This document shows positions 1 through 51,476 of a stretch of 51,476 bases of DNA, piece after piece. The DNA comes from Clostridia bacterium (lineage in GTDB: Bacteria > Bacillota > Clostridia > TANB77 > CAG-465), in assembly GCA_030524345.1 (NCBI GenBank), contig JAUNGP010000014.1:1-51476 (forward strand). Reading direction: 5' to 3'. Position numbers and translations under genes: made by a program. Below the pieces are notes generated by a model. The model was not told where the DNA came from. It was given only the letters and a program-made list of their open reading frames with translations, and made no database searches. Positions within the stretch are counted from its first letter, which is position 1, and each line of letters starts with the position of its first letter.

Positions 1-1
1 T

Positions 2-313
2 GTAGTAGTACAGATTGTAGCTAAAGGAGAAGTAGTAACAGAATATGCAGTAAATGAAAAAGAAAATTGGACACATACATTTGAACTACCAAAGTATGAT
101 TCATTAGGAAATGAAGTGGAATATAGCATAGTAGAAAAAGAAGTAAGAGACTATGAAAGTAAAATAGAGGAAAATAGAATAATGAATATATGTACATATG
201 AACTATCAATAGACACCGGTGATATGAATATTTGGATGTATCTAGTAATTTCCCTTGTAGCAGTTGTTGGAATCATTGTTGGGATATTTACAATAAGAAA
301 AAGTAGAAAATAG
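2..313 (+). CDS. C-terminal end of a CnaB-type surface protein (partial)
   Basis: Only the last 103 codons are visible; the reading frame is open to the left edge, so the true start lies outside. The visible part holds the end of a Cna protein B-type beta-sandwich (pattern KYDSLGNEVEYSIVEKEV), a domain that forms stalk repeats in Gram-positive adhesins and pilus subunits. It is followed by a short linker ending SIDTGD, a membrane segment of about 22 residues and a basic tail RKSRK. This is the layout of a sortase-anchored wall protein, but the usual LPxTG is degenerate: only the TG(D) part is recognisable. Whether it is still a sortase substrate is uncertain. A good terminator follows. Confidence 0.75.
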   Translation, partial: VVVQIVAKGEVVTEYAVNEKENWTHTFELPKYDSLGNEVEYSIVEKEVRDYESKIEENRIMNICTYELSIDTGDMNIWMYLVISLVAVVGIIVGIFTIRKSRK

Positions 314-320
314 AATAATA

Positions 321-365
321 AATATGCAGAAAGTGTAGGTTTTCTGCATATTTTACTTTTTTTGT
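321..365 (+). terminator. Rho-independent terminator
   Basis: An 11-12 bp perfect stem (AATATGCAGAAA pairing with TTTCTGCATATT, 8-nt loop) is followed by ACTTTTTTT. It ends the CnaB-protein transcript. Confidence 0.85.
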
Positions 366-432
366 TATTAAATATGTTTAAAAGTTTTTTTTTATGATAT
401 AATTTCTATATAGTTTATGGAGAGGTGAAATT

Positions 433-1467
433 ATGGATGTACTAGATCATGAATGCCCAAGTTGTGGCGCAAATATTCCATTTAATCCTGATACACAAAG
501 ATGGGATTGTAAGTATTGTGGAGCATCATATACTTTAGAGGATTTTGAAAAATATGATGCTGAAATGAAAAAAGAGAATAAGGAAGAGAATGTTAATGTC
601 GATATGGATGAATACACATGTCCAAATTGTGGAGCAAAAGTTGTAACCGATAGTAATACTTCTGCCACTTCATGTGTATATTGTGGAAGCACTACGATTT
701 TAAAGAACAGATTGCAAGGGGAGTTTAAGCCATCACAAGTGATACCATTTTCCCAATCGAAAGAAAAGGCGGTAGAAGAATTCTATAAATTTTCTAAGAA
801 AAAATGGTTTGCTCCAAAAGAGTTCTGTAAAAAAGAGAATATTCAAAAGGTTGAAGGGGTATATATTCCATTTTGGTTATATGATTGTGAAACAAAAGGA
901 AATATTATTGCTGATGCCAAGAAAATATCTACTTGGAGAAGCGGAGACTATATGTATACGAAAACGGACTATTATCTTTGCCAAAGAGAAGGAAATATGG
1001 TATTTGAAGGAGTACCCGTTGATGGATCTACTAAATTTGCTGATGATATCATGGATTCTATTGAACCATATAATTATGAGGGAATGAAAGAATTTAATCC
1101 ATCATATTTATCTGGATTTTTAGCTGAAAAATATGATGTGGAAAAGGATGATGCCTATTCTCGAGCTAAAATGAGAGTTAAAAATACAACAATTGAGGAA
1201 TTAAAAAATGATATGAAGGGATATAATACTGTTAATGTAAAGGAGAATAATATAGAGGTAGAAAGAAAAAAAGATAAATACGTTTTAATGCCTGTATGGA
1301 TGTTAAATATTAAATATAAAGATAAAATGCATACTTTTGCCATGAATGGGCAAACTGGTAAAATGGTTGGAAATGTACCTGTCAGTGTTAAAAAATTGAT
1401 ACTTACAGCACTTATTATTGAAATATTACTTTTGATCATTTCTACACTAATTAAATTATTTTTATAG
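433..1467 (+). CDS. Double zinc-ribbon membrane protein, YdjG-like
   Basis: A 344-residue protein starting with two TFIIB/rubredoxin-type zinc ribbons: CPSCG...CKYCG (about residues 9-31) and CPNCG...CVYCG (about 63-84). A middle region lacks known motifs (SQVIPFSQSKEKAV and IPFWLYDCETKG are visible) and one C-terminal membrane helix (about 322-342) forms a tail anchor. Length and layout match the TFIIB-type zinc-ribbon proteins represented by B. subtilis YdjG, which lies beside the TPM protein YdjH and the PspA/SPFH genes of a membrane-stress operon. Here too it is followed directly by TPM genes. A clear GGAGAGGTGAA site precedes the ATG. The biochemical role is unknown; a part in membrane stress is inferred from neighbours. 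Confidence 0.85.
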   Translation: MDVLDHECPSCGANIPFNPDTQRWDCKYCGASYTLEDFEKYDAEMKKENKEENVNVDMDEYTCPNCGAKVVTDSNTSATSCVYCGSTTILKNRLQGEFKPSQVIPFSQSKEKAVEEFYKFSKKKWFAPKEFCKKENIQKVEGVYIPFWLYDCETKGNIIADAKKISTWRSGDYMYTKTDYYLCQREGNMVFEGVPVDGSTKFADDIMDSIEPYNYEGMKEFNPSYLSGFLAEKYDVEKDDAYSRAKMRVKNTTIEELKNDMKGYNTVNVKENNIEVERKKDKYVLMPVWMLNIKYKDKMHTFAMNGQTGKMVGNVPVSVKKLILTALIIEILLLIISTLIKLFL

Positions 1468-1478
1468 GAGGCATGTAT

Positions 1479-2423
1479 ATGAAAAGAAAATGTTTCATTT
1501 TTTCATTAATATTAGTGTGCATTATGTTGATAACATTTCAATCAGTATATGCTTCGACTAATACAACTGAAAGAACAGAAGAAAATTTACAAATATGGAA
1601 TTCCATCAAGATTAACAGTACTGTCAAAAGAGCAGCACTTGCTACTCCAAAAGTAGATGAAACAGAGAAAATTTATGATTTTGCAGATTTATTTACTGAA
1701 TTTGAAGAGAAAAATTTATTTTCTGATGTAACAGAATTTATTCATCAGTACAAAATGGATATGGTAATTGTGACAATAGATGAAAATAATAAATCAAGTG
1801 CCAAAGCATACGCAGATGATTTTTATGATTATAATTATTTTGGAGTAGGAAGTACTTATGATGGAATATTATTATTAATTGATATGGATAATAGAATTGT
1901 TTGGATTTCTACCACAGGAAATGGACAAATAATATATGATGATGCAAGAATAGATAATATTTTAGACTATGTTCAAGAAGAATTAATTGATGCTAATTAC
2001 TATTCCGCTGCAGATGATTTCATATATTATAGTAGTAAATATGCAAAATCTGGTGTGCCAAGTAGTAATTCTAATATGAAGGTAGATGATGAAGGAAACT
2101 ATGTACAAAAAGGAAAACTAGAATTTAATAGTTTTGCAGATGTGATGTATTTTGTTATGGGAATAGCTTTACTTCCAACACTTGCAACTGTCATTATCAT
2201 TTTAATAGGAGTAGCTTCACATAGAAATGTAAAAAAGTCAACATCAGCTAGATCGTATTTGAATGTAGGTTCTATTAATATTGGACTTAGAACAGATCAA
2301 TTTTTAAGAACATCTACTACAAGTACTAGAATTTCTTCAAGCAGTTCTAGTGGTGGAGGCGGTTCTTCAATTCATCATAGTAGTAGTGGTAGAAGCCATG
2401 GTGGTGGAGGAAGAAGATTTTAG
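1479..2423 (+). CDS. TPM-domain membrane protein with Gly/Ser tail, YdjH-like (paralogue 1)
   Basis: Signal peptide (KRKCFIFSLILVCIMLITF, cleavage near VYAS), an extracytoplasmic TPM domain (about residues 50-190, with KIYDFADLF and the FGVGSTYDGILLLIDMDNR core), a membrane helix (about 225-245), then a tail rich in Ser, Gly and His ending GGGGRRF. This is the classic TPM/YgcG layout. I start it at ATG 1479, not at the in-frame ATG 1473, because AGGAGG at 1466-1471 lies 7 nt before 1479 but only 1 nt before 1473. It sits in one operon with the zinc-ribbon gene (11-nt gap) and the next paralogue. TPM domains occur in photosystem repair proteins and in many bacterial membrane proteins; no activity can be assigned here. 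Confidence 0.85.
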   Translation: MKRKCFIFSLILVCIMLITFQSVYASTNTTERTEENLQIWNSIKINSTVKRAALATPKVDETEKIYDFADLFTEFEEKNLFSDVTEFIHQYKMDMVIVTIDENNKSSAKAYADDFYDYNYFGVGSTYDGILLLIDMDNRIVWISTTGNGQIIYDDARIDNILDYVQEELIDANYYSAADDFIYYSSKYAKSGVPSSNSNMKVDDEGNYVQKGKLEFNSFADVMYFVMGIALLPTLATVIIILIGVASHRNVKKSTSARSYLNVGSINIGLRTDQFLRTSTTSTRISSSSSSGGGGSSIHHSSSGRSHGGGGRRF

Positions 2424-2442
2424 AGAATATGGAGCGAATGCT

Positions 2443-3231
2443 ATGAAAAATAAAATTTATTTTTGTTTGATTTTCCTATTTTTCGCATTTGTAAATTTTT
2501 CTTTTTGTTATGCTTCGATTAATGTAGTAAATAGAAATGTAAATGATTTACAGGTGTGGAATACAATAGAGATAAATGATTCTGTAAAGGATTCAATCCT
2601 TACTACTCCTAAGGTGGATGAAACGCAAAAGATATATGATTTTGCGGACCTACTTAATGATACAGAGGAAAAAAGACTTTATGTAAAAATTAAAAATTTT
2701 ATTCAAAAATATGAGATAGATATGGTAGTTGTCACAATTAACTATAATCCAAAAATGAATCCTCAAAAATACGTGGATGATTTTTATCGTTATAACTATT
2801 TTGGAATGGGTGAAAATCATGATGGAATTATTTTACTCATAGATATGAATTATAGAACAGCGTGGATTTCGGTATATGGGGATACGCAAACAAGTTTTGA
2901 TAATACGAAATTAAGTAATATTTTAGAAGAGCTGAAGTTGTCATTAAAGAATAAAGATTATTATTCTACTGTATTAACATTTATTAATGATAGTGAGAAG
3001 TATGTTCAAAAAGAAATAATAAATTCTCAGAGTAATCAATTTGATTTTATGGGAATAATTGAGGTAATTGTTATTTCAACAATTGGAACGACATGTTTTA
3101 TTTTGATTGGATTAAGAACTCATAAAGATGTTAATATGGCTAAGTTAGCAAAGAAGTATCTAAAAGAACCCTCTTTGGATGTTACTTTTAGAAAAGATGA
3201 ATTAATGAGGAGTTCTACTACTAAATTTTAA
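2443..3231 (+). CDS. TPM-domain membrane protein without Gly/Ser tail (paralogue 2)
   Basis: 263 residues, clearly a duplicate of the preceding gene: the same signal peptide type, the same entry VDETQKIYDFADL, the same NYFGMGENHDGIILLIDM core and the same membrane helix (about 200-220). It stops at RSSTTKF, exactly where paralogue 1 continues into its Ser/Gly/His-rich tail, so the tail has been lost or never acquired. An ATG 93 nt upstream (2350) would add residues read from the end of gene 1 in another frame. The start at 2443 gives a proper signal peptide and has GGAG 8 nt upstream, so I use it. The difference in tails suggests the two copies may work as unequal partners, but that is inference. 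Confidence 0.8.
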   Translation: MKNKIYFCLIFLFFAFVNFSFCYASINVVNRNVNDLQVWNTIEINDSVKDSILTTPKVDETQKIYDFADLLNDTEEKRLYVKIKNFIQKYEIDMVVVTINYNPKMNPQKYVDDFYRYNYFGMGENHDGIILLIDMNYRTAWISVYGDTQTSFDNTKLSNILEELKLSLKNKDYYSTVLTFINDSEKYVQKEIINSQSNQFDFMGIIEVIVISTIGTTCFILIGLRTHKDVNMAKLAKKYLKEPSLDVTFRKDELMRSSTTKF

Positions 3232-3263
3232 ACAGATTTCAAATAATTTTAATATGTCTTTGA

Positions 3264-3299
3264 TAGGGTATTTTACTAAAAAAATACTCTATTTTTTTA
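3264..3299 (+). terminator. Rho-independent terminator of the zinc-ribbon/TPM operon
   Basis: AGGGTATTTT, 6-nt loop, AAAATACTCT (one G-U pair), then ATTTTTTT. Confidence 0.85.
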
Positions 3300-3329
3300 A
3301 ATAAATTTTAATAAAAATAACATAAAATG

Positions 3330-3358
3330 TTCACAAATGGCGAAATATATTGTATAAT
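3330..3358 (+). promoter_or_regulatory. Sigma-A-type promoter for the GH18 gene
   Basis: TTCACA (3330-3335), 17-bp spacer, TATAAT (3353-3358). It lies between the upstream terminator and the SD site of the glycosidase gene. Confidence 0.75.
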
Positions 3359-3385
3359 ATAATTTGATAAAGGCGGTTGATGTTA

Positions 3386-5047
3386 ATGTTTAACTATGTA
3401 AAAAGATGTATAGTACCCTTTATTTTTTTATTAATTGTATTAGTTGTATTTTATACTTTTAATATTTCAAAAAATAATGGTGAAAAGAAAGAAGCTGATT
3501 TAGTTATATATGGGGATAATATAGAAACAAATTATAAACCTTTTAAACAAGATGATGGAATATATATATCTGTTGATACAATATCAAAAGTAATAGATTC
3601 CAATATCTTTTATGATAAAGTTGCAACCAAAGTTATTATCACTACAAAAGATGATGTGGTAAAATTTAAAATTGATGAGAATTTAATGTCTAAAAATATG
3701 GAATATATCAGTATTAACACTAGTGCTAAACTTGTTAATGGACAACCATTTGTAGATGTTGAACTATTAAAAGATATATATAATATCAAAATAGAATATA
3801 ATGAAGAAACAAATACAATATCAATAGACAAAAAATCTTCTACTGATGTTCCAATTGCTTATGATAAAGTTAATGTTTATGCTGATATTTCTACAAAGTC
3901 AGAAGTTTTGCAAACCATTAATCGAAACAATACAGTTACTTTATATAATGAAAGTCTAAATCATAACCGATGGTATAAAGTAAAAACAGATTCCGGAGTA
4001 ATAGGATATATTGCCAAACTAAATATTGATGAATCATATGTAAAGGCTCAAGAGGAGAAACAAGAAAATGAGAAAAATGAAGAAGAAAACGTTTTAGTAG
4101 AAAATCAAGAGAAATTAATCATGTTTTGGCAATATGGAAGTGATTTGACAACACTTGGTGAAGAAAAGATAGATGGCGTGAATGTTGTATCACCAACTTG
4201 GTATGAACTAAAAAATCCAACTGGCGAAATTACTTCTAAGTTTAGTCAAGAATATTATAACAGGGCAAAAGAATATGGATATGAAATATGGCCTATTATA
4301 ACAAATGGGATTGATTCATCCTCTTATTCACCAGATGATACATCGCAAATGTTAAATAGTGAAAGAAATAGAGAAAACTTTATAAAGAATTTAGTAAGTA
4401 TTGCAAAAGATAATAAAATTGATGGAATCAATATAGATTTTGAAGCAATGAAGGATGATGATAGGGATTTATTTACACAATTTATTAGAGAACTTGCACC
4501 AATATTAAGAAAGAATCATATTAAACTTTCTGTAGATATGTATTTTGTAAAATACATTGACAGAACTAGAGTTGGAGAAGCAGCTGATTATGTGGTACTA
4601 ATGGGATATGATCAAAGAGGTGCTTGGTCTAGTGAAGCGGGTTCTATAGCCGAGGCTTCTTGGGTAGAAAAAAATATCAATTCTCTTATTAACGATTCTA
4701 AAATTTCTTCAAGTAAAATAATACTTGGAGTTCCATTCTATACAAGACTTTGGACAGAAAAGTCTGGAGATGATAATATCGGTACAAAGATATATACAAT
4801 GAAAGATTGTCAAAATTTCATAGAGAGAAATGAGATAACAACTATATGGGATGAAGATGCAGGTCAAAATTATGCAGAATATGTTTTAAATGATACTACA
4901 TATAAATTATGGATAGAAGATGCTGATTCTATCAAAAGGAGAACAGAAATTGTCAATAAATATAACCTTGTAGGTATAACTGGTTGGAGAAAAGGATTTG
5001 AAACAAATGATATTTGGCAAGTGATAAGAGATGAATTGAAAAAATAG
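3386..5047 (+). CDS. Membrane-anchored GH18 family glycoside hydrolase with SH3-like domain
   Basis: N-terminal signal anchor (about residues 8-24). Next comes a region resembling the copper amine oxidase N-terminal/stalk domain common in clostridial wall proteins (about 50-150), a bacterial SH3-like domain (about 155-215), a charged linker, and a GH18 (chitinase-like, YaaH/YdhD type) catalytic domain to the end. The GH18 signature DGINIDFE lies at about 346-353, with the final Glu as the expected acid catalyst, so the enzyme looks intact. Expected substrates are N-acetylglucosamine-containing polymers such as peptidoglycan or the spore cortex. ATG 3386 is preferred over TTG 3377/ATG 3380 because of its spacing from AAGGCGG. 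The next gene follows after 35 nt, perhaps co-transcribed. Confidence 0.88.
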   Translation: MFNYVKRCIVPFIFLLIVLVVFYTFNISKNNGEKKEADLVIYGDNIETNYKPFKQDDGIYISVDTISKVIDSNIFYDKVATKVIITTKDDVVKFKIDENLMSKNMEYISINTSAKLVNGQPFVDVELLKDIYNIKIEYNEETNTISIDKKSSTDVPIAYDKVNVYADISTKSEVLQTINRNNTVTLYNESLNHNRWYKVKTDSGVIGYIAKLNIDESYVKAQEEKQENEKNEEENVLVENQEKLIMFWQYGSDLTTLGEEKIDGVNVVSPTWYELKNPTGEITSKFSQEYYNRAKEYGYEIWPIITNGIDSSSYSPDDTSQMLNSERNRENFIKNLVSIAKDNKIDGINIDFEAMKDDDRDLFTQFIRELAPILRKNHIKLSVDMYFVKYIDRTRVGEAADYVVLMGYDQRGAWSSEAGSIAEASWVEKNINSLINDSKISSSKIILGVPFYTRLWTEKSGDDNIGTKIYTMKDCQNFIERNEITTIWDEDAGQNYAEYVLNDTTYKLWIEDADSIKRRTEIVNKYNLVGITGWRKGFETNDIWQVIRDELKK

Positions 5048-5082
5048 GGGTTGAAAAAAATTTAATTTTTGGAGTTAGGAAT

Positions 5083-8000
5083 ATGCTTATAAACGCTGAA
5101 GAAATAAATAAAATATTATTAAAAGCTGGAAGTGATATCATAAATAAAGGCAAAAAATGCTTTGAACAAGGAAAAGTAAAAATTGCAAGTTTTGAGTTTG
5201 AAAATGAGAATAATTATGTTGCAAAATCATATATAGAAAGTTCTTGCATTTATGAAATTGAAGTAAATAAAAAAAATGGTATACTACATTGCAAATGTGA
5301 TTGTCCATTTGCTAAAAATGGGGCTATTTGTAGACATGTTGTTGCAGTTTTCTTTAATATGTATATCAATTCACAAAATTATTTTGATTTTGAAAAAAGG
5401 CTAGAAGCAAAAGAAATTGAAAATGATATAACATATGGTAAAGAATCTAGAAATGAAATACATGAAAATAATGGATTAATCAAATATTATGAAAATTTAG
5501 AGCTTGGTAAAAAAGAAAGTATAGGTACGGTAAGACTTGTGCCTGTACTTTCTGTGCTTGATTTTAGGCAACCTGAATTAGAAGTTTCTTTTAAAATTGG
5601 AAAAGATAGGAAGTATTTATTAAAAGATATTTATAAATTTAGTGAAGAAATGTTAAATGAGGAAGTAGTAAAGTACGGAAAGGAATTAGAGTTTAAACAT
5701 AATTATAATGCTTTTTCAGAAGATTCTAAAAAATTAGTTGAATTTCTGACAAATAAAGCATCAGAATATAATGAATTTTCAAAGCTTGGCGTATATACTT
5801 TTAATTTGAATAGAAGGTACAGAGGTGTATTAAAATTAAAATATGGTGCATTAGATGAATTTTTTAATCTAATGTTAAATCAAAAGATTCAAATTGATGG
5901 ATATGCATACGAAAAATGCTTTGGGCAAATAGAATTTGTAGATGAAAATCCTAAACTAGAAGTTGATGTTATAGATAATCAAGATGAGGGAATATCTGTT
6001 ATCAATGATACACAAAAATATTACATTTTTTATGGACAGCAGTATGTGTATATCTTATATAAAGAACATTTATATAGATGTAATAGAGAGTTTAAGCAAA
6101 AAGTAATTCCGCTACTTGTGGAACTAGATAAGAGTAATGGGGAAGTTGTTACTATCGAAAAAAATAATGCAACTAGTTTTTGTGAATATATGGTACCATC
6201 TTTAAAAGAATTTCTTAAAGTCAATTTACCAGAAGGATTATTAGACAAGTATAAAGCAGAAAAACTTGGAACAAAAATCTATTTGGATATTGAGAAGAAT
6301 GGTGACATTGTTGCAGAAGTGAAATTTTGCTATGGTGATATTGAATTTAATCCATTTGATCAAAAAGCAAATGATACTTGTAATAGAAATTTAATCGAAG
6401 AAACGAAGGCAAAAGAATTATTTAAAAGATATAAGTTTATCGTAAATTATAAAAAAGGCGTGATCTATTTATCAAATGAAGATGATATATATGAATTCTT
6501 AAGTGATGGAATTAATGTATTTATGCAAAAATTTGAAGTGTTGGTCACTGATAGATTAAGAAATAAACAAATTATTAACCCTAAAATGGTAACAATGGGA
6601 GTAAGAATTCAGAACGAATTTTTAGAGATTAGTTTCGAAGATTTAGGAGTGGATGAGGTAGAATTAAAAGAGATTTTTAGAAGATATAGGCTTAAGAAAA
6701 AGTATTATAGACTAAAAGATGGAAGTTATATTAATATAGATTCTTCTGGAATTGATACCCTTGCAAACATTTCCAATAGTTTAAACTTATCTGAAAAGGA
6801 AATTATTGATGGAAATATAAAGCTGCCAAAATACAGATCTATTTATTTAGATAATATTGTTAGAAAAAATAATAGTATCAATATTAAAAGGGATAATTCT
6901 TTTAAAGAGGTCGTAAGGAGTATCAATGATGTTGATGAAACTGATTTTGAAGTTCCGACAAAATTACAAGCCGTTTTAAGAGCATATCAAAAAACAGGAT
7001 TTAGTTGGTTAAAGACATTAGAAAAATATAATTTTGGCGGGATTTTAGCAGATGATATGGGGCTTGGAAAAACAATTCAGATCATAGCACTTTTAATTGA
7101 TGAAAAAAATAAAACTGGAAAAACTTCCCTTGTTGTATGCCCAAGTTCGTTATATATCAATTGGAAAAAAGAAATTAATAAATTTGCTCCACAGATGAAA
7201 ATTTTAGTAGTTTCAGGATCTGCAGAGCAAAGGGAAAAACTGATCAAAACTGCAAATCAATATGATGCTGTGATAACTTCTTATGATTTGCTAAAAAGAG
7301 ATGTTGAAAAATACAGTAGTTATACTTTTAAATATATTATTGCAGATGAGGCTCAATATATAAAGAATAATAATACAAAAAATGCAAAAGCATTGAAGAA
7401 ATTAAAAAGTGAAGTTCGATTTGCTCTTACTGGAACACCGATTGAAAATTCTCTTGCAGAACTTTGGTCAATATTTGATTTTATTATGCCAGGCTATTTA
7501 TTTAGTTATAAAAAGTTTAAGGAAGAATATGAGACACCTATTATAAAGGACAATGATGTCCAAGTAGTAGAGAAGCTTCAAAAGTTAGTAGCTCCATTTA
7601 TATTAAGACGTATAAAAAGTGAAGTATTAAAAGAATTACCAGAGAAAACAGAGACAATCATGTATAGTGAAATGGATAAAGTACAAGAAAAATTATATAA
7701 AGCTTATCTTGCTAGTAGTAAAAAGGAAATTACAAGTGAAATTGAAGAAAATGGATTTGAGAAAAGCAAATTTAAAATTCTATCTATTATTACAAGACTT
7801 AGACAGATATGTTGTCATCCATCACTATTTATATCAGAGTATGATGGAGAGTCTGCAAAATTAAATCAATGTCTTGAAATTATAGAGGGGGCAATAGCTG
7901 CAGGTCATAAGATATTGCTATTTTCTGGATTTACATCTATGTTTGACATTATAACAAAAGAGTTAGAAAAAAGGGGAATTGAGTATTCTATGCTTACTGG

Positions 8001-8367
8001 TCAAACAAAAGTAGATACAAGAATTGAAATGGTAGAGGAATTCAATAGAGATGAAAATATCAAAGTATTTTTAATATCTTTAAAGGCAGGTGGGACAGGG
8101 CTTAATCTTACTGGTGCTGATATTGTTATTCATTATGATCCTTGGTGGAATTTATCCGCACAAAATCAAGCAACTGACAGAGCATATAGAATTGGTCAAA
8201 GAAATAATGTTCAAGTATTTAAACTCATTACAAGTGGTAGTATAGAAGAAAAAATACAAAAATTACAAGAGAAAAAGATTAATTTAAGTGATTCTATTAT
8301 AAAATCGGGAGAAACATTTATTAATAAAATGAGTAAAGAAGATATTATAGAATTATTTGAGGAATGA
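5083..8367 (+). CDS. SWIM zinc-finger SNF2-family helicase
   Basis: 1094 residues. The SWIM zinc finger is near the N-terminus (C70-x-C72-x10-C83-x-H85), followed by a long bacterial SNF2-associated region. The C-terminal half is a full SNF2/RapA-type ATPase: Walker A in DDMGLGKTIQ (about 655-664), DEAQ box (about 755), TGTPIENS motif III, and helicase C lobe motifs KAGGTGLNLTGAD and ATDRAYRIGQ. Such SWIM-SNF2 proteins are common in Clostridia. They are thought to remodel protein-DNA or protein-RNA complexes using ATP, and usually have no true unwinding activity. It lies 35 nt after the GH18 gene and is followed by a terminator. All motifs are present, so an active ATPase is expected. Confidence 0.93.
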   Translation: MLINAEEINKILLKAGSDIINKGKKCFEQGKVKIASFEFENENNYVAKSYIESSCIYEIEVNKKNGILHCKCDCPFAKNGAICRHVVAVFFNMYINSQNYFDFEKRLEAKEIENDITYGKESRNEIHENNGLIKYYENLELGKKESIGTVRLVPVLSVLDFRQPELEVSFKIGKDRKYLLKDIYKFSEEMLNEEVVKYGKELEFKHNYNAFSEDSKKLVEFLTNKASEYNEFSKLGVYTFNLNRRYRGVLKLKYGALDEFFNLMLNQKIQIDGYAYEKCFGQIEFVDENPKLEVDVIDNQDEGISVINDTQKYYIFYGQQYVYILYKEHLYRCNREFKQKVIPLLVELDKSNGEVVTIEKNNATSFCEYMVPSLKEFLKVNLPEGLLDKYKAEKLGTKIYLDIEKNGDIVAEVKFCYGDIEFNPFDQKANDTCNRNLIEETKAKELFKRYKFIVNYKKGVIYLSNEDDIYEFLSDGINVFMQKFEVLVTDRLRNKQIINPKMVTMGVRIQNEFLEISFEDLGVDEVELKEIFRRYRLKKKYYRLKDGSYINIDSSGIDTLANISNSLNLSEKEIIDGNIKLPKYRSIYLDNIVRKNNSINIKRDNSFKEVVRSINDVDETDFEVPTKLQAVLRAYQKTGFSWLKTLEKYNFGGILADDMGLGKTIQIIALLIDEKNKTGKTSLVVCPSSLYINWKKEINKFAPQMKILVVSGSAEQREKLIKTANQYDAVITSYDLLKRDVEKYSSYTFKYIIADEAQYIKNNNTKNAKALKKLKSEVRFALTGTPIENSLAELWSIFDFIMPGYLFSYKKFKEEYETPIIKDNDVQVVEKLQKLVAPFILRRIKSEVLKELPEKTETIMYSEMDKVQEKLYKAYLASSKKEITSEIEENGFEKSKFKILSIITRLRQICCHPSLFISEYDGESAKLNQCLEIIEGAIAAGHKILLFSGFTSMFDIITKELEKRGIEYSMLTGQTKVDTRIEMVEEFNRDENIKVFLISLKAGGTGLNLTGADIVIHYDPWWNLSAQNQATDRAYRIGQRNNVQVFKLITSGSIEEKIQKLQEKKINLSDSIIKSGETFINKMSKEDIIELFEE

Positions 8368-8400
8368 GGACAAATAGGATTATCTATTTGTCTTTTATTT
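8368..8400 (+). terminator. Rho-independent terminator after the SNF2 gene
   Basis: Perfect 9-bp stem GACAAATAG / CTATTTGTC with 6-nt loop, then TTTTATTT. Confidence 0.85.
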
Positions 8401-8427
8401 GACATAAATCAAGGAAAATGATATAAT
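8399..8427 (+). promoter_or_regulatory. Consensus sigma-A promoter
   Basis: TTGACA (8399-8404), 17 bp, TATAAT (8422-8427); a perfect consensus match. It drives the 112-residue unknown gene that follows and abuts the upstream terminator. Confidence 0.9.
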
Positions 8428-8477
8428 ATGTCAAAAATAATGGAATACTTTATAATTATTAAAGGAGGATTTTTGCT

Positions 8478-8816
8478 ATGGAATCAAATAATATCAAGTT
8501 AGAAGATCTATTGATTCATTGGTGGCACTATTATGGTAGTATGATTTATACTTTACAAGAACTGGAAGATTTCCGGAAATTAATTGCAGAAAAAGGAGAA
8601 GAAAAAATTTTAGAGGTAGCAGTTGCATCTTTTATATGCGATGATGGCAAAAACACTATGTTACTGATATGTATGAGAGAAAATAGAGTAGATGAACTTT
8701 TGGCCACTCTTCCAAAGATTGAAGAAATGTCAAAGGAAGCAAGAGAGCAGTATTACAAGATCAAGGAGGAATTTCTACGTCAAATTACTCATACTTATTT
8801 CCATGGTGAAGATTAA
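8478..8816 (+). CDS. Conserved-looking soluble protein of unknown function
   Basis: A 112-residue acidic, soluble, mainly helical protein with no signal peptide or membrane segment. The start is well supported by AAAGGAGG 9 nt upstream and a perfect promoter, and a long terminator follows, so it is a single-gene transcript likely to be well expressed. Notable features are an aromatic-rich start (HWWHYYG) and a helical, Glu/Lys-rich C-terminal half. I do not recognise the family. Confidence 0.8.
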   Translation: MESNNIKLEDLLIHWWHYYGSMIYTLQELEDFRKLIAEKGEEKILEVAVASFICDDGKNTMLLICMRENRVDELLATLPKIEEMSKEAREQYYKIKEEFLRQITHTYFHGED

Positions 8817-8866
8817 AGAAAGAAAGGCAAATAGCGTTATGCTATTTGTCTTCTTTCTTTTTCTTT
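8814..8866. terminator. Long bidirectional terminator
   Basis: The arms AAAGAAAGAAAGGCAAATAGC and GCTATTTGTCTTCTTTCTTT pair around GTTAT, with T-runs on both strands. It separates the convergent genes ending at 8816 (+) and 8866 (-). Confidence 0.9.
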
Positions 8867-9117
8867 TACATTTGACTAAGTTGTAAAATTACACCTAAAC
8901 AAGAATTTCCAAGTGTAAGTATTAGTGTTATAATGGATAATATTATTCCTGTAAAGTTGAATCCATTTTTTTCAGTTTTTCTTGCTAAACACCCCAAAAC
9001 AAGTCCAACTATTGTAACTGGGTATCCAACTAGAGGTAGTAACCAAGCGATAATACCAACAAGTCCTAAAACAAATGATGCAATTGATTTACCACTTACT
9101 TTTTTTTCATTTTCCAT
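8866..9117 (-). CDS. DUF4190-like small membrane protein
   Basis: 83 residues: a short polar N-terminus with SGKSIASFVLGLVGI and two or three membrane segments. The pattern of a first hairpin (Ala/Gly/Leu-rich, ending in CLARKTEKNG) and a second helix resembles DUF4190-type proteins of Firmicutes. Function is unknown. GGAGGG lies 9 nt before the start and a strong promoter lies further upstream. Confidence 0.75.
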   Translation of the reverse strand: MENEKKVSGKSIASFVLGLVGIIAWLLPLVGYPVTIVGLVLGCLARKTEKNGFNFTGIILSIITLILTLGNSCLGVILQLSQM

Positions 9118-9147
9118 TTAAATTCCCTCCAATCATATTACATTTTT

Positions 9148-9176
9148 AGTATACTAAATAATATAAAATAAGTCAA
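9148..9176 (-). promoter_or_regulatory. Promoter of the DUF4190-like gene
   Basis: Minus strand: TTGACT (9176-9171), 17-bp spacer, TATACT (9153-9148). Confidence 0.8.
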
Positions 9177-9177
9177 T

Positions 9178-9205
9178 GAAAAGGAGCAATTTTTTAATTG
9201 CCCCT
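9178..9205 (-). terminator. Terminator of the 9212-9757 operon
   Basis: Minus strand: GGGGCAATT, 4-nt loop, AATTGCTCC, then TTTT. The stem is nearly perfect. It sits just upstream of the promoter of the next minus-strand gene. Confidence 0.8.
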
Positions 9206-9211
9206 CGTCTT

Positions 9212-9394
9212 TTAACGGAAAATATTCGTTATGGTAATAATTATAATGAATAGTATAAATATAATTCCTAGTAACAGTAAGATGAATTTTAAAAAACTAG
9301 CCTTTTTAGTACTTTTGCAATCTATAAGAAGAAAGCCTACTAAGATAACTGCCAATTGCAATATTAATAAAATAACTCCACTTGCATTTTTCAT
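9212..9394 (-). CDS. Small two-helix membrane protein
   Basis: 60 residues, almost all hydrophobic: two membrane helices separated by a short basic turn (DCKSTKKASFLK). It is the second gene of a two-gene minus-strand operon; the stop codon of the upstream gene touches its AGGAGG site. No family is recognised and no catalytic residues are visible. An earlier ATG (9401) lies in another frame and is too close to the SD. Confidence 0.6.
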   Translation of the reverse strand: MKNASGVILLILQLAVILVGFLLIDCKSTKKASFLKFILLLLGIIFILFIIIITITNIFR

Positions 9395-9409
9395 TTTTCA
9401 TTTTCCTCC

Positions 9410-9757
9410 TTAAATTGTAATAAAAAATATTGTTAGTCTAAAGATCATCTCAAAAATAATGAATTTTCCAGGTATGTTTTTACCAATTATTTTGAGATTA
9501 GATAAATGCATACAGATGCAAATATAAATAATCGCGTAATTAAAATATAGCCTGGAAACGCCAGCTCTTGGAAGTAAGCATATGAGCATTCCTAGTAAAA
9601 GCGCTCTTATAACAAAGGAAATAAACTTTTTTTCTTTCACTTTTTCATAGTCCATTTCTACTGAAAAAAGACTTCCAACTATGTCATAAGTTGCTTGGCG
9701 AGATGTGATAAAGGCCAGTCCTAAGGTTACTAATAAGGTTGCTAAGATTATCTTCAT
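9410..9757 (-). CDS. Membrane protein of unknown function
   Basis: 115 residues with about four hydrophobic segments and a short charged cytoplasmic loop (MDYEKVKEKK). TAAAGGAG lies about 7 nt before the ATG. A good promoter lies further upstream (9826-9854, minus strand), and the small membrane gene at 9212-9394 is co-transcribed. No family is recognised. Confidence 0.65.
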   Translation of the reverse strand: MKIILATLLVTLGLAFITSRQATYDIVGSLFSVEMDYEKVKEKKFISFVIRALLLGMLICLLPRAGVSRLYFNYAIIYICICMHLSNLKIIGKNIPGKFIIFEMIFRLTIFFITI

Positions 9758-9825
9758 AAATATTCTCCTTTATTTCTTTATAGTTGTTTTCTAATTAAAA
9801 AACAATAAACAGATATATCATTTTT

Positions 9826-9854
9826 ATTATACCATAAATTTACATAAAACTCAA
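9826..9854 (-). promoter_or_regulatory. Promoter of the small membrane-protein operon
   Basis: Minus strand: TTGAGT (9854-9849), 17 bp, TATAAT (9831-9826). Confidence 0.75.
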
Positions 9855-9933
9855 TAAGGTATATGACCAATAATACTAAAACTAGATAAAATATTTATAT
9901 ACTAGGTATATTTTTCTACAAAAGTTTTGGGGT

Positions 9934-9954
9934 ATATATTGTATAACAATATAT
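9934..9954 (+). repeat. Perfect 9-3-9 dyad upstream of spoIIIAA
   Basis: ATATATTGT, ATA, ACAATATAT: a perfect inverted repeat 23 nt upstream of the spoIIIAA start. It could be an operator or part of a sporulation promoter. The A+T-rich composition makes chance symmetry possible. Confidence 0.35.
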
Positions 9955-9977
9955 GAGAAAAAGAAGAGGTGGTATGT

Positions 9978-10892
9978 TTGTTAGAAAATGTGTTAAATAT
10001 TCTGCCAGACGATATATCAAGGGAGATAAGAAATATAAATTCATCTAGTGGAATTACTGAAATAAGGTTAAGAGTAGGAAAGAAAGGAATCATAGTACTT
10101 GCTGGTACAGAATTGCATTTGAGTAGAATTATCAAATTAGAAGATTTGCTTGAAATTCTTGTTAATATTTCTAAGAATTCTATATATGCGATACAAAATG
10201 AAATCAATAATGGTTTTGTTGTCATAAAAGGTGGACATAGAATTGGAGTATGTGGAGAAGTTGTCATGCAGGATGGAAATATTAAAAATATCAAAAATAT
10301 CAGTAGTATGAATATTAGGATTGCAAGGGAATTAATTGGATGCGCTGATAAAATTATGCCGTATATCATAAACGAAAATAGAATCAAAAACACACTGATT
10401 GTTTCACCCCCAGGATGTGGCAAAACAACAATTTTAAGAGATGCAGTAAGACAAATCAGCAATGGCGTAAGAGCTCTTGGATTTAACGGATGCAATGTTG
10501 GACTTGTTGACGAAAGAGGGGAGATTGCATCTGTATCTTATGGAATCAATAACTTAGATGTTGGAAACAGAACGGATATATTATCTAACATTCCAAAGAG
10601 CAAAGGAATGGAAATGCTTGTTAGAAGTATGGGAATCTCTGTTATTGCAACTGATGAAGTAGGCAGTGAAAGTGATGTTCAAGCAATTAAATATGCAAGT
10701 CTTAGTGGTGTCAATATGATATTTACGATGCATGGTAGTTCTTTTGCTGATATTTCAAGAAAGAATGGTATAAGAGAACTTATACAAGATGACTTATTTG
10801 ACAGAATTATTGTATTATCTAATAGAAAAGGACCAGGAACAATAGAAAGTATTCAAAATATAGCAGATTTTAAGAAGGAGGGAGTTGTGTGA
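9978..10892 (+). CDS. spoIIIAA: Stage III sporulation protein AA (SpoIIIAA ATPase)
   Basis: 304-residue cytoplasmic ATPase related to type II/IV secretion ATPases. It serves the SpoIIIA-SpoIIQ channel between mother cell and forespore. The Walker A variant SPPGCGKTTILRD lies at about 142-154 and DEVG is in the Walker B region, followed by the Asp/His-rich end typical of the family. The start is TTG 9978: AGGTGG at 9967-9972 lies 5 nt upstream, and a GTG at 9969 would lie inside the SD itself. It is first of eight tightly packed genes and overlaps spoIIIAB by 4 nt. Expression is expected from mother-cell sigma factor E, but I see no clear SigE promoter. Confidence 0.95.
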   Translation: MLENVLNILPDDISREIRNINSSSGITEIRLRVGKKGIIVLAGTELHLSRIIKLEDLLEILVNISKNSIYAIQNEINNGFVVIKGGHRIGVCGEVVMQDGNIKNIKNISSMNIRIARELIGCADKIMPYIINENRIKNTLIVSPPGCGKTTILRDAVRQISNGVRALGFNGCNVGLVDERGEIASVSYGINNLDVGNRTDILSNIPKSKGMEMLVRSMGISVIATDEVGSESDVQAIKYASLSGVNMIFTMHGSSFADISRKNGIRELIQDDLFDRIIVLSNRKGPGTIESIQNIADFKKEGVV

Positions 10893-11410
10893 ATATCGTT
10901 TTTAAAATCGTCATATCTTGTGGGATTATAGCACTTTGTGGATATGCTGGTATTATGAAATCCAAGAAACTGGAAACAAGGGAACAGATTTTAAGAGAAA
11001 TGGTTATTTTTTTAAACTTAGTAAAAAATGATATTAGATATATGATGAATATACTCCCTAATGCATATGAAATTGCAAGACAGAAGTTAAGTACAAGTTT
11101 AAAAATTGCAATTGGTAAGATTGTAATTGATATGATCAATTATAGTAATCATGCAATACTTGAGCAAAGTATTATGAAAAATATATCGGATATAGATGAG
11201 CTTACAAAGTATGACAAAGAAGTATTTATCTCTACTCTTAAAAATCTTGGTAGAAGTGATTTAGAGTCACAGATTAATATTATCGACAACAGTATTCATA
11301 TCATAGAGAATCAGATTAAAGAGGCAAATGAAATAAAATTAAAAAACTCCAAACTTTATAGAACAGTTGGTGTGATAACAGGTCTTATGATCGTTATTGT
11401 ATTTATATAA
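10889..11410 (+). CDS. spoIIIAB: Stage III sporulation protein AB
   Basis: 173 residues: an N-terminal membrane helix (about 3-20), a helical GspF-like body with LETREQILREMVIFLNLVKNDIRY, and a C-terminal hydrophobic segment (TVGVITGLMIVIVFI). This matches SpoIIIAB, the GspF/PilC-like partner of SpoIIIAA. GTG start at 10889 with AAGGAGGG upstream; the start overlaps the spoIIIAA stop (GTGA), so translation is probably coupled. Confidence 0.93.
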   Translation: MNIVFKIVISCGIIALCGYAGIMKSKKLETREQILREMVIFLNLVKNDIRYMMNILPNAYEIARQKLSTSLKIAIGKIVIDMINYSNHAILEQSIMKNISDIDELTKYDKEVFISTLKNLGRSDLESQINIIDNSIHIIENQIKEANEIKLKNSKLYRTVGVITGLMIVIVFI

Positions 11411-11423
11411 TGGAGGTGGTAGT

Positions 11424-11618
11424 GTGGATATAGATTTACTATTTAAAATAGCAGGTATAGGCATTTTGGTTGCTGTTTTAAGTCAAGTCTTAAGTAAAGC
11501 AGGTCGAGAAGATCAGGCTATGATGACTACCCTGACAGGACTTATTATTGTTCTTATGTTAGTAATAACCCAGATTAGTAATTTATTTGAGACAGTAAGA
11601 ACGGTGTTTAAATTGTAG
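11424..11618 (+). CDS. spoIIIAC: Stage III sporulation protein AC
   Basis: 64 residues, two membrane helices joined by the short conserved loop SKAGREDQ. Length and sequence are typical of SpoIIIAC, one of the small membrane subunits of the feeding-tube channel. I use GTG 11424 (GGAGGTGG 4 nt upstream), which removes an unlikely nine-residue extension from the open frame. Confidence 0.93.
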   Translation: MDIDLLFKIAGIGILVAVLSQVLSKAGREDQAMMTTLTGLIIVLMLVITQISNLFETVRTVFKL

Positions 11619-11627
11619 GTGAAGTAT

Positions 11628-12011
11628 ATGGAAGTATTTAAAATCGTAGGATTTGCTATTATAGCAACGGTTCTTATCATAGTTGTAAAAGATCAAAGAC
11701 CAGAAATAGCTATTTTACTTACTTCTGTTTCTGTCATTGCGATTATGATGTATGCTATTTCTAAATTATCCGGAGTGATAGAAATGTTAGATACGCTTAT
11801 CAATTCTTCTGGAATGAATAAGGAGTTTTTAACAATTATATTAAAAGTGACAGGGATAGCGTATATAGTAGAATTTGGAAAGAATGTATGTGCAGATGCT
11901 GGACAAACGGCAATTGCTACAAAACTTGAAATGGCTGGAAAGGTAATTATTGTTACACTATCTTTGCCACTTATCAATGCTCTCCTTACTGTGGTGTCAG
12001 AGTTGATATGA
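11628..12011 (+). CDS. spoIIIAD: Stage III sporulation protein AD
   Basis: 127 residues with four membrane segments; the characteristic VKDQRPEIAILLTSVSVI loop and GMNKEFLTIILKVTGIAYI are present. Start ATG 11628 has TAGGTGA 5 nt upstream; the in-frame GTG 11619 overlaps the SD and is rejected. The stop overlaps the spoIIIAE start. Confidence 0.93.
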   Translation: MEVFKIVGFAIIATVLIIVVKDQRPEIAILLTSVSVIAIMMYAISKLSGVIEMLDTLINSSGMNKEFLTIILKVTGIAYIVEFGKNVCADAGQTAIATKLEMAGKVIIVTLSLPLINALLTVVSELI

Positions 12012-13174
12012 AAATAATGAAATGGTGTAAAAAAGTAGCAGCAATATTCATTATCTTTTGCTTTTCATTAGAGAGCATGATGGCAGAAGAATCGATAGAA
12101 AATGATATAAAAGCAAATGTGGGTGAGAACTTTGGAATAGATAGCTATATCGGTACAATTAGCGAATATGTAGAGGCAAGTGGAGATTACAATATTGATC
12201 TTTCCGATATTGCAAAAGATTTAGTTTCTACGGATGGATTTGATTATAAGGGAATTATTATCAAGATTATGTCAGTTTTTTCAAAGGAAATTTTGAGTAC
12301 TATTAAAAGTTCTAGTAGTATATTTATTATAATTATTATCATGGCTCTTTTATCATCTCTTGATTTAGAAGAAAATGGTGATATTACAAAGATTGCAAAA
12401 CTCATTTGTTTTATTGCTATAGCTACTATAACAGTTATGAATTTTATAGATGTCATGAATATGTTTAAAAATGTAGTTTCTACCCTTACAACCATTATGC
12501 AAGTAGTATCTCCATTTTTAATGTCTATATTGATAGCAACAGGACAGGTTACTACTACTGGTATTATACAACCATTATTATTATTTATTTCAAGTTTTAT
12601 AGGCTTTTTGGTAAATTACGTTGCATTTCCATTTTTTACAATATCGGTTGCCTTTAACATTATCAGTAGTATATCAGAGAATATCAAATTTGATAAAATG
12701 TCAAAATTATTTAGTAGTAGTGCAATATGGGTTATTGGCGTAATGCTTACAATTTTTCTTTCTGTTCTATCGCTGGAAGGTTCCATCTCTTCATCGGTTG
12801 ATTCACTTGCTGTAAAAACTACTCAAACCGCAGTATCAAATTTTGTACCAGTAGTGGGAAAGTTTTTCTCAGATAGTTTTGAAACGGTTGTGGGAGCAAC
12901 TAAAATCATTGGAAAAGTGGGAGGAAGTATTGGAATCATTGCCACTATCATAGTAGCAATGGTGCCGATATTAAAAATACTTAGTATCATGATTACCTAT
13001 TATGTTCTTGTTGCACTGATTGAACCAATATGTAATGATGTAGCAGTGTCAAAATATTTGAATGGGTTTGCAACTCTTTATAAAAATTTACTTGGTATTT
13101 TAATAGGAATCGTCATTCTTTTTGTGATATCTACTGGAATAACGTTAAACTTGGTATCAGCACTTGTTAAGTGA
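12008..13174 (+). CDS. spoIIIAE: Stage III sporulation protein AE
   Basis: 388-residue polytopic membrane protein with an N-terminal signal peptide (KVAAIFIIFCFSLESMMA), a polar extracytoplasmic stretch, then about seven membrane helices. The family patterns SSVDSLAVKTTQTAVSNFVP and VGKFFSDSFETVVGA identify SpoIIIAE, the largest membrane subunit of the channel. The ATG overlaps the upstream stop (ATGA) and has only a weak SD, so translational coupling is likely. Confidence 0.94.
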   Translation: MKIMKWCKKVAAIFIIFCFSLESMMAEESIENDIKANVGENFGIDSYIGTISEYVEASGDYNIDLSDIAKDLVSTDGFDYKGIIIKIMSVFSKEILSTIKSSSSIFIIIIIMALLSSLDLEENGDITKIAKLICFIAIATITVMNFIDVMNMFKNVVSTLTTIMQVVSPFLMSILIATGQVTTTGIIQPLLLFISSFIGFLVNYVAFPFFTISVAFNIISSISENIKFDKMSKLFSSSAIWVIGVMLTIFLSVLSLEGSISSSVDSLAVKTTQTAVSNFVPVVGKFFSDSFETVVGATKIIGKVGGSIGIIATIIVAMVPILKILSIMITYYVLVALIEPICNDVAVSKYLNGFATLYKNLLGILIGIVILFVISTGITLNLVSALVK

Positions 13175-13183
13175 GGTGAAAAT

Positions 13184-13702
13184 ATGATTGAAGGATTTAA
13201 GGTTTGGATTAATTCTATGTTATGTATTGGTATTTTTGTTTTGTTTATAAAACTCGTTATACCAAATAATCATTTAAAAAAATATATATATTCAATGATA
13301 GGCATTATAACAATTATTACTGTTATATCTCCAGTAATGAACTTTTTTGAAAATGATACCATGGAGTCTAGTTTAAATCAAGTGATAAGCGATATATCAT
13401 CAAATGAGATGGCAATTAGCGTAGATAATTCTAATATTAATAAATATCAAGATTTAAATAATCAGGCAGTAAAGCAGGGATTTATAGATAAACTAAGCGA
13501 TGATATCAAATCTAAACTAGAAAATAAAGGAGTAAGTATTAAAGATGTTGAAGTAAATTTAGATAATGAATATGGAATTGAGAAAATAAAAATAGCAGTT
13601 AAGAAATATAGTCAAAATTGTCCAGATTCTGGTAGTGTCATAACTTTTGTGAAAAACGAATATGATATAGATTCTAGTAAAGTGGAAGTAAGAGGTGAAT
13701 AA
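13184..13702 (+). CDS. spoIIIAF: Stage III sporulation protein AF
   Basis: 172 residues: two N-terminal membrane helices (about 8-26 and 35-52) and a C-terminal soluble domain with the ring-building KIAVKKY-type strand. GAGGTGAAAAT precedes the ATG. It sits between spoIIIAE and spoIIIAG as in other spore-formers. Confidence 0.92.
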   Translation: MIEGFKVWINSMLCIGIFVLFIKLVIPNNHLKKYIYSMIGIITIITVISPVMNFFENDTMESSLNQVISDISSNEMAISVDNSNINKYQDLNNQAVKQGFIDKLSDDIKSKLENKGVSIKDVEVNLDNEYGIEKIKIAVKKYSQNCPDSGSVITFVKNEYDIDSSKVEVRGE

Positions 13703-13703
13703 T

Positions 13704-14249
13704 GTGAATTATTTAGAAACTTTGAAAAATATAGCAAAAGATAAAAAGAAGAGAACAGAAAATATTGTTTTCTTAATTATTTTACTTGTTATATTATTAA
13801 TAGCCATAAATTACATATTTACAGATAAAAGTGATAATAATAGTAATATAGATACAAGCAGTACGAATATAAATAAAATAGAAGACAATGGACAAATAAG
13901 TGATAGTATGGAGAAAAAGCTAGAAGTGATTTTATCCCAGATTTCAGGAATAAGTGATGTGTCAATTGTACTTACCTATTCAAACAATTCAAAGCAAAAC
14001 GTTGTATATAATACGAAAGAAGAAGTAACAGAAAATGAGAAAAGTGTTGAAAAGAATGTTGCATATAATGAAGAAAATGGAAAGAAAAGTGCAATTGTTG
14101 AAAGTGTTGAATTGCCTAAAGTTGAAGGCGCAATTGTTGTAGCAAGAGGCGCAAGTAGTGTAGATATTCGCTCAAAAATTGCAAATGCAATAGCAAATGT
14201 ATTAGATATACCTGTATATAAGGTGCAAGTATTTGAAAAAAATAGTTAA
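13704..14249 (+). CDS. spoIIIAG: Stage III sporulation protein AG
   Basis: 181 residues: a basic N-terminus, one membrane helix (about 24-40), an Asn/Asp/Ser-rich linker, then the extracytoplasmic ring domain (KLEVILSQISGISDVSIVL; PKVEGAIVVARGASSVDIR) that forms the large SpoIIIAG ring in B. subtilis. GTG 13704 is chosen because AGGTGA lies 5 nt upstream; the open frame begins at GTG 13695 inside that SD. Confidence 0.93.
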   Translation: MNYLETLKNIAKDKKKRTENIVFLIILLVILLIAINYIFTDKSDNNSNIDTSSTNINKIEDNGQISDSMEKKLEVILSQISGISDVSIVLTYSNNSKQNVVYNTKEEVTENEKSVEKNVAYNEENGKKSAIVESVELPKVEGAIVVARGASSVDIRSKIANAIANVLDIPVYKVQVFEKNS

Positions 14250-14262
14250 GAGGTGAAAAAAT

Positions 14263-14826
14263 ATGAATTTAGCAAAGAGAAGCATGTTAGCGCTTATATC
14301 ATTTGTATTTATGCTTACAATTGTTGGATACATTAACTATAAATATGATCCAGAAAGAGAAAAAGATTTAGGTCAAACCGTTTATGTAAGTTCTCAAGAT
14401 GATAATGAATATGATGTGAGCATTTATTCGGAAGAGGATAAAATAAGAAATTTGTCTAGTACGGGTGAAGAAGATAGCATTGCAGTATTTAAATATGATA
14501 GAGATAATATGTTTTCGGAATTGATAGAAACGTATAATAATATTATTAATAATGGAAATACAAGTGCAGATAACATCAATTCCTATCAAGAAAAATTAAA
14601 TGCACTGATAGAAAAAAAGACGCTAATTAATATGGTTGAAAATGTGATAAAATCTAAAGGAATTGAGGATATCGTTATTATTCCAACAAATAATGACAAT
14701 TTGAATGTGGTAGTAAAATCTGATGTAGAACTTGAAGCTGATATGATAGCTAAGATTCAACAGATAATAGTAGATCAATTAGGAGTAGATGCAAGCAAAC
14801 TTAGTATTACAAGAAGCGAAAAATAG
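14263..14826 (+). CDS. spoIIIAH: Stage III sporulation protein AH
   Basis: 187 residues: one N-terminal membrane helix (about 8-24) and an extracytoplasmic domain with a coiled region and the YscJ/FliF-like C-terminal fold (IIIPTNNDNLNVVVKSD, QLGVDASKLSI). It contacts SpoIIQ across the intermembrane space and is the last gene of the operon, followed by a strong terminator. No spoIIQ gene is in this window. Confidence 0.93.
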   Translation: MNLAKRSMLALISFVFMLTIVGYINYKYDPEREKDLGQTVYVSSQDDNEYDVSIYSEEDKIRNLSSTGEEDSIAVFKYDRDNMFSELIETYNNIINNGNTSADNINSYQEKLNALIEKKTLINMVENVIKSKGIEDIVIIPTNNDNLNVVVKSDVELEADMIAKIQQIIVDQLGVDASKLSITRSEK

Positions 14827-14868
14827 AAAAATACGTTTATGTTATATGGCATAAACGTATTTTTGTTT
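14827..14868 (+). terminator. Terminator of the spoIIIA operon
   Basis: Perfect 13-bp stem AAATACGTTTATG / CATAAACGTATTT, 8-nt loop, then a T-run. Confidence 0.9.
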
Positions 14869-14916
14869 CATTTGTATTACATTTTTGTAAAAAAAGAATT
14901 ACAACTTTTGCTACTA

Positions 14917-14945
14917 TTGAAAAAGAGCCTAATTTATGATATATT
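14917..14945 (+). promoter_or_regulatory. Candidate promoter of the pilus locus
   Basis: TTGAAA (14917-14922), 17 bp, TATATT (14940-14945). A second TATAAT just downstream has no -35 at the right distance. The leader to the first gene is about 60 nt. Confidence 0.55.
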
Positions 14946-15013
14946 ATAATCACATTAAAATGCATAATTCTATGGAAATGAGTGCATTGTACATAAGAGA
15001 AAAGAGGATAGAT

Positions 15014-16549
15014 ATGACAGAATGCTTAGGAATATATTTTGAAAATAATATAATAAAATATGCTAAGTTAAAGAGTAATAATCAATCTATTGAGCTTCAA
15101 GAACATGGCATAAGATTTATAAAGCTAAATAAAGATGTTGTAATATTAGACATTATAGAAGAAACGAATTCTCATAATATTCCAGTAGTGATAAACTCAA
15201 GTGATAATACTTATATTAATTTTCAGATTATAGAAAATAGCTCTAAAAAGTCATATACAAAACAAATATTAAATACTGAATTTGAGGCTTGGTGTGAAAA
15301 AAATGCAAAGTCTCCAGAAAAATTTGAGTTCTCATATGTTATTTCTAAACCTAAGGATAAGACATATAAATGTAATGGGATTTTAGATATCGTTTCAAAA
15401 AAATCTTTAGATGAGATATCTAAGAATGGGTTATATAAAGTATCCGGGATATATCCAGCAAATATTTTAATGCATCATATAGTTGATGAAAAAAGTTTAA
15501 ATTATATTTTACTGAATATCAATAGTGACATCATTGCAACAGCTGTTTTAGATGGAAAAATAGTTGAGATGAAAAATTTGGGTACCGGTATTAATGCAAT
15601 TATTGAAAAATTTAAAGATCGTCTTGGATCATATCAGAAAGCATATGAGGCATGTAGAAAAATTAATGTTTATACAGAAAGTAATGAAGATTCAAATGAT
15701 AAAGAACTTGAAAGTATTGCAGAGCCAATACTTCAAGAAGTAGTCAAAAATATTTCTACATTTGTAACGAAGTATAAAGTAAATATGGATAAAATATATC
15801 TTACTGGACTCATTAATTTATTTGGAAATTTAGATATATTATTAAAGGAGTACTTTGATCTTAAATGTGAAATATTAGTTCCAAAGATGATTAAAAAAGA
15901 AGAAAAAGATATTACAGGAGTAATAGAGGTTTCACCAGCAATTGCAATTGCTTATGAACATATGGTAAATAAAGATCCTAAAAATTTTTTATTGAAAGAA
16001 AGTAGAAAAATTTCATGGAATATGTTTGGAGAGATGAATCATAAAAATATAGATTCTTTAAAGATAGCGTTAGGACTGGTAACTATACTTTTTGTTACAT
16101 ATATTTCATTTGGAGCAATATATTCTAGTAGAGTCAATAGAATTGTTTCAGATGCAAATAATAATATTTTGGAAATTAATTCTAGTATTACTAAGATAAC
16201 AGAGGATATTGCATATGTGTCCGAAAATAAAGAGAAATATGAAAAGATTAATACACAGGTAGATGATGTATTAAAAGCTCTTTCAGATGAAAGTAATCGT
16301 AATGGCGCATATAATGTAGCCACCTTTTTACAAAATATTATTAGGATTATTCCAGAAGATGTAAGACTGATATCAATTAGTTCTGATGATAATAAAAATG
16401 TTAAAATGATTGCTGAATCTGATAGTTATGCAAGTCTTGGTTATTTTGTTTCAGAACTAAAGCTTGAGGGGACTTTAAAAAATATTACAATAACTGATGT
16501 TCAAAATGGTGAAATAACTACTATTGAGATTGGTGGTGAGCTACCATGA
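15014..16549 (+). CDS. PilM-PilN fusion protein of a type IV pilus system
   Basis: 511 residues. The N-terminal part (about 1-330) is an actin-like PilM/FtsA-fold domain (LGIYFENNIIKYAKLK start, GTGINAIIEKF, YLTGLINLFGNL, VSPAIAIAYEHM). It is followed in the same chain by a membrane helix (about 351-372), a coiled coil and a PilN-type periplasmic domain (PEDVRLISISSDDNKNVKM). PilM and PilN normally form a cytoplasmic/inner-membrane pair, here covalently joined. Start ATG 15014 has GAGG 6 nt upstream; the open frame's earlier ATGs lack an SD. It overlaps the PilO-like gene by 4 nt. Confidence 0.82.
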   Translation: MTECLGIYFENNIIKYAKLKSNNQSIELQEHGIRFIKLNKDVVILDIIEETNSHNIPVVINSSDNTYINFQIIENSSKKSYTKQILNTEFEAWCEKNAKSPEKFEFSYVISKPKDKTYKCNGILDIVSKKSLDEISKNGLYKVSGIYPANILMHHIVDEKSLNYILLNINSDIIATAVLDGKIVEMKNLGTGINAIIEKFKDRLGSYQKAYEACRKINVYTESNEDSNDKELESIAEPILQEVVKNISTFVTKYKVNMDKIYLTGLINLFGNLDILLKEYFDLKCEILVPKMIKKEEKDITGVIEVSPAIAIAYEHMVNKDPKNFLLKESRKISWNMFGEMNHKNIDSLKIALGLVTILFVTYISFGAIYSSRVNRIVSDANNNILEINSSITKITEDIAYVSENKEKYEKINTQVDDVLKALSDESNRNGAYNVATFLQNIIRIIPEDVRLISISSDDNKNVKMIAESDSYASLGYFVSELKLEGTLKNITITDVQNGEITTIEIGGELP

Positions 16550-17151
16550 TAAAGTCAGAAAATTGGAAAACATATCTATTAAGTGCAGGCTTAATTTGCA
16601 TGTTAGTACTTTTGATCGTATCTATTGTAAATGGGATAAGTATTGGAAGTTTGAAAATTCTTTCTGTAAAAGATATTACTTCAAAAGAGGATGAGGTAAA
16701 ACTTGCAGAGACAAATTTAGAACTTGTCAAAACTAGATATGATATTTTAAATAGCCAATTATTAGAGGAAAAAAAGAGCTTTGAGGCTGAGAAAAGTAAA
16801 TATGAAGCTATCAGTGACGAAACTGTTGATATCATAAATAAGATCAATACAAAAGAAAAATACAGTATAGAATATATATGGATCAAACTTGGAAATTATG
16901 CAGATGCAAGTAATTTATCTATTATTGTAGCAGAACCTGGAAATTCTATTCATGGTGAAGAAGAGACAGAAGATAATTCAATATTTAAAATACAAGTTAG
17001 TGGTAGTTATATCAATGTTGCTGATTTTATATATAATATTGAAAATGATAGTGAGTTGAAGTTTCAACTAGACAATATCAAAATGGAATATGTGTCTGGA
17101 ACAAGTATTAAAGCTAGCTTTGATGTAAAAGATATCGTTATTGTAAAATAG
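16546..17151 (+). CDS. PilO-like pilus alignment protein
   Basis: 201 residues: one membrane helix (about 9-29), a coiled coil (about 45-95), then a small alpha/beta domain ending in beta strands (FKIQVSGSYINVADFIYNI). Topology and position directly after PilN match PilO. Sequence similarity is weak, so the call rests mainly on layout and context. The start overlaps the preceding stop (ATGA), and another pilus gene follows 16 nt later behind AAAGGAGG. Confidence 0.7.
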   Translation: MIKSENWKTYLLSAGLICMLVLLIVSIVNGISIGSLKILSVKDITSKEDEVKLAETNLELVKTRYDILNSQLLEEKKSFEAEKSKYEAISDETVDIINKINTKEKYSIEYIWIKLGNYADASNLSIIVAEPGNSIHGEEETEDNSIFKIQVSGSYINVADFIYNIENDSELKFQLDNIKMEYVSGTSIKASFDVKDIVIVK

Positions 17152-17167
17152 TAAAGGAGGAGTATTA

Positions 17168-17446
17168 ATGAATAAGAAATATGTTATTTCGTTTGCTATT
17201 TCTTCCGCTTTTATTATTACTTTTTCGGTTATCATTTTTATGATAATGCTTCCACAAAGTATTGACACCAAAACTGTTGATCGTTATATGGATATTAATA
17301 AGGAAGAATATAAGTTTGTACAGACTAAAAATATTTCTGAGGATTCTTTATCATATCAATATAATGTAACAAGCGAAGATATAGAAAACTTTAAAGTTAC
17401 TAATCAGTATAAAATGGGAAATGTAAATCCATTTTATGGCGAGTAA
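17168..17446 (+). CDS. Small membrane protein with C-terminal G-NPF motif, possible PilP analogue
   Basis: 92 residues: one membrane helix (about 7-30), a polar linker, and the ending YKMGNVNPFYGE. A short Gly-x-x-Asn-Pro-Phe stretch is typical of PilP-like and pilus-associated linker proteins, where it marks the segment that contacts PilN/PilO. It lies in the correct slot after the PilO-like gene. AAAGGAGG is well placed. No outer membrane is expected here, so a classical PilP role (linking to secretin) is unlikely. Confidence 0.6.
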   Translation: MNKKYVISFAISSAFIITFSVIIFMIMLPQSIDTKTVDRYMDINKEEYKFVQTKNISEDSLSYQYNVTSEDIENFKVTNQYKMGNVNPFYGE

Positions 17447-17516
17447 GTTTTCTTATAGGCTAATCCTACAATTTTGTAGTTTAGTAATAGATTAAAATTT
17501 TTAAGGAGTGAAAATA

Positions 17517-18017
17517 ATGAATTCAGAAAAAATTAAAACTGTGGTAATATTTGTATTAATAGCCGTAGTAATTGCTCTTGGAGTGTATAGTTTCTTTGGA
17601 AAAGATGGCTTTAAAAATACTGAAACAAGTGCACAATTTATAAATGATATTTATCATTTGCAGTCATCTTTATCATATTATTTAGGTAGCACTTATTCTG
17701 ATACCTTTGGAATATACACAAAAGTAGAAATACTTTCAGGAAAAGCAACAAATAAAGATGGAGAAGTGATAGAAATAAAAGATAATGATGATAAAAATCT
17801 ACCTTCTATTATCGAAACGGAAGATAAATTAGAATTAAATGATGAAGTCTTTTATAAACTTTCAATTGATGGAATCAAAGAATTATTTGAAATAGACTTA
17901 TCAAAATATTCTGATGTTGTTTGGTATATCCAAGAAGATGGAGTAATCAAAGTAAGCATTGAAACTGAACCTGACTGGTGGCAAACAGAATTTGAAAGTT
18001 TGAAAGTCGGAAAATAG
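17517..18017 (+). CDS. Pilus-locus membrane-anchored protein of unknown function
   Basis: 166 residues: one uncleaved-looking N-terminal membrane helix (about 7-26) followed by a globular domain (FINDIYHLQSSLSYYLG; EVFYKLSIDGIKELFEIDL; VVWYIQEDGVIKVSIETE). The head resembles the C-terminal part of pseudopilins in secondary structure, but there is no Gly-containing prepilin leader before the helix. AAGGAG lies 8 nt before ATG 17517; the in-frame GTG 17508 is inside the SD. Its place between the PilMNO-like genes and the pilin suggests a structural or initiation role. Confidence 0.65.
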   Translation: MNSEKIKTVVIFVLIAVVIALGVYSFFGKDGFKNTETSAQFINDIYHLQSSLSYYLGSTYSDTFGIYTKVEILSGKATNKDGEVIEIKDNDDKNLPSIIETEDKLELNDEVFYKLSIDGIKELFEIDLSKYSDVVWYIQEDGVIKVSIETEPDWWQTEFESLKVGK

Positions 18018-18046
18018 ATATAATTATATATAAAGGAGGAATTTTT

Positions 18047-18493
18047 ATGAATTCAAAAAGAGGTGTTTCATTAATCGTTCTTGCTATAACTGTAATTGTT
18101 ATGATAATACTTGCCTCAGCAGTAGTTTTGACTTTAAAGGATAGTGCTGATATGATAGGAAATGCTAAAACTGCTGTTAATGAGAGTGATAAAGAACCTA
18201 TTCAGGTAGCAATCAATGCTCTTATTACCAAAATGATGATGAATGTCAAAGAGCCTGTCTCTTTTGTGACTGGCGGTACTATTGAAGATGGTAAATTGAC
18301 ATTTTGTGTAACTGGAGATGAAACAAAGCTTATCACAAAGAAAAAGGTAAATGGCTTTGAACAATTTGCAATAGCAGAAGAAGGTGATACTCCATATACA
18401 TTATCAGCAGAGGATTTAGGAATATCAGCTGAAAGATTAAAAGATTTTAGCGTGGATAAAAATGGAGTTGTGTCTATCATAACTGGAGAATAA
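18047..18493 (+). CDS. Type IV pilin-like protein lacking Glu+5
   Basis: 148 residues. The short basic leader MNSKRG would be cut after Gly6 to give VSLIVLAITVIVMIILASAV, the hydrophobic N-terminal helix of a pilin. The usual Glu at position +5 is Val. The soluble head is small (TFCVTGDETKLITKKKVNG). This type, beginning roughly like G-I/V-S/T-L-I/V-A-L-V-I-T, is widespread in gut Clostridia and usually annotated as a type II secretion/pilin protein. A stable hairpin follows the gene, and the leader and SD (AAAGGAGG) are strong, as expected for the most abundant subunit. Confidence 0.78.
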   Translation: MNSKRGVSLIVLAITVIVMIILASAVVLTLKDSADMIGNAKTAVNESDKEPIQVAINALITKMMMNVKEPVSFVTGGTIEDGKLTFCVTGDETKLITKKKVNGFEQFAIAEEGDTPYTLSAEDLGISAERLKDFSVDKNGVVSIITGE

Positions 18494-18504
18494 AGATATA
18501 AGGT

Positions 18505-18534
18505 AGGGACATATATGCACCAGTATATATGTCC
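18505..18534 (+). terminator. Hairpin after the pilin gene (weak terminator or mRNA stabiliser)
   Basis: GGACATATAT, 8-nt loop, ATATATGTCC: a perfect 10-bp stem without a good U-run. It may allow partial read-through and protect the 3' end of a pilin-only mRNA, so more pilin than assembly protein would be made. Confidence 0.5.
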
Positions 18535-18602
18535 TTATGACTATGTATTTTTTAGAAATCATCTTAAGGTGGGTTGTAAAAAATATATAAAGGAGGGAGA
18601 AT

Positions 18603-19373
18603 ATGATAATTGCTTTAAATATATTTGTTGGAATCTGTATATTTATCATAGGTGCTTTATTTGGAAGCTTTTTTTCGCTTGCATTTCATAGAATTCCTAA
18701 GCATGAAGACATCGTTATAAAAAATTCATATTGTCCCAAATGTTTGCATAAACTTTCTTTCTTTGATCTAATTCCTATCATTAGTTTTTTGTCAAGAGGA
18801 GGAAAGTGTAAATATTGTAAAGAAAAGATTAGTATAAAGTATTTATTATTAGAACTTTTAAATGGCACTGTCTTTTTATTTTTGTATATTCTTTTAGGAT
18901 ACAATTTAAGACTACTTGTTGTCATTCTAATATACGTAATTCTATTTTTTATCATTGGGACGATCATATCAAATCACCATGTCTCAAGAATTAAGAGAAA
19001 TCATGGTGTCTTCTTAACAGAGTTGATTGTGGCAATTATTCTTTTTTCGATGATACTGACATCTATGTATATAGTAGTAAGAAACAATATAAATAAAAAT
19101 ATTATTACAGTAGCAAGAGCTAATGCTTTAGATATAGCCATAAAAAATATTGAAATCTCGAAACTTACAGATTATGATAAGCTAGAATCTTTTACTACCA
19201 GTGAAATGGTAGATAATGTAGTATATAATGTGAATGTTAAGGTATCTAAATTATCCGATGAGGATCGTAGTAAGCAAGACATTGTAAAAAAAATAACTGT
19301 AGTGATTAGTTACAATGTGGATGGAAAGGACTACGATCTTAGTATTAATACTGTAAAAGGAAAGGTGTTGTAA
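18603..19373 (+). CDS. Fusion: N-terminal prepilin peptidase domain joined to a minor pilin
   Basis: 256 residues. Residues 1-125 match the N-terminal half of PilD/GspO: IGALFGSFFSLAFHRIP, zinc cysteines C44/C47/C69/C72, LIPIISFLSRGGKC and ISIKYLLLELLNG. Where the first catalytic Asp of the A24 peptidase domain should lie, the sequence reads TIISNHHVSRI, and the GxGD half is absent. At residue 130 the chain becomes a prepilin: basic leader KRNHG, then VFLTELIVAIILF with Glu at +5, followed by a minor-pilin head. The fusion should therefore lack protease activity. Either it is a deletion product or a novel domain use. It is continuous in frame with no stop; the SD AAAGGAGGGAG is strong. Confidence 0.8.
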   Translation: MIIALNIFVGICIFIIGALFGSFFSLAFHRIPKHEDIVIKNSYCPKCLHKLSFFDLIPIISFLSRGGKCKYCKEKISIKYLLLELLNGTVFLFLYILLGYNLRLLVVILIYVILFFIIGTIISNHHVSRIKRNHGVFLTELIVAIILFSMILTSMYIVVRNNINKNIITVARANALDIAIKNIEISKLTDYDKLESFTTSEMVDNVVYNVNVKVSKLSDEDRSKQDIVKKITVVISYNVDGKDYDLSINTVKGKVL

Positions 19374-19375
19374 TT

Positions 19376-19825
19376 ATGAATAAAAGAGGAATTACAATGA
19401 CTTCTATTGTGATATATGTAGTATTATTTTTTATTTTTACTTCCATTGCAATTGGAATAAGTAGTAATATGAATTATGAATCCTTAAGTGAAAAAGGAAA
19501 TATTATTAATCATGAAGAATTTCAAAAGCTTCAGTATAATATGCTAAATAGTGCTAAGAAAAGTAATGAAGTATATAATATAAATGGAAAGATTGTGTTT
19601 TCTAATAATGATGAATATGATTACAACGAAGAAGATAAGACGATTTTAAAAAATGATCATGTATTGATACAAAATGTTGAAAATTTTAGTATACTACCTT
19701 CAAATGATCTAGTAGAAATCAAAGATCCGAATAAGGGAGTGGCTATTGAAGTAACATTAAAAAAATATGGAAGCTCTAAAAGTGAGAAGATGATATTTTC
19801 GGTAGGTGATAATGTTGAATCATAA
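19376..19825 (+). CDS. Minor pilin-like protein
   Basis: 149 residues: short leader MNKRG, then ITMTSIVIYVVLFFIFTSIAIGI as pilin helix, with Ser rather than Glu at +5, and a PulJ/PilW-like small head (NFSILPSNDLVEI; KGVAIEVTLKKYG). It starts 2 nt after the fusion gene; the SD is AAAGGTG within the end of that gene. Probably a low-abundance component that helps start or cap the pilus. Confidence 0.72.
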   Translation: MNKRGITMTSIVIYVVLFFIFTSIAIGISSNMNYESLSEKGNIINHEEFQKLQYNMLNSAKKSNEVYNINGKIVFSNNDEYDYNEEDKTILKNDHVLIQNVENFSILPSNDLVEIKDPNKGVAIEVTLKKYGSSKSEKMIFSVGDNVES

Positions 19826-20033
19826 TTTAAAGAAAAAAATAGGATCTGGAATACTCGTTGTCATTCTTTCTGCTATTGTGTTTTCAATATATGTTTCTTC
19901 AGCATATTCTGAGAGTGAACATTTTTATTTATTAGAGATGAAATATGAAAAAAGCATTGTAGAATTATATGAAAAAGATTATAATAATATTAATGAGTAT
20001 TATGAGAGGGTATTAGAAAGTAATAAAGAGTGA
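19815..20033 (+). CDS. Small single-helix pilus-locus protein, possible PilX-like
   Basis: About 72 residues: a basic start (NHNLKKKIGSG), one membrane helix (ILVVILSAIVFSIYVSSAY) and a charged coiled-coil tail. KKIGSGILVV resembles the entry of PilX/GspK-type proteins, but the head is missing or very short. I choose TTG 19815 (AGGTGA 5 nt upstream); ATG 19812 in the same frame is the alternative. It overlaps the end of the preceding gene by 11 nt. Confidence 0.55.
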   Translation: MNHNLKKKIGSGILVVILSAIVFSIYVSSAYSESEHFYLLEMKYEKSIVELYEKDYNNINEYYERVLESNKE

Positions 20034-20059
20034 ACAAATGAAAAAGAGGAGTGTTAAAT

Positions 20060-21697
20060 ATGTTTGAAAATGTAAAGGCCAGAAAAAATCCGATTGGTGC
20101 CGAATTTTTAAAAAGAGGACTTCTTACAGAAGCTCAAATAGATAAAGTACTTAGCTATCAAAAAGAACATAAGGAGTTAAAATTTGGTGAAATTGTAGAT
20201 ATATTGGATATGTGTGATAAACATGAATTATTAGATACACTTGCATATAAAATTCAAGTAACACCAGTTATGTTAGAAGAAAAGCTTCCAATTAATCCAG
20301 TGAAATACTTACCAAGAGATATTATTATCAACTATAAAGTAATTCCTTTTGAACTTGAGGGAACTACTCTAAAGGTTGCTTTTGCAGATCCTCTTGATAG
20401 TAGTAAGGTAAAGGAAATAGAACTTCTTTTGATCAATCAAGGGTATACGATGGAAATATATATAACTCTATATACTTCTATTATGAGACAAATCGAAAGT
20501 ATCAAAACTGTTGCAACAAAGTTTGTTGATAGTGAAGAAAAAGATGTATCAAAACTAATGGATAATATCATCATGACTGCAATAGAAAAAAGGGCATCAG
20601 ATATACATGTGGAGCCTATGGAAGATAAAGTAAGAATTCGATTTAGAATTGATGGACAGCTTATTACTATTACAGAACTTCCAAAATTTAGACAAAGTAT
20701 TATTACAGGAAGAATTAAATCGATATCCAATATGCACCAGGAAATTACGACAGATCAAGATGGAAGTATCAATACATATGAAAATTATAGTATCCGTGTT
20801 TCTAGTCAAAAAAATGTGAATGGCGAAAAATTTGTATTAAGATTATTAAAGAAAAATGTAGAAGCAAAGACATTATTTGAATTAGGCTTTCCAAATGATA
20901 AAGACCTTGTAGAAAAAGCCTTTAATAAGAAAAATAGTATGGTGCTTGTTTGTGCTCCAACAGGAGGAGGTAAAACAACTACTCTATATAGTGTTTTAGA
21001 ATATTTAGATAGACCAGAGATCAATATCATATCAATTGAAAATCCAGTAGAGCGCAGAATACCGGGCATTAATCAAGTAGAAATTGGACCAAATTCTAAA
21101 TTTGATACTGCACTTAGAACAGTTGTAAGACAAGATCCAGATATTATTTTAGTAGGAGAGATAAGAGATGAAGATACCGCTAAAATTGCTATAGAGGCTG
21201 GACAAACTGGACATTTAGTTCTTAGTACTATTCATACAATTGATGCAGTAGAAGCTATTACAAGACTTAGAAAAATGGGAATATCAGATTATGATGTATC
21301 AGCAACTCTAATTACTTCTATATCTCAAAGATTAGTAAGACGTCTTTGTAATAACTGTAAAAAGGTCCATGAGTTTACAGAAGAAGAACTAAAGTATATA
21401 GAGAAAGTTTCAAGGCTTACAGGAATCAAATTTGATATCAAATCTCAAATGATATATGAGGCAGTTGGGTGTCCTATATGTAATCATACAGGTTATTTTG
21501 ATAGGATAGCATTATTTGAAGTATTATGTTTGGATGAATATTTAAAGGATATGATAAGTGAGGGTAAGTCAAGTATAGATATACGTAAATATGCAATAGA
21601 AAATACAGATTATAAACCACTGGTTGTGGATGGAATCCGTAAAGTACTTAATGGCATAACAACGATAGATGAACTAAAAAGAAATATCCCAATTTAG
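20060..21697 (+). CDS. pilB: Type IV pilus / type II secretion assembly ATPase PilB
   Basis: 545 residues. The N-terminal GspE/MshE-type domain (about 1-150) precedes the secretion ATPase core, with Walker A APTGGGKTTTLYS (about 300-312), Asp box and Walker B ILVGEIRDEDTA, His box GHLVLSTIHT. The tetracysteine zinc site CNNC (about 430) and CPIC (about 471) is typical of extension ATPases. It supplies energy for pilus assembly. No retraction ATPase (PilT) is in this window. Start ATG 20060 has AGAGGAG 8 nt upstream. pilC follows after 15 nt. Confidence 0.92.
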   Translation: MFENVKARKNPIGAEFLKRGLLTEAQIDKVLSYQKEHKELKFGEIVDILDMCDKHELLDTLAYKIQVTPVMLEEKLPINPVKYLPRDIIINYKVIPFELEGTTLKVAFADPLDSSKVKEIELLLINQGYTMEIYITLYTSIMRQIESIKTVATKFVDSEEKDVSKLMDNIIMTAIEKRASDIHVEPMEDKVRIRFRIDGQLITITELPKFRQSIITGRIKSISNMHQEITTDQDGSINTYENYSIRVSSQKNVNGEKFVLRLLKKNVEAKTLFELGFPNDKDLVEKAFNKKNSMVLVCAPTGGGKTTTLYSVLEYLDRPEINIISIENPVERRIPGINQVEIGPNSKFDTALRTVVRQDPDIILVGEIRDEDTAKIAIEAGQTGHLVLSTIHTIDAVEAITRLRKMGISDYDVSATLITSISQRLVRRLCNNCKKVHEFTEEELKYIEKVSRLTGIKFDIKSQMIYEAVGCPICNHTGYFDRIALFEVLCLDEYLKDMISEGKSSIDIRKYAIENTDYKPLVVDGIRKVLNGITTIDELKRNIPI

Positions 21698-21712
21698 TAA
21701 GGAGGTGTATGT

Positions 21713-23044
21713 GTGCCAAGTTATAAATATAAAGCTATGTCACAGGATGGTAGTGTTAGTATTGGTAGAATACTTGCAATGGACAAAAATAGTGCAATCG
21801 ATAGCTTAAAAAAAGATAATTTACAACCAATAACAATCCAAAAGATAAGCGAGAAAAAAAGAGCATATAAAAAAGTAAACTATAAAAGGCTTGACAGAGA
21901 AAAAAAGAAACAAAAGCAACGTACACCGAAAAGAAGATTAAAAGATATGAGTTTTACTGAAATTCTTACAATGGATGTAAATCTTTCAAAAAAGGTCACA
22001 TCAAAAGACATTTTAGTATTTGCAAATGACTTTTATATATTGAAAAAAGCAGGTTTTAATAATATAGATGCGCTTCAAACTGTGTGTGATGGAATAGAAA
22101 ATACTTACTTTAAAGAAATATTAGAGGATATATTATTGAAAGTAAAAAATGGCGAAAAACTGTATGCATCTATGGAACTATATTCGGATATATTCCCAGA
22201 AATGTTTATCAATTTTGTAAAGGTTGGTGAAGAGACAGGAACACTTGATACTGCTCTATCTTATGCAAGAGAATATGTAGAAAAATCTGATAATTTAAGA
22301 AAAACAATTATTAGTACAGTTGTACCAAGAGTATTACAGTTTTTATTTATTATGATAGCTATGTTTGTAGCTTTGATTATAGGAGTTCCATTACTTCAAA
22401 AAGTGTATGATATGTTTGAATCTAGCCAGCAAATTCCTAAAGCTACATTAATAGCGTTAGATTGTGCCAACTTTTTAATGAAGTATTGGTATATTATTTT
22501 ATTATGTTTTGCTTTAATATGTGTTGCATGGCTATGTTATATACGAACTCCAAAAGGAAGATATTTTAAAGATAGATTAGTTTTAAAACTTCCCATTATA
22601 GGAAGGTTAAATACGAATATCTTAGTCAGTAGATTTTTTCAAGCAATGTTACTGAATTTGAAGAATGGAATGAGAATTCAAGAAAGTTTAGAGATTGCAA
22701 GAAATGTTAGTAAAAATTATTATTTCGCATCCGTTGTAGAAGTCAGTAAGACAAGTATTGCAAATGGTGAATCATGGTATAAGCCATTTGAGGAAAAAGG
22801 AATCTTTAATAAAATGATGACTCAAATGATAGATGTTGGCATGAAGTCAGATCTTTCAGAAATGATGGATAAAGTAAATGAATATATTAATATAGAAATT
22901 GAGGAATCTTTAAAGAAATTTACAAAGGCATTGCCAGAAATAACATATCTTTTTGTTGGAATAGCACTTGTAGTCTTTACAATTGTTGTTTTAGTTCCAC
23001 TAATTAATATGTATATGGGTGGTTTTATTGAAATGCCAAGTTAA
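21713..23044 (+). CDS. pilC: Type IV pilus inner-membrane platform protein PilC
   Basis: 443 residues with two GspF repeats (about 95-220 and 300-430), each containing a helical bundle and membrane helices. Family patterns FINFVKVGEETGTLDTAL and FFQAMLLNLKNGMRIQESL are present. The N-terminal segment has the usual YKYKAMSQDG start followed by an unusually basic stretch (about 45-80). GTG start with AAGGAGGTG 5 nt upstream. It is the assembly platform that PilB drives. Confidence 0.92.
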   Translation: MPSYKYKAMSQDGSVSIGRILAMDKNSAIDSLKKDNLQPITIQKISEKKRAYKKVNYKRLDREKKKQKQRTPKRRLKDMSFTEILTMDVNLSKKVTSKDILVFANDFYILKKAGFNNIDALQTVCDGIENTYFKEILEDILLKVKNGEKLYASMELYSDIFPEMFINFVKVGEETGTLDTALSYAREYVEKSDNLRKTIISTVVPRVLQFLFIMIAMFVALIIGVPLLQKVYDMFESSQQIPKATLIALDCANFLMKYWYIILLCFALICVAWLCYIRTPKGRYFKDRLVLKLPIIGRLNTNILVSRFFQAMLLNLKNGMRIQESLEIARNVSKNYYFASVVEVSKTSIANGESWYKPFEEKGIFNKMMTQMIDVGMKSDLSEMMDKVNEYINIEIEESLKKFTKALPEITYLFVGIALVVFTIVVLVPLINMYMGGFIEMPS

Positions 23045-23056
23045 GGAGAGAAAAAT

Positions 23057-23443
23057 ATGGATTTTATTTTTAGAAAATTATCAGTAATATTTGTAGGAGT
23101 ATTACTTGCGGGATTTGGATATATCAAAAATAAAGAACAAAAAAAATTGGATGAAGAGTGTGATAAGGTAATTGGGAAAATAGTAAATTATGAAGAAGAT
23201 GATGAAGGATATGGTAGATATATCTATGAATATGAATTAAATGGAAAACGTTATAGGTCTGGAATGGATAAAATGATTCAAAAAAATAAGAAAACAAAAG
23301 TAGAAGCAAAATTTGGTAGAAAAGAATTACTATATTGTGATAGAAAAAATCCAAAGAAAATTGCAAAAGTAAATGACTATACTAGTCTGATTTCAATACT
23401 TGGTGGAATTTGTATCGTGATCTTTGCAATACTTTTCGTTTAA
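23057..23443 (+). CDS. DUF3592-like membrane protein
   Basis: 128 residues: membrane helices at both ends (about 8-24 and 108-126) and a central beta-rich domain (KVIGKIVNYEEDD; YIYEYELNGKRYRSG) as in DUF3592 proteins. It begins 12 nt after pilC and ends at a terminator, so it is the last gene of the pilus transcript. A role in pilus function is only suggested by position. Confidence 0.7.
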   Translation: MDFIFRKLSVIFVGVLLAGFGYIKNKEQKKLDEECDKVIGKIVNYEEDDEGYGRYIYEYELNGKRYRSGMDKMIQKNKKTKVEAKFGRKELLYCDRKNPKKIAKVNDYTSLISILGGICIVIFAILFV

Positions 23444-23452
23444 ATAAAAGGA

Positions 23453-23487
23453 GAAGAAGGTGTATTGATTTTACACCTTCTTTTTAT
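23453..23487. terminator. Bidirectional terminator between convergent genes
   Basis: AGAAGGTGTA / TACACCTTCT around TTGATTT, followed by TTTTTAT on the plus strand; A-run on the other side serves the minus-strand gene. Confidence 0.88.
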
Positions 23488-23488
23488 A

Positions 23489-23983
23489 TTATGAGTTCCC
23501 TTTTTCTTGGATATAAGTATTTGCTGGAGCGGTTATTTTTTTTATATTTCCAACTTTGATAATCGGCATATCACCATTATATTCGCCTTTAGATATTACA
23601 CCTGTTATCTCTATCCATTCATTGTCTAAGAGTGAGGAGGCTTTATCGTTGTAGCATAAGAAACCTGCTATATTATTTTCATTATTTTGTATGATGTCTC
23701 TTCCACATATAAAATAATTTTCTTTAAAATCTGGCATATGGCATACATATCCGCTCAATTGAACAGTTTTTCCTATATTTTTATCTATATTATTATGTAC
23801 ATCTTTTAATATTTCAACATAATTTTCATCTGTTAATATATAATCATAAGTAGTACTACTTTTAGATATTACTGCATCTGTATTCATATTTCCAAATTCT
23901 ATTATTGTTGCTACTAGAAGAGCAATTATAATACAACCAAATAAAACTTTTTTAAAATCCAATTTAAAGTTTAAGACAAACAT
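23489..23983 (-). CDS. YcgQ/TIGR03943-like OB-fold membrane protein
   Basis: 164 residues: a basic N-terminus, one membrane helix (about 11-28) and an extracytoplasmic OB-fold-like domain with NIGKTVQLSGYVCHMPDFKE, GFLCYNDKAS and EWIEITGVI. These patterns belong to the second subunit of the YcgR/YcgQ (DUF1980/TIGR03943) pair, proposed to act in metal or redox-related membrane processes. The first subunit (permease) is not adjacent. Start ATG 23983 (TAGGTG 8 nt upstream) is preferred to GTG 23992 inside the SD. Confidence 0.65.
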   Translation of the reverse strand: MFVLNFKLDFKKVLFGCIIIALLVATIIEFGNMNTDAVISKSSTTYDYILTDENYVEILKDVHNNIDKNIGKTVQLSGYVCHMPDFKENYFICGRDIIQNNENNIAGFLCYNDKASSLLDNEWIEITGVISKGEYNGDMPIIKVGNIKKITAPANTYIQEKGNS

Positions 23984-24055
23984 AACATACACACCTAACC
24001 TTATATTATTATATATTCATTGACTTAAAAATATAGTACTCAAAATCACGAAAAA

Positions 24056-24092
24056 TAAAAAAGAGCCATTACAAATTGTAATGACTCTTTTG
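24056..24092 (-). terminator. Terminator of the 24096-24470 gene
   Basis: Minus strand: AAGAGTCATTAC, 5-nt loop, GTAATGGCTCTT with one mismatch, then TTTTTATTTTT. Confidence 0.85.
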
Positions 24093-24095
24093 AGA

Positions 24096-24470
24096 TTACA
24101 TGAGCGAAAGACAGCAAAGGAGCAAATCGAGGAATATAACAATTCCAAATATTTTAACAGCTATAAAAAAATAGGCTCCTCTTTCCGAAAATCTTGTATT
24201 AATTTTAAGACATTCATTCTTTGTTTTCTTTATCATGGTTTTGGGTGTTTCTATTGTGATGGTTACCTTATCATTATCTTTGATATTTGCCATAATTTTA
24301 TTTGCTAGTGCTTCTAATTCTGAGACTATCTCCTCAGAGTCACAGCCAGTTATGATATTTTTTGCAAATAAAATCCGTTTTTTAACCATTAGCCAGGCAA
24401 AAGGCAGACATATGACATATTCGATTGTAAAAAATAACAAAAAGAAAATGAGTGCTTTGATCGTTTCCAT
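24096..24470 (-). CDS. Membrane protein of unknown function
   Basis: 124 residues: a first membrane helix (IKALIFFLLFFTIEYVICLPFAWLMV), a central soluble part with a helix and a beta strand (DSEEIVSELEALANKIMANI; KVTITIE), and a second membrane helix near the C-terminus. GGAGGATCTTATT precedes the ATG, with a good promoter and a terminator, so it is a monocistronic gene. No family recognised. Confidence 0.65.
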   Translation of the reverse strand: METIKALIFFLLFFTIEYVICLPFAWLMVKKRILFAKNIITGCDSEEIVSELEALANKIMANIKDNDKVTITIETPKTMIKKTKNECLKINTRFSERGAYFFIAVKIFGIVIFLDLLLCCLSLM

Positions 24471-24520
24471 AATAAGATCCTCCGTTAAAATTTTTTGGAA
24501 TTTAAAATATTGATGATGAT

Positions 24521-24549
24521 ATTATATCATATTTTTAAAATTATGTAAA
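24521..24549 (-). promoter_or_regulatory. Promoter of the 24096-24470 gene
   Basis: Minus strand: TTTACA (24549-24544), 17 bp, TATAAT (24526-24521). Confidence 0.75.
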
Positions 24550-24605
24550 GTTAAACTGGATATGATTATATTTATACATATTGTAAAAATATATGAAAGT
24601 ATCAC

Positions 24606-24634
24606 TTTATATTTTAAATCGTTTGTGATATAAT
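24606..24634 (+). promoter_or_regulatory. Candidate secA promoter
   Basis: TTTATA (24606-24611), 17 bp, TATAAT (24629-24634), about 30 nt before the secA start. The -35 match is moderate. Confidence 0.5.
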
Positions 24635-24664
24635 TGAGATTGTTAAATACTAGGAGGATAAATA

Positions 24665-27427
24665 ATGAGTTTTTTAGAGAAAATATTTGGTTCATATAGT
24701 AAAAAAGAAATTAAGAAAATTATTCCTATTGTTGATAAAATAGAAAGCTTAGAAAAAGAATACGGTAGCCTAAGTGATGAGGAGCTTACATCAAAGACAG
24801 AGGAATTTAAGAATAGATTGAAAAATGGTGAAACATTGGATGATATACTACCAGAAGCATATGCTGTGGTCGCTGAAGCTAGTAGTAGAGTACTTGGAAT
24901 GAGGCATTTTAGGGTTCAGTTGATTGGTGGAATTATACTTCATCAAGGAAGAATTGCAGAAATGAAAACAGGTGAGGGAAAAACACTTGTTGCAACATTA
25001 CCACTTTACTTAAATGCTTTATCTGGTAAAGGTGCTCATCTTGTTACAGTCAATGATTACCTTGCCAAACTTGGCAGTGTTTGGATGGGAAAACTGTATA
25101 AATTTTTAGGCCTTTCAGTAGGACTTGTAGTAAATGGAATGTCACCAGAAGAAAAAAGGAAAGCGTATAATGCAGATATTACTTATGGTACTAATAATGA
25201 ATTTGGATTTGATTATTTAAGAGATAATATGACAATGAGTAAAGAAAGTATGGTTCAACGTGAGCTAAATTATGCTATTGTCGACGAGATAGATAGTATT
25301 TTGATTGATGAGGCACGTACTCCACTAATTATATCTGGAATGGTTAATAAGCAAAGTGATTTGTATATTAGTGCAAATAAGTTTGCTAAAGGGCTTAAGG
25401 CAAAGGTTATTGTAGAAAATAATGATAAAGAATTTGATGCATCAGATGATGAATTTGACTATATTGTAGACTTAAAGGCTCATACTGTTGCCCTTACTGA
25501 TACTGGTACGAAAAAAGCTGAAAAATATTTTGGAATTGAAAGCTTATCAGATATAGATAATATGAGTATTTCTCATCATGTAAATCAAGCAATTCGCGCA
25601 TATGGTCTTATGAAAAAAGATAAGGACTACATTGTAAGAGATGGTCAGGTATTAATTGTTGATGAGTTTACTGGACGTATTATGGATGGTAGAAGATATA
25701 GTGATGGATTGCATCAAGCAATTGAAGCAAAAGAAAATGTTAAAATAGAATCTGAGAGTCAGACACTTGCTACTATTACATTCCAAAATTACTTTAGATT
25801 ATACCATAAGCTTGCGGGTATGACAGGTACTGCAAAGACAGAAGAAGAAGAATTTAAAGGAATATATAAACTTGATGTTATTGAAATACCTACAAATAAG
25901 CCGGTAATTAGAGAAGATTTAAATGATGTGGTTTATAAAACAGAAGTTGCAAAATATAATGCAATAGTAGATGATGTTGAAGATTGCTATAAAAGAGGGC
26001 AACCTGTACTTGTTGGTACTGTATCAATTGATAAATCAGAAATTATAAGTAGGCTTTTAACAAAAAAGAAAATACCACATCAAGTATTAAATGCAAAATA
26101 TCATGAAAAAGAGGCAGAAATTATTGCTCAGGCCGGTAAGTATAAATCGGTAACTATTGCGACTAATATGGCTGGACGTGGTACTGATATTATGCTTGGA
26201 GGAAACCTTGAAAATCTAGTTAGAAAAGAATTAAGATCTAAAGGCTATACAGAAGAAATTATTGAACTTGCAGTAACTCCAATTCATAATGATAATCCGG
26301 ATGTTTTAAAAGCAAGAGAAGATATTAAAAGTATTGAGGCTGTATTAAAGCCACAAATTGAAGAAGATAAAAAGAAAGTAATTGAAGCGGGGGGACTACG
26401 TGTTATTGGTAGTGAAAGACACGAATCTAGAAGAATTGATAATCAGTTAAGGGGACGTTCTGGACGTCAAGGAGATCCTGGATCTAGTAAATTCTATATT
26501 GCCCTTGAAGATGATCTTATGAAGCTATTTGGATCCGATAAGATGACAAGTATGATTAATATGCTTAATTTACCTGATGATGTACCAATAGAGCAGAAAA
26601 TGCTTACCAATGTAATAGAAAATGCTCAAAGAAAAATAGAGGGAATCCATTATTCTTCAAGAAAAAGTGTACTTGAGTATGATGATGTCATGAATAAACA
26701 AAGAGAAATCATTTACTCACAAAGAAGAACTGTTCTTGATTCAGAAAATATTTTTGATGTGATAAAGCAACTATATATGCCATTGATCACTAATACCGTA
26801 AACAGTTATTTTAAAGGTATCGGAAATGTTGATGAAGTAGAACTAGCTTCTTTAGATGCAGTATTACGTAACTTATTTGGAGTGGAAAATATTCTTACAA
26901 AAGAAGATATATCATCTTTAGATGAAGAAAGTATCATCAATATCATTGCAAACAAAGTAGAGAGAATCTATCAAGAAAATCATAAAAATGCAAAGGAACT
27001 TGGAGCAGAAGAAGAGTTAGAAAGATTTGAACGCTATTTTATACTAAAAATTGTCAACGAAAAATGGATGGATCATATCGATGCCATGACTGAATTAAAA
27101 GATGGAATTGGTTTGAGAGGCTATGCACAAGTAAATCCGCTAGAGGCATATAAAATAGAAAGTTTTAATATGTTTGAAGAATTAATCAGAGCAATACAGG
27201 AAGATTCGACAAAAGCAATATTCTCTTTAAGAGCAAAAAAGAATGATAATTATAGTAAGGCTATGCAAAAAGAAGTATCCAATGTAACCAATATTAGAAC
27301 GAGTGGTGGTGGTAGTGAACCATCTAAAAGAGAACCTGTGAAATCAGATAAGAAAATAGGAAGAAATGAGCCATGTCCTTGTGGAAGTGGAAAGAAATAT
27401 AAGCATTGTTGTGGAAAAAACGCATAG
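24665..27427 (+). CDS. secA: Preprotein translocase ATPase SecA
   Basis: 920 residues, full length: SecA DEAD-like ATPase domain (MKTGEGKTLVATLPLYLNAL, about 101-120), preprotein-binding insertion, second ATPase domain (TNMAGRGTDIMLGGNL; ERHESRRIDNQLRGRSGRQG), helical scaffold and wing, and the C-terminal zinc-binding SEC-C motif CPCGSGKKYKHCCG. It drives post-translational export through SecYEG. TAGGAGG is well placed. Its last 41 bp are repeated at 36219-36259, and the terminator next to that copy looks like the original one. The 3' end therefore appears to have been used as the insertion site of an 8.8-kb island and rebuilt by it. The final residues here read GKNA; in the distant copy they read GKNQ. 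Confidence 0.97.
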   Translation: MSFLEKIFGSYSKKEIKKIIPIVDKIESLEKEYGSLSDEELTSKTEEFKNRLKNGETLDDILPEAYAVVAEASSRVLGMRHFRVQLIGGIILHQGRIAEMKTGEGKTLVATLPLYLNALSGKGAHLVTVNDYLAKLGSVWMGKLYKFLGLSVGLVVNGMSPEEKRKAYNADITYGTNNEFGFDYLRDNMTMSKESMVQRELNYAIVDEIDSILIDEARTPLIISGMVNKQSDLYISANKFAKGLKAKVIVENNDKEFDASDDEFDYIVDLKAHTVALTDTGTKKAEKYFGIESLSDIDNMSISHHVNQAIRAYGLMKKDKDYIVRDGQVLIVDEFTGRIMDGRRYSDGLHQAIEAKENVKIESESQTLATITFQNYFRLYHKLAGMTGTAKTEEEEFKGIYKLDVIEIPTNKPVIREDLNDVVYKTEVAKYNAIVDDVEDCYKRGQPVLVGTVSIDKSEIISRLLTKKKIPHQVLNAKYHEKEAEIIAQAGKYKSVTIATNMAGRGTDIMLGGNLENLVRKELRSKGYTEEIIELAVTPIHNDNPDVLKAREDIKSIEAVLKPQIEEDKKKVIEAGGLRVIGSERHESRRIDNQLRGRSGRQGDPGSSKFYIALEDDLMKLFGSDKMTSMINMLNLPDDVPIEQKMLTNVIENAQRKIEGIHYSSRKSVLEYDDVMNKQREIIYSQRRTVLDSENIFDVIKQLYMPLITNTVNSYFKGIGNVDEVELASLDAVLRNLFGVENILTKEDISSLDEESIINIIANKVERIYQENHKNAKELGAEEELERFERYFILKIVNEKWMDHIDAMTELKDGIGLRGYAQVNPLEAYKIESFNMFEELIRAIQEDSTKAIFSLRAKKNDNYSKAMQKEVSNVTNIRTSGGGSEPSKREPVKSDKKIGRNEPCPCGSGKKYKHCCGKNA
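27380..27420 (+). repeat. 41-bp direct repeat, left copy (secA 3' end)
   Basis: Identical over all 41 bases to 36219-36259. It encodes the second half of the SEC-C zinc motif (CGSGKKYKHCCGK). Flanking bases differ on the left; on the right the two copies stay partly alike (CGCATAG against TCAATAG). Interpreted as attL of the island. Confidence 0.9.
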
Positions 27428-27459
27428 GTAGGGAACTACACGAGATTTTTGAAAACTAA

Positions 27460-27690
27460 AAATTAGCAAATGATTTAGTGGAAAAAGTAGTACAATCTAA
27501 TGTCATAAATGAAATAACAAAAAATATACAAATAAAGAGTAATATAAACCAATTTATAGAAATAATGAGTTTGGTATGTTATATCTATTTTCCAATTGCG
27601 ACAACAGTGTCGTTGTAATTGAGTTGGTCACATTATGAAAGATTACTATTATCAGCAAATAAAGATAAAGTATTAGAGTTAATTGAATAA
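27460..27690 (+). pseudogene. Decayed DUF1016 (YhcG-type PD-(D/E)XK nuclease) N-domain
   Basis: One frame reads through ANDLVEKVVQSNVINEI, then YFPIATTVSL, an in-frame TAA at 27616-27618, and LSWSHYERLLLSANKDKVLE before another stop. The LSWSHYexLL pattern is the hallmark of the DUF1016 N-terminal domain, found in accessory nucleases of mobile elements. There is no start codon with an SD, an internal stop, and the catalytic C-terminal domain is gone. It is therefore a remnant. Confidence 0.65.
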
Positions 27691-27754
27691 ATATAATTAA
27701 TAAGATACTAATGTTATAGAGTTTTATACAATTTGACCACTAAAGATGATGGAA

Positions 27755-27792
27755 ACAAAAAGATGACTTGTTTAAGCCAGTCATCTTTTTTG
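27755..27792. terminator. Bidirectional terminator
   Basis: AAAAAGATGACT, loop, AGTCATCTTTTTT. It serves the minus-strand merR gene and any transcript reading out of secA. Confidence 0.85.
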
Positions 27793-27794
27793 TG

Positions 27795-28280
27795 CTATTT
27801 AGAAGTGCTTTTATATCGTGCTTCCATATCATGTGTTAATCGCTTAATGCGTTCTTTAATTTTTCTAATATGAGGTGGCATATCTTCTAATGACATATTA
27901 TCATGTACAGCAGTAGTACCAGCCTCTTGTGCTACTTCATAAAGCCAACTTTTATATTTTAAAACATCAAGTGCATCTTGTAATTCTGTAATTTGTTCTT
28001 CTATGGATATTCTTTGATCCATAATAATTTTTAATCGTTCAGGAATTGTAGAGTCTCCTTTATCACAAAGAACTGTGAAATCTCTAATTTGTTTAATTGT
28101 CATTCCTGCTCTTTTAAGTGAAGCGATGATAAATAATCTTTCAAAGTCAGATTCTTTAAAAATCCTATTACCATTTTGGTCACGCTCAACAAAATCTATT
28201 AGTCCTTCTTTACCATAAAAACGAATTGTATGTGGCGAAAGATTTAGTCGTTTAGCCACTTCTGATACAGTATAGTACAT
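27795..28280 (-). CDS. MerR-family transcriptional regulator
   Basis: 161 residues: N-terminal winged helix-turn-helix (MYYTVSEVAKRLNLSPHTIRFYGKEG region, residues 1-70), dimerising coiled coil (about 80-120) and a short C-terminal tail without the metal-binding Cys of MerR/CueR types. It resembles regulators of redox and electrophile responses (AdhR/YfmP-like). ATG 28280 is used because GGAGG lies 7 nt upstream; the in-frame ATG 28295 overlaps that SD. It is divergent from the operon starting at 28387, whose promoter has the 19-bp spacer typical of MerR targets, so it is likely the local regulator. Confidence 0.88.
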   Translation of the reverse strand: MYYTVSEVAKRLNLSPHTIRFYGKEGLIDFVERDQNGNRIFKESDFERLFIIASLKRAGMTIKQIRDFTVLCDKGDSTIPERLKIIMDQRISIEEQITELQDALDVLKYKSWLYEVAQEAGTTAVHDNMSLEDMPPHIRKIKERIKRLTHDMEARYKSTSK

Positions 28281-28329
28281 ATATATTTCCTCCATTTTAT
28301 AAAAAATTCAAAATATTAGAGATAATCTC

Positions 28330-28360
28330 TTGACTGATAGTATACTCTAAGGTATATGAT
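28330..28360 (+). promoter_or_regulatory. MerR-type promoter/operator (copy A)
   Basis: TTGACT (28330-28335), 19-bp spacer, TATGAT (28355-28360). The spacer begins GATAGTATACTCTAAGGT, whose core AGTATACT is a palindrome. Overlong 19-bp spacers with a central dyad are the mark of promoters that MerR proteins activate by DNA distortion. Confidence 0.8.
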
Positions 28361-28386
28361 ATTGTCAATATAAGGAGGTTATAATA

Positions 28387-29031
28387 ATGAAAAAAGTGAT
28401 AATATCAATATTAATACTAATTTTAGTTATATTATTAATATTTTTCTTAGAGGTGTATAATAAGGAGCGGCAGCCTAATAATATATCTTTATTAGATAGT
28501 GAAAATAATAATATAAATGAACAATACGCAGTTGGAGATATAATCCTAGCTGATAGCTCTATCATAAAAGCAAAAGATTTTACAACCATAAATAATGATA
28601 ATTTGCCAGTAGCTATTATTGTAGGAGTAAAAGACAATGGTGCTGTTTTTGGTTTAGGTGTTCATAGAAGTAATGATTGTTTACAATGGACTCCAGATGA
28701 AAATAATTCTTCTGTATTTGACTTTGTAAGTACATATGCAGAAACTTATAAGCTAACTGGAGAATATGCTTCTAATTGGTATATACCAAGCATAGAGGAA
28801 GTGAACATGATATATGAGAACAGAGAAACAATAAATACTTCGTTACAAAAAATATATGAACTAGATAATAGTGCAGCTATGAACGGATTGAATACGAATT
28901 GGTACTGGTCATCATCAGAATCTGCTTCAAAAGATGATTATGCATGGTTTGTACATTTTGTTAATGGTTATGCTGGTGAATGTCCTAAGGATTTTACAAA
29001 TCTTCATGTAATAGTTGTTCGCACTTTTTAA
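28387..29031 (+). CDS. Membrane-anchored DUF1566-like (Lcl/FISUMP-type) protein
   Basis: 214 residues: an N-terminal membrane anchor (about 4-24), a polar linker, then an extracytoplasmic domain with VGDIILADSSIIKAKDF, ASNWYIPSIEEVNMIYENR and NWYWSSSESASKDDYAW, ending in VIVVRTF. These W-Y-(L/I)-P-S-x-x-E and YWSSSE blocks are typical of DUF1566-type, C-type-lectin/formylglycine-enzyme-like folds found in surface proteins. First gene of the MerR-controlled operon; AAGGAGG precedes the ATG. Ligand unknown. Confidence 0.75.
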   Translation: MKKVIISILILILVILLIFFLEVYNKERQPNNISLLDSENNNINEQYAVGDIILADSSIIKAKDFTTINNDNLPVAIIVGVKDNGAVFGLGVHRSNDCLQWTPDENNSSVFDFVSTYAETYKLTGEYASNWYIPSIEEVNMIYENRETINTSLQKIYELDNSAAMNGLNTNWYWSSSESASKDDYAWFVHFVNGYAGECPKDFTNLHVIVVRTF

Positions 29032-29042
29032 GGAGGGAATAT

Positions 29043-30464
29043 ATGCTTTTTAGTAGCTTACTATTTCTATTTCGTTTTTTACCATTAGTATTAATTGCTT
29101 ATTACATTGTACCAAAATCATATCGAAACTTGATATTATTGGTATTTAGCCTTGCTTTTTATGCATGGGGAGAACCTATTTATATATTTTTAATGTTAGC
29201 ATCTATTCTTGTATCATATACAGGAGGGAGTCTTATTGATCATTTTAAGCAAAAAGGTAAAATAAAGAAAGCTAAGGTAACACTAATGATTTCTGCTATT
29301 ATTAGTATATCATTTCTTGCTTTTTTTAAGTATGCTGATTTTGTAATTGGAATAGTAAATAGTATTACAGATCTAGGAATTGATATGCTTAAATTAGAAT
29401 TACCTATTGGAATCTCATTTTACACATTTCAAACACTTTCTTATATGATTGATGTATATAGGGGAGAAGCAACAGTACAAAAAAACCCAATTTCTTTTGG
29501 AGCTTATGTAACAATGTTTCCACAATTAATTGCAGGACCAATAGTACAATATAAAACTATTGATAACCAACTTCGTGAGAGAAAAGAAACAGTAGAACAA
29601 TTTGAAGAAGGAATTAATCGTTTCATGATAGGACTTGGTAAAAAGGTCCTTATTGCTAATAATATTGGAATACTTTGGAGTACAATACAGTCTATGAATT
29701 ATGCGGAAATACCAATACTGACAGCATGGATAGGAATTATAGCATATAGTTTTCAAATATATTTTGACTTTTCGGCATATTCAGATATGGCAATAGGATT
29801 AGGACACATGTTTGGATTTAGATTTTTAGAGAATTTCAATTATCCATATATGTCAAAAAGCATTACAGAATTTTGGAGAAGATGGCATATATCACTAAGT
29901 ACATGGTTTCGTGAATATATATATATTCCACTTGGAGGAAATAGAGTAAAAAAATGGCGACATATTTTTAATATTATGGTTGTCTGGTTACTAACTGGAT
30001 TTTGGCATGGAGCTAGCCTAAATTTTGTATTATGGGGAGTATACTATGGCATTTTACTATTGTTAGAGAAGTTTATATTTGGAAAATACATAGAAAAATT
30101 ACCTAATATTTTTAGACATATTTATTGTATGTTCTTCGTTGTACTTGGCTGGAATTTATTTGCTTTTGATAATTTAGGAATTGGATTAGAATTTATGAAA
30201 TCATTATTTCATATGACTGGTAAAGGAATTTTAAATGGAGAAACAATTTATCTTTTATGTAATAATATGATTTTAATTATTTTGTGCATTATTGGAAGTA
30301 CAAGACTTCCTCAAAGAATAGGAAAATGGATTTATACAAAATTAGAAAATAAAAGAATAATACAAACACTTATAAAAAACATATTTTATATTGATATTTT
30401 TATCTTATCAGTAGCATGGTTAGTAGATGTTTCATTTAATCCATTTTTATATTTTAGGTTTTAA
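29043..30464 (+). CDS. MBOAT O-acyltransferase (AlgI/DltB-like)
   Basis: 473-residue polytopic membrane protein, about eleven helices. Family blocks LPIGISFYTFQTLSYMIDVY, FPQLIAGPIVQY, YFDFSAYSDMAIGLGHMFG and SITEFWRRWHISLSTWFREY are present, and the presumed catalytic His is H322 in GFWHGASLN. Such enzymes move acyl (often acetyl) groups across the membrane onto an extracellular polymer or sugar. The next gene encodes the DHHW/AlgX-like partner, the usual pairing. A strong SD (AAGGAGGG) and 11-nt gap to the preceding gene show one operon. Confidence 0.92.
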   Translation: MLFSSLLFLFRFLPLVLIAYYIVPKSYRNLILLVFSLAFYAWGEPIYIFLMLASILVSYTGGSLIDHFKQKGKIKKAKVTLMISAIISISFLAFFKYADFVIGIVNSITDLGIDMLKLELPIGISFYTFQTLSYMIDVYRGEATVQKNPISFGAYVTMFPQLIAGPIVQYKTIDNQLRERKETVEQFEEGINRFMIGLGKKVLIANNIGILWSTIQSMNYAEIPILTAWIGIIAYSFQIYFDFSAYSDMAIGLGHMFGFRFLENFNYPYMSKSITEFWRRWHISLSTWFREYIYIPLGGNRVKKWRHIFNIMVVWLLTGFWHGASLNFVLWGVYYGILLLLEKFIFGKYIEKLPNIFRHIYCMFFVVLGWNLFAFDNLGIGLEFMKSLFHMTGKGILNGETIYLLCNNMILIILCIIGSTRLPQRIGKWIYTKLENKRIIQTLIKNIFYIDIFILSVAWLVDVSFNPFLYFRF

Positions 30465-30481
30465 CTGGAGGTAATAAGAAA

Positions 30482-31633
30482 ATGAGTTCAAAAAAGGATA
30501 AATGGCAATCTTATATAACTATTTTGATTTTCTGTATCTTGATATTTTGTTTTACACTTGCAACGATTATAGTACCATCTAAAGAGTTTTCTGAAACTGA
30601 AAATAGATATTTAGCACAAAGGCCAAAATTAGAACTAGAAAGTATAATAAATGGAAAATTTGAAAATGATTACGAGGAATATTTAACAGACCAATTTGTA
30701 TTAAGAGATAGCTTAGTTGGCTTAAAAACCACTACTCAAAAAATGCTTTTTAAAAGAGAAATCAAAGATATATATTTTGCAGATGATGATTACTTAATAG
30801 AAAGACATACAGAATCTTTTAATAGTGACATAGCACAGCGAAATATTAGGGTACTTTCACAATTTGCAAAAAAATACCAAGAACAATTTGGAACAGAACA
30901 TATTTCCATTATGATTATACCAAATGCAGTAGACATTTTAAAAGATAAGTTACCGCCATTTGCATCTTCATACAATGAGGAGGAGTATTTGAAACAAATT
31001 GCAAAATCTTTGCCAGAGAATGTATGGTTTGATACTGCTAAAATACTACAAGGACATAATAATGAAGAACTTTATTATCGAACAGATCACCATTGGAAAA
31101 CACTTTCAGCATTTTATGTGTATCAAGAATGGGCAAAAATGCAAGGATATAATGTACCAGAAATAACAGATTATGAAATAAAAACAGTAACAAGTAATTT
31201 TGAAGGAACCATACAATCCAAATTGGGAATTAAAACAACAACTGATACGATGGAACTTTTTTTACCAAAAGAAAAAATTGGTTATACTATATATAATGAA
31301 ATTTCAAAAGAAACAAGTAATAGTCTTTATGATTATTCAAAACTAGATACAAAGGATAAATATGCAATTTATTTTAGTGGAAATCAGCCATTTATAAGAA
31401 TCAATACAGAAGTAGGAAATGGTCGTAAAATTTTAGTGATTAAAGATTCGTATGCAAATTGCTTTGTTCCATTTATGATTGGAGAATTTCAAGAAATTGA
31501 TGTTGTAGATATTAGATATACCAATCAAAAATTAAGTGAACTAATGAAAGCAGAAGAATATACAGACTTACTTGTTTTATATAATACATCTGGATTTGCA
31601 GAAGATATTAGTATTACAAAACTTACAAACTAA
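30482..31633 (+). CDS. DHHW-family AlgJ/AlgX-like protein (SGNH-type)
   Basis: 383 residues: N-terminal membrane anchor (about 11-31) and an extracytoplasmic SGNH-like domain. It carries the signature D202-H203-H204-W205 in YYRTDHHWKT and the C-terminal Ser/Asp block IKDSYANCFVPFM. AlgJ/AlgX-type proteins take the acyl group from an MBOAT partner and place it on a polysaccharide. It follows the MBOAT gene by 17 nt. The acceptor polymer is unknown. Confidence 0.9.
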   Translation: MSSKKDKWQSYITILIFCILIFCFTLATIIVPSKEFSETENRYLAQRPKLELESIINGKFENDYEEYLTDQFVLRDSLVGLKTTTQKMLFKREIKDIYFADDDYLIERHTESFNSDIAQRNIRVLSQFAKKYQEQFGTEHISIMIIPNAVDILKDKLPPFASSYNEEEYLKQIAKSLPENVWFDTAKILQGHNNEELYYRTDHHWKTLSAFYVYQEWAKMQGYNVPEITDYEIKTVTSNFEGTIQSKLGIKTTTDTMELFLPKEKIGYTIYNEISKETSNSLYDYSKLDTKDKYAIYFSGNQPFIRINTEVGNGRKILVIKDSYANCFVPFMIGEFQEIDVVDIRYTNQKLSELMKAEEYTDLLVLYNTSGFAEDISITKLTN

Positions 31634-31664
31634 TTGCTTGATAGTACACTCTAAAGTTGCTACA
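31634..31664 (+). promoter_or_regulatory. Second MerR-type operator (copy B), weak promoter
   Basis: TTGCTT (31634-31639), 19-bp spacer, GCTACA (31659-31664). The spacer GATAGTACACTCTAAAGT matches copy A at 16 of 18 positions, and the register to the -35 is identical. The -10 is degraded, so it may be a repressor/activator site with a weak internal promoter. Confidence 0.65.
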
Positions 31665-31686
31665 AGTTTTGAAAGGAGAAAAAATT

Positions 31687-32838
31687 ATGAAGAAAGTACA
31701 AATTTGTATGGTAATTGTATTCATTATATTGATGATACTAGGCATAGTTTTCTTTATTACACATACACAAAAACAATCAGTAGAAACTGATATGACACCA
31801 AATGAAATAGTAACAGCTATTATAGAAAGTCAAACAGAACTTCCATCTCTTAATCAAATTACATCAGAAAATGAAGAATTTGTTACTTATTTATCTGATT
31901 ACTACTTAATAGATTCTAAAACAATAGAAAATGGGGTTATTTATTATGCTGATGGTGTAGAAGCCAGCGAAATTGCTGTATTGATTTTACGAGATGAAAA
32001 AAATTCTGGAACAATCAAAACGATACTTACAGGCTATATTCAAAATCGTGCAGGTATTTTTGAAGGATATGCACCTAAGCAAGCAGCACTGGTAAAGAAA
32101 GGCGAGATAATTGTAAATGGAAAATATGTAGCATTATTAATTTGTAAAGATACTGATGTAGCAAAAACAGCCTTTTTAAATTGCTTTGGAGAAAGTCAAA
32201 AAAGTTCTTCTATTTCTACAACAACTAAATCAGATAATATTAGCAAAACAGATAATTCAAATAAAATAGATAGTGAATATGATAGTACTAGTGTATTGAA
32301 AGCATGGAAGTCGGAAGATACATCTTTTTTGTCAAAAACAGATTCAGAAATACTTGAAGTAGCAAAAAAAGTAATAAATCAGGAGATCAAAGACAATATG
32401 ACTGATTATGAAAAAGAGCTTGCTATTCATGACTGGATAACCAACTGGTCAAGTTTTGATTATAGTGTTTTTGATCGTTCAGGAAATAATCTTAAAGAAG
32501 GAAGTGATACACCTTATGGAGTTTTAATAGAACGTGAGGCAATGTGTCATGGTTATTCTTCTACTTTCAAATTATTTATGGATATGCTAGACATTGAATG
32601 TATTACTGTATTTGGAACACCAAATAGTAATGGGGTAGAACATTCATGGAATATGGTAAAACTAGATGGAGAATGGTACTGTGTTGATGTAGCATGGGAT
32701 GATCCTATTGGTGGAAGTCCAACACATACCTATTTCAATGTAACAAGTAAATATTTAAGAAATAGTGGTATTCATAAATGGAATGATAGTAATGTACCAG
32801 AAGCAACTGCTACAACCTATGCTTTTGGTAATCATTAG
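31687..32838 (+). CDS. Membrane-anchored DUF4358-transglutaminase-like protein
   Basis: 383 residues: a membrane anchor (about 5-25), a DUF4358 domain (about 40-165, with IENGVIYYADGVEASEIAVL), a Ser/Lys/Asp-rich linker, and a transglutaminase-like domain with catalytic C287 (AMCHGYSS), H319 (EHSWNMV) and D334 (VDVAWDD). The triad is complete, so hydrolase or crosslinking activity outside the cell is plausible. ATG 31687 has AAAGGAG about 8 nt upstream. It directly follows operator copy B. Confidence 0.88.
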   Translation: MKKVQICMVIVFIILMILGIVFFITHTQKQSVETDMTPNEIVTAIIESQTELPSLNQITSENEEFVTYLSDYYLIDSKTIENGVIYYADGVEASEIAVLILRDEKNSGTIKTILTGYIQNRAGIFEGYAPKQAALVKKGEIIVNGKYVALLICKDTDVAKTAFLNCFGESQKSSSISTTTKSDNISKTDNSNKIDSEYDSTSVLKAWKSEDTSFLSKTDSEILEVAKKVINQEIKDNMTDYEKELAIHDWITNWSSFDYSVFDRSGNNLKEGSDTPYGVLIEREAMCHGYSSTFKLFMDMLDIECITVFGTPNSNGVEHSWNMVKLDGEWYCVDVAWDDPIGGSPTHTYFNVTSKYLRNSGIHKWNDSNVPEATATTYAFGNH

Positions 32839-32861
32839 TATTGATTTGAAAGGAGAAACAA

Positions 32862-34625
32862 ATGAGCAGAATTTTAGATGAGATTAATTTTCCAAGTGAT
32901 ATGAAAAGTTTATCAAATGAGGAACTTTTGAAACTATGCACAGAAATTCGTGAGCAGATGATAATAAGATTAAGTAATACAGGAGGACATGTAGGCTCTA
33001 ATTTAGGTGTGATAGAAGCAACTGTTGCTTTACATTATGTATTTAATTCTCCAATAGATAAGATTGTTTTTGATGTATCTCATCAAAGCTACACACATAA
33101 GTTACTTACAGGAAGAAAAGAAGCCTATATGAATCCAGAAAAATATAGTTCTGTTTCAGGATTTACAAATCCACTTGAAAGTGAACATGATATATTTTCA
33201 ATAGGGCATACTTCAACATCTATTAGTCTTGCCTGTGGTTTAGCGAAAGCTCGTGATTTAAAGGAAGAAAAGAATAATATAATTGCTGTTGTTGGGGATG
33301 GAGCATTAAGTGGAGGAGAAGCATTAGAAGGATTGAATAATGCTTCTGTATTACAAAGTAATATTATCATAATAATAAATGATAATGATATGAGTATTGC
33401 AGAAAATCATGGAGGATTATATCAAAATTTAAAAGCATTAAGAGAAAGCAATGGACAATCTAATTGCAATTTATTTAAAGCACTAGGATTTGATTATTAT
33501 TTAGTAAGAGATGGCAACAATTTAGAGGATTTGATAGAAACATTTAAGAAAGTAAAAGATATAGACCATCCAGTTATTGTTCACATGTGTACTGTAAAAG
33601 GTAAAGGCTACTTATTAGCAGAACAAAACAAGGAAAAATGGCATTTTCAAGGAGCATTTAATTTAGGTACAGGAAATAGTTTACAGGTAGTTAATGAAAC
33701 AGAAGAAACTTATGAGAACCTAACAAGAGATTATTTAACACAAAGGATGAAAGAAGATAAAAATGTTATTGCTATTACAGCAGGAACACCAAAGGTACTT
33801 GGATTTGATGAAAAAACAAGACAAGAATTTAAAGAACAATTTGTTGATGTAGGAATTGCTGAAGAACATGCAGTAGCTTTTGCATCTGGAATAGCAAAAA
33901 ATGGGGGTAAGCCAGTTTTTGGAGTAAGTAGTTCTTTTATACAAAGAACTTATGACCAATTATCACAAGATTTAGCATTAAATAATAGTCCAGCTGTAAT
34001 TCTAGTTTTCTTTAATGGAATAACAAGTGAAAGTCAGACACATTTAGGAGTATTTGATATACCATTAATTAGTAATATTCCGAATATTGTTTATTTAGCA
34101 CCAACTTGCAAAGAAGAATATATAAGTATGCTTGATTGGAGCTTAAATCAAACTAATCATCCTGTAGTAATTCGTGTGCCAGGTATAATAGCAGAAACAA
34201 GAAACTCTAAAATCTTGAATGATTATGATAAATTAAACAAATATGAAGTAGTAGAAAAAGGAAATAAAGTTGCAATTTTAGGTTTAGGAAAATTTTTCAA
34301 ACTAGGAACAAAAGTAAAAGACCTACTAAAAGAAAAAGCAAATATAAAAGCAACATTAATAAATCCTCGTTATATAACTGGAATTGATAATGAAGTATTA
34401 GAAAAATTAAAAGAAGATCATGAACTTGTTATTACATTGGAAGACGGAGTTATAGATGGAGGATTCGGAGAAAAGATAGCTAGATTTTATAGCAATTCTA
34501 ATATAAAGGTATTAAATTTTGGTGCAAAAAAAGAATTTGTAAATAATGTTAAACTAGAAGAACTATATGAAAAATATCATTTAAGAGAAGATATGATAGT
34601 TTCTGATATTTTAGGTATATTATAA
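32862..34625 (+). CDS. DXS-like thiamine-diphosphate enzyme (divergent)
   Basis: 587 residues, about 30 shorter than usual 1-deoxy-D-xylulose-5-phosphate synthase (DXS). TPP-site blocks are kept: GGHVGSNLGVIE, DVSHQSYTHK, GDGALSGGEALEGLNNA, INDNDMSIAENHGG, and the catalytic Glu in DVGIAEEHAVAF. The acceptor pocket differs: E. coli DRAG (R420) is replaced by FFNG, D427 by Glu, and YPRG (R478) by VPGI, while the TH of H431 remains. These residues bind the phosphate of glyceraldehyde 3-phosphate. I therefore call it DXS-like, not dxs; another aldehyde acceptor is possible. It is translated from AAAGGAG within the island operon. An ordinary dxs should exist elsewhere. Confidence 0.8.
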   Translation: MSRILDEINFPSDMKSLSNEELLKLCTEIREQMIIRLSNTGGHVGSNLGVIEATVALHYVFNSPIDKIVFDVSHQSYTHKLLTGRKEAYMNPEKYSSVSGFTNPLESEHDIFSIGHTSTSISLACGLAKARDLKEEKNNIIAVVGDGALSGGEALEGLNNASVLQSNIIIIINDNDMSIAENHGGLYQNLKALRESNGQSNCNLFKALGFDYYLVRDGNNLEDLIETFKKVKDIDHPVIVHMCTVKGKGYLLAEQNKEKWHFQGAFNLGTGNSLQVVNETEETYENLTRDYLTQRMKEDKNVIAITAGTPKVLGFDEKTRQEFKEQFVDVGIAEEHAVAFASGIAKNGGKPVFGVSSSFIQRTYDQLSQDLALNNSPAVILVFFNGITSESQTHLGVFDIPLISNIPNIVYLAPTCKEEYISMLDWSLNQTNHPVVIRVPGIIAETRNSKILNDYDKLNKYEVVEKGNKVAILGLGKFFKLGTKVKDLLKEKANIKATLINPRYITGIDNEVLEKLKEDHELVITLEDGVIDGGFGEKIARFYSNSNIKVLNFGAKKEFVNNVKLEELYEKYHLREDMIVSDILGIL

Positions 34626-34644
34626 AATAAAGGTGTTTGTGAAA

Positions 34645-35298
34645 ATGAAAAAGGAGTTTAGGATATTCATAGATATATCTATGACAATTTTATTATTGAT
34701 TTTAATGGGATATTATATAACAGAAAATAAAATACATGAAACATTAGGAATAACCTTGTTTGTACTATTTATTGCTCATAATATATCAAATATAAAATGG
34801 TATAAATCTATATTTAAAGGGAAGCATAGCTTCCAAAGAATTTTTCATGTAATAATAAATCTATTGCTACTAATTGCAATGTTTGGAATGATGATAAGCG
34901 CTATAATGATAACTACTAATGTATCAACAATAGTGTTAGGAAGAAAACTACACATGATTTTTAATTCATGGATATTTATACTAATAGCAATTCATATAGG
35001 AATACATCTTAATGGAATTATGACAAAAATAAACAAGAAAATGAAAAATTATGCCTTTGAATATGTTTATTATTTTCTAATAGTTATTATATTAGGTTTT
35101 GGAATATATTCATTTATTTCAAGTGGACTATGGGAAGATATGTTTTTACTTAAAGAATACAAGTTTTTTGATTATGAAAAAAACAGTATTACATTTTACT
35201 TAGAATATTTATCAATCATGTTTTTTATATCAATAACAACATATAGCCTATTGTTATTGATAAATAAAATAAAAAATAGAAAGGAAAGAAAAATATGA
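34645..35298 (+). CDS. DUF4405 (cytochrome b561-like) membrane protein
   Basis: 217 residues with about five membrane helices. Conserved His in TLFVLFIAHNISNI and IAIHIGIHLNG fits DUF4405, a family related to cytochrome b561/ferric-reductase-like membrane proteins that may bind haem. The next gene, overlapping by 4 nt, is a membrane-tethered flavodoxin, which suggests an electron path across or at the membrane. Start ATG 34645 is 9 nt after AGGTG; GTG 34633 and 34639 are less well placed. Confidence 0.82.
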   Translation: MKKEFRIFIDISMTILLLILMGYYITENKIHETLGITLFVLFIAHNISNIKWYKSIFKGKHSFQRIFHVIINLLLLIAMFGMMISAIMITTNVSTIVLGRKLHMIFNSWIFILIAIHIGIHLNGIMTKINKKMKNYAFEYVYYFLIVIILGFGIYSFISSGLWEDMFLLKEYKFFDYEKNSITFYLEYLSIMFFISITTYSLLLLINKIKNRKERKI

Positions 35299-35984
35299 AT
35301 AAGAAATTGATAGTTTTAATTATCGTAATAATATTATTAGTTTTAGTAGGAGGAACTTTTGCACTTATGAACTCAGATAAAAAGAACGAAAAGGAAGAAG
35401 ATACTTTAAATCAAGCAGATCAGAATAGGCAAGAAGTAAGTACAGAAAATACTACTAATAATGAAGAAATAGATAAGGAAAATAATACAAATACATCAAA
35501 AGAAAATATGGGAAAAGTTTTAGTAGTATATTACTCTTGGAGTGGAAATACAAGAACAGTTGCTAATTTCATTCATACTGCAGTCGGAGGAGATATAATA
35601 GAATTAGAGCCTAAAAAAGCATATACAAAAAATATGAATGAGTTATCTAGTATTGCACTAAAAGAAAAAAATGAAAATAGCAGACCAGAACTAAAAACAA
35701 AAATAAATAACATAGATGAGTATGATACCATATTTTTAGGTTATCCAAACTGGTGGGCAGATATGCCTATGTTAATGTATACCTTTTTAGATGAATATGA
35801 TTTATCAGGAAAAACAATAGCACCATTTATTACTCATGGCGAAAGTGGATTATCAGGTACTCCTGGCAAAATACAAAAAGAAGAACCAAATGCAACTGTA
35901 ACAGAAGGATTAGCAGTACAACATGATAATATAAATAATAGTGAAACAGCTGTTAAACAATGGCTTTCAAAAATAGGATTTTAA
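35295..35984 (+). CDS. Membrane-anchored flavodoxin
   Basis: 229 residues: an N-terminal membrane helix (about 5-24), a Glu/Asn/Thr-rich linker of about 45 residues, then a flavodoxin domain. Its FMN phosphate loop is YYSWSGNTRTVA and the flavin-ring loops are LGYPNWWADMP and THGESGLSGTPGK. Such tethered flavodoxins transfer electrons at the membrane surface; whether the domain faces in or out depends on whether the helix is a signal anchor or lipid-type signal (no Cys lipobox is seen). Last gene of the island operon, overlapping the DUF4405 gene (ATGA). Confidence 0.88.
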   Translation: MNKKLIVLIIVIILLVLVGGTFALMNSDKKNEKEEDTLNQADQNRQEVSTENTTNNEEIDKENNTNTSKENMGKVLVVYYSWSGNTRTVANFIHTAVGGDIIELEPKKAYTKNMNELSSIALKEKNENSRPELKTKINNIDEYDTIFLGYPNWWADMPMLMYTFLDEYDLSGKTIAPFITHGESGLSGTPGKIQKEEPNATVTEGLAVQHDNINNSETAVKQWLSKIGF

Positions 35985-36218
35985 ATAAAAATAAAATTTC
36001 TATACGAATGTATGAAGTATTTTGGGGTACTATATTATAATCAATTCGACAAATTACAATAAATGATTACATTATCTGTATGTTAAATTACGTTTTTATT
36101 TGAAAAATGATGAATTTTTAAATTTATTATAATATAATTTATGTATTAGTAAAATGAAATATTGAGAACAACGTTCAAAATTTGTCCGCAGGAGAATAAT
36201 ACTGATTAGGACTGAACA
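35985..36218. other. Intergenic right end of the island
   Basis: 234 nt with no supported gene, no clear terminator for the flavodoxin transcript and no recognisable IS end. A TATTATAAT-like stretch and generic A+T-rich sequence are present only. It ends at the right copy of the secA repeat. Confidence 0.5.
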
Positions 36219-36266
36219 TGTGGAAGTGGAAAGAAATATAAGCATTGTTGTGGAAAAAATCAATAG
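36219..36266 (+). pseudogene. secA 3'-end remnant with right copy of the 41-bp repeat
   Basis: Bases 36219-36259 equal 27380-27420. In frame it reads CGSGKKYKHCCGKNQ followed by TAG, that is, the end of the SEC-C zinc motif; the codon before is ACA and the one before that is a stop (TGA). It is thus only the tail of secA, placed before the probable native secA terminator. Interpreted as attR of the island, that is the displaced original end of secA. Confidence 0.85.
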
Positions 36267-36285
36267 TGATACATGAAAGAATTGA

Positions 36286-36322
36286 AGAGGTTCGTCAGAA
36301 ATTGATGAACCTTTTGTTTTTG
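36286..36322 (+). terminator. Probable original secA terminator
   Basis: AGGTTCGTCA, 5-nt loop, TGATGAACCT (one G-U pair), then TTTTGTTTTT. It starts 20 nt after the stop codon of the secA remnant. Confidence 0.85.
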
Positions 36323-36592
36323 CTTGCAGGTATTAGTGGTAATAAATTGAAAAAAGTAAAAATAGTAATTATTTTCAAGATATTAGGAGTAAATGTAGCG
36401 GATTTACTTTTTTTGTTATATAATGATATAGAAAATAGTCAACGAGTAATGATGGAAGAATAAAAATGTATTTGAGAATTGTTGATGCCGTTGATAACGA
36501 TATGGGTCAATGGTACTATATTTTATAAAGGAAAGTTTGAAACAATCAGCCTGTGTTGAATAAATAAAAATATATAAAGGAAGTGATAAAAT
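36323..36592. other. Gene-free stretch downstream of the secA remnant
   Basis: About 270 nt holding a second terminator-like hairpin (36387-36416) and the leader of the small membrane gene. The only open frame here (36245-36463) has no SD and begins inside the remnant, so I do not accept it. Confidence 0.5.
36387..36416 (+). terminator. Terminator-like hairpin
   Basis: AGTAAAT, 7-nt loop, ATTTACT followed by TTTTTTT. No gene ends directly before it; it may mark the end of a lost gene or an sRNA. Confidence 0.6.
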
Positions 36593-36826
36593 ATGGGAGG
36601 AATATCAGTTTTGTTTTTACTTTTTATGTTTTTAGGAATATTATTAGTAATATTAACAGTAGAAGCAATCAGTCTAGGATTTTTAGTATCAGGAATTGTT
36701 CTAGCGATTTCATTTGCTGCAATGAGTAAAAAGAAAAAAATTGGAAATAAAGTAGCTGTACCTATTGTGTTAATTACGTTAGGAATTACTGGGATACTTC
36801 CAATGATATATTTGCTTATACAATAA
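36593..36826 (+). CDS. Small membrane protein
   Basis: 77 residues: three hydrophobic segments (about 4-25, 27-45, 55-76) with a basic loop SKKKKIGNK. AAAGGAAGTG precedes the ATG and a bidirectional terminator follows. No family recognised. Confidence 0.65.
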   Translation: MGGISVLFLLFMFLGILLVILTVEAISLGFLVSGIVLAISFAAMSKKKKIGNKVAVPIVLITLGITGILPMIYLLIQ

Positions 36827-36840
36827 AAGATTAAGAAGAA

Positions 36841-36879
36841 TAAAAGCCTAAGAAATAAATTTTCTTAGGCTTATGTTGT
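36841..36879. terminator. Bidirectional terminator
   Basis: AAGCCTAAGAAA / TTTTCTTAGGCTT around a 4-nt loop, between the small membrane gene (+) and the coupling-protein gene (-). Confidence 0.85.
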
Positions 36880-39381
36880 TTATTTATTATGTTTGATTGT
36901 TGGTGTTTCATAAGTTTCAGTTATTGCTCCACCATCTTTTGATGAATCATCTAGTGTAGGTTCTATATTATCAAAGATTATTTCAATATCATCATCCATT
37001 TTTGGTGTAGCTCCAGTGACTTCAGAATTAGCAAATATTGTTTCATCATTTTTGATTGGTACAATTGGATCTTCAGAAGCTTTTTTTAATTCATCATTTA
37101 ACCTAGAAGTTGTATTAGTTCCAAATAATGTATCAGGATTTGATGAAGAATCACTATCATTTATTGTGATAGTTGGAGTCTCAGGTTTTGTCATCATATA
37201 TTTTTCAAAATTAAACATAAGTGTTCTTGATTTCTCTTTATATTTACTATCTAAGAAAGAAGTCTTACCTTGACCATAAATTGTTTTTCCATTAGCATTT
37301 TTTGTTTTGTAATATACAGCACCAAATCCTTGGTCTGCAATTTTAAACCATTCGGCTCTTTCTTTCTTCCTAGTTTCAAGTACTGTAGTCTTTACTAGTT
37401 CACCAGTTGATAAATTATATTTACTTGTGAAGTCTGGCACTTTTTCTTTACCAAATGCTTTTTCCCAATAAGCACTATCTTCAGGAACTGTATCACCAAA
37501 TATGATCTGAGTCTTGGTATTGGCAAGTACAGTTTGTCTATAATATGCTTGACCGCTCTTTTCAAGTTGTGATAAGTTCTGAATTGCTATTGTAACACCA
37601 CATCTATATTTTCTAAATAGAGTAAACATGACTTCCATATCTTTAGTAATATATTCTGGAAACTCATCAATGTATAGGAAATGAGGAGTTCTAGAATCTT
37701 CGGTACCTTTACGTCTAAGCACAGCATCTTGGAATTGTAATATGAAGAACATACCAAACGCTTTAGCTTGTAAGATACCAAGATCACCTTTTCTTGAACA
37801 TGCAGTAATAACGCTACCATCAGCAAGAGCTTTATCAAAGTCTATTAGATTCTTCTTACCGCAAAGCGCTGCTTTAAGACCTGGATGCCTTACTAAGTTA
37901 TTTAGTTGTGTAATAGCACCATATAAATATTTTTCTGTATCTTTTCTACCACTTCCACGAGTTCCAGGAATTTCATATCCATTAATATTTAATGCAGGTT
38001 TATAGAAGTTCTTTTCAAAATATCGTATTAGTAATTTATATTTTTGCTCTAATTCCGGTATTTTTTTCATTTCCTCTGTCATTTCTTCAACAGCATCAAA
38101 ATTATATAATAATTCAAGCATGTCTTCTAAGCTTGCTATCTCACCATTATGCAAAACAGGATACATTTCTTTTAAGAGGATAGATAAGTTTTGGAATGCA
38201 TCAATTGTAACTTGGGTAAAGAATGGATCTCCAGCTTTCCCACCGCCAGTACTTTCATACATGGCATTTAAAACATCAGATACGATGGAAGCAACTTTAG
38301 CAGGATCTGGAATAGCAAATGGATTGATACTAAGTGTAGTTTCTGGCGCTGCTGGGTCAATTGACAATACATCAATGTCAAAATTTTTAGCAACTCCAAT
38401 GAAATCAGATATGAATTTACCATCATTTTCAACAACTGTCATACCAACGTTTCTATATGTTATTTGACCAGTAGAATTATCAACATATTGTATTAAAGGT
38501 TTTACTTCTTCCATAAATTGATCTTCCATACCACGTTTTGGTCTAATATAATTTAATGTAAAGTTTCTATTTATATATTCGTTATTAAAAGGACCATTCA
38601 TGTATGCAATTCCTCTTTTTAATAATGAATAACCAATCTTTTTAGAATATTCTCTAAAAAAATATTTTTTCTCGAGGTCTAAAGCACTCATTGGTAATAG
38701 GACAGTAGCAGTTTTACCAGTACCAGTAGCACCTTGTACCAGTGTGGCCTCATAACGCTTCTTTTCAGGAACTACAACAGGAACAGAAGTACCTTTAGCA
38801 GTACAAATTACAGTTTCACAACTAAATGCTCCTGTATCCTTTTTGCTAAGAGCTTTAGTAGATAGTCCTACATAACCTGCTATACCTTTTGGTAAATCTT
38901 CATCTCTAAAGATCAATAAGAAATAATCTATTATTTTAAATATTGCTATAAATGGAAGAACAGAACATAAAGTTGTTACTGCAGGTGCAAATAATTCTGG
39001 AAACCATTTTAATACTTCACTATATCCTGGGATTCTTTCTAGAATGTACCATATAATATTATTTAGCCATGTACAAACCATTGTACCTGTGGCGATGGCA
39101 AGCAATGTACATGTTACTATATACATATGAACTTTTTGCATATCGTTTTTAGGGATACCAGAATTTACAAAAAATGAGTAAGCAAGTGGTGGAAATGTCA
39201 ATAATATTGCATATAAGTATGGAGAAATATTATTTTCGATTCTTATATTTCCTACCCAAAAGCTTAGCATTTTTGTTATAGAGTATAGGGCTACTATTAT
39301 ACTTAGCCCATAAAATATATAGGTTAATATTTTTTCAGGCTTTATTTTTATATTTAAACTTTTAAAGATTTTATCTATCAA
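36880..39381 (-). CDS. Orphan VirD4/TraG-like coupling ATPase
   Basis: 833 residues: four N-terminal membrane helices (about 19-43, 55-73, 86-108, 131-158), then an AAA+ ATPase of the VirD4/TraG/TraD type with Walker A GATGTGKTATVLLP (about 217-230) and Walker B HFLYIDEFPEY (about 571-581). SQLEKSGQAYYRQTVLANTK follows in the TraM-recognition region, and the C-terminal tail is long, acidic and disordered. In conjugation such proteins bring DNA-relaxase to a type IV secretion channel. No relaxase or secretion genes are nearby, and the flanks are housekeeping genes. It starts at TTG 39381, supported by GGTGA 7 nt upstream. It may be a domesticated DNA or protein pump. Confidence 0.88.
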   Translation of the reverse strand: MIDKIFKSLNIKIKPEKILTYIFYGLSIIVALYSITKMLSFWVGNIRIENNISPYLYAILLTFPPLAYSFFVNSGIPKNDMQKVHMYIVTCTLLAIATGTMVCTWLNNIIWYILERIPGYSEVLKWFPELFAPAVTTLCSVLPFIAIFKIIDYFLLIFRDEDLPKGIAGYVGLSTKALSKKDTGAFSCETVICTAKGTSVPVVVPEKKRYEATLVQGATGTGKTATVLLPMSALDLEKKYFFREYSKKIGYSLLKRGIAYMNGPFNNEYINRNFTLNYIRPKRGMEDQFMEEVKPLIQYVDNSTGQITYRNVGMTVVENDGKFISDFIGVAKNFDIDVLSIDPAAPETTLSINPFAIPDPAKVASIVSDVLNAMYESTGGGKAGDPFFTQVTIDAFQNLSILLKEMYPVLHNGEIASLEDMLELLYNFDAVEEMTEEMKKIPELEQKYKLLIRYFEKNFYKPALNINGYEIPGTRGSGRKDTEKYLYGAITQLNNLVRHPGLKAALCGKKNLIDFDKALADGSVITACSRKGDLGILQAKAFGMFFILQFQDAVLRRKGTEDSRTPHFLYIDEFPEYITKDMEVMFTLFRKYRCGVTIAIQNLSQLEKSGQAYYRQTVLANTKTQIIFGDTVPEDSAYWEKAFGKEKVPDFTSKYNLSTGELVKTTVLETRKKERAEWFKIADQGFGAVYYKTKNANGKTIYGQGKTSFLDSKYKEKSRTLMFNFEKYMMTKPETPTITINDSDSSSNPDTLFGTNTTSRLNDELKKASEDPIVPIKNDETIFANSEVTGATPKMDDDIEIIFDNIEPTLDDSSKDGGAITETYETPTIKHNK

Positions 39382-39429
39382 AAAAAATCACCACTTTCAG
39401 TAATTATTCCTAAACATTTTATAAATAAA

Positions 39430-39457
39430 ATATTAATAAAATAAAGTAATATGTCAA
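39430..39457 (-). promoter_or_regulatory. Candidate promoter of the coupling-protein gene
   Basis: Minus strand: TTGACA (39457-39452), 16 bp, TAATAT (39435-39430). Its -35 lies back to back with the pth -35, 10 bp apart. Confidence 0.4.
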
Positions 39458-39467
39458 GTAAGCAAGA

Positions 39468-39496
39468 TTGACATATCAGATAAATTCTTATATAAT
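39468..39496 (+). promoter_or_regulatory. Consensus promoter of the pth operon
   Basis: TTGACA (39468-39473), 17 bp, TATAAT (39491-39496). Confidence 0.85.
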
Positions 39497-39607
39497 GATA
39501 CTATAAAATAACTAAAAATTCAAGTATTTTTGCTAAAAGTATTACTAAAATAGCAATAAAAAAGTAAAATGCAAGTAAAAAAATAGAAAAAGGAGAAAAA
39601 GTGTGAC

Positions 39608-40141
39608 ATGAAAATAGTTGTTGGTTTAGGAAATCCAGATGAAAAATATAGTAAAACTAGACATAATACTGGATGGATGTTCCTAGATTATTTAAGTGAA
39701 AAATATGATTTTGAAATTCAGAAAAAGACGTTAAATAGTCTTATAGCAGAAGTTAATATTAATAATGAAAAAGTGGTTTTTGTAAAACCACTTACATATA
39801 TGAATCTTAGTGGAAATGCTGTACAGAAAGTAAAAAATTGGTATAAAGTTGAAAATAAAGATATATTAGTTGTATTTGATGACATTGATATTCCATTTGG
39901 AGATGTAAGATATAAGCTTAATGGAAGCGGTGGAACTCATAATGGAATGAAAAATATAGTTCAAATGTTAAATGCAAAGGATTTTCCAAGAATAAAAATA
40001 GGAATTGGTGGAATGAAACATGAAAAGCAAGATTTAGTAGATTTTGTTTTGCAAAAATATACTAAGCGTGAATTAAATGAATTAGAAAGTAAAATTTTTG
40101 TTGATGCTGAGGAGAAGCTTTATATGTTTTTAAAATCGTAG
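39608..40141 (+). CDS. pth: Peptidyl-tRNA hydrolase
   Basis: 177 residues, typical bacterial Pth size. It cleaves peptidyl-tRNA released from stalled ribosomes. Active-site pieces are present: VGLGNPDEKYSKTRHNTGW (N10, catalytic H19), the substrate loop YMNLSGNAV, and DDIDIPFGDVRYKLNGSGGTHNG. GGAG lies 12 nt before the ATG. It forms an operon with the Nudix gene 8 nt downstream. Confidence 0.95.
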   Translation: MKIVVGLGNPDEKYSKTRHNTGWMFLDYLSEKYDFEIQKKTLNSLIAEVNINNEKVVFVKPLTYMNLSGNAVQKVKNWYKVENKDILVVFDDIDIPFGDVRYKLNGSGGTHNGMKNIVQMLNAKDFPRIKIGIGGMKHEKQDLVDFVLQKYTKRELNELESKIFVDAEEKLYMFLKS

Positions 40142-40149
40142 GTGATATT

Positions 40150-40623
40150 ATGGCAGATTATATTAGAAATTTAAGGAGAAAAATTGGACATGAAGCAATT
40201 TTATCTCCAGTAGTTGGAGCAATTATATTACAAAATCACAAAATTTTATTACAAAAGCGCGCAGACAACGGCTTGTGGGCAATTCATGGTGGTGCTATAG
40301 AATGTGGAGAAACCTATATTGATGCTATCAAAAGAGAGCTTCAGGAAGAAATTGGTATAATACCAATTGATTTGGAATTATATGGTATTTATAGTGGAAA
40401 GAATTTCTATCATGTTTATCCAAATGATGATGAGGTATATATGATAAATCATGTTTTTATATGTACTAATTATATTGGCGAAGAAAATCCAGATTTAGAT
40501 GAAGTTTTAGAACTGGAGTGGTTTGATATTGATTGTCTTCCTTCTGAATTAATGAAGATAGATAAATTAATATTGGAGGATTTACCATATTTTTTAGAAT
40601 CCAAAAAAGTAATTGTTAAATAA
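40150..40623 (+). CDS. Nudix hydrolase
   Basis: 157 residues with a complete Nudix box at about 47-70 (GGAIECGETYIDAIKRELQE then EIGI), whose Glu residues bind the metal. Beginning LRRKIGHEAILSPVVGAIIL is common to ADP-ribose/NTP-type Nudix proteins of Firmicutes. Substrate cannot be told from sequence. AGGTG precedes the ATG. Confidence 0.9.
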   Translation: MADYIRNLRRKIGHEAILSPVVGAIILQNHKILLQKRADNGLWAIHGGAIECGETYIDAIKRELQEEIGIIPIDLELYGIYSGKNFYHVYPNDDEVYMINHVFICTNYIGEENPDLDEVLELEWFDIDCLPSELMKIDKLILEDLPYFLESKKVIVK

Positions 40624-40682
40624 GAAAAAATTAGCAAAACGTGCTTAGTTTGGATACATAGTAGAAAAATATAAAATTTAAG

Positions 40683-40711
40683 TTGACAAAAATATGAAAT
40701 TATGTTAAAAT
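40683..40711 (+). promoter_or_regulatory. Promoter of the rplU-rpmA operon
   Basis: TTGACA (40683-40688), 17 bp, TAAAAT (40706-40711). Confidence 0.85.
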
Positions 40712-40720
40712 AGTTTACGT

Positions 40721-40798
40721 ATTCCGCACAGAACAGGTTTAAAATGTGGATGACACTACCTTAATTGGCGAGAGAAAGTTAGATTTAAGGAGGAATTC
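40721..40798 (+). ncRNA. Ribosomal protein L21 leader
   Basis: The untranslated leader carries CCGCACAGAACAGG, AAAATGTGGATGACACTACC and GGCGAGAGAAAG before AAGGAGG. I recognise these blocks from the L21 leader family of Firmicutes. GCACA can pair with TGTG as in that structure. It is thought to bind L21 and regulate the operon by feedback. Confidence 0.8.
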
Positions 40799-40800
40799 AA

Positions 40801-41154
40801 ATGTATGCAATAGTTGAAATTAGTGGAAAACAGTACAAAGTTCAAGAAGGAGATGTAGTTTTTGTAGACAGATTAGAAGAAATCGAAGAAGGTAAATCTG
40901 TTACTTTTGATAAAGTTTTATTCATATCTGATGAAAACAAAGTTACAATCGGTGAAGATACTGTAAAGGGTGCTAAAGTAAAAGCAACAGTTGTTGGTCA
41001 TGGTAAATCTAAAAAGATTCTTGTATATAAATACAAAGCTAAGAAAAATGAAAGAAAAATGAGAGGACATAGACAACCATATACAAAGATTCAAATAGAG
41101 AAAATCACAACTGGAACTAGAGCTAAAAAAGCAGAAAAAGTTGAAGAAGCATAA
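40801..41154 (+). CDS. rplU: 50S ribosomal protein L21
   Basis: 117 residues: [20 protein letters not shown] start, [18 protein letters not shown] near the end, and a short Lys/Glu/Ala tail ([12 protein letters not shown]) longer than average. Co-transcribed with rpmA 40 nt downstream. The prp (ysxB) protease gene that normally separates rplU and rpmA in Firmicutes is absent. Confidence 0.97.
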
Positions 41155-41194
41155 ATGAAAGTTTAAAAAATTGAATATAAAGGAGTGAATTTAA

Positions 41195-41455
41195 GTGGCA
41201 CATAAAAAAGGTATGGGTTCTACTAAAAATGGTAGAGATAGTGAATCAAAAAGATTAGGCGCTAAGAGAGCAGATGGACAATTCGTTTTAGCAGGCAATA
41301 TATTATACAGACAAAGAGGAACTAAAATACATCCAGGTACTAATGTTGGCATTGGTAAAGATGACACATTATATTCTTTAATTGACGGTGTAGTAAAATT
41401 CGAAAGAAAGGGTAGAAGTGATAAAAAAGTTAGTGTTTACCCAGTAGAAGAGTAA
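41195..41455 (+). CDS. rpmA: 50S ribosomal protein L27 (no N-terminal extension)
   Basis: 86 residues: [20 protein letters not shown] and [15 protein letters not shown] identify L27. The start is MAHKKG, as in Gram-negative bacteria; the Firmicutes-type leader with the FFA-S cleavage site for Prp is missing, in keeping with the absent prp gene. GTG start with AAAGGAGTG upstream. Confidence 0.97.
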
Positions 41456-41466
41456 GTTAGTTAATA

Positions 41467-41499
41467 CAGCAGATAATCTTTTGATTATCTGCTTTTCAA
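41467..41499 (+). terminator. Terminator of the rplU-rpmA operon
   Basis: Perfect 10-bp stem GCAGATAATC / GATTATCTGC with TTTT loop, then TTTT. Confidence 0.88.
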
Positions 41500-41520
41500 A
41501 TATTTAGGGGGTTGAATTAA

Positions 41521-42288
41521 GTGTATAGTTTTGATGAAATACAAAGGAAATTTGAAGATTTTACTAATTTGTATAATGCAAACAGTTATATTGTAAATGC
41601 TAAAAAGGATCATGTATATAATGTAGCTAATAATTCAATAGAAATTGCCAAGAGCCTTAATTTAAGCAAAGAAGATATTATGATAGCCTTTTTAATAGGT
41701 ATGCTACACGATATTGGTAGATTTAAAGAGGTAGAAAAATACAACGAACTAAGTGATAAGTGTGAAATGGACCATGCAGAGTATGGTTATAAATTGCTAA
41801 AAAATGGCCTTATTAATCAATTTGTGGAAATTAGGGATTATGATCATTTCATTTTTATTGCTGTAAGAATGCATAACAAATTACATATCAATAGCAGTTT
41901 AACTAGTAGAGAAAAATTATTTTGTCAAATAATTAGGGATGCGGATAAATTGGATATTTTGAAAAGACTAAGTGATAAAAACTATACATACGATTATGAT
42001 TTTGATAAGAGTCAGGAAATTTCAAGTGATGTAAAAGAGATATTTTTTCATAACGAGTCAATTCCTCATTCGATTCAAAGAAATAAAATGGATCAGGTTG
42101 TTACAAGACTTGCATTTGTTTTTGATATTAATTATAAATATACTTTAGAAAGAATCAAGAATAAAAAATACATTGATTCATATGTTGAAAACCTTAATTT
42201 AAAGGGAAATAACAAAGTAATAATTGAAAATATGAGAAAATATGCAAATGATTATTTGGACTTGAAAATAAAAGAGGAACTATCATAG
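41521..42288 (+). CDS. HD-domain phosphohydrolase
   Basis: 255 residues with the metal-binding HD pattern: H31, H63-D64 (GMLHDIGRF), a further His in MDHAEYGY and MHNK, and Asp in IIRDADKLDIL. Such proteins cleave nucleotides or phosphodiesters; the family is a general clostridial HD hydrolase and the substrate is unknown. GTG start at 41521 with GGGGGTTG upstream. It follows the L27 terminator and precedes trpS. Confidence 0.87.
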   Translation: MYSFDEIQRKFEDFTNLYNANSYIVNAKKDHVYNVANNSIEIAKSLNLSKEDIMIAFLIGMLHDIGRFKEVEKYNELSDKCEMDHAEYGYKLLKNGLINQFVEIRDYDHFIFIAVRMHNKLHINSSLTSREKLFCQIIRDADKLDILKRLSDKNYTYDYDFDKSQEISSDVKEIFFHNESIPHSIQRNKMDQVVTRLAFVFDINYKYTLERIKNKKYIDSYVENLNLKGNNKVIIENMRKYANDYLDLKIKEELS

Positions 42289-42353
42289 TATGGATTTATT
42301 AAAATAAATATTATATAATGGTAATATAAATAAATTAAGAAAAAGGTGATGAG

Positions 42354-43367
42354 ATGACAGAGAAAAAGACAATATTAACAGGGATTAGGCCTACTGGAAA
42401 TTTACATTTAGGACATTATTTTGGTGCGGTTGGAAATTGGATAAAGTTACAAGAAAACTATAATACTTTTATAGAGATAGCAGATGTTCAAGCATTAACA
42501 GACAATTTTAATAATCCTGAAAAAGTAAGGAAAAATGTTAGAGAATTGACACTTGATTTGCTTGCTTGTGGCATAGATCCTAAAAAAGCAACCATATTTA
42601 TACAGTCTAGGATACCAGAGATAGCAGAGCTTACCGTTTATTATTCTAACTTGGTTACAATAGCAAGACTTCAAAGGAATCCTACTATAAAAACTGAAAT
42701 TAGCCAGAAAAAAGAGATATTTGGAAATAGTGGGGAAAGTGTTACTTATGGATTTTTAGGATATCCTGTAAGTCAGACAGCAGATATTACAGCATTAAAT
42801 GGTAATTTGGTTCCGGTTGGGGAAGACCAATTACCACTGATTGAACAGGCAAGAGAAATTGTTCGTAAATTTAATTCTATATATGGAGAAACCTTAAAAG
42901 AACCGGAGCATCTTTTATCTAATTTACCAAGGCTAAAGGGCTTAGATGGAAATGAAAAAATGGGAAAAAGTTTAGGAAATGCCATTTTCTTAGTAGATGG
43001 TGAAGAACTAATTACTAAAAAAGTAATGGAAGCAATTACAGATAAAAATAAAATAAGAAAAGATGATAAGGCAAATCCTGATGTATGTATGGTATATTAT
43101 TATCATAAATTGGTAAGTAAAGAAAATTTAGAAACGATTTGTTACGAATGTAAAGAAGGAAAAAGAGGTTGTGTCAATTGTAAAAAAGAACTTGCAAAAA
43201 ATATGATTGAATTTTTAAAACCTATAAAAGAGCGTAGAAGATATTATGAAAATAATATGAATGAGGTAGATAAGATATTAGAAGAAGGAACAAAGCTTGC
43301 AAAACTTGAAGCTGAAAAAACTATGCATCAAGTAAAAAAAGCGATGAAGATTGATTATTTTGAGTAA
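42354..43367 (+). CDS. trpS: Tryptophanyl-tRNA synthetase
   Basis: 337-residue class I synthetase: HIGH-like GNLHLGHYFGA and KMSKS-like GNEKMGKSLGN frame the Rossmann domain. The C-terminal domain has a cysteine cluster C-x20-C-x6-C-x2-C (with one extra Cys), close to the C-x22-C-x6-C-x2-C [4Fe-4S] site of Thermotoga TrpRS, so a bound iron-sulphur cluster is likely. AAAGGTGATGAG precedes the ATG. obg follows 16 nt later. Confidence 0.95.
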   Translation: MTEKKTILTGIRPTGNLHLGHYFGAVGNWIKLQENYNTFIEIADVQALTDNFNNPEKVRKNVRELTLDLLACGIDPKKATIFIQSRIPEIAELTVYYSNLVTIARLQRNPTIKTEISQKKEIFGNSGESVTYGFLGYPVSQTADITALNGNLVPVGEDQLPLIEQAREIVRKFNSIYGETLKEPEHLLSNLPRLKGLDGNEKMGKSLGNAIFLVDGEELITKKVMEAITDKNKIRKDDKANPDVCMVYYYHKLVSKENLETICYECKEGKRGCVNCKKELAKNMIEFLKPIKERRRYYENNMNEVDKILEEGTKLAKLEAEKTMHQVKKAMKIDYFE

Positions 43368-43383
43368 AGAATAGGAGAAAAAA

Positions 43384-44658
43384 ATGGTAATAGATTATGT
43401 AAAAATATCTGTAAAAGCGGGTGATGGTGGAAATGGTGCGATAAGCTTTAGAAGAGAGAAATATGTTGCAAATGGCGGGCCTGATGGTGGAGATGGGGGC
43501 CGTGGCGGTAATGTATATTTAAAAGTTGATAGCAATACGAGTACATTACTTGATTTTAAATATAAGAAGAAGTTTAAAGCCGAAGATGGAAAAAAAGGAG
43601 AGGGAGCTAGACGTACTGGAAAATCTGGACAAGATTTATACATATCAGTTCCTAAAGGTACAATTGTAAGAGATATTGATAAAGATGCTATTGTAGTAGA
43701 TTTGTCAAATGATAATCAAACATATTTGATAGCAAAAGGTGGAAAAGGTGGAAGAGGAAATTCTAGATTTGCTACACCTACAAGACAAGTTCCAAATTTT
43801 GCTGAACAGGGATCTAAGGGAGCAGAAAAAAATCTTGAATTAGAGTTAAAAATGCTTGCTGATGTTGGACTTTTAGGTTTTCCAAATGTTGGAAAATCTA
43901 CCATTATATCTACTGTGTCTTCTGCTAAGCCTAAAATTGCAAACTATCATTTTACGACTTTAGAGCCTGCACTTGGTGTAGTAAAGCCTAAAAATGGAGA
44001 ACCTTTTGTTATGGCAGACATTCCTGGTATCATAGAAGGAGCAAGTGATGGGGTAGGTCTTGGTCTTACATTTTTAAAACATATTGAAAGGACAAGACTT
44101 CTACTACATGTGATTGATGTTACAGGCTCAGAGGGAAGAAATCCTGTGGATGATTTTTATAACATTAATAATGAGTTGAAAAAATATAGTGAGAAATTAT
44201 TTGCTAAAAAGCAAATAGTAGTTGCAAATAAAATGGATTCCTTAACAAATGATACGTTACTGGAAGAATTGGAAGAGGTATGTAAAAAGGAGAATTTAAA
44301 ATTATTTAAGATATCTGCTGTTACAAGACAGGGACTAGATGAGTTAGTTGAATATTTAGCAGAGGAATTAAAACATATTCCTAAAGAAGATATTGTTGCA
44401 ATAGATGAAATGTATGATGTGGAAGAGGCAGTTGATCAGGAATGGTTTGTAGAGAAAGTATCAGATGATTATTATACTGTTACTGGAGCACCGATCGAAA
44501 GGCTTATGAGTAAAGTAAACATATTTGATATTGAATCTAGGCAGTATATGCAAAGGACGTTAAATGCAATTGGTGTTATGACTAAATTAAAAGAGTTAGG
44601 ATTAAAGTCTGGAGACATTATAGACGTTCTTGGGTATCAAATGGAATATAGTGAATGA
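43384..44658 (+). CDS. obgE: Obg family GTPase
   Basis: 424 residues: Gly-rich Obg fold (about 1-157, NGGPDGGDGGRGGNVYL; GGKGGRGNSRFATPTRQVPN), G domain with G1 GFPNVGKST, G3 ADIPGIIEGA and G4 ANKMD, and the C-terminal OCT domain (WFVEKVSDDYYTVTGAPIER). An essential GTPase of 50S assembly and growth/sporulation control. In Bacillales obg lies beside rplU-rpmA; here trpS and an HD gene are inserted. Confidence 0.97.
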   Translation: MVIDYVKISVKAGDGGNGAISFRREKYVANGGPDGGDGGRGGNVYLKVDSNTSTLLDFKYKKKFKAEDGKKGEGARRTGKSGQDLYISVPKGTIVRDIDKDAIVVDLSNDNQTYLIAKGGKGGRGNSRFATPTRQVPNFAEQGSKGAEKNLELELKMLADVGLLGFPNVGKSTIISTVSSAKPKIANYHFTTLEPALGVVKPKNGEPFVMADIPGIIEGASDGVGLGLTFLKHIERTRLLLHVIDVTGSEGRNPVDDFYNINNELKKYSEKLFAKKQIVVANKMDSLTNDTLLEELEEVCKKENLKLFKISAVTRQGLDELVEYLAEELKHIPKEDIVAIDEMYDVEEAVDQEWFVEKVSDDYYTVTGAPIERLMSKVNIFDIESRQYMQRTLNAIGVMTKLKELGLKSGDIIDVLGYQMEYSE

Positions 44659-44699
44659 AAATACACCCCAATGTATAGAAACATTGGAGGTGTATTTTA
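44659..44699. terminator. Bidirectional terminator after obg
   Basis: AATACACCCCAATGT / ACATTGGAGGTGTATT with a small bulge and 6-nt loop, T-runs on both strands. Confidence 0.88.
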
Positions 44700-45392
44700 T
44701 TTGAAGTTTTTATAAAGTTTTTCAATAATAGGTTTCATTTTTAAGAAAGTTCCCATGCCAAAAAAGTATAATAGTGAGATTAATACCAGCCAAGGAATTG
44801 TCTTAAAATAACCAAAGAAAATACAAATTGTATAACTCGCCCCTAAAAAACCACTCAGTATTCCGCCAACTAGTTCATGTTTTAAATGACCTACACGTTT
44901 TAATGCTTCATTATCAATTGCTTCAAAAGTTTCAGTGATAACATCTGTTACAATTGTCTTTTTTTCTAATATTTCAATAGAGTTTGAATCAATGGAACTT
45001 GAATTTGCAATTAAATCTTTTAAGTTTTTTAAGTTTTGGTTTGTATTGTCTTGTCTGTGCCGTTGACCAACTGCATCTCTCATTGCAATTCCTGCAAGAG
45101 TCGCCATGATGAGAACAGATTTAATGTCAGAGAGTGCCTTCCAAATTTCCATGGCCTGATTTTTTCCATAGAAAGTCAGAAATACAACAATACACAGACT
45201 ACTAATGACAACTGCCGTATGAGTAGATGGAAAGTCGCCATCTGCAAAGAGCATATTTAGATGAAATTTTTCGCCTAAATAGAGTTTTAGTAAGACCTTA
45301 AAAGTTTGTGTAGAAGCCCATGTAAAAAATAGTGCTAAGATTACAAAGGTAATAAGGCTTTTATAAATGTTATCACTAATTAGTAAAACCAT
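44697..45392 (-). CDS. DUF212 / divergent PAP2-type membrane protein (YuiD-like)
   Basis: 231 residues, about five membrane helices. The blocks GDFPSTHTAVVISSLC, MRDAVGQRHRQ and GHLKHELVGGILSGFLGA are those of DUF212 proteins, distant relatives of PAP2 phosphatases. ATG 45392 is chosen (GGAGG 7 nt upstream) over TTG 45398, which touches the SD. An internal hydrophilic insertion of about 50 residues (about 115-165) is longer than usual. Confidence 0.83.
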   Translation of the reverse strand: MVLLISDNIYKSLITFVILALFFTWASTQTFKVLLKLYLGEKFHLNMLFADGDFPSTHTAVVISSLCIVVFLTFYGKNQAMEIWKALSDIKSVLIMATLAGIAMRDAVGQRHRQDNTNQNLKNLKDLIANSSSIDSNSIEILEKKTIVTDVITETFEAIDNEALKRVGHLKHELVGGILSGFLGASYTICIFFGYFKTIPWLVLISLLYFFGMGTFLKMKPIIEKLYKNFK

Positions 45393-45439
45393 TTCCAATC
45401 CTCCAGTCGTTTTAATTTATATATATATTAAACAGGTAT

Positions 45440-45468
45440 ATTATACTATATTTGTTATTTTTTGTCAA
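45440..45468 (-). promoter_or_regulatory. Consensus promoter of the DUF212 gene
   Basis: Minus strand: TTGACA (45468-45463), 17 bp, TATAAT (45445-45440). Confidence 0.88.
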
Positions 45469-45517
45469 AAATACATTAACTTTCAATAAGAGGAAATAAT
45501 AAGTTTAGGTGGTATTT

Positions 45518-46147
45518 ATGATCATTTTATTCATTATTTTAATACTTGTGATAAGCATAATAGTGATACCAGTTAGGTTTAAAATACAGTATAGAGAAGA
45601 TGAAAAAAAGAATTTACAAGTGAAAAATAAGATAGAAATATATATTTTGTATTTTATTAAAATAAAAACAGTGAAAATGAAAGATAAAAGCAATATAGAC
45701 AAGGAAGATGGCGAATATAGAGTCAATGCAATATATAAAATTTTAAATATGTATCTTAAATATTTAAGGCAACAAGAAATGATAATGACTAAGGAAGATC
45801 TTAAAAAAATTTTTGATAGTATATATATTGAAAAAATGAATTTGAAATTTGGAATAAATCTTTCAAACCCTATTTTAAACGCTTATGTGATTGTTTTGGC
45901 AAATACCATTATCAATATGTTTATTATGAAAAATGAAAGAAAAATGAAATTAAAAAATATAGAATATTCTACATACGTATCAGAAAACATATTTAATTTA
46001 AAATTAAATTGTATAATTAGGTTTCATTTAGCCAATACTATTATTACAATAATTAAAATGATTATTAGAATAAGAGAGGTGAGTAAGAAAAATGGAAAAG
46101 AATCATCCAATAGATTCTCTAATGCTAACAGCTATGACATCAATTGA
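45518..46147 (+). CDS. ytfI: DUF2953 membrane protein (YtfI-like)
   Basis: 209 residues: an N-terminal membrane helix (about 2-20, MIILFIILILVISIIVIPV), a basic middle part, and the DUF2953 pattern (NLKFGINLSNPILNAYVIVL). In B. subtilis ytfI precedes ytfJ, and here it overlaps the ytfJ start by 56 nt, so the pair is tightly coupled. Start ATG 45518 lies 5 nt after TAGGTGG. The C-terminal end after about 190 is polar and varies. Confidence 0.8.
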   Translation: MIILFIILILVISIIVIPVRFKIQYREDEKKNLQVKNKIEIYILYFIKIKTVKMKDKSNIDKEDGEYRVNAIYKILNMYLKYLRQQEMIMTKEDLKKIFDSIYIEKMNLKFGINLSNPILNAYVIVLANTIINMFIMKNERKMKLKNIEYSTYVSENIFNLKLNCIIRFHLANTIITIIKMIIRIREVSKKNGKESSNRFSNANSYDIN

Positions 46148-46544
46148 AAATATGATTGATGTAAATACAGTTGTTGGTGATATGATAACAAGTCCAGATG
46201 GAACAGTCATCATACCTGTATCTAAAGTATGCTTTGGATTTGCAGCAGGCGGTAGTGAGTTTAATACAAATAAGTTAAACAAATTTTCTGAAAATGCTAA
46301 ATTACCTTTTGGTGGAGGTAGTGGAGCCGGTGTCAATATTGCTCCAATGGGATTTTTGGTAGTAAAAGATGGTAATACAAAACTTCTTAGTATGGATGGA
46401 ACAAATGCAATTGATAGGCTTGTTGATATGGTTCCAGATATAGTAAATAAAGCCAATACACTAATTCAAAAGGCGGTAGAAAAACCTAAGAATACGCAAC
46501 CTAAAGTTCAAGCGCAAGAGCAAAGTCCAGATGACATGGAATAA
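46092..46544 (+). CDS. ytfJ: GerW/YtfJ family spore protein
   Basis: 150 residues: MTSIENMIDVNTVVGDMITS, IPVSKVCFGFAAGGSEF and PFGGGSGAGVNIAPMGFLVV are the conserved blocks of GerW (YtfJ), needed for normal spore germination in Bacillus and Clostridium relatives. The C-terminus is a Gln/Pro/Lys-rich tail. GAGGTGA lies about 9 nt before the ATG, inside ytfI. Confidence 0.93.
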   Translation: MEKNHPIDSLMLTAMTSIENMIDVNTVVGDMITSPDGTVIIPVSKVCFGFAAGGSEFNTNKLNKFSENAKLPFGGGSGAGVNIAPMGFLVVKDGNTKLLSMDGTNAIDRLVDMVPDIVNKANTLIQKAVEKPKNTQPKVQAQEQSPDDME

Positions 46545-46550
46545 TAAAAG

Positions 46551-46577
46551 AACCCAAGGAGATATCTCCTTGGGCAC
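46551..46577. terminator. Perfect 22-bp palindrome, likely bidirectional terminator
   Basis: Bases 46553-46574 form a perfect palindrome (arms CCCAAGGAGAT / ATCTCCTTGGG, no loop). It is followed by CACCTTTTG on plus and TTCTTTTATT on minus, so it works best on the minus strand. Confidence 0.6.
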
Positions 46578-46587
46578 CTTTTGAGAA

Positions 46588-47226
46588 TTAAGCTTTTCTG
46601 CGGAATGGGACAATTTTCCCTTCCCCAGTTTCTTTTTCTTTTTCTTGCTCCTGGATTTTGCGACGGCGAGGCTTCTCAGTGGTATAAATACCAACCCTTT
46701 GATTACCTGTTATTTTGCCGTATGCAAAGATACCAGCAATAACAACACACTGGACCAATGTCATAATCAGCCATGCTACTGCCTTAAATAAAGCGGTCAA
46801 GACCATTTCCAGTATATCTACAACATTGCAGAGTACATGTAAAAAGTCTCTAGCATAGCCTTTACGCTGGTGTACCATGAATGCACTAACTTTTGTGACG
46901 AGCACGAGCTGAGTTACCGTCATTATGAACTGAGTTATAAATAATCCGATTTTAAGTAATGGATTCATATTTGCAACCCATGCAACATATTTATCCTTAC
47001 TCTGTTTTAGTTCATCTCGACGAGCTTCCACATCACTTACCAGTTCGTGCTGTTTATTCAGGTCACGTGTGTAAGTTTCCTGATAGTACCGACTCTCATC
47101 AGTGAGACTATTCATTTTCCAGCTAGTAGAAAAAGTCTTCCACGTAAGGAATCCGCCTACCAGTGTGGTAGCTACTAAGATAACGAGTGCTAATACTGCT
47201 AATTTTCTCAAAGTACGTTTTTTCAT
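46588..47226 (-). CDS. Compositionally foreign membrane protein with coiled coil
   Basis: 212 residues: a basic N-terminus, one membrane helix (about 8-30), a charged coiled coil (about 48-80, SRYYQETYTRDLNKQHELVSD), then two further hydrophobic segments (about 83-107, 130-170) and a very basic/acidic tail (KPRRRKIQEQEKEKETGEG). The gene is visibly richer in G+C (about 43-45% in sampled lines) than its neighbours, with codons such as CTG and CGT that they avoid, so it was probably acquired. ATG 47226 has GGAGGG 8 nt upstream; the frame's earlier ATG (47259) is not used. No family recognised. Confidence 0.72.
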   Translation of the reverse strand: MKKRTLRKLAVLALVILVATTLVGGFLTWKTFSTSWKMNSLTDESRYYQETYTRDLNKQHELVSDVEARRDELKQSKDKYVAWVANMNPLLKIGLFITQFIMTVTQLVLVTKVSAFMVHQRKGYARDFLHVLCNVVDILEMVLTALFKAVAWLIMTLVQCVVIAGIFAYGKITGNQRVGIYTTEKPRRRKIQEQEKEKETGEGKIVPFRRKA

Positions 47227-47276
47227 TTTTTTACCCTCCAAATTTTTTTTGTCCTGCATTCGCGTTATATATAAAA

Positions 47277-47331
47277 AGTCCTGTAAATTGGGAGGTTAAT
47301 GAATTACCGTCCCGTATAATCAACAAGGACT
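47277..47331 (-). promoter_or_regulatory. Attenuator-like leader structure
   Basis: In the roughly 120-nt leader of the minus-strand gene, AGTCCT (47331-47326) pairs with AGGACT (47282-47277), which is followed by TTTTTATATATAA. A nested GGGacGGT / ACCtCCC hairpin lies between. A second GCAGGAC (47257-47251) close to the SD could compete for the same AGTCCT. Confidence 0.45.
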
Positions 47332-47353
47332 CATTAAAAAAGTTCCTATACCT

Positions 47354-47382
47354 ATTATATCACATTTTACATAAATTTACAA
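47354..47382 (-). promoter_or_regulatory. Promoter of the foreign membrane-protein gene
   Basis: Minus strand: TTGTAA (47382-47377), 17 bp, TATAAT (47359-47354). It diverges from the ligase promoter at 47403. Confidence 0.6.
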
Positions 47383-47402
47383 ATTAAGTGCTTCTAGTCT
47401 AT

Positions 47403-47431
47403 TTGACTTTTTATCTTAATAAATATATAAT
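47403..47431 (+). promoter_or_regulatory. Promoter of the acyl-CoA ligase gene
   Basis: TTGACT (47403-47408), 17 bp, TATAAT (47426-47431). Confidence 0.85.
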
Positions 47432-47464
47432 TAAGAATATATTATTTTATGGAGGGAAATGGTT

Positions 47465-49210
47465 ATGGAGGATACATTTCAAGAACTTAAAAACTTAAAT
47501 TCATTGAAAGATGTTGTGAATGATAGATTTGAAAAATTTAATGATAGAATTGCTTTTTTAGATAAAGATGGATCTTCTAACTATAAAGAAATAACATATA
47601 TAGATTTGAAAGGAAAGATAAACTCATTTGGTACAGTTCTTTTAGAGAAATTTCATTTAAATGGGAAAAAAATAGCCGTTATTGGAGAGAATAGTTACAG
47701 ATGGTATATAACATATATGGCCACAATATGCGGAGTGGGAATCATAGTTCCTCTTGATAAAGAGCTTCCTTCAAATGAGATATTAAATTTGATTAAAAGA
47801 TCAGATGCTAAATGTATTGTTTACTCTAGTAGGAGAGAAGAATTAATTAATCAAATAAAAGATGAATTAGATGAAGATATGATATATATTAATATGAACA
47901 TGAAAGAACATAGTGAATGTACTTTTTCTTTTGATCAACTTATAGAAGAAGGAAAAGAAATGATAAAAAGTGGTGATAGAAATTATCTAGATGCTATTGT
48001 AGAGAAAGAAGAATTTAGAATATTGTTATTTACTTCTGGTACTATGTCTACGTCAAAAGGGGTCATGTTAAGCCATAAAAATTTAATTGCTAACACACTT
48101 GCTTGTTATAAACTAGTCCCACAAGTTGGAAGTTTTACTTTTATTTCGGTCCTTCCAATACATCATACCTATGAATTTTCTTTAACATATCTCTATGCAA
48201 CTTGTATGGGAGCAAAAGTTGGTATATGTGAAGGGCTAAAATATATGTCTAAAAATATAAAAGAAATCAAACCAGACATACTTATTGTGGTTCCTGCAAT
48301 TATCGAGAGAGTTAATCAAAAGATAGAAAAAAGTATTCAAGATTCTGGGAAAGAAAAGGCAATTTCTTTTGCTAAAAAAATAACTAATGGTTTAAGCAAA
48401 ATAGGAATTGATTTGAGGAGAATCGTATTTAAAAAAATACAGGAAAACTTTGGCGGAAATTTGAAATACTTGCTTTGTGGAGCTGCTCCATTGGACAAAG
48501 AACTCATTCAAAAAATGGAGGCTTACGGCTTTATATTTATGCAGGGGTATGGCGCAACAGAAGCTTCTCCGTTAATATCAGCTACTACTCTTGATAATAG
48601 AGTGGCAGGAACAGTTGGAAAAGCAGTTTATGGTACTGAGTTAAGAATTGATTTGAGTGGTAATGAAGACGAAAATAGTAATATTGGTGAAATCATTACC
48701 AAAGGTGATAATATTATGATTGGATATTATCAAGATGAAAAGAAAACAGCAGAGGCTTTAAGGAAAGGTTGGTTTTATACTGGAGATTTAGGTTACTTTG
48801 ATATGCATGGTAATTTGGTTGTAACTGGTAGAAGTAAAAATGTGATTGTTACATCGAATGGAAAGAATATTTATCCAGAAGAAATTGAAAATGAGATAAA
48901 CAAAATTTCACTTGTAAAAGAATCGATGGTTTATGGAAAAAAGGACAAGAAGAATAAGCAAGAACTAATTGTAACTGCAAGAGTTACTTTGGATAAAGAA
49001 TATTTAGAAGAAACTTATGGAAAGAAGAAGCCTACAGATAAAGAAATATATAATATGATTTGGAATGAGATAAAGAAAATTAATAGAAGTATGGTTTCAT
49101 ATAAAGCTATTAAAAAATTAGAAGTGAAAAATGAGGATTTTGTAAAAACCACTACTTTAAAGATAAAAAGGTTAGAAGAAATTGAGAAAAATACAGGCAA
49201 GAGAAAATAG
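47465..49210 (+). CDS. Long-chain fatty acyl-CoA/AMP-forming ligase
   Basis: 581-residue ANL-family enzyme: AMP-binding P-loop TSGTMSTSKGVMLSHKN (A3, about 190), GYGATEASPLIS (A5), YTGDLGYFD (A7) and the C-terminal lid with NGKNIYPEEIENEI; the final catalytic Lys region is KTTTLKIKR. It activates a carboxylic acid, probably a fatty acid, as acyl-AMP and then the thioester. The SD GGAGGG is 8 nt before ATG 47465; ATG 47459 lies too close. Monogenic, with its own promoter and terminator. Confidence 0.92.
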   Translation: MEDTFQELKNLNSLKDVVNDRFEKFNDRIAFLDKDGSSNYKEITYIDLKGKINSFGTVLLEKFHLNGKKIAVIGENSYRWYITYMATICGVGIIVPLDKELPSNEILNLIKRSDAKCIVYSSRREELINQIKDELDEDMIYINMNMKEHSECTFSFDQLIEEGKEMIKSGDRNYLDAIVEKEEFRILLFTSGTMSTSKGVMLSHKNLIANTLACYKLVPQVGSFTFISVLPIHHTYEFSLTYLYATCMGAKVGICEGLKYMSKNIKEIKPDILIVVPAIIERVNQKIEKSIQDSGKEKAISFAKKITNGLSKIGIDLRRIVFKKIQENFGGNLKYLLCGAAPLDKELIQKMEAYGFIFMQGYGATEASPLISATTLDNRVAGTVGKAVYGTELRIDLSGNEDENSNIGEIITKGDNIMIGYYQDEKKTAEALRKGWFYTGDLGYFDMHGNLVVTGRSKNVIVTSNGKNIYPEEIENEINKISLVKESMVYGKKDKKNKQELIVTARVTLDKEYLEETYGKKKPTDKEIYNMIWNEIKKINRSMVSYKAIKKLEVKNEDFVKTTTLKIKRLEEIEKNTGKRK

Positions 49211-49232
49211 GAGTACACATCAGAATATATTA

Positions 49233-49268
49233 AAAAGCCCATAACAATTGTTATGAGCTTCTTTTTTA
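49233..49268. terminator. Bidirectional terminator
   Basis: AAGCCCATAAC, AATT loop, GTTATGAGCTT (one mismatch), then CTTTTTTT; it also ends the minus-strand gene at 49266. Confidence 0.87.
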
Positions 49269-49502
49269 AAACAAATTTCCTTGACTGTCTACTAAGCCTG
49301 TCTTTTTGCACCATTTGCATTGGTGTTTTGTGGCAGTTCCATAAGGATCGTCACTATATATTTCTACTATATCGTATTGATGACTATGCCAGCCAATTTT
49401 ACAAAAGATTTTTTGCAAAAATTTGACATGATCAGCGATCATATACGAAAATAATGGAATTACTAGTACAGCGACTAAAAAAATGATAATGGGTAATTTC
49501 AT
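49266..49502 (-). CDS. Small membrane protein with DUF1660-like zinc motif
   Basis: 78 residues: one N-terminal membrane helix (about 3-23), then FCKIGWHSHQYDIVEI and HQCKWCKKTG, that is paired Cys/His residues as in small DUF1660-type zinc proteins of phages and Firmicutes. Strong SD (AAAGGAG) and perfect promoter upstream. Function unknown. Confidence 0.7.
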   Translation of the reverse strand: MKLPIIIFLVAVLVIPLFSYMIADHVKFLQKIFCKIGWHSHQYDIVEIYSDDPYGTATKHQCKWCKKTGLVDSQGNLF

Positions 49503-49548
49503 GTCCTTCTCCTTTACTAAAAAAGATAATTGTTGTTTAAATAACCTG

Positions 49549-49577
49549 ATTATAGCATACTAATCATAATATGTCAA
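49549..49577 (-). promoter_or_regulatory. Perfect consensus promoter (minus strand)
   Basis: TTGACA (49577-49572), 17 bp, TATAAT (49554-49549). It diverges from the promoter at 49584; the two -35 boxes are 6 bp apart. Confidence 0.88.
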
Positions 49578-49583
49578 TTTTAT

Positions 49584-49611
49584 TTGACATAATTTAAAAA
49601 GATAATATAAT
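49584..49611 (+). promoter_or_regulatory. Consensus promoter, 16-bp spacer
   Basis: TTGACA (49584-49589), 16 bp, TATAAT (49606-49611), upstream of the small frameshifted gene. Confidence 0.75.
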
Positions 49612-49664
49612 TAATAAAAAATTTTGTGTTCTAAAAATATAATTATATATTAGGAGGAGAAAAT

Positions 49665-49966
49665 ATGAAAAAAGAAGAGCTTAACAGTATTATTAATGAT
49701 TTAAATCAGGTAGAAAAAATGAGAAGTGAGCTTAGTAATATACGTACAAGAATCAGTAATCCAATAGAAGAGATTATTCAATATGGATTAGAACATTTCA
49801 TTATTTCTTCTACAGCTGATGTCGTGTATATTTCTAAAAATATTTCAGATATTTTAGTAAACGATTTGATGAATTAAATGCTAAATTTGGGACAGATTTT
49901 AACAATAGATGTGTTCCGTCTGGGGTTATTATTAAAAGCGGTCCAAGAAGAAATAGTCGTTGCTAG
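49665..49966 (+). pseudogene. Frameshifted small protein gene of unknown function
   Basis: The first frame codes MKKEELNSIINDLNQVEKMR and on to about residue 62 (NPIEEIIQYGLEHFIISSTADVVYISKNISDI), then drifts to an early stop at 49875. From 49859 another frame continues smoothly with KRFDELNAKFGTDFNNRCVP SGVIIKSGPRRNSRC to a TAG at 49964. Together they make one coherent 100-residue protein, with one base lost near TATTTTAG (49850-49857). Strong SD and promoter remain, so the lesion is recent or a sequencing error. No family recognised. Confidence 0.6.
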
Positions 49967-49975
49967 TTAATATAT

Positions 49976-50012
49976 GAAAAAAATACTAGTTGGAAAGCTA
50001 GTATTTTTTTGT
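49976..50012 (+). terminator. Terminator of the frameshifted gene
   Basis: AAATACTAG, 8-nt loop, CTAGTATTT then TTTTG. Confidence 0.85.
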
Positions 50013-50071
50013 GTAGATATTAATAAAAATGGTCATCTTTAACTGCTTTAAAATTTTTATGAAAAATAAAA

Positions 50072-50116
50072 AACTCTGTAATAGTTAAATATAACTAGAT
50101 TACAGAGCTTTTTGTA
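50072..50116. terminator. Bidirectional terminator, probably of the original tRNA-Lys gene
   Basis: ACTCTGTAAT / ATTACAGAG(CT) around a 16-nt loop. The minus strand ends TTTTTTATTTTT directly after the tRNA fragment's CCA side, as expected for a tRNA terminator; the plus strand ends CTTTTTG. Confidence 0.75.
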
Positions 50117-50123
50117 ATTTGTA

Positions 50124-50168
50124 TGGTGCACCATCAGGGGCTCGAACCCTGGACAAATTGCTTAAGAG
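50124..50168 (-). other. tRNA-Lys(CUU) 3' fragment (attachment site)
   Basis: Minus strand, read 5' to 3': anticodon loop CTCTTAA (anticodon CTT), 3' anticodon strand GCAAT, variable TTGTC, T arm CAGGG-TTCGAGC-CCCTG, acceptor strand ATGGTGC, A, CCA. The matching 5' anticodon strand (expected ATTGC) and everything before it are replaced by unrelated sequence. A tRNA cut at the anticodon loop with an intact 3' end is the classic footprint of integration by a tyrosine recombinase. It puts host DNA to the left and the element to the right. Confidence 0.75.
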
Positions 50169-50319
50169 CTACCTTATCTTGACACACCTATTTAATTGAT
50201 TTTTTATTATTATATAGCTCTTTTTCAGTAAAATCAATATTTTGAAGAAAAAAATATGAGTTTAAAAAAGTTTATTAAGGTTTTAAGAATATTAAATAAA
50301 TTTAATAAAATTTAAAAAC

Positions 50320-50369
50320 TTGGTGCGATTATGCCCAAAAACTGGTGCATAAAAATTCACTCGCACCAA
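50320..50369. repeat. Inverted repeat with third half-site
   Basis: TTGGTGCGA (50320-50328) and TCGCACCAA (50361-50369) form a perfect 9-bp inverted repeat; a further TGGTGC lies at 50343-50348. Likely binding sites for an element protein (regulator, excisionase or initiator). Confidence 0.55.
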
Positions 50370-50414
50370 CTTAAATTTAGATATAAATTTTATATTAGTA
50401 GGAGGTGTCAAGAA

Positions 50415-50546
50415 ATGTTAAATTTTTTAATTGGATTATTTTTAGGGGCTAATGTTAGCCTTTTTTTATATGCCTGTGTTCTAGCAGGAGCAAAATTAGA
50501 AAAGGAGGATTATGAGCCATGTCAGAAAAAAGATACTACTGGTTGA
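50415..50546 (+). CDS. DUF3789-like small membrane protein
   Basis: 43 residues: one membrane helix (LNFLIGLFLGANVSLFLYAC) and a charged tail (KLEKEDYEPCQKKD). This type is common in clostridial mobile elements. I use ATG 50415 (AGGAGGTG 7 nt upstream), not the far upstream ATG of the open frame. It overlaps the next gene by 28 nt. Confidence 0.7.
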   Translation: MLNFLIGLFLGANVSLFLYACVLAGAKLEKEDYEPCQKKDTTG

Positions 50547-50971
50547 AATTATATGATACCTTTTTTGAAAATAAAACAAGTAAATATCTTCGCAAGTTAC
50601 CAGATGGAGATAAAATTTTGTTAGTATATCTTAAGTTTCAATTGAAGCTATTAAAAAGTGAAGGTATTTTTGTATATGAAAATTTATGTGATTCAGTGGC
50701 GGATGAAATTGCACTTACACTTGATGAAGATGTAAATACTGTAAAATTACTACTTGCTGCATTAGACAAAACAAAAGCAATAGAATATCTAAACGAAAAT
50801 ACTTTTATGCTCTCTGAAATGCAAGATTTAATTGGCAGTGAAGGATCAAGTGCTGCAAGAGTTAGAAAACATCGAAATAAATACAAAGCGTTACAAAGTA
50901 ACACATCAGTAACAAGTAGTAACGGTGAGGTAACAAATTTGTTACGGAGAGATAGATATAGAGATAGATAA
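50519..50971 (+). CDS. Phage replisome organiser N-terminal domain protein
   Basis: 150 residues: the start SEKRYYWLKLYDTFFENK and the winged-helix part (LRKLPDGDKILLVYLKFQLK; ALTLDEDVNTVKLLLAAL) match the N-terminal DNA-binding domain of phage replisome organisers. The C-terminus has a basic RVRKHRNKYKALQ segment and ends soon after (RRDRYRDR), so no DnaD-like second domain follows. It probably binds an origin to load replication proteins. AAAGGAGG is 11 nt upstream. Confidence 0.82.
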   Translation: MSEKRYYWLKLYDTFFENKTSKYLRKLPDGDKILLVYLKFQLKLLKSEGIFVYENLCDSVADEIALTLDEDVNTVKLLLAALDKTKAIEYLNENTFMLSEMQDLIGSEGSSAARVRKHRNKYKALQSNTSVTSSNGEVTNLLRRDRYRDR

Positions 50972-50975
50972 TAAG

Positions 50976-51287
50976 ATGATTGATGATTTATTTAATTTAA
51001 TAATAAATAAAAGCGATACAATTCCAAGTGAATTTTATGAGTTATTAAATAAATTGGAACTTAATTATACAAAAGAAATGATAAAAATTTACTCAATAAG
51101 TAACTTGCAACTAGTAAAAGATATTATTTATACACTTTATAGTATTTATGAAGATAACTTGAAAAACCTACTCTTTAAAGTAAAACGTGAGGAGCTTATA
51201 ACTCTTTACAATGTATGTAAATCATTTGAAACGGACAGTTTTATACCTTACTATAAAAAAGCTATTATAAACAAGTATATGAGCTAA
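50976..51287 (+). CDS. Unknown element-encoded protein
   Basis: 103 residues, soluble and helical, with alternating Leu/Ile-rich helices (ELLNKLELNYTKEMIKIY; LQLVKDIIYTLYSIYED). It begins 4 nt after the replisome organiser stop, with only a weak SD, so translation may be coupled. No family recognised. Confidence 0.55.
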   Translation: MIDDLFNLIINKSDTIPSEFYELLNKLELNYTKEMIKIYSISNLQLVKDIIYTLYSIYEDNLKNLLFKVKREELITLYNVCKSFETDSFIPYYKKAIINKYMS

Positions 51288-51300
51288 GGAGATGACTTTT

Positions 51301-51476
51301 ATGCCTGAAGATTATATAGAAAATATGGTATCTTCCATTCTATTTGGTAGTTTCAAAGTAATAGTAATAATACTTACTATATTACTAATATTTTCTTTGA
51401 TAATGCTTGCCATAGGGTGTTTGATAAAATCACAAAAGATAAAATCTAAATTTCTATTAGTTGTACCTAGTTTATT
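51301..51476 (+). CDS. Membrane protein (partial, runs off the right edge)
   Basis: ATG 51301 with AAGGAG upstream; 58 codons are visible without a stop. It encodes MPEDYIENMVSSILFGSFKV, a strong membrane helix (IVIILTILLIFSLIMLAIG), a short basic loop (KSQKIKSK) and the start of another hydrophobic stretch. Family unknown. Confidence 0.6.
   Translation, partial: MPEDYIENMVSSILFGSFKVIVIILTILLIFSLIMLAIGCLIKSQKIKSKFLLVVPSL

Follow-up and report, generated by a model that had tools for sequence, protein, structure and literature searches.

In-frame fusion of a PilD N-domain with a minor pilin, and an unlinked protease-only PilD paralogue, in a family of clostridia

How does a type IV pilus (T4P) operon have its pilins processed when its prepilin peptidase gene lacks the protease half and continues in frame as a pilin? 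This question is raised by a locus of a Clostridia bacterium (GTDB lineage Clostridia; TANB77; CAG-465), which we analysed within a window comprising positions 1 to 51,476 of the forward strand of contig JAUNGP010000014.1 (assembly GCA_030524345.1). The features of the gene under study are as follows.

18603-19373, + strand: fusion ORF of 256 aa, PilD N-domain (methylase/zinc domain, three transmembrane (TM) helices) plus GspI-type minor pilin
18645-18890, + strand: A24_N_bact domain (PF06750), residues 15-96, E 3.6e-28
18732-18818, + strand: zinc loop C44xxC47...G67-K68-C69xxC72, read from the sequence; residues linked to N-methylation in P. aeruginosa PilD (PMC3584216)
18906-18989, + strand: TM3 helix, residues 102-129, the expected place of the first catalytic Asp segment of PilD, with the Asp absent (model and alignment)
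18975-19007, + strand: linker and internal class III leader, ending at Gly135, with predicted cleavage after Gly135; Gly-1 and Glu+5 each present in 18/18 fusions
19008-19370, + strand: mature minor pilin part, residues 136-256, with a predicted GspI/XcpV/EpsI-like fold (model and fold match); homologous to the gene behind pilD in related families

A sequence-only reading had described this gene as a PilD N-domain joined in frame to a minor pilin, and the intact frame (256 codons, 0 internal stops), the PF06750 match, the class III leader and the predicted pilin fold all bear this out. It had also held that the A24 protease half is gone; in agreement, the protein gave no match to the Peptidase_A24 domain (PF01478), and GxGD was absent from the ORF. 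The residues of a PilD-type N-methyltransferase are in place, with Cys44, Cys47, Cys69 and Cys72 (CxxC-x21-CxxC) and Gly67-Lys68 preceding the third Cys. Those of a prepilin peptidase (the D...IPD and GxGD aspartates within an A24 domain) are missing, the position of the first Asp being held by another residue. Because the catalytic residues are lacking, the fusion is a variant of a known enzyme family and not a prepilin peptidase proper. The leader reads KRNHG/VFLTE, the slash marking the predicted cut, and continues as VFLTELIVAIILF, with Gly135 at -1, Val136 at +1 and Glu140 at +5. Gly-1, Glu+5, a hydrophobic helix and a pilin head are features of a type IV prepilin; the fusion departs from one in that a short hydrophilic leader is not its sole pre-cut sequence, since the cut comes after a stretch of 135 residues that includes three TM helices and is leader-like only in its final ~10 residues.

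The AlphaFold2 model of the fusion (mean pLDDT 79, from a shallow alignment of 10) placed TM helices at residues 2-30, 78-98 and 102-129, a pilin helix of 55 residues at 134-188 and a four-stranded sheet at 197-253. Structure comparison, covering mainly residues 162-256 of this predicted model, matched the pilin half to the minor pseudopilins EpsI, GspI and XcpV (Z = 10.5, 10.1, 10.0 and 9.7; best 2ret_A, 10.5). A sequence search against solved structures returned a relative neither for the fusion nor for the unlinked A24 protein described below, and an NCBIfam search gave 0 matches over the cut-off. Compared with PilD/GspO enzymes such as P. aeruginosa PilD, the fusion shares the A24_N domain, the four-Cys zinc motif, the Gly-basic pair before Cys3, TM1 to TM3 and the position in a T4P operon, but it lacks both catalytic aspartates along with the entire peptidase half and has a pilin in their place. 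With the core minor pseudopilins GspI/XcpV/EpsI it shares the predicted fold (residues 162-256) and the Gly-1/Glu+5 leader; its pilin, however, is preceded by a three-TM enzyme domain, theirs by a short hydrophilic leader.

The fusion gene lies within a pilus operon, immediately upstream of which is a spoIIIA-like sporulation operon (9969-14826). Its other annotated members are the following.

14936-16549, + strand: PilM/PilN-like protein; weak PilN match (PF05137, E 0.005, under the cut-off)
18047-18493, + strand: separate pilin-like gene with leader MNSKRG/VSLIV (sequence), which also needs a peptidase in trans
19376-19825, + strand: second minor pilin-like gene with leader MNKRG/ITMTS (sequence); found at the same spot behind the fusion in relatives
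20051-21697, + strand: PilB assembly ATPase (MshEN + T2SSE; domain match)
21713-23044, + strand: PilC platform protein (T2SSF, two stretches; domain match)

PilB is the single T2SSE ATPase of this genome, and PilC follows it directly (20051-23044), at a place where most relatives carry a PilT-like gene; that gene is also absent in two other genomes (G024 and G033). PilT seems to have been lost here, and pilus retraction by PilT may be absent. Within the genus, the fusion or its split form (see below) was present in 11/11 genomes with full-length PilB and in 0/17 without (p = 5e-8), a perfect co-occurrence that ties the N-domain gene to the pilus and is silent on its chemistry. Pilus-less genomes of the same genus (G002, G003, G004, G005, G006, G009, G011, G014, G016, G020, G025 and G026) contain an orphan ORF of ~190 aa homologous to PilB residues 10-170 (the MshEN region, with no ATPase domain), possibly a repurposed regulatory domain.

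A six-frame search of 36 genomes of the window's family recovered the protein in 19 genomes from five genera. Eighteen of these are single frames spanning both parts; the same architecture in 18 separate genomes rules out an assembly deletion. The nineteenth, G010, has two overlapping ORFs (ATGA), its pilin being encoded separately and carrying a normal leader. A tree of the N-domain, based on few columns, placed G010 among the fusions (SH-aLRT 86), so that a secondary split is the simpler reading, and the fusion may have a single origin. As the halves exist there as two ORFs, they can presumably work apart. Over the 18 fusions, identity averaged 64% in the N-domain against 36% for the linker and 34% for the part of the pilin that follows its first helix; Gly-1 and Glu+5 were invariant. 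dN/dS for six pairs, rough values given that dS was near or above 1 in most pairs, ranged from 0.02 to 0.11 in the N-domain and from 0.12 to 0.32 in the pilin, pointing to purifying selection on the fusion. The joint is flanked by similar 14-nt sequences (AAATCACCATGTCT and AAATCATGGTGTCT; 11/14 identical), from which a deletion between short repeats had been proposed. This origin was not upheld: an equally good repeat pair occurred in 18.7% of random 81-nt stretches of the contig, no better than chance, and the fusion is common to the whole family and older than the species.

The locus was expected to need another peptidase, and a search of the genome located a candidate. The only other A24 protein is encoded, unlinked to the pilus operon, at G000:C17:90062-90811 (249 aa), overlapping yqeG. 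It carries SIDYKFQIIPDE and GMGFGDVKLM, and hence both aspartates, and lacks the zinc loop. In an HHalign profile comparison, the trans A24 proteins aligned with bifunctional PilD over its whole length from TM1 onwards, apart from the zinc loop, which they lack (E 3.7e-18); the trans A24 has an N-terminal TM helix of its own that corresponds to the one in PilD. Prepilin peptidases without a methylase domain have been described, among them TadV/CpaA, FppA and archaeal PibD/FlaK-type enzymes; the unlinked partner is likewise a protease without a four-Cys loop, but it is PilD-like, in that TM1 and the sequence on either side of the missing loop can still be aligned.

Comparable A24 genes were found in nearly all relatives; among those examined, the aspartate motifs were present in nearly all full-length copies and the four-Cys loop in none. 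The departures were three weak matches of 340 aa without aspartate motifs, which by sequence look like unrelated paralogues, and two copies off the IPD/IPN form of motif 1. In one genome of a related family (G051, family f5), the operon PilD has both aspartates and the trans copy is apparently broken by stops. No A24 gene turned up, even with a closer query, in five pilus-bearing genomes: G008, G024 and G027 belong to the family, G037 and G046 to the wider order. Since the neighbouring yqeG is missing from the same five, a shared assembly gap is the probable cause; it could also be a real loss. Within the genus, 15/17 pilus-less genomes retained the trans A24 gene. This persistence weakens the idea of a protease dedicated to this pilus; surviving pilus loss, it would have other substrates. 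The yqeG-adjacent protease-only A24 of pilus-less genomes of genus g1 has both aspartate motifs intact.

How the two halves came apart is visible in the other families of the order, whose T4P operons carry a full-length PilD with a separate minor pilin gene directly behind it. When these loci (families f3, f4 and f5) were searched with a profile built from the fused pilins, the gene right behind pilD was the best match in 51/58 (E to 1e-17). Relatives with an uninterrupted PilD and a separate pilin had been named as evidence against the fusion. Such relatives do exist at the level of the order, where they document the ancestral gene order; they leave the fusion itself standing, because most of these PilDs are proteolytically dead. 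The four Cys and the basic residue before Cys3 are present in all 78 complete A24_N ORFs of the order, from five families, and Gly before Cys3 in 75 (the remaining three have Ala). GxGD, by comparison, is kept in 8/78, exclusively in f5, where 8/10 PilDs have both aspartates. In f3, the first Asp is present in 34/35 full-length copies and an Asp at the second (GxGD) position in 0, and in f4 both aspartates are lost. In these two families, 38/38 full-length copies thus have a dead protease half that lacks the second catalytic Asp.

Truncation accompanies this loss. Several operon PilDs of f3 and one of f5 are shortened, some of them right where the first Asp segment lies, and there a leftover ORF of the second half follows. 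In four f3 genomes, PilD stops at that segment (ICRN followed by a stop codon) and the dead second half forms a separate ORF behind it (L149, 6001-6829; L170, L173, L174, L177). Family f2 has the N-domain as an independent protein of ~130 aa. The window's fusion has the same N-domain as the degenerate PilDs of f3 and f4, with a homologous pilin directly behind; their two genes, however, are unfused, and they retain the dead peptidase half, whole or partly truncated. Elsewhere in the class, the A24 half directly follows the N-domain in 67/73 cases. Among the exceptions inspected, two loci of family f40 (L219, L220) have a PilD with the zinc loop kept and the GxGD aspartate lost (NYGPVKLAM). Also among these exceptions, and outside the order, G476 (L218) encodes a 136-aa A24_N protein (431-838) and a 223-aa A24 protein (3146-3814, with GGAD for GxGD) in one T4P operon, a split of PilD independent of that in the window's order.

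One copy thus lacks the protease and the other the zinc loop. Having lost complementary parts, the two copies appear to descend from a PilD that complementary degeneration divided into one protein with the methylase half only and another with the protease half only. We favour, as somewhat better than an even case, the reading that the fusion is a two-part precursor, made of the zinc/methylase half of PilD and a GspI-type minor pilin and cut by the unlinked protease-only paralogue. Its first two steps are read directly from architecture, conservation, complementary loss and gene adjacency. The operon PilD of the order lost its protease half, the second copy having the protease and lacking the zinc loop; in the window's family, the second half of the operon PilD is absent altogether, and what remains is joined to the next gene, the minor pilin. 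We infer the further steps, namely cleavage, methylation and action of the freed domain on other pilins. The trans protease would cut the internal leader after Gly135 on the cytoplasmic side, as TM3 is predicted to end and the leader to begin on the face where prepilin leaders are cut (PMC10191384). The freed GspI-type minor pilin would enter tip assembly, and the remaining stand-alone three-TM methylase would N-methylate the fused pilin and other pilins. The first 135 residues (zinc/methylase half and linker) would accordingly be kept for N-methylating pilins, or because N-methylation needs them.

The methylase function in this reading is argued by analogy with work on P. aeruginosa PilD. In that enzyme, N-methylation depends on zinc and the four Cys, whereas cleavage does not; the Gly and basic residue beside the third Cys also matter for methylation (PMC3584216). 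The assignment of the N-domain as the methylase has itself been described as very likely rather than proven (PMC4471445). We hold it evenly balanced whether the four-Cys PilD domain alone is a complete pilin N-methyltransferase, such that the order would have divided PilD in two and the family would make methylase and pilin substrate together, to be released by another enzyme.

The most serious alternative, which we nevertheless consider unlikely, is that the N-domain acts not as a methylase alone but as a docking or specificity subunit, rejoining the trans A24 protein as a bifunctional peptidase so that the pilin is cut after docking. The two proteins are indeed complementary, with the zinc loop in one and the two Asps in the other, and G476 has both halves as separate genes of one T4P operon. 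The trans A24 protein, however, has its own PilD-like N-terminal TM helix and persists in pilus-less genomes without the N-domain, which suggests that it can stand alone; moreover, zinc is unnecessary for cleavage by PilD (PMC3584216).

A clearly less probable alternative leaves the leader uncut, the GspI-type pilin being tied to its membrane domain as a permanent initiator or anchor of the pilus. GspI-class pilins do begin tip assembly in type II secretion, and the fusion has been kept over five genera; yet the invariance of Gly-1 and Glu+5 (18/18) is the mark of a cut pilin, and in the sister genome G010 the pilin comes from a gene of its own and has a normal leader. An assembly artefact or a decaying pseudogene, raised in the sequence-only reading and usually signalled by in-frame domain loss of this kind, can be practically dismissed in view of the shared architecture in 18 genomes of five genera, the low dN/dS and the intact ORF.

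Returning to the two-part precursor, bacterial prepilin peptidases are described as one- or two-domain proteins in which one domain is always the peptidase (PMC4471445). A stand-alone PilD methylase domain, i.e. a methylase without protease, was found neither in the open-access literature, most subscription journals lying outside this scope, nor in two reviews (PMC10191384, PMC4471445), according to which the purpose of pilin methylation is still mysterious after 40 years. In the clostridia studied here, dozens of species whose protease half is dead or lost have kept the methylase half with its zinc residues intact, which argues that methylation, or another job of the domain, is worth keeping independently of cleavage. 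Such natural single-function proteins offer direct tests of the methylase role of the N-domain and of the purpose of methylation. Cutting and methylation, until now always studied jointly, thus appear to be separated in nature in these uncultured clostridia, and if the N-domain is a stand-alone methylase, conservation of the split would mean that selection acts on pilin methylation in its own right.
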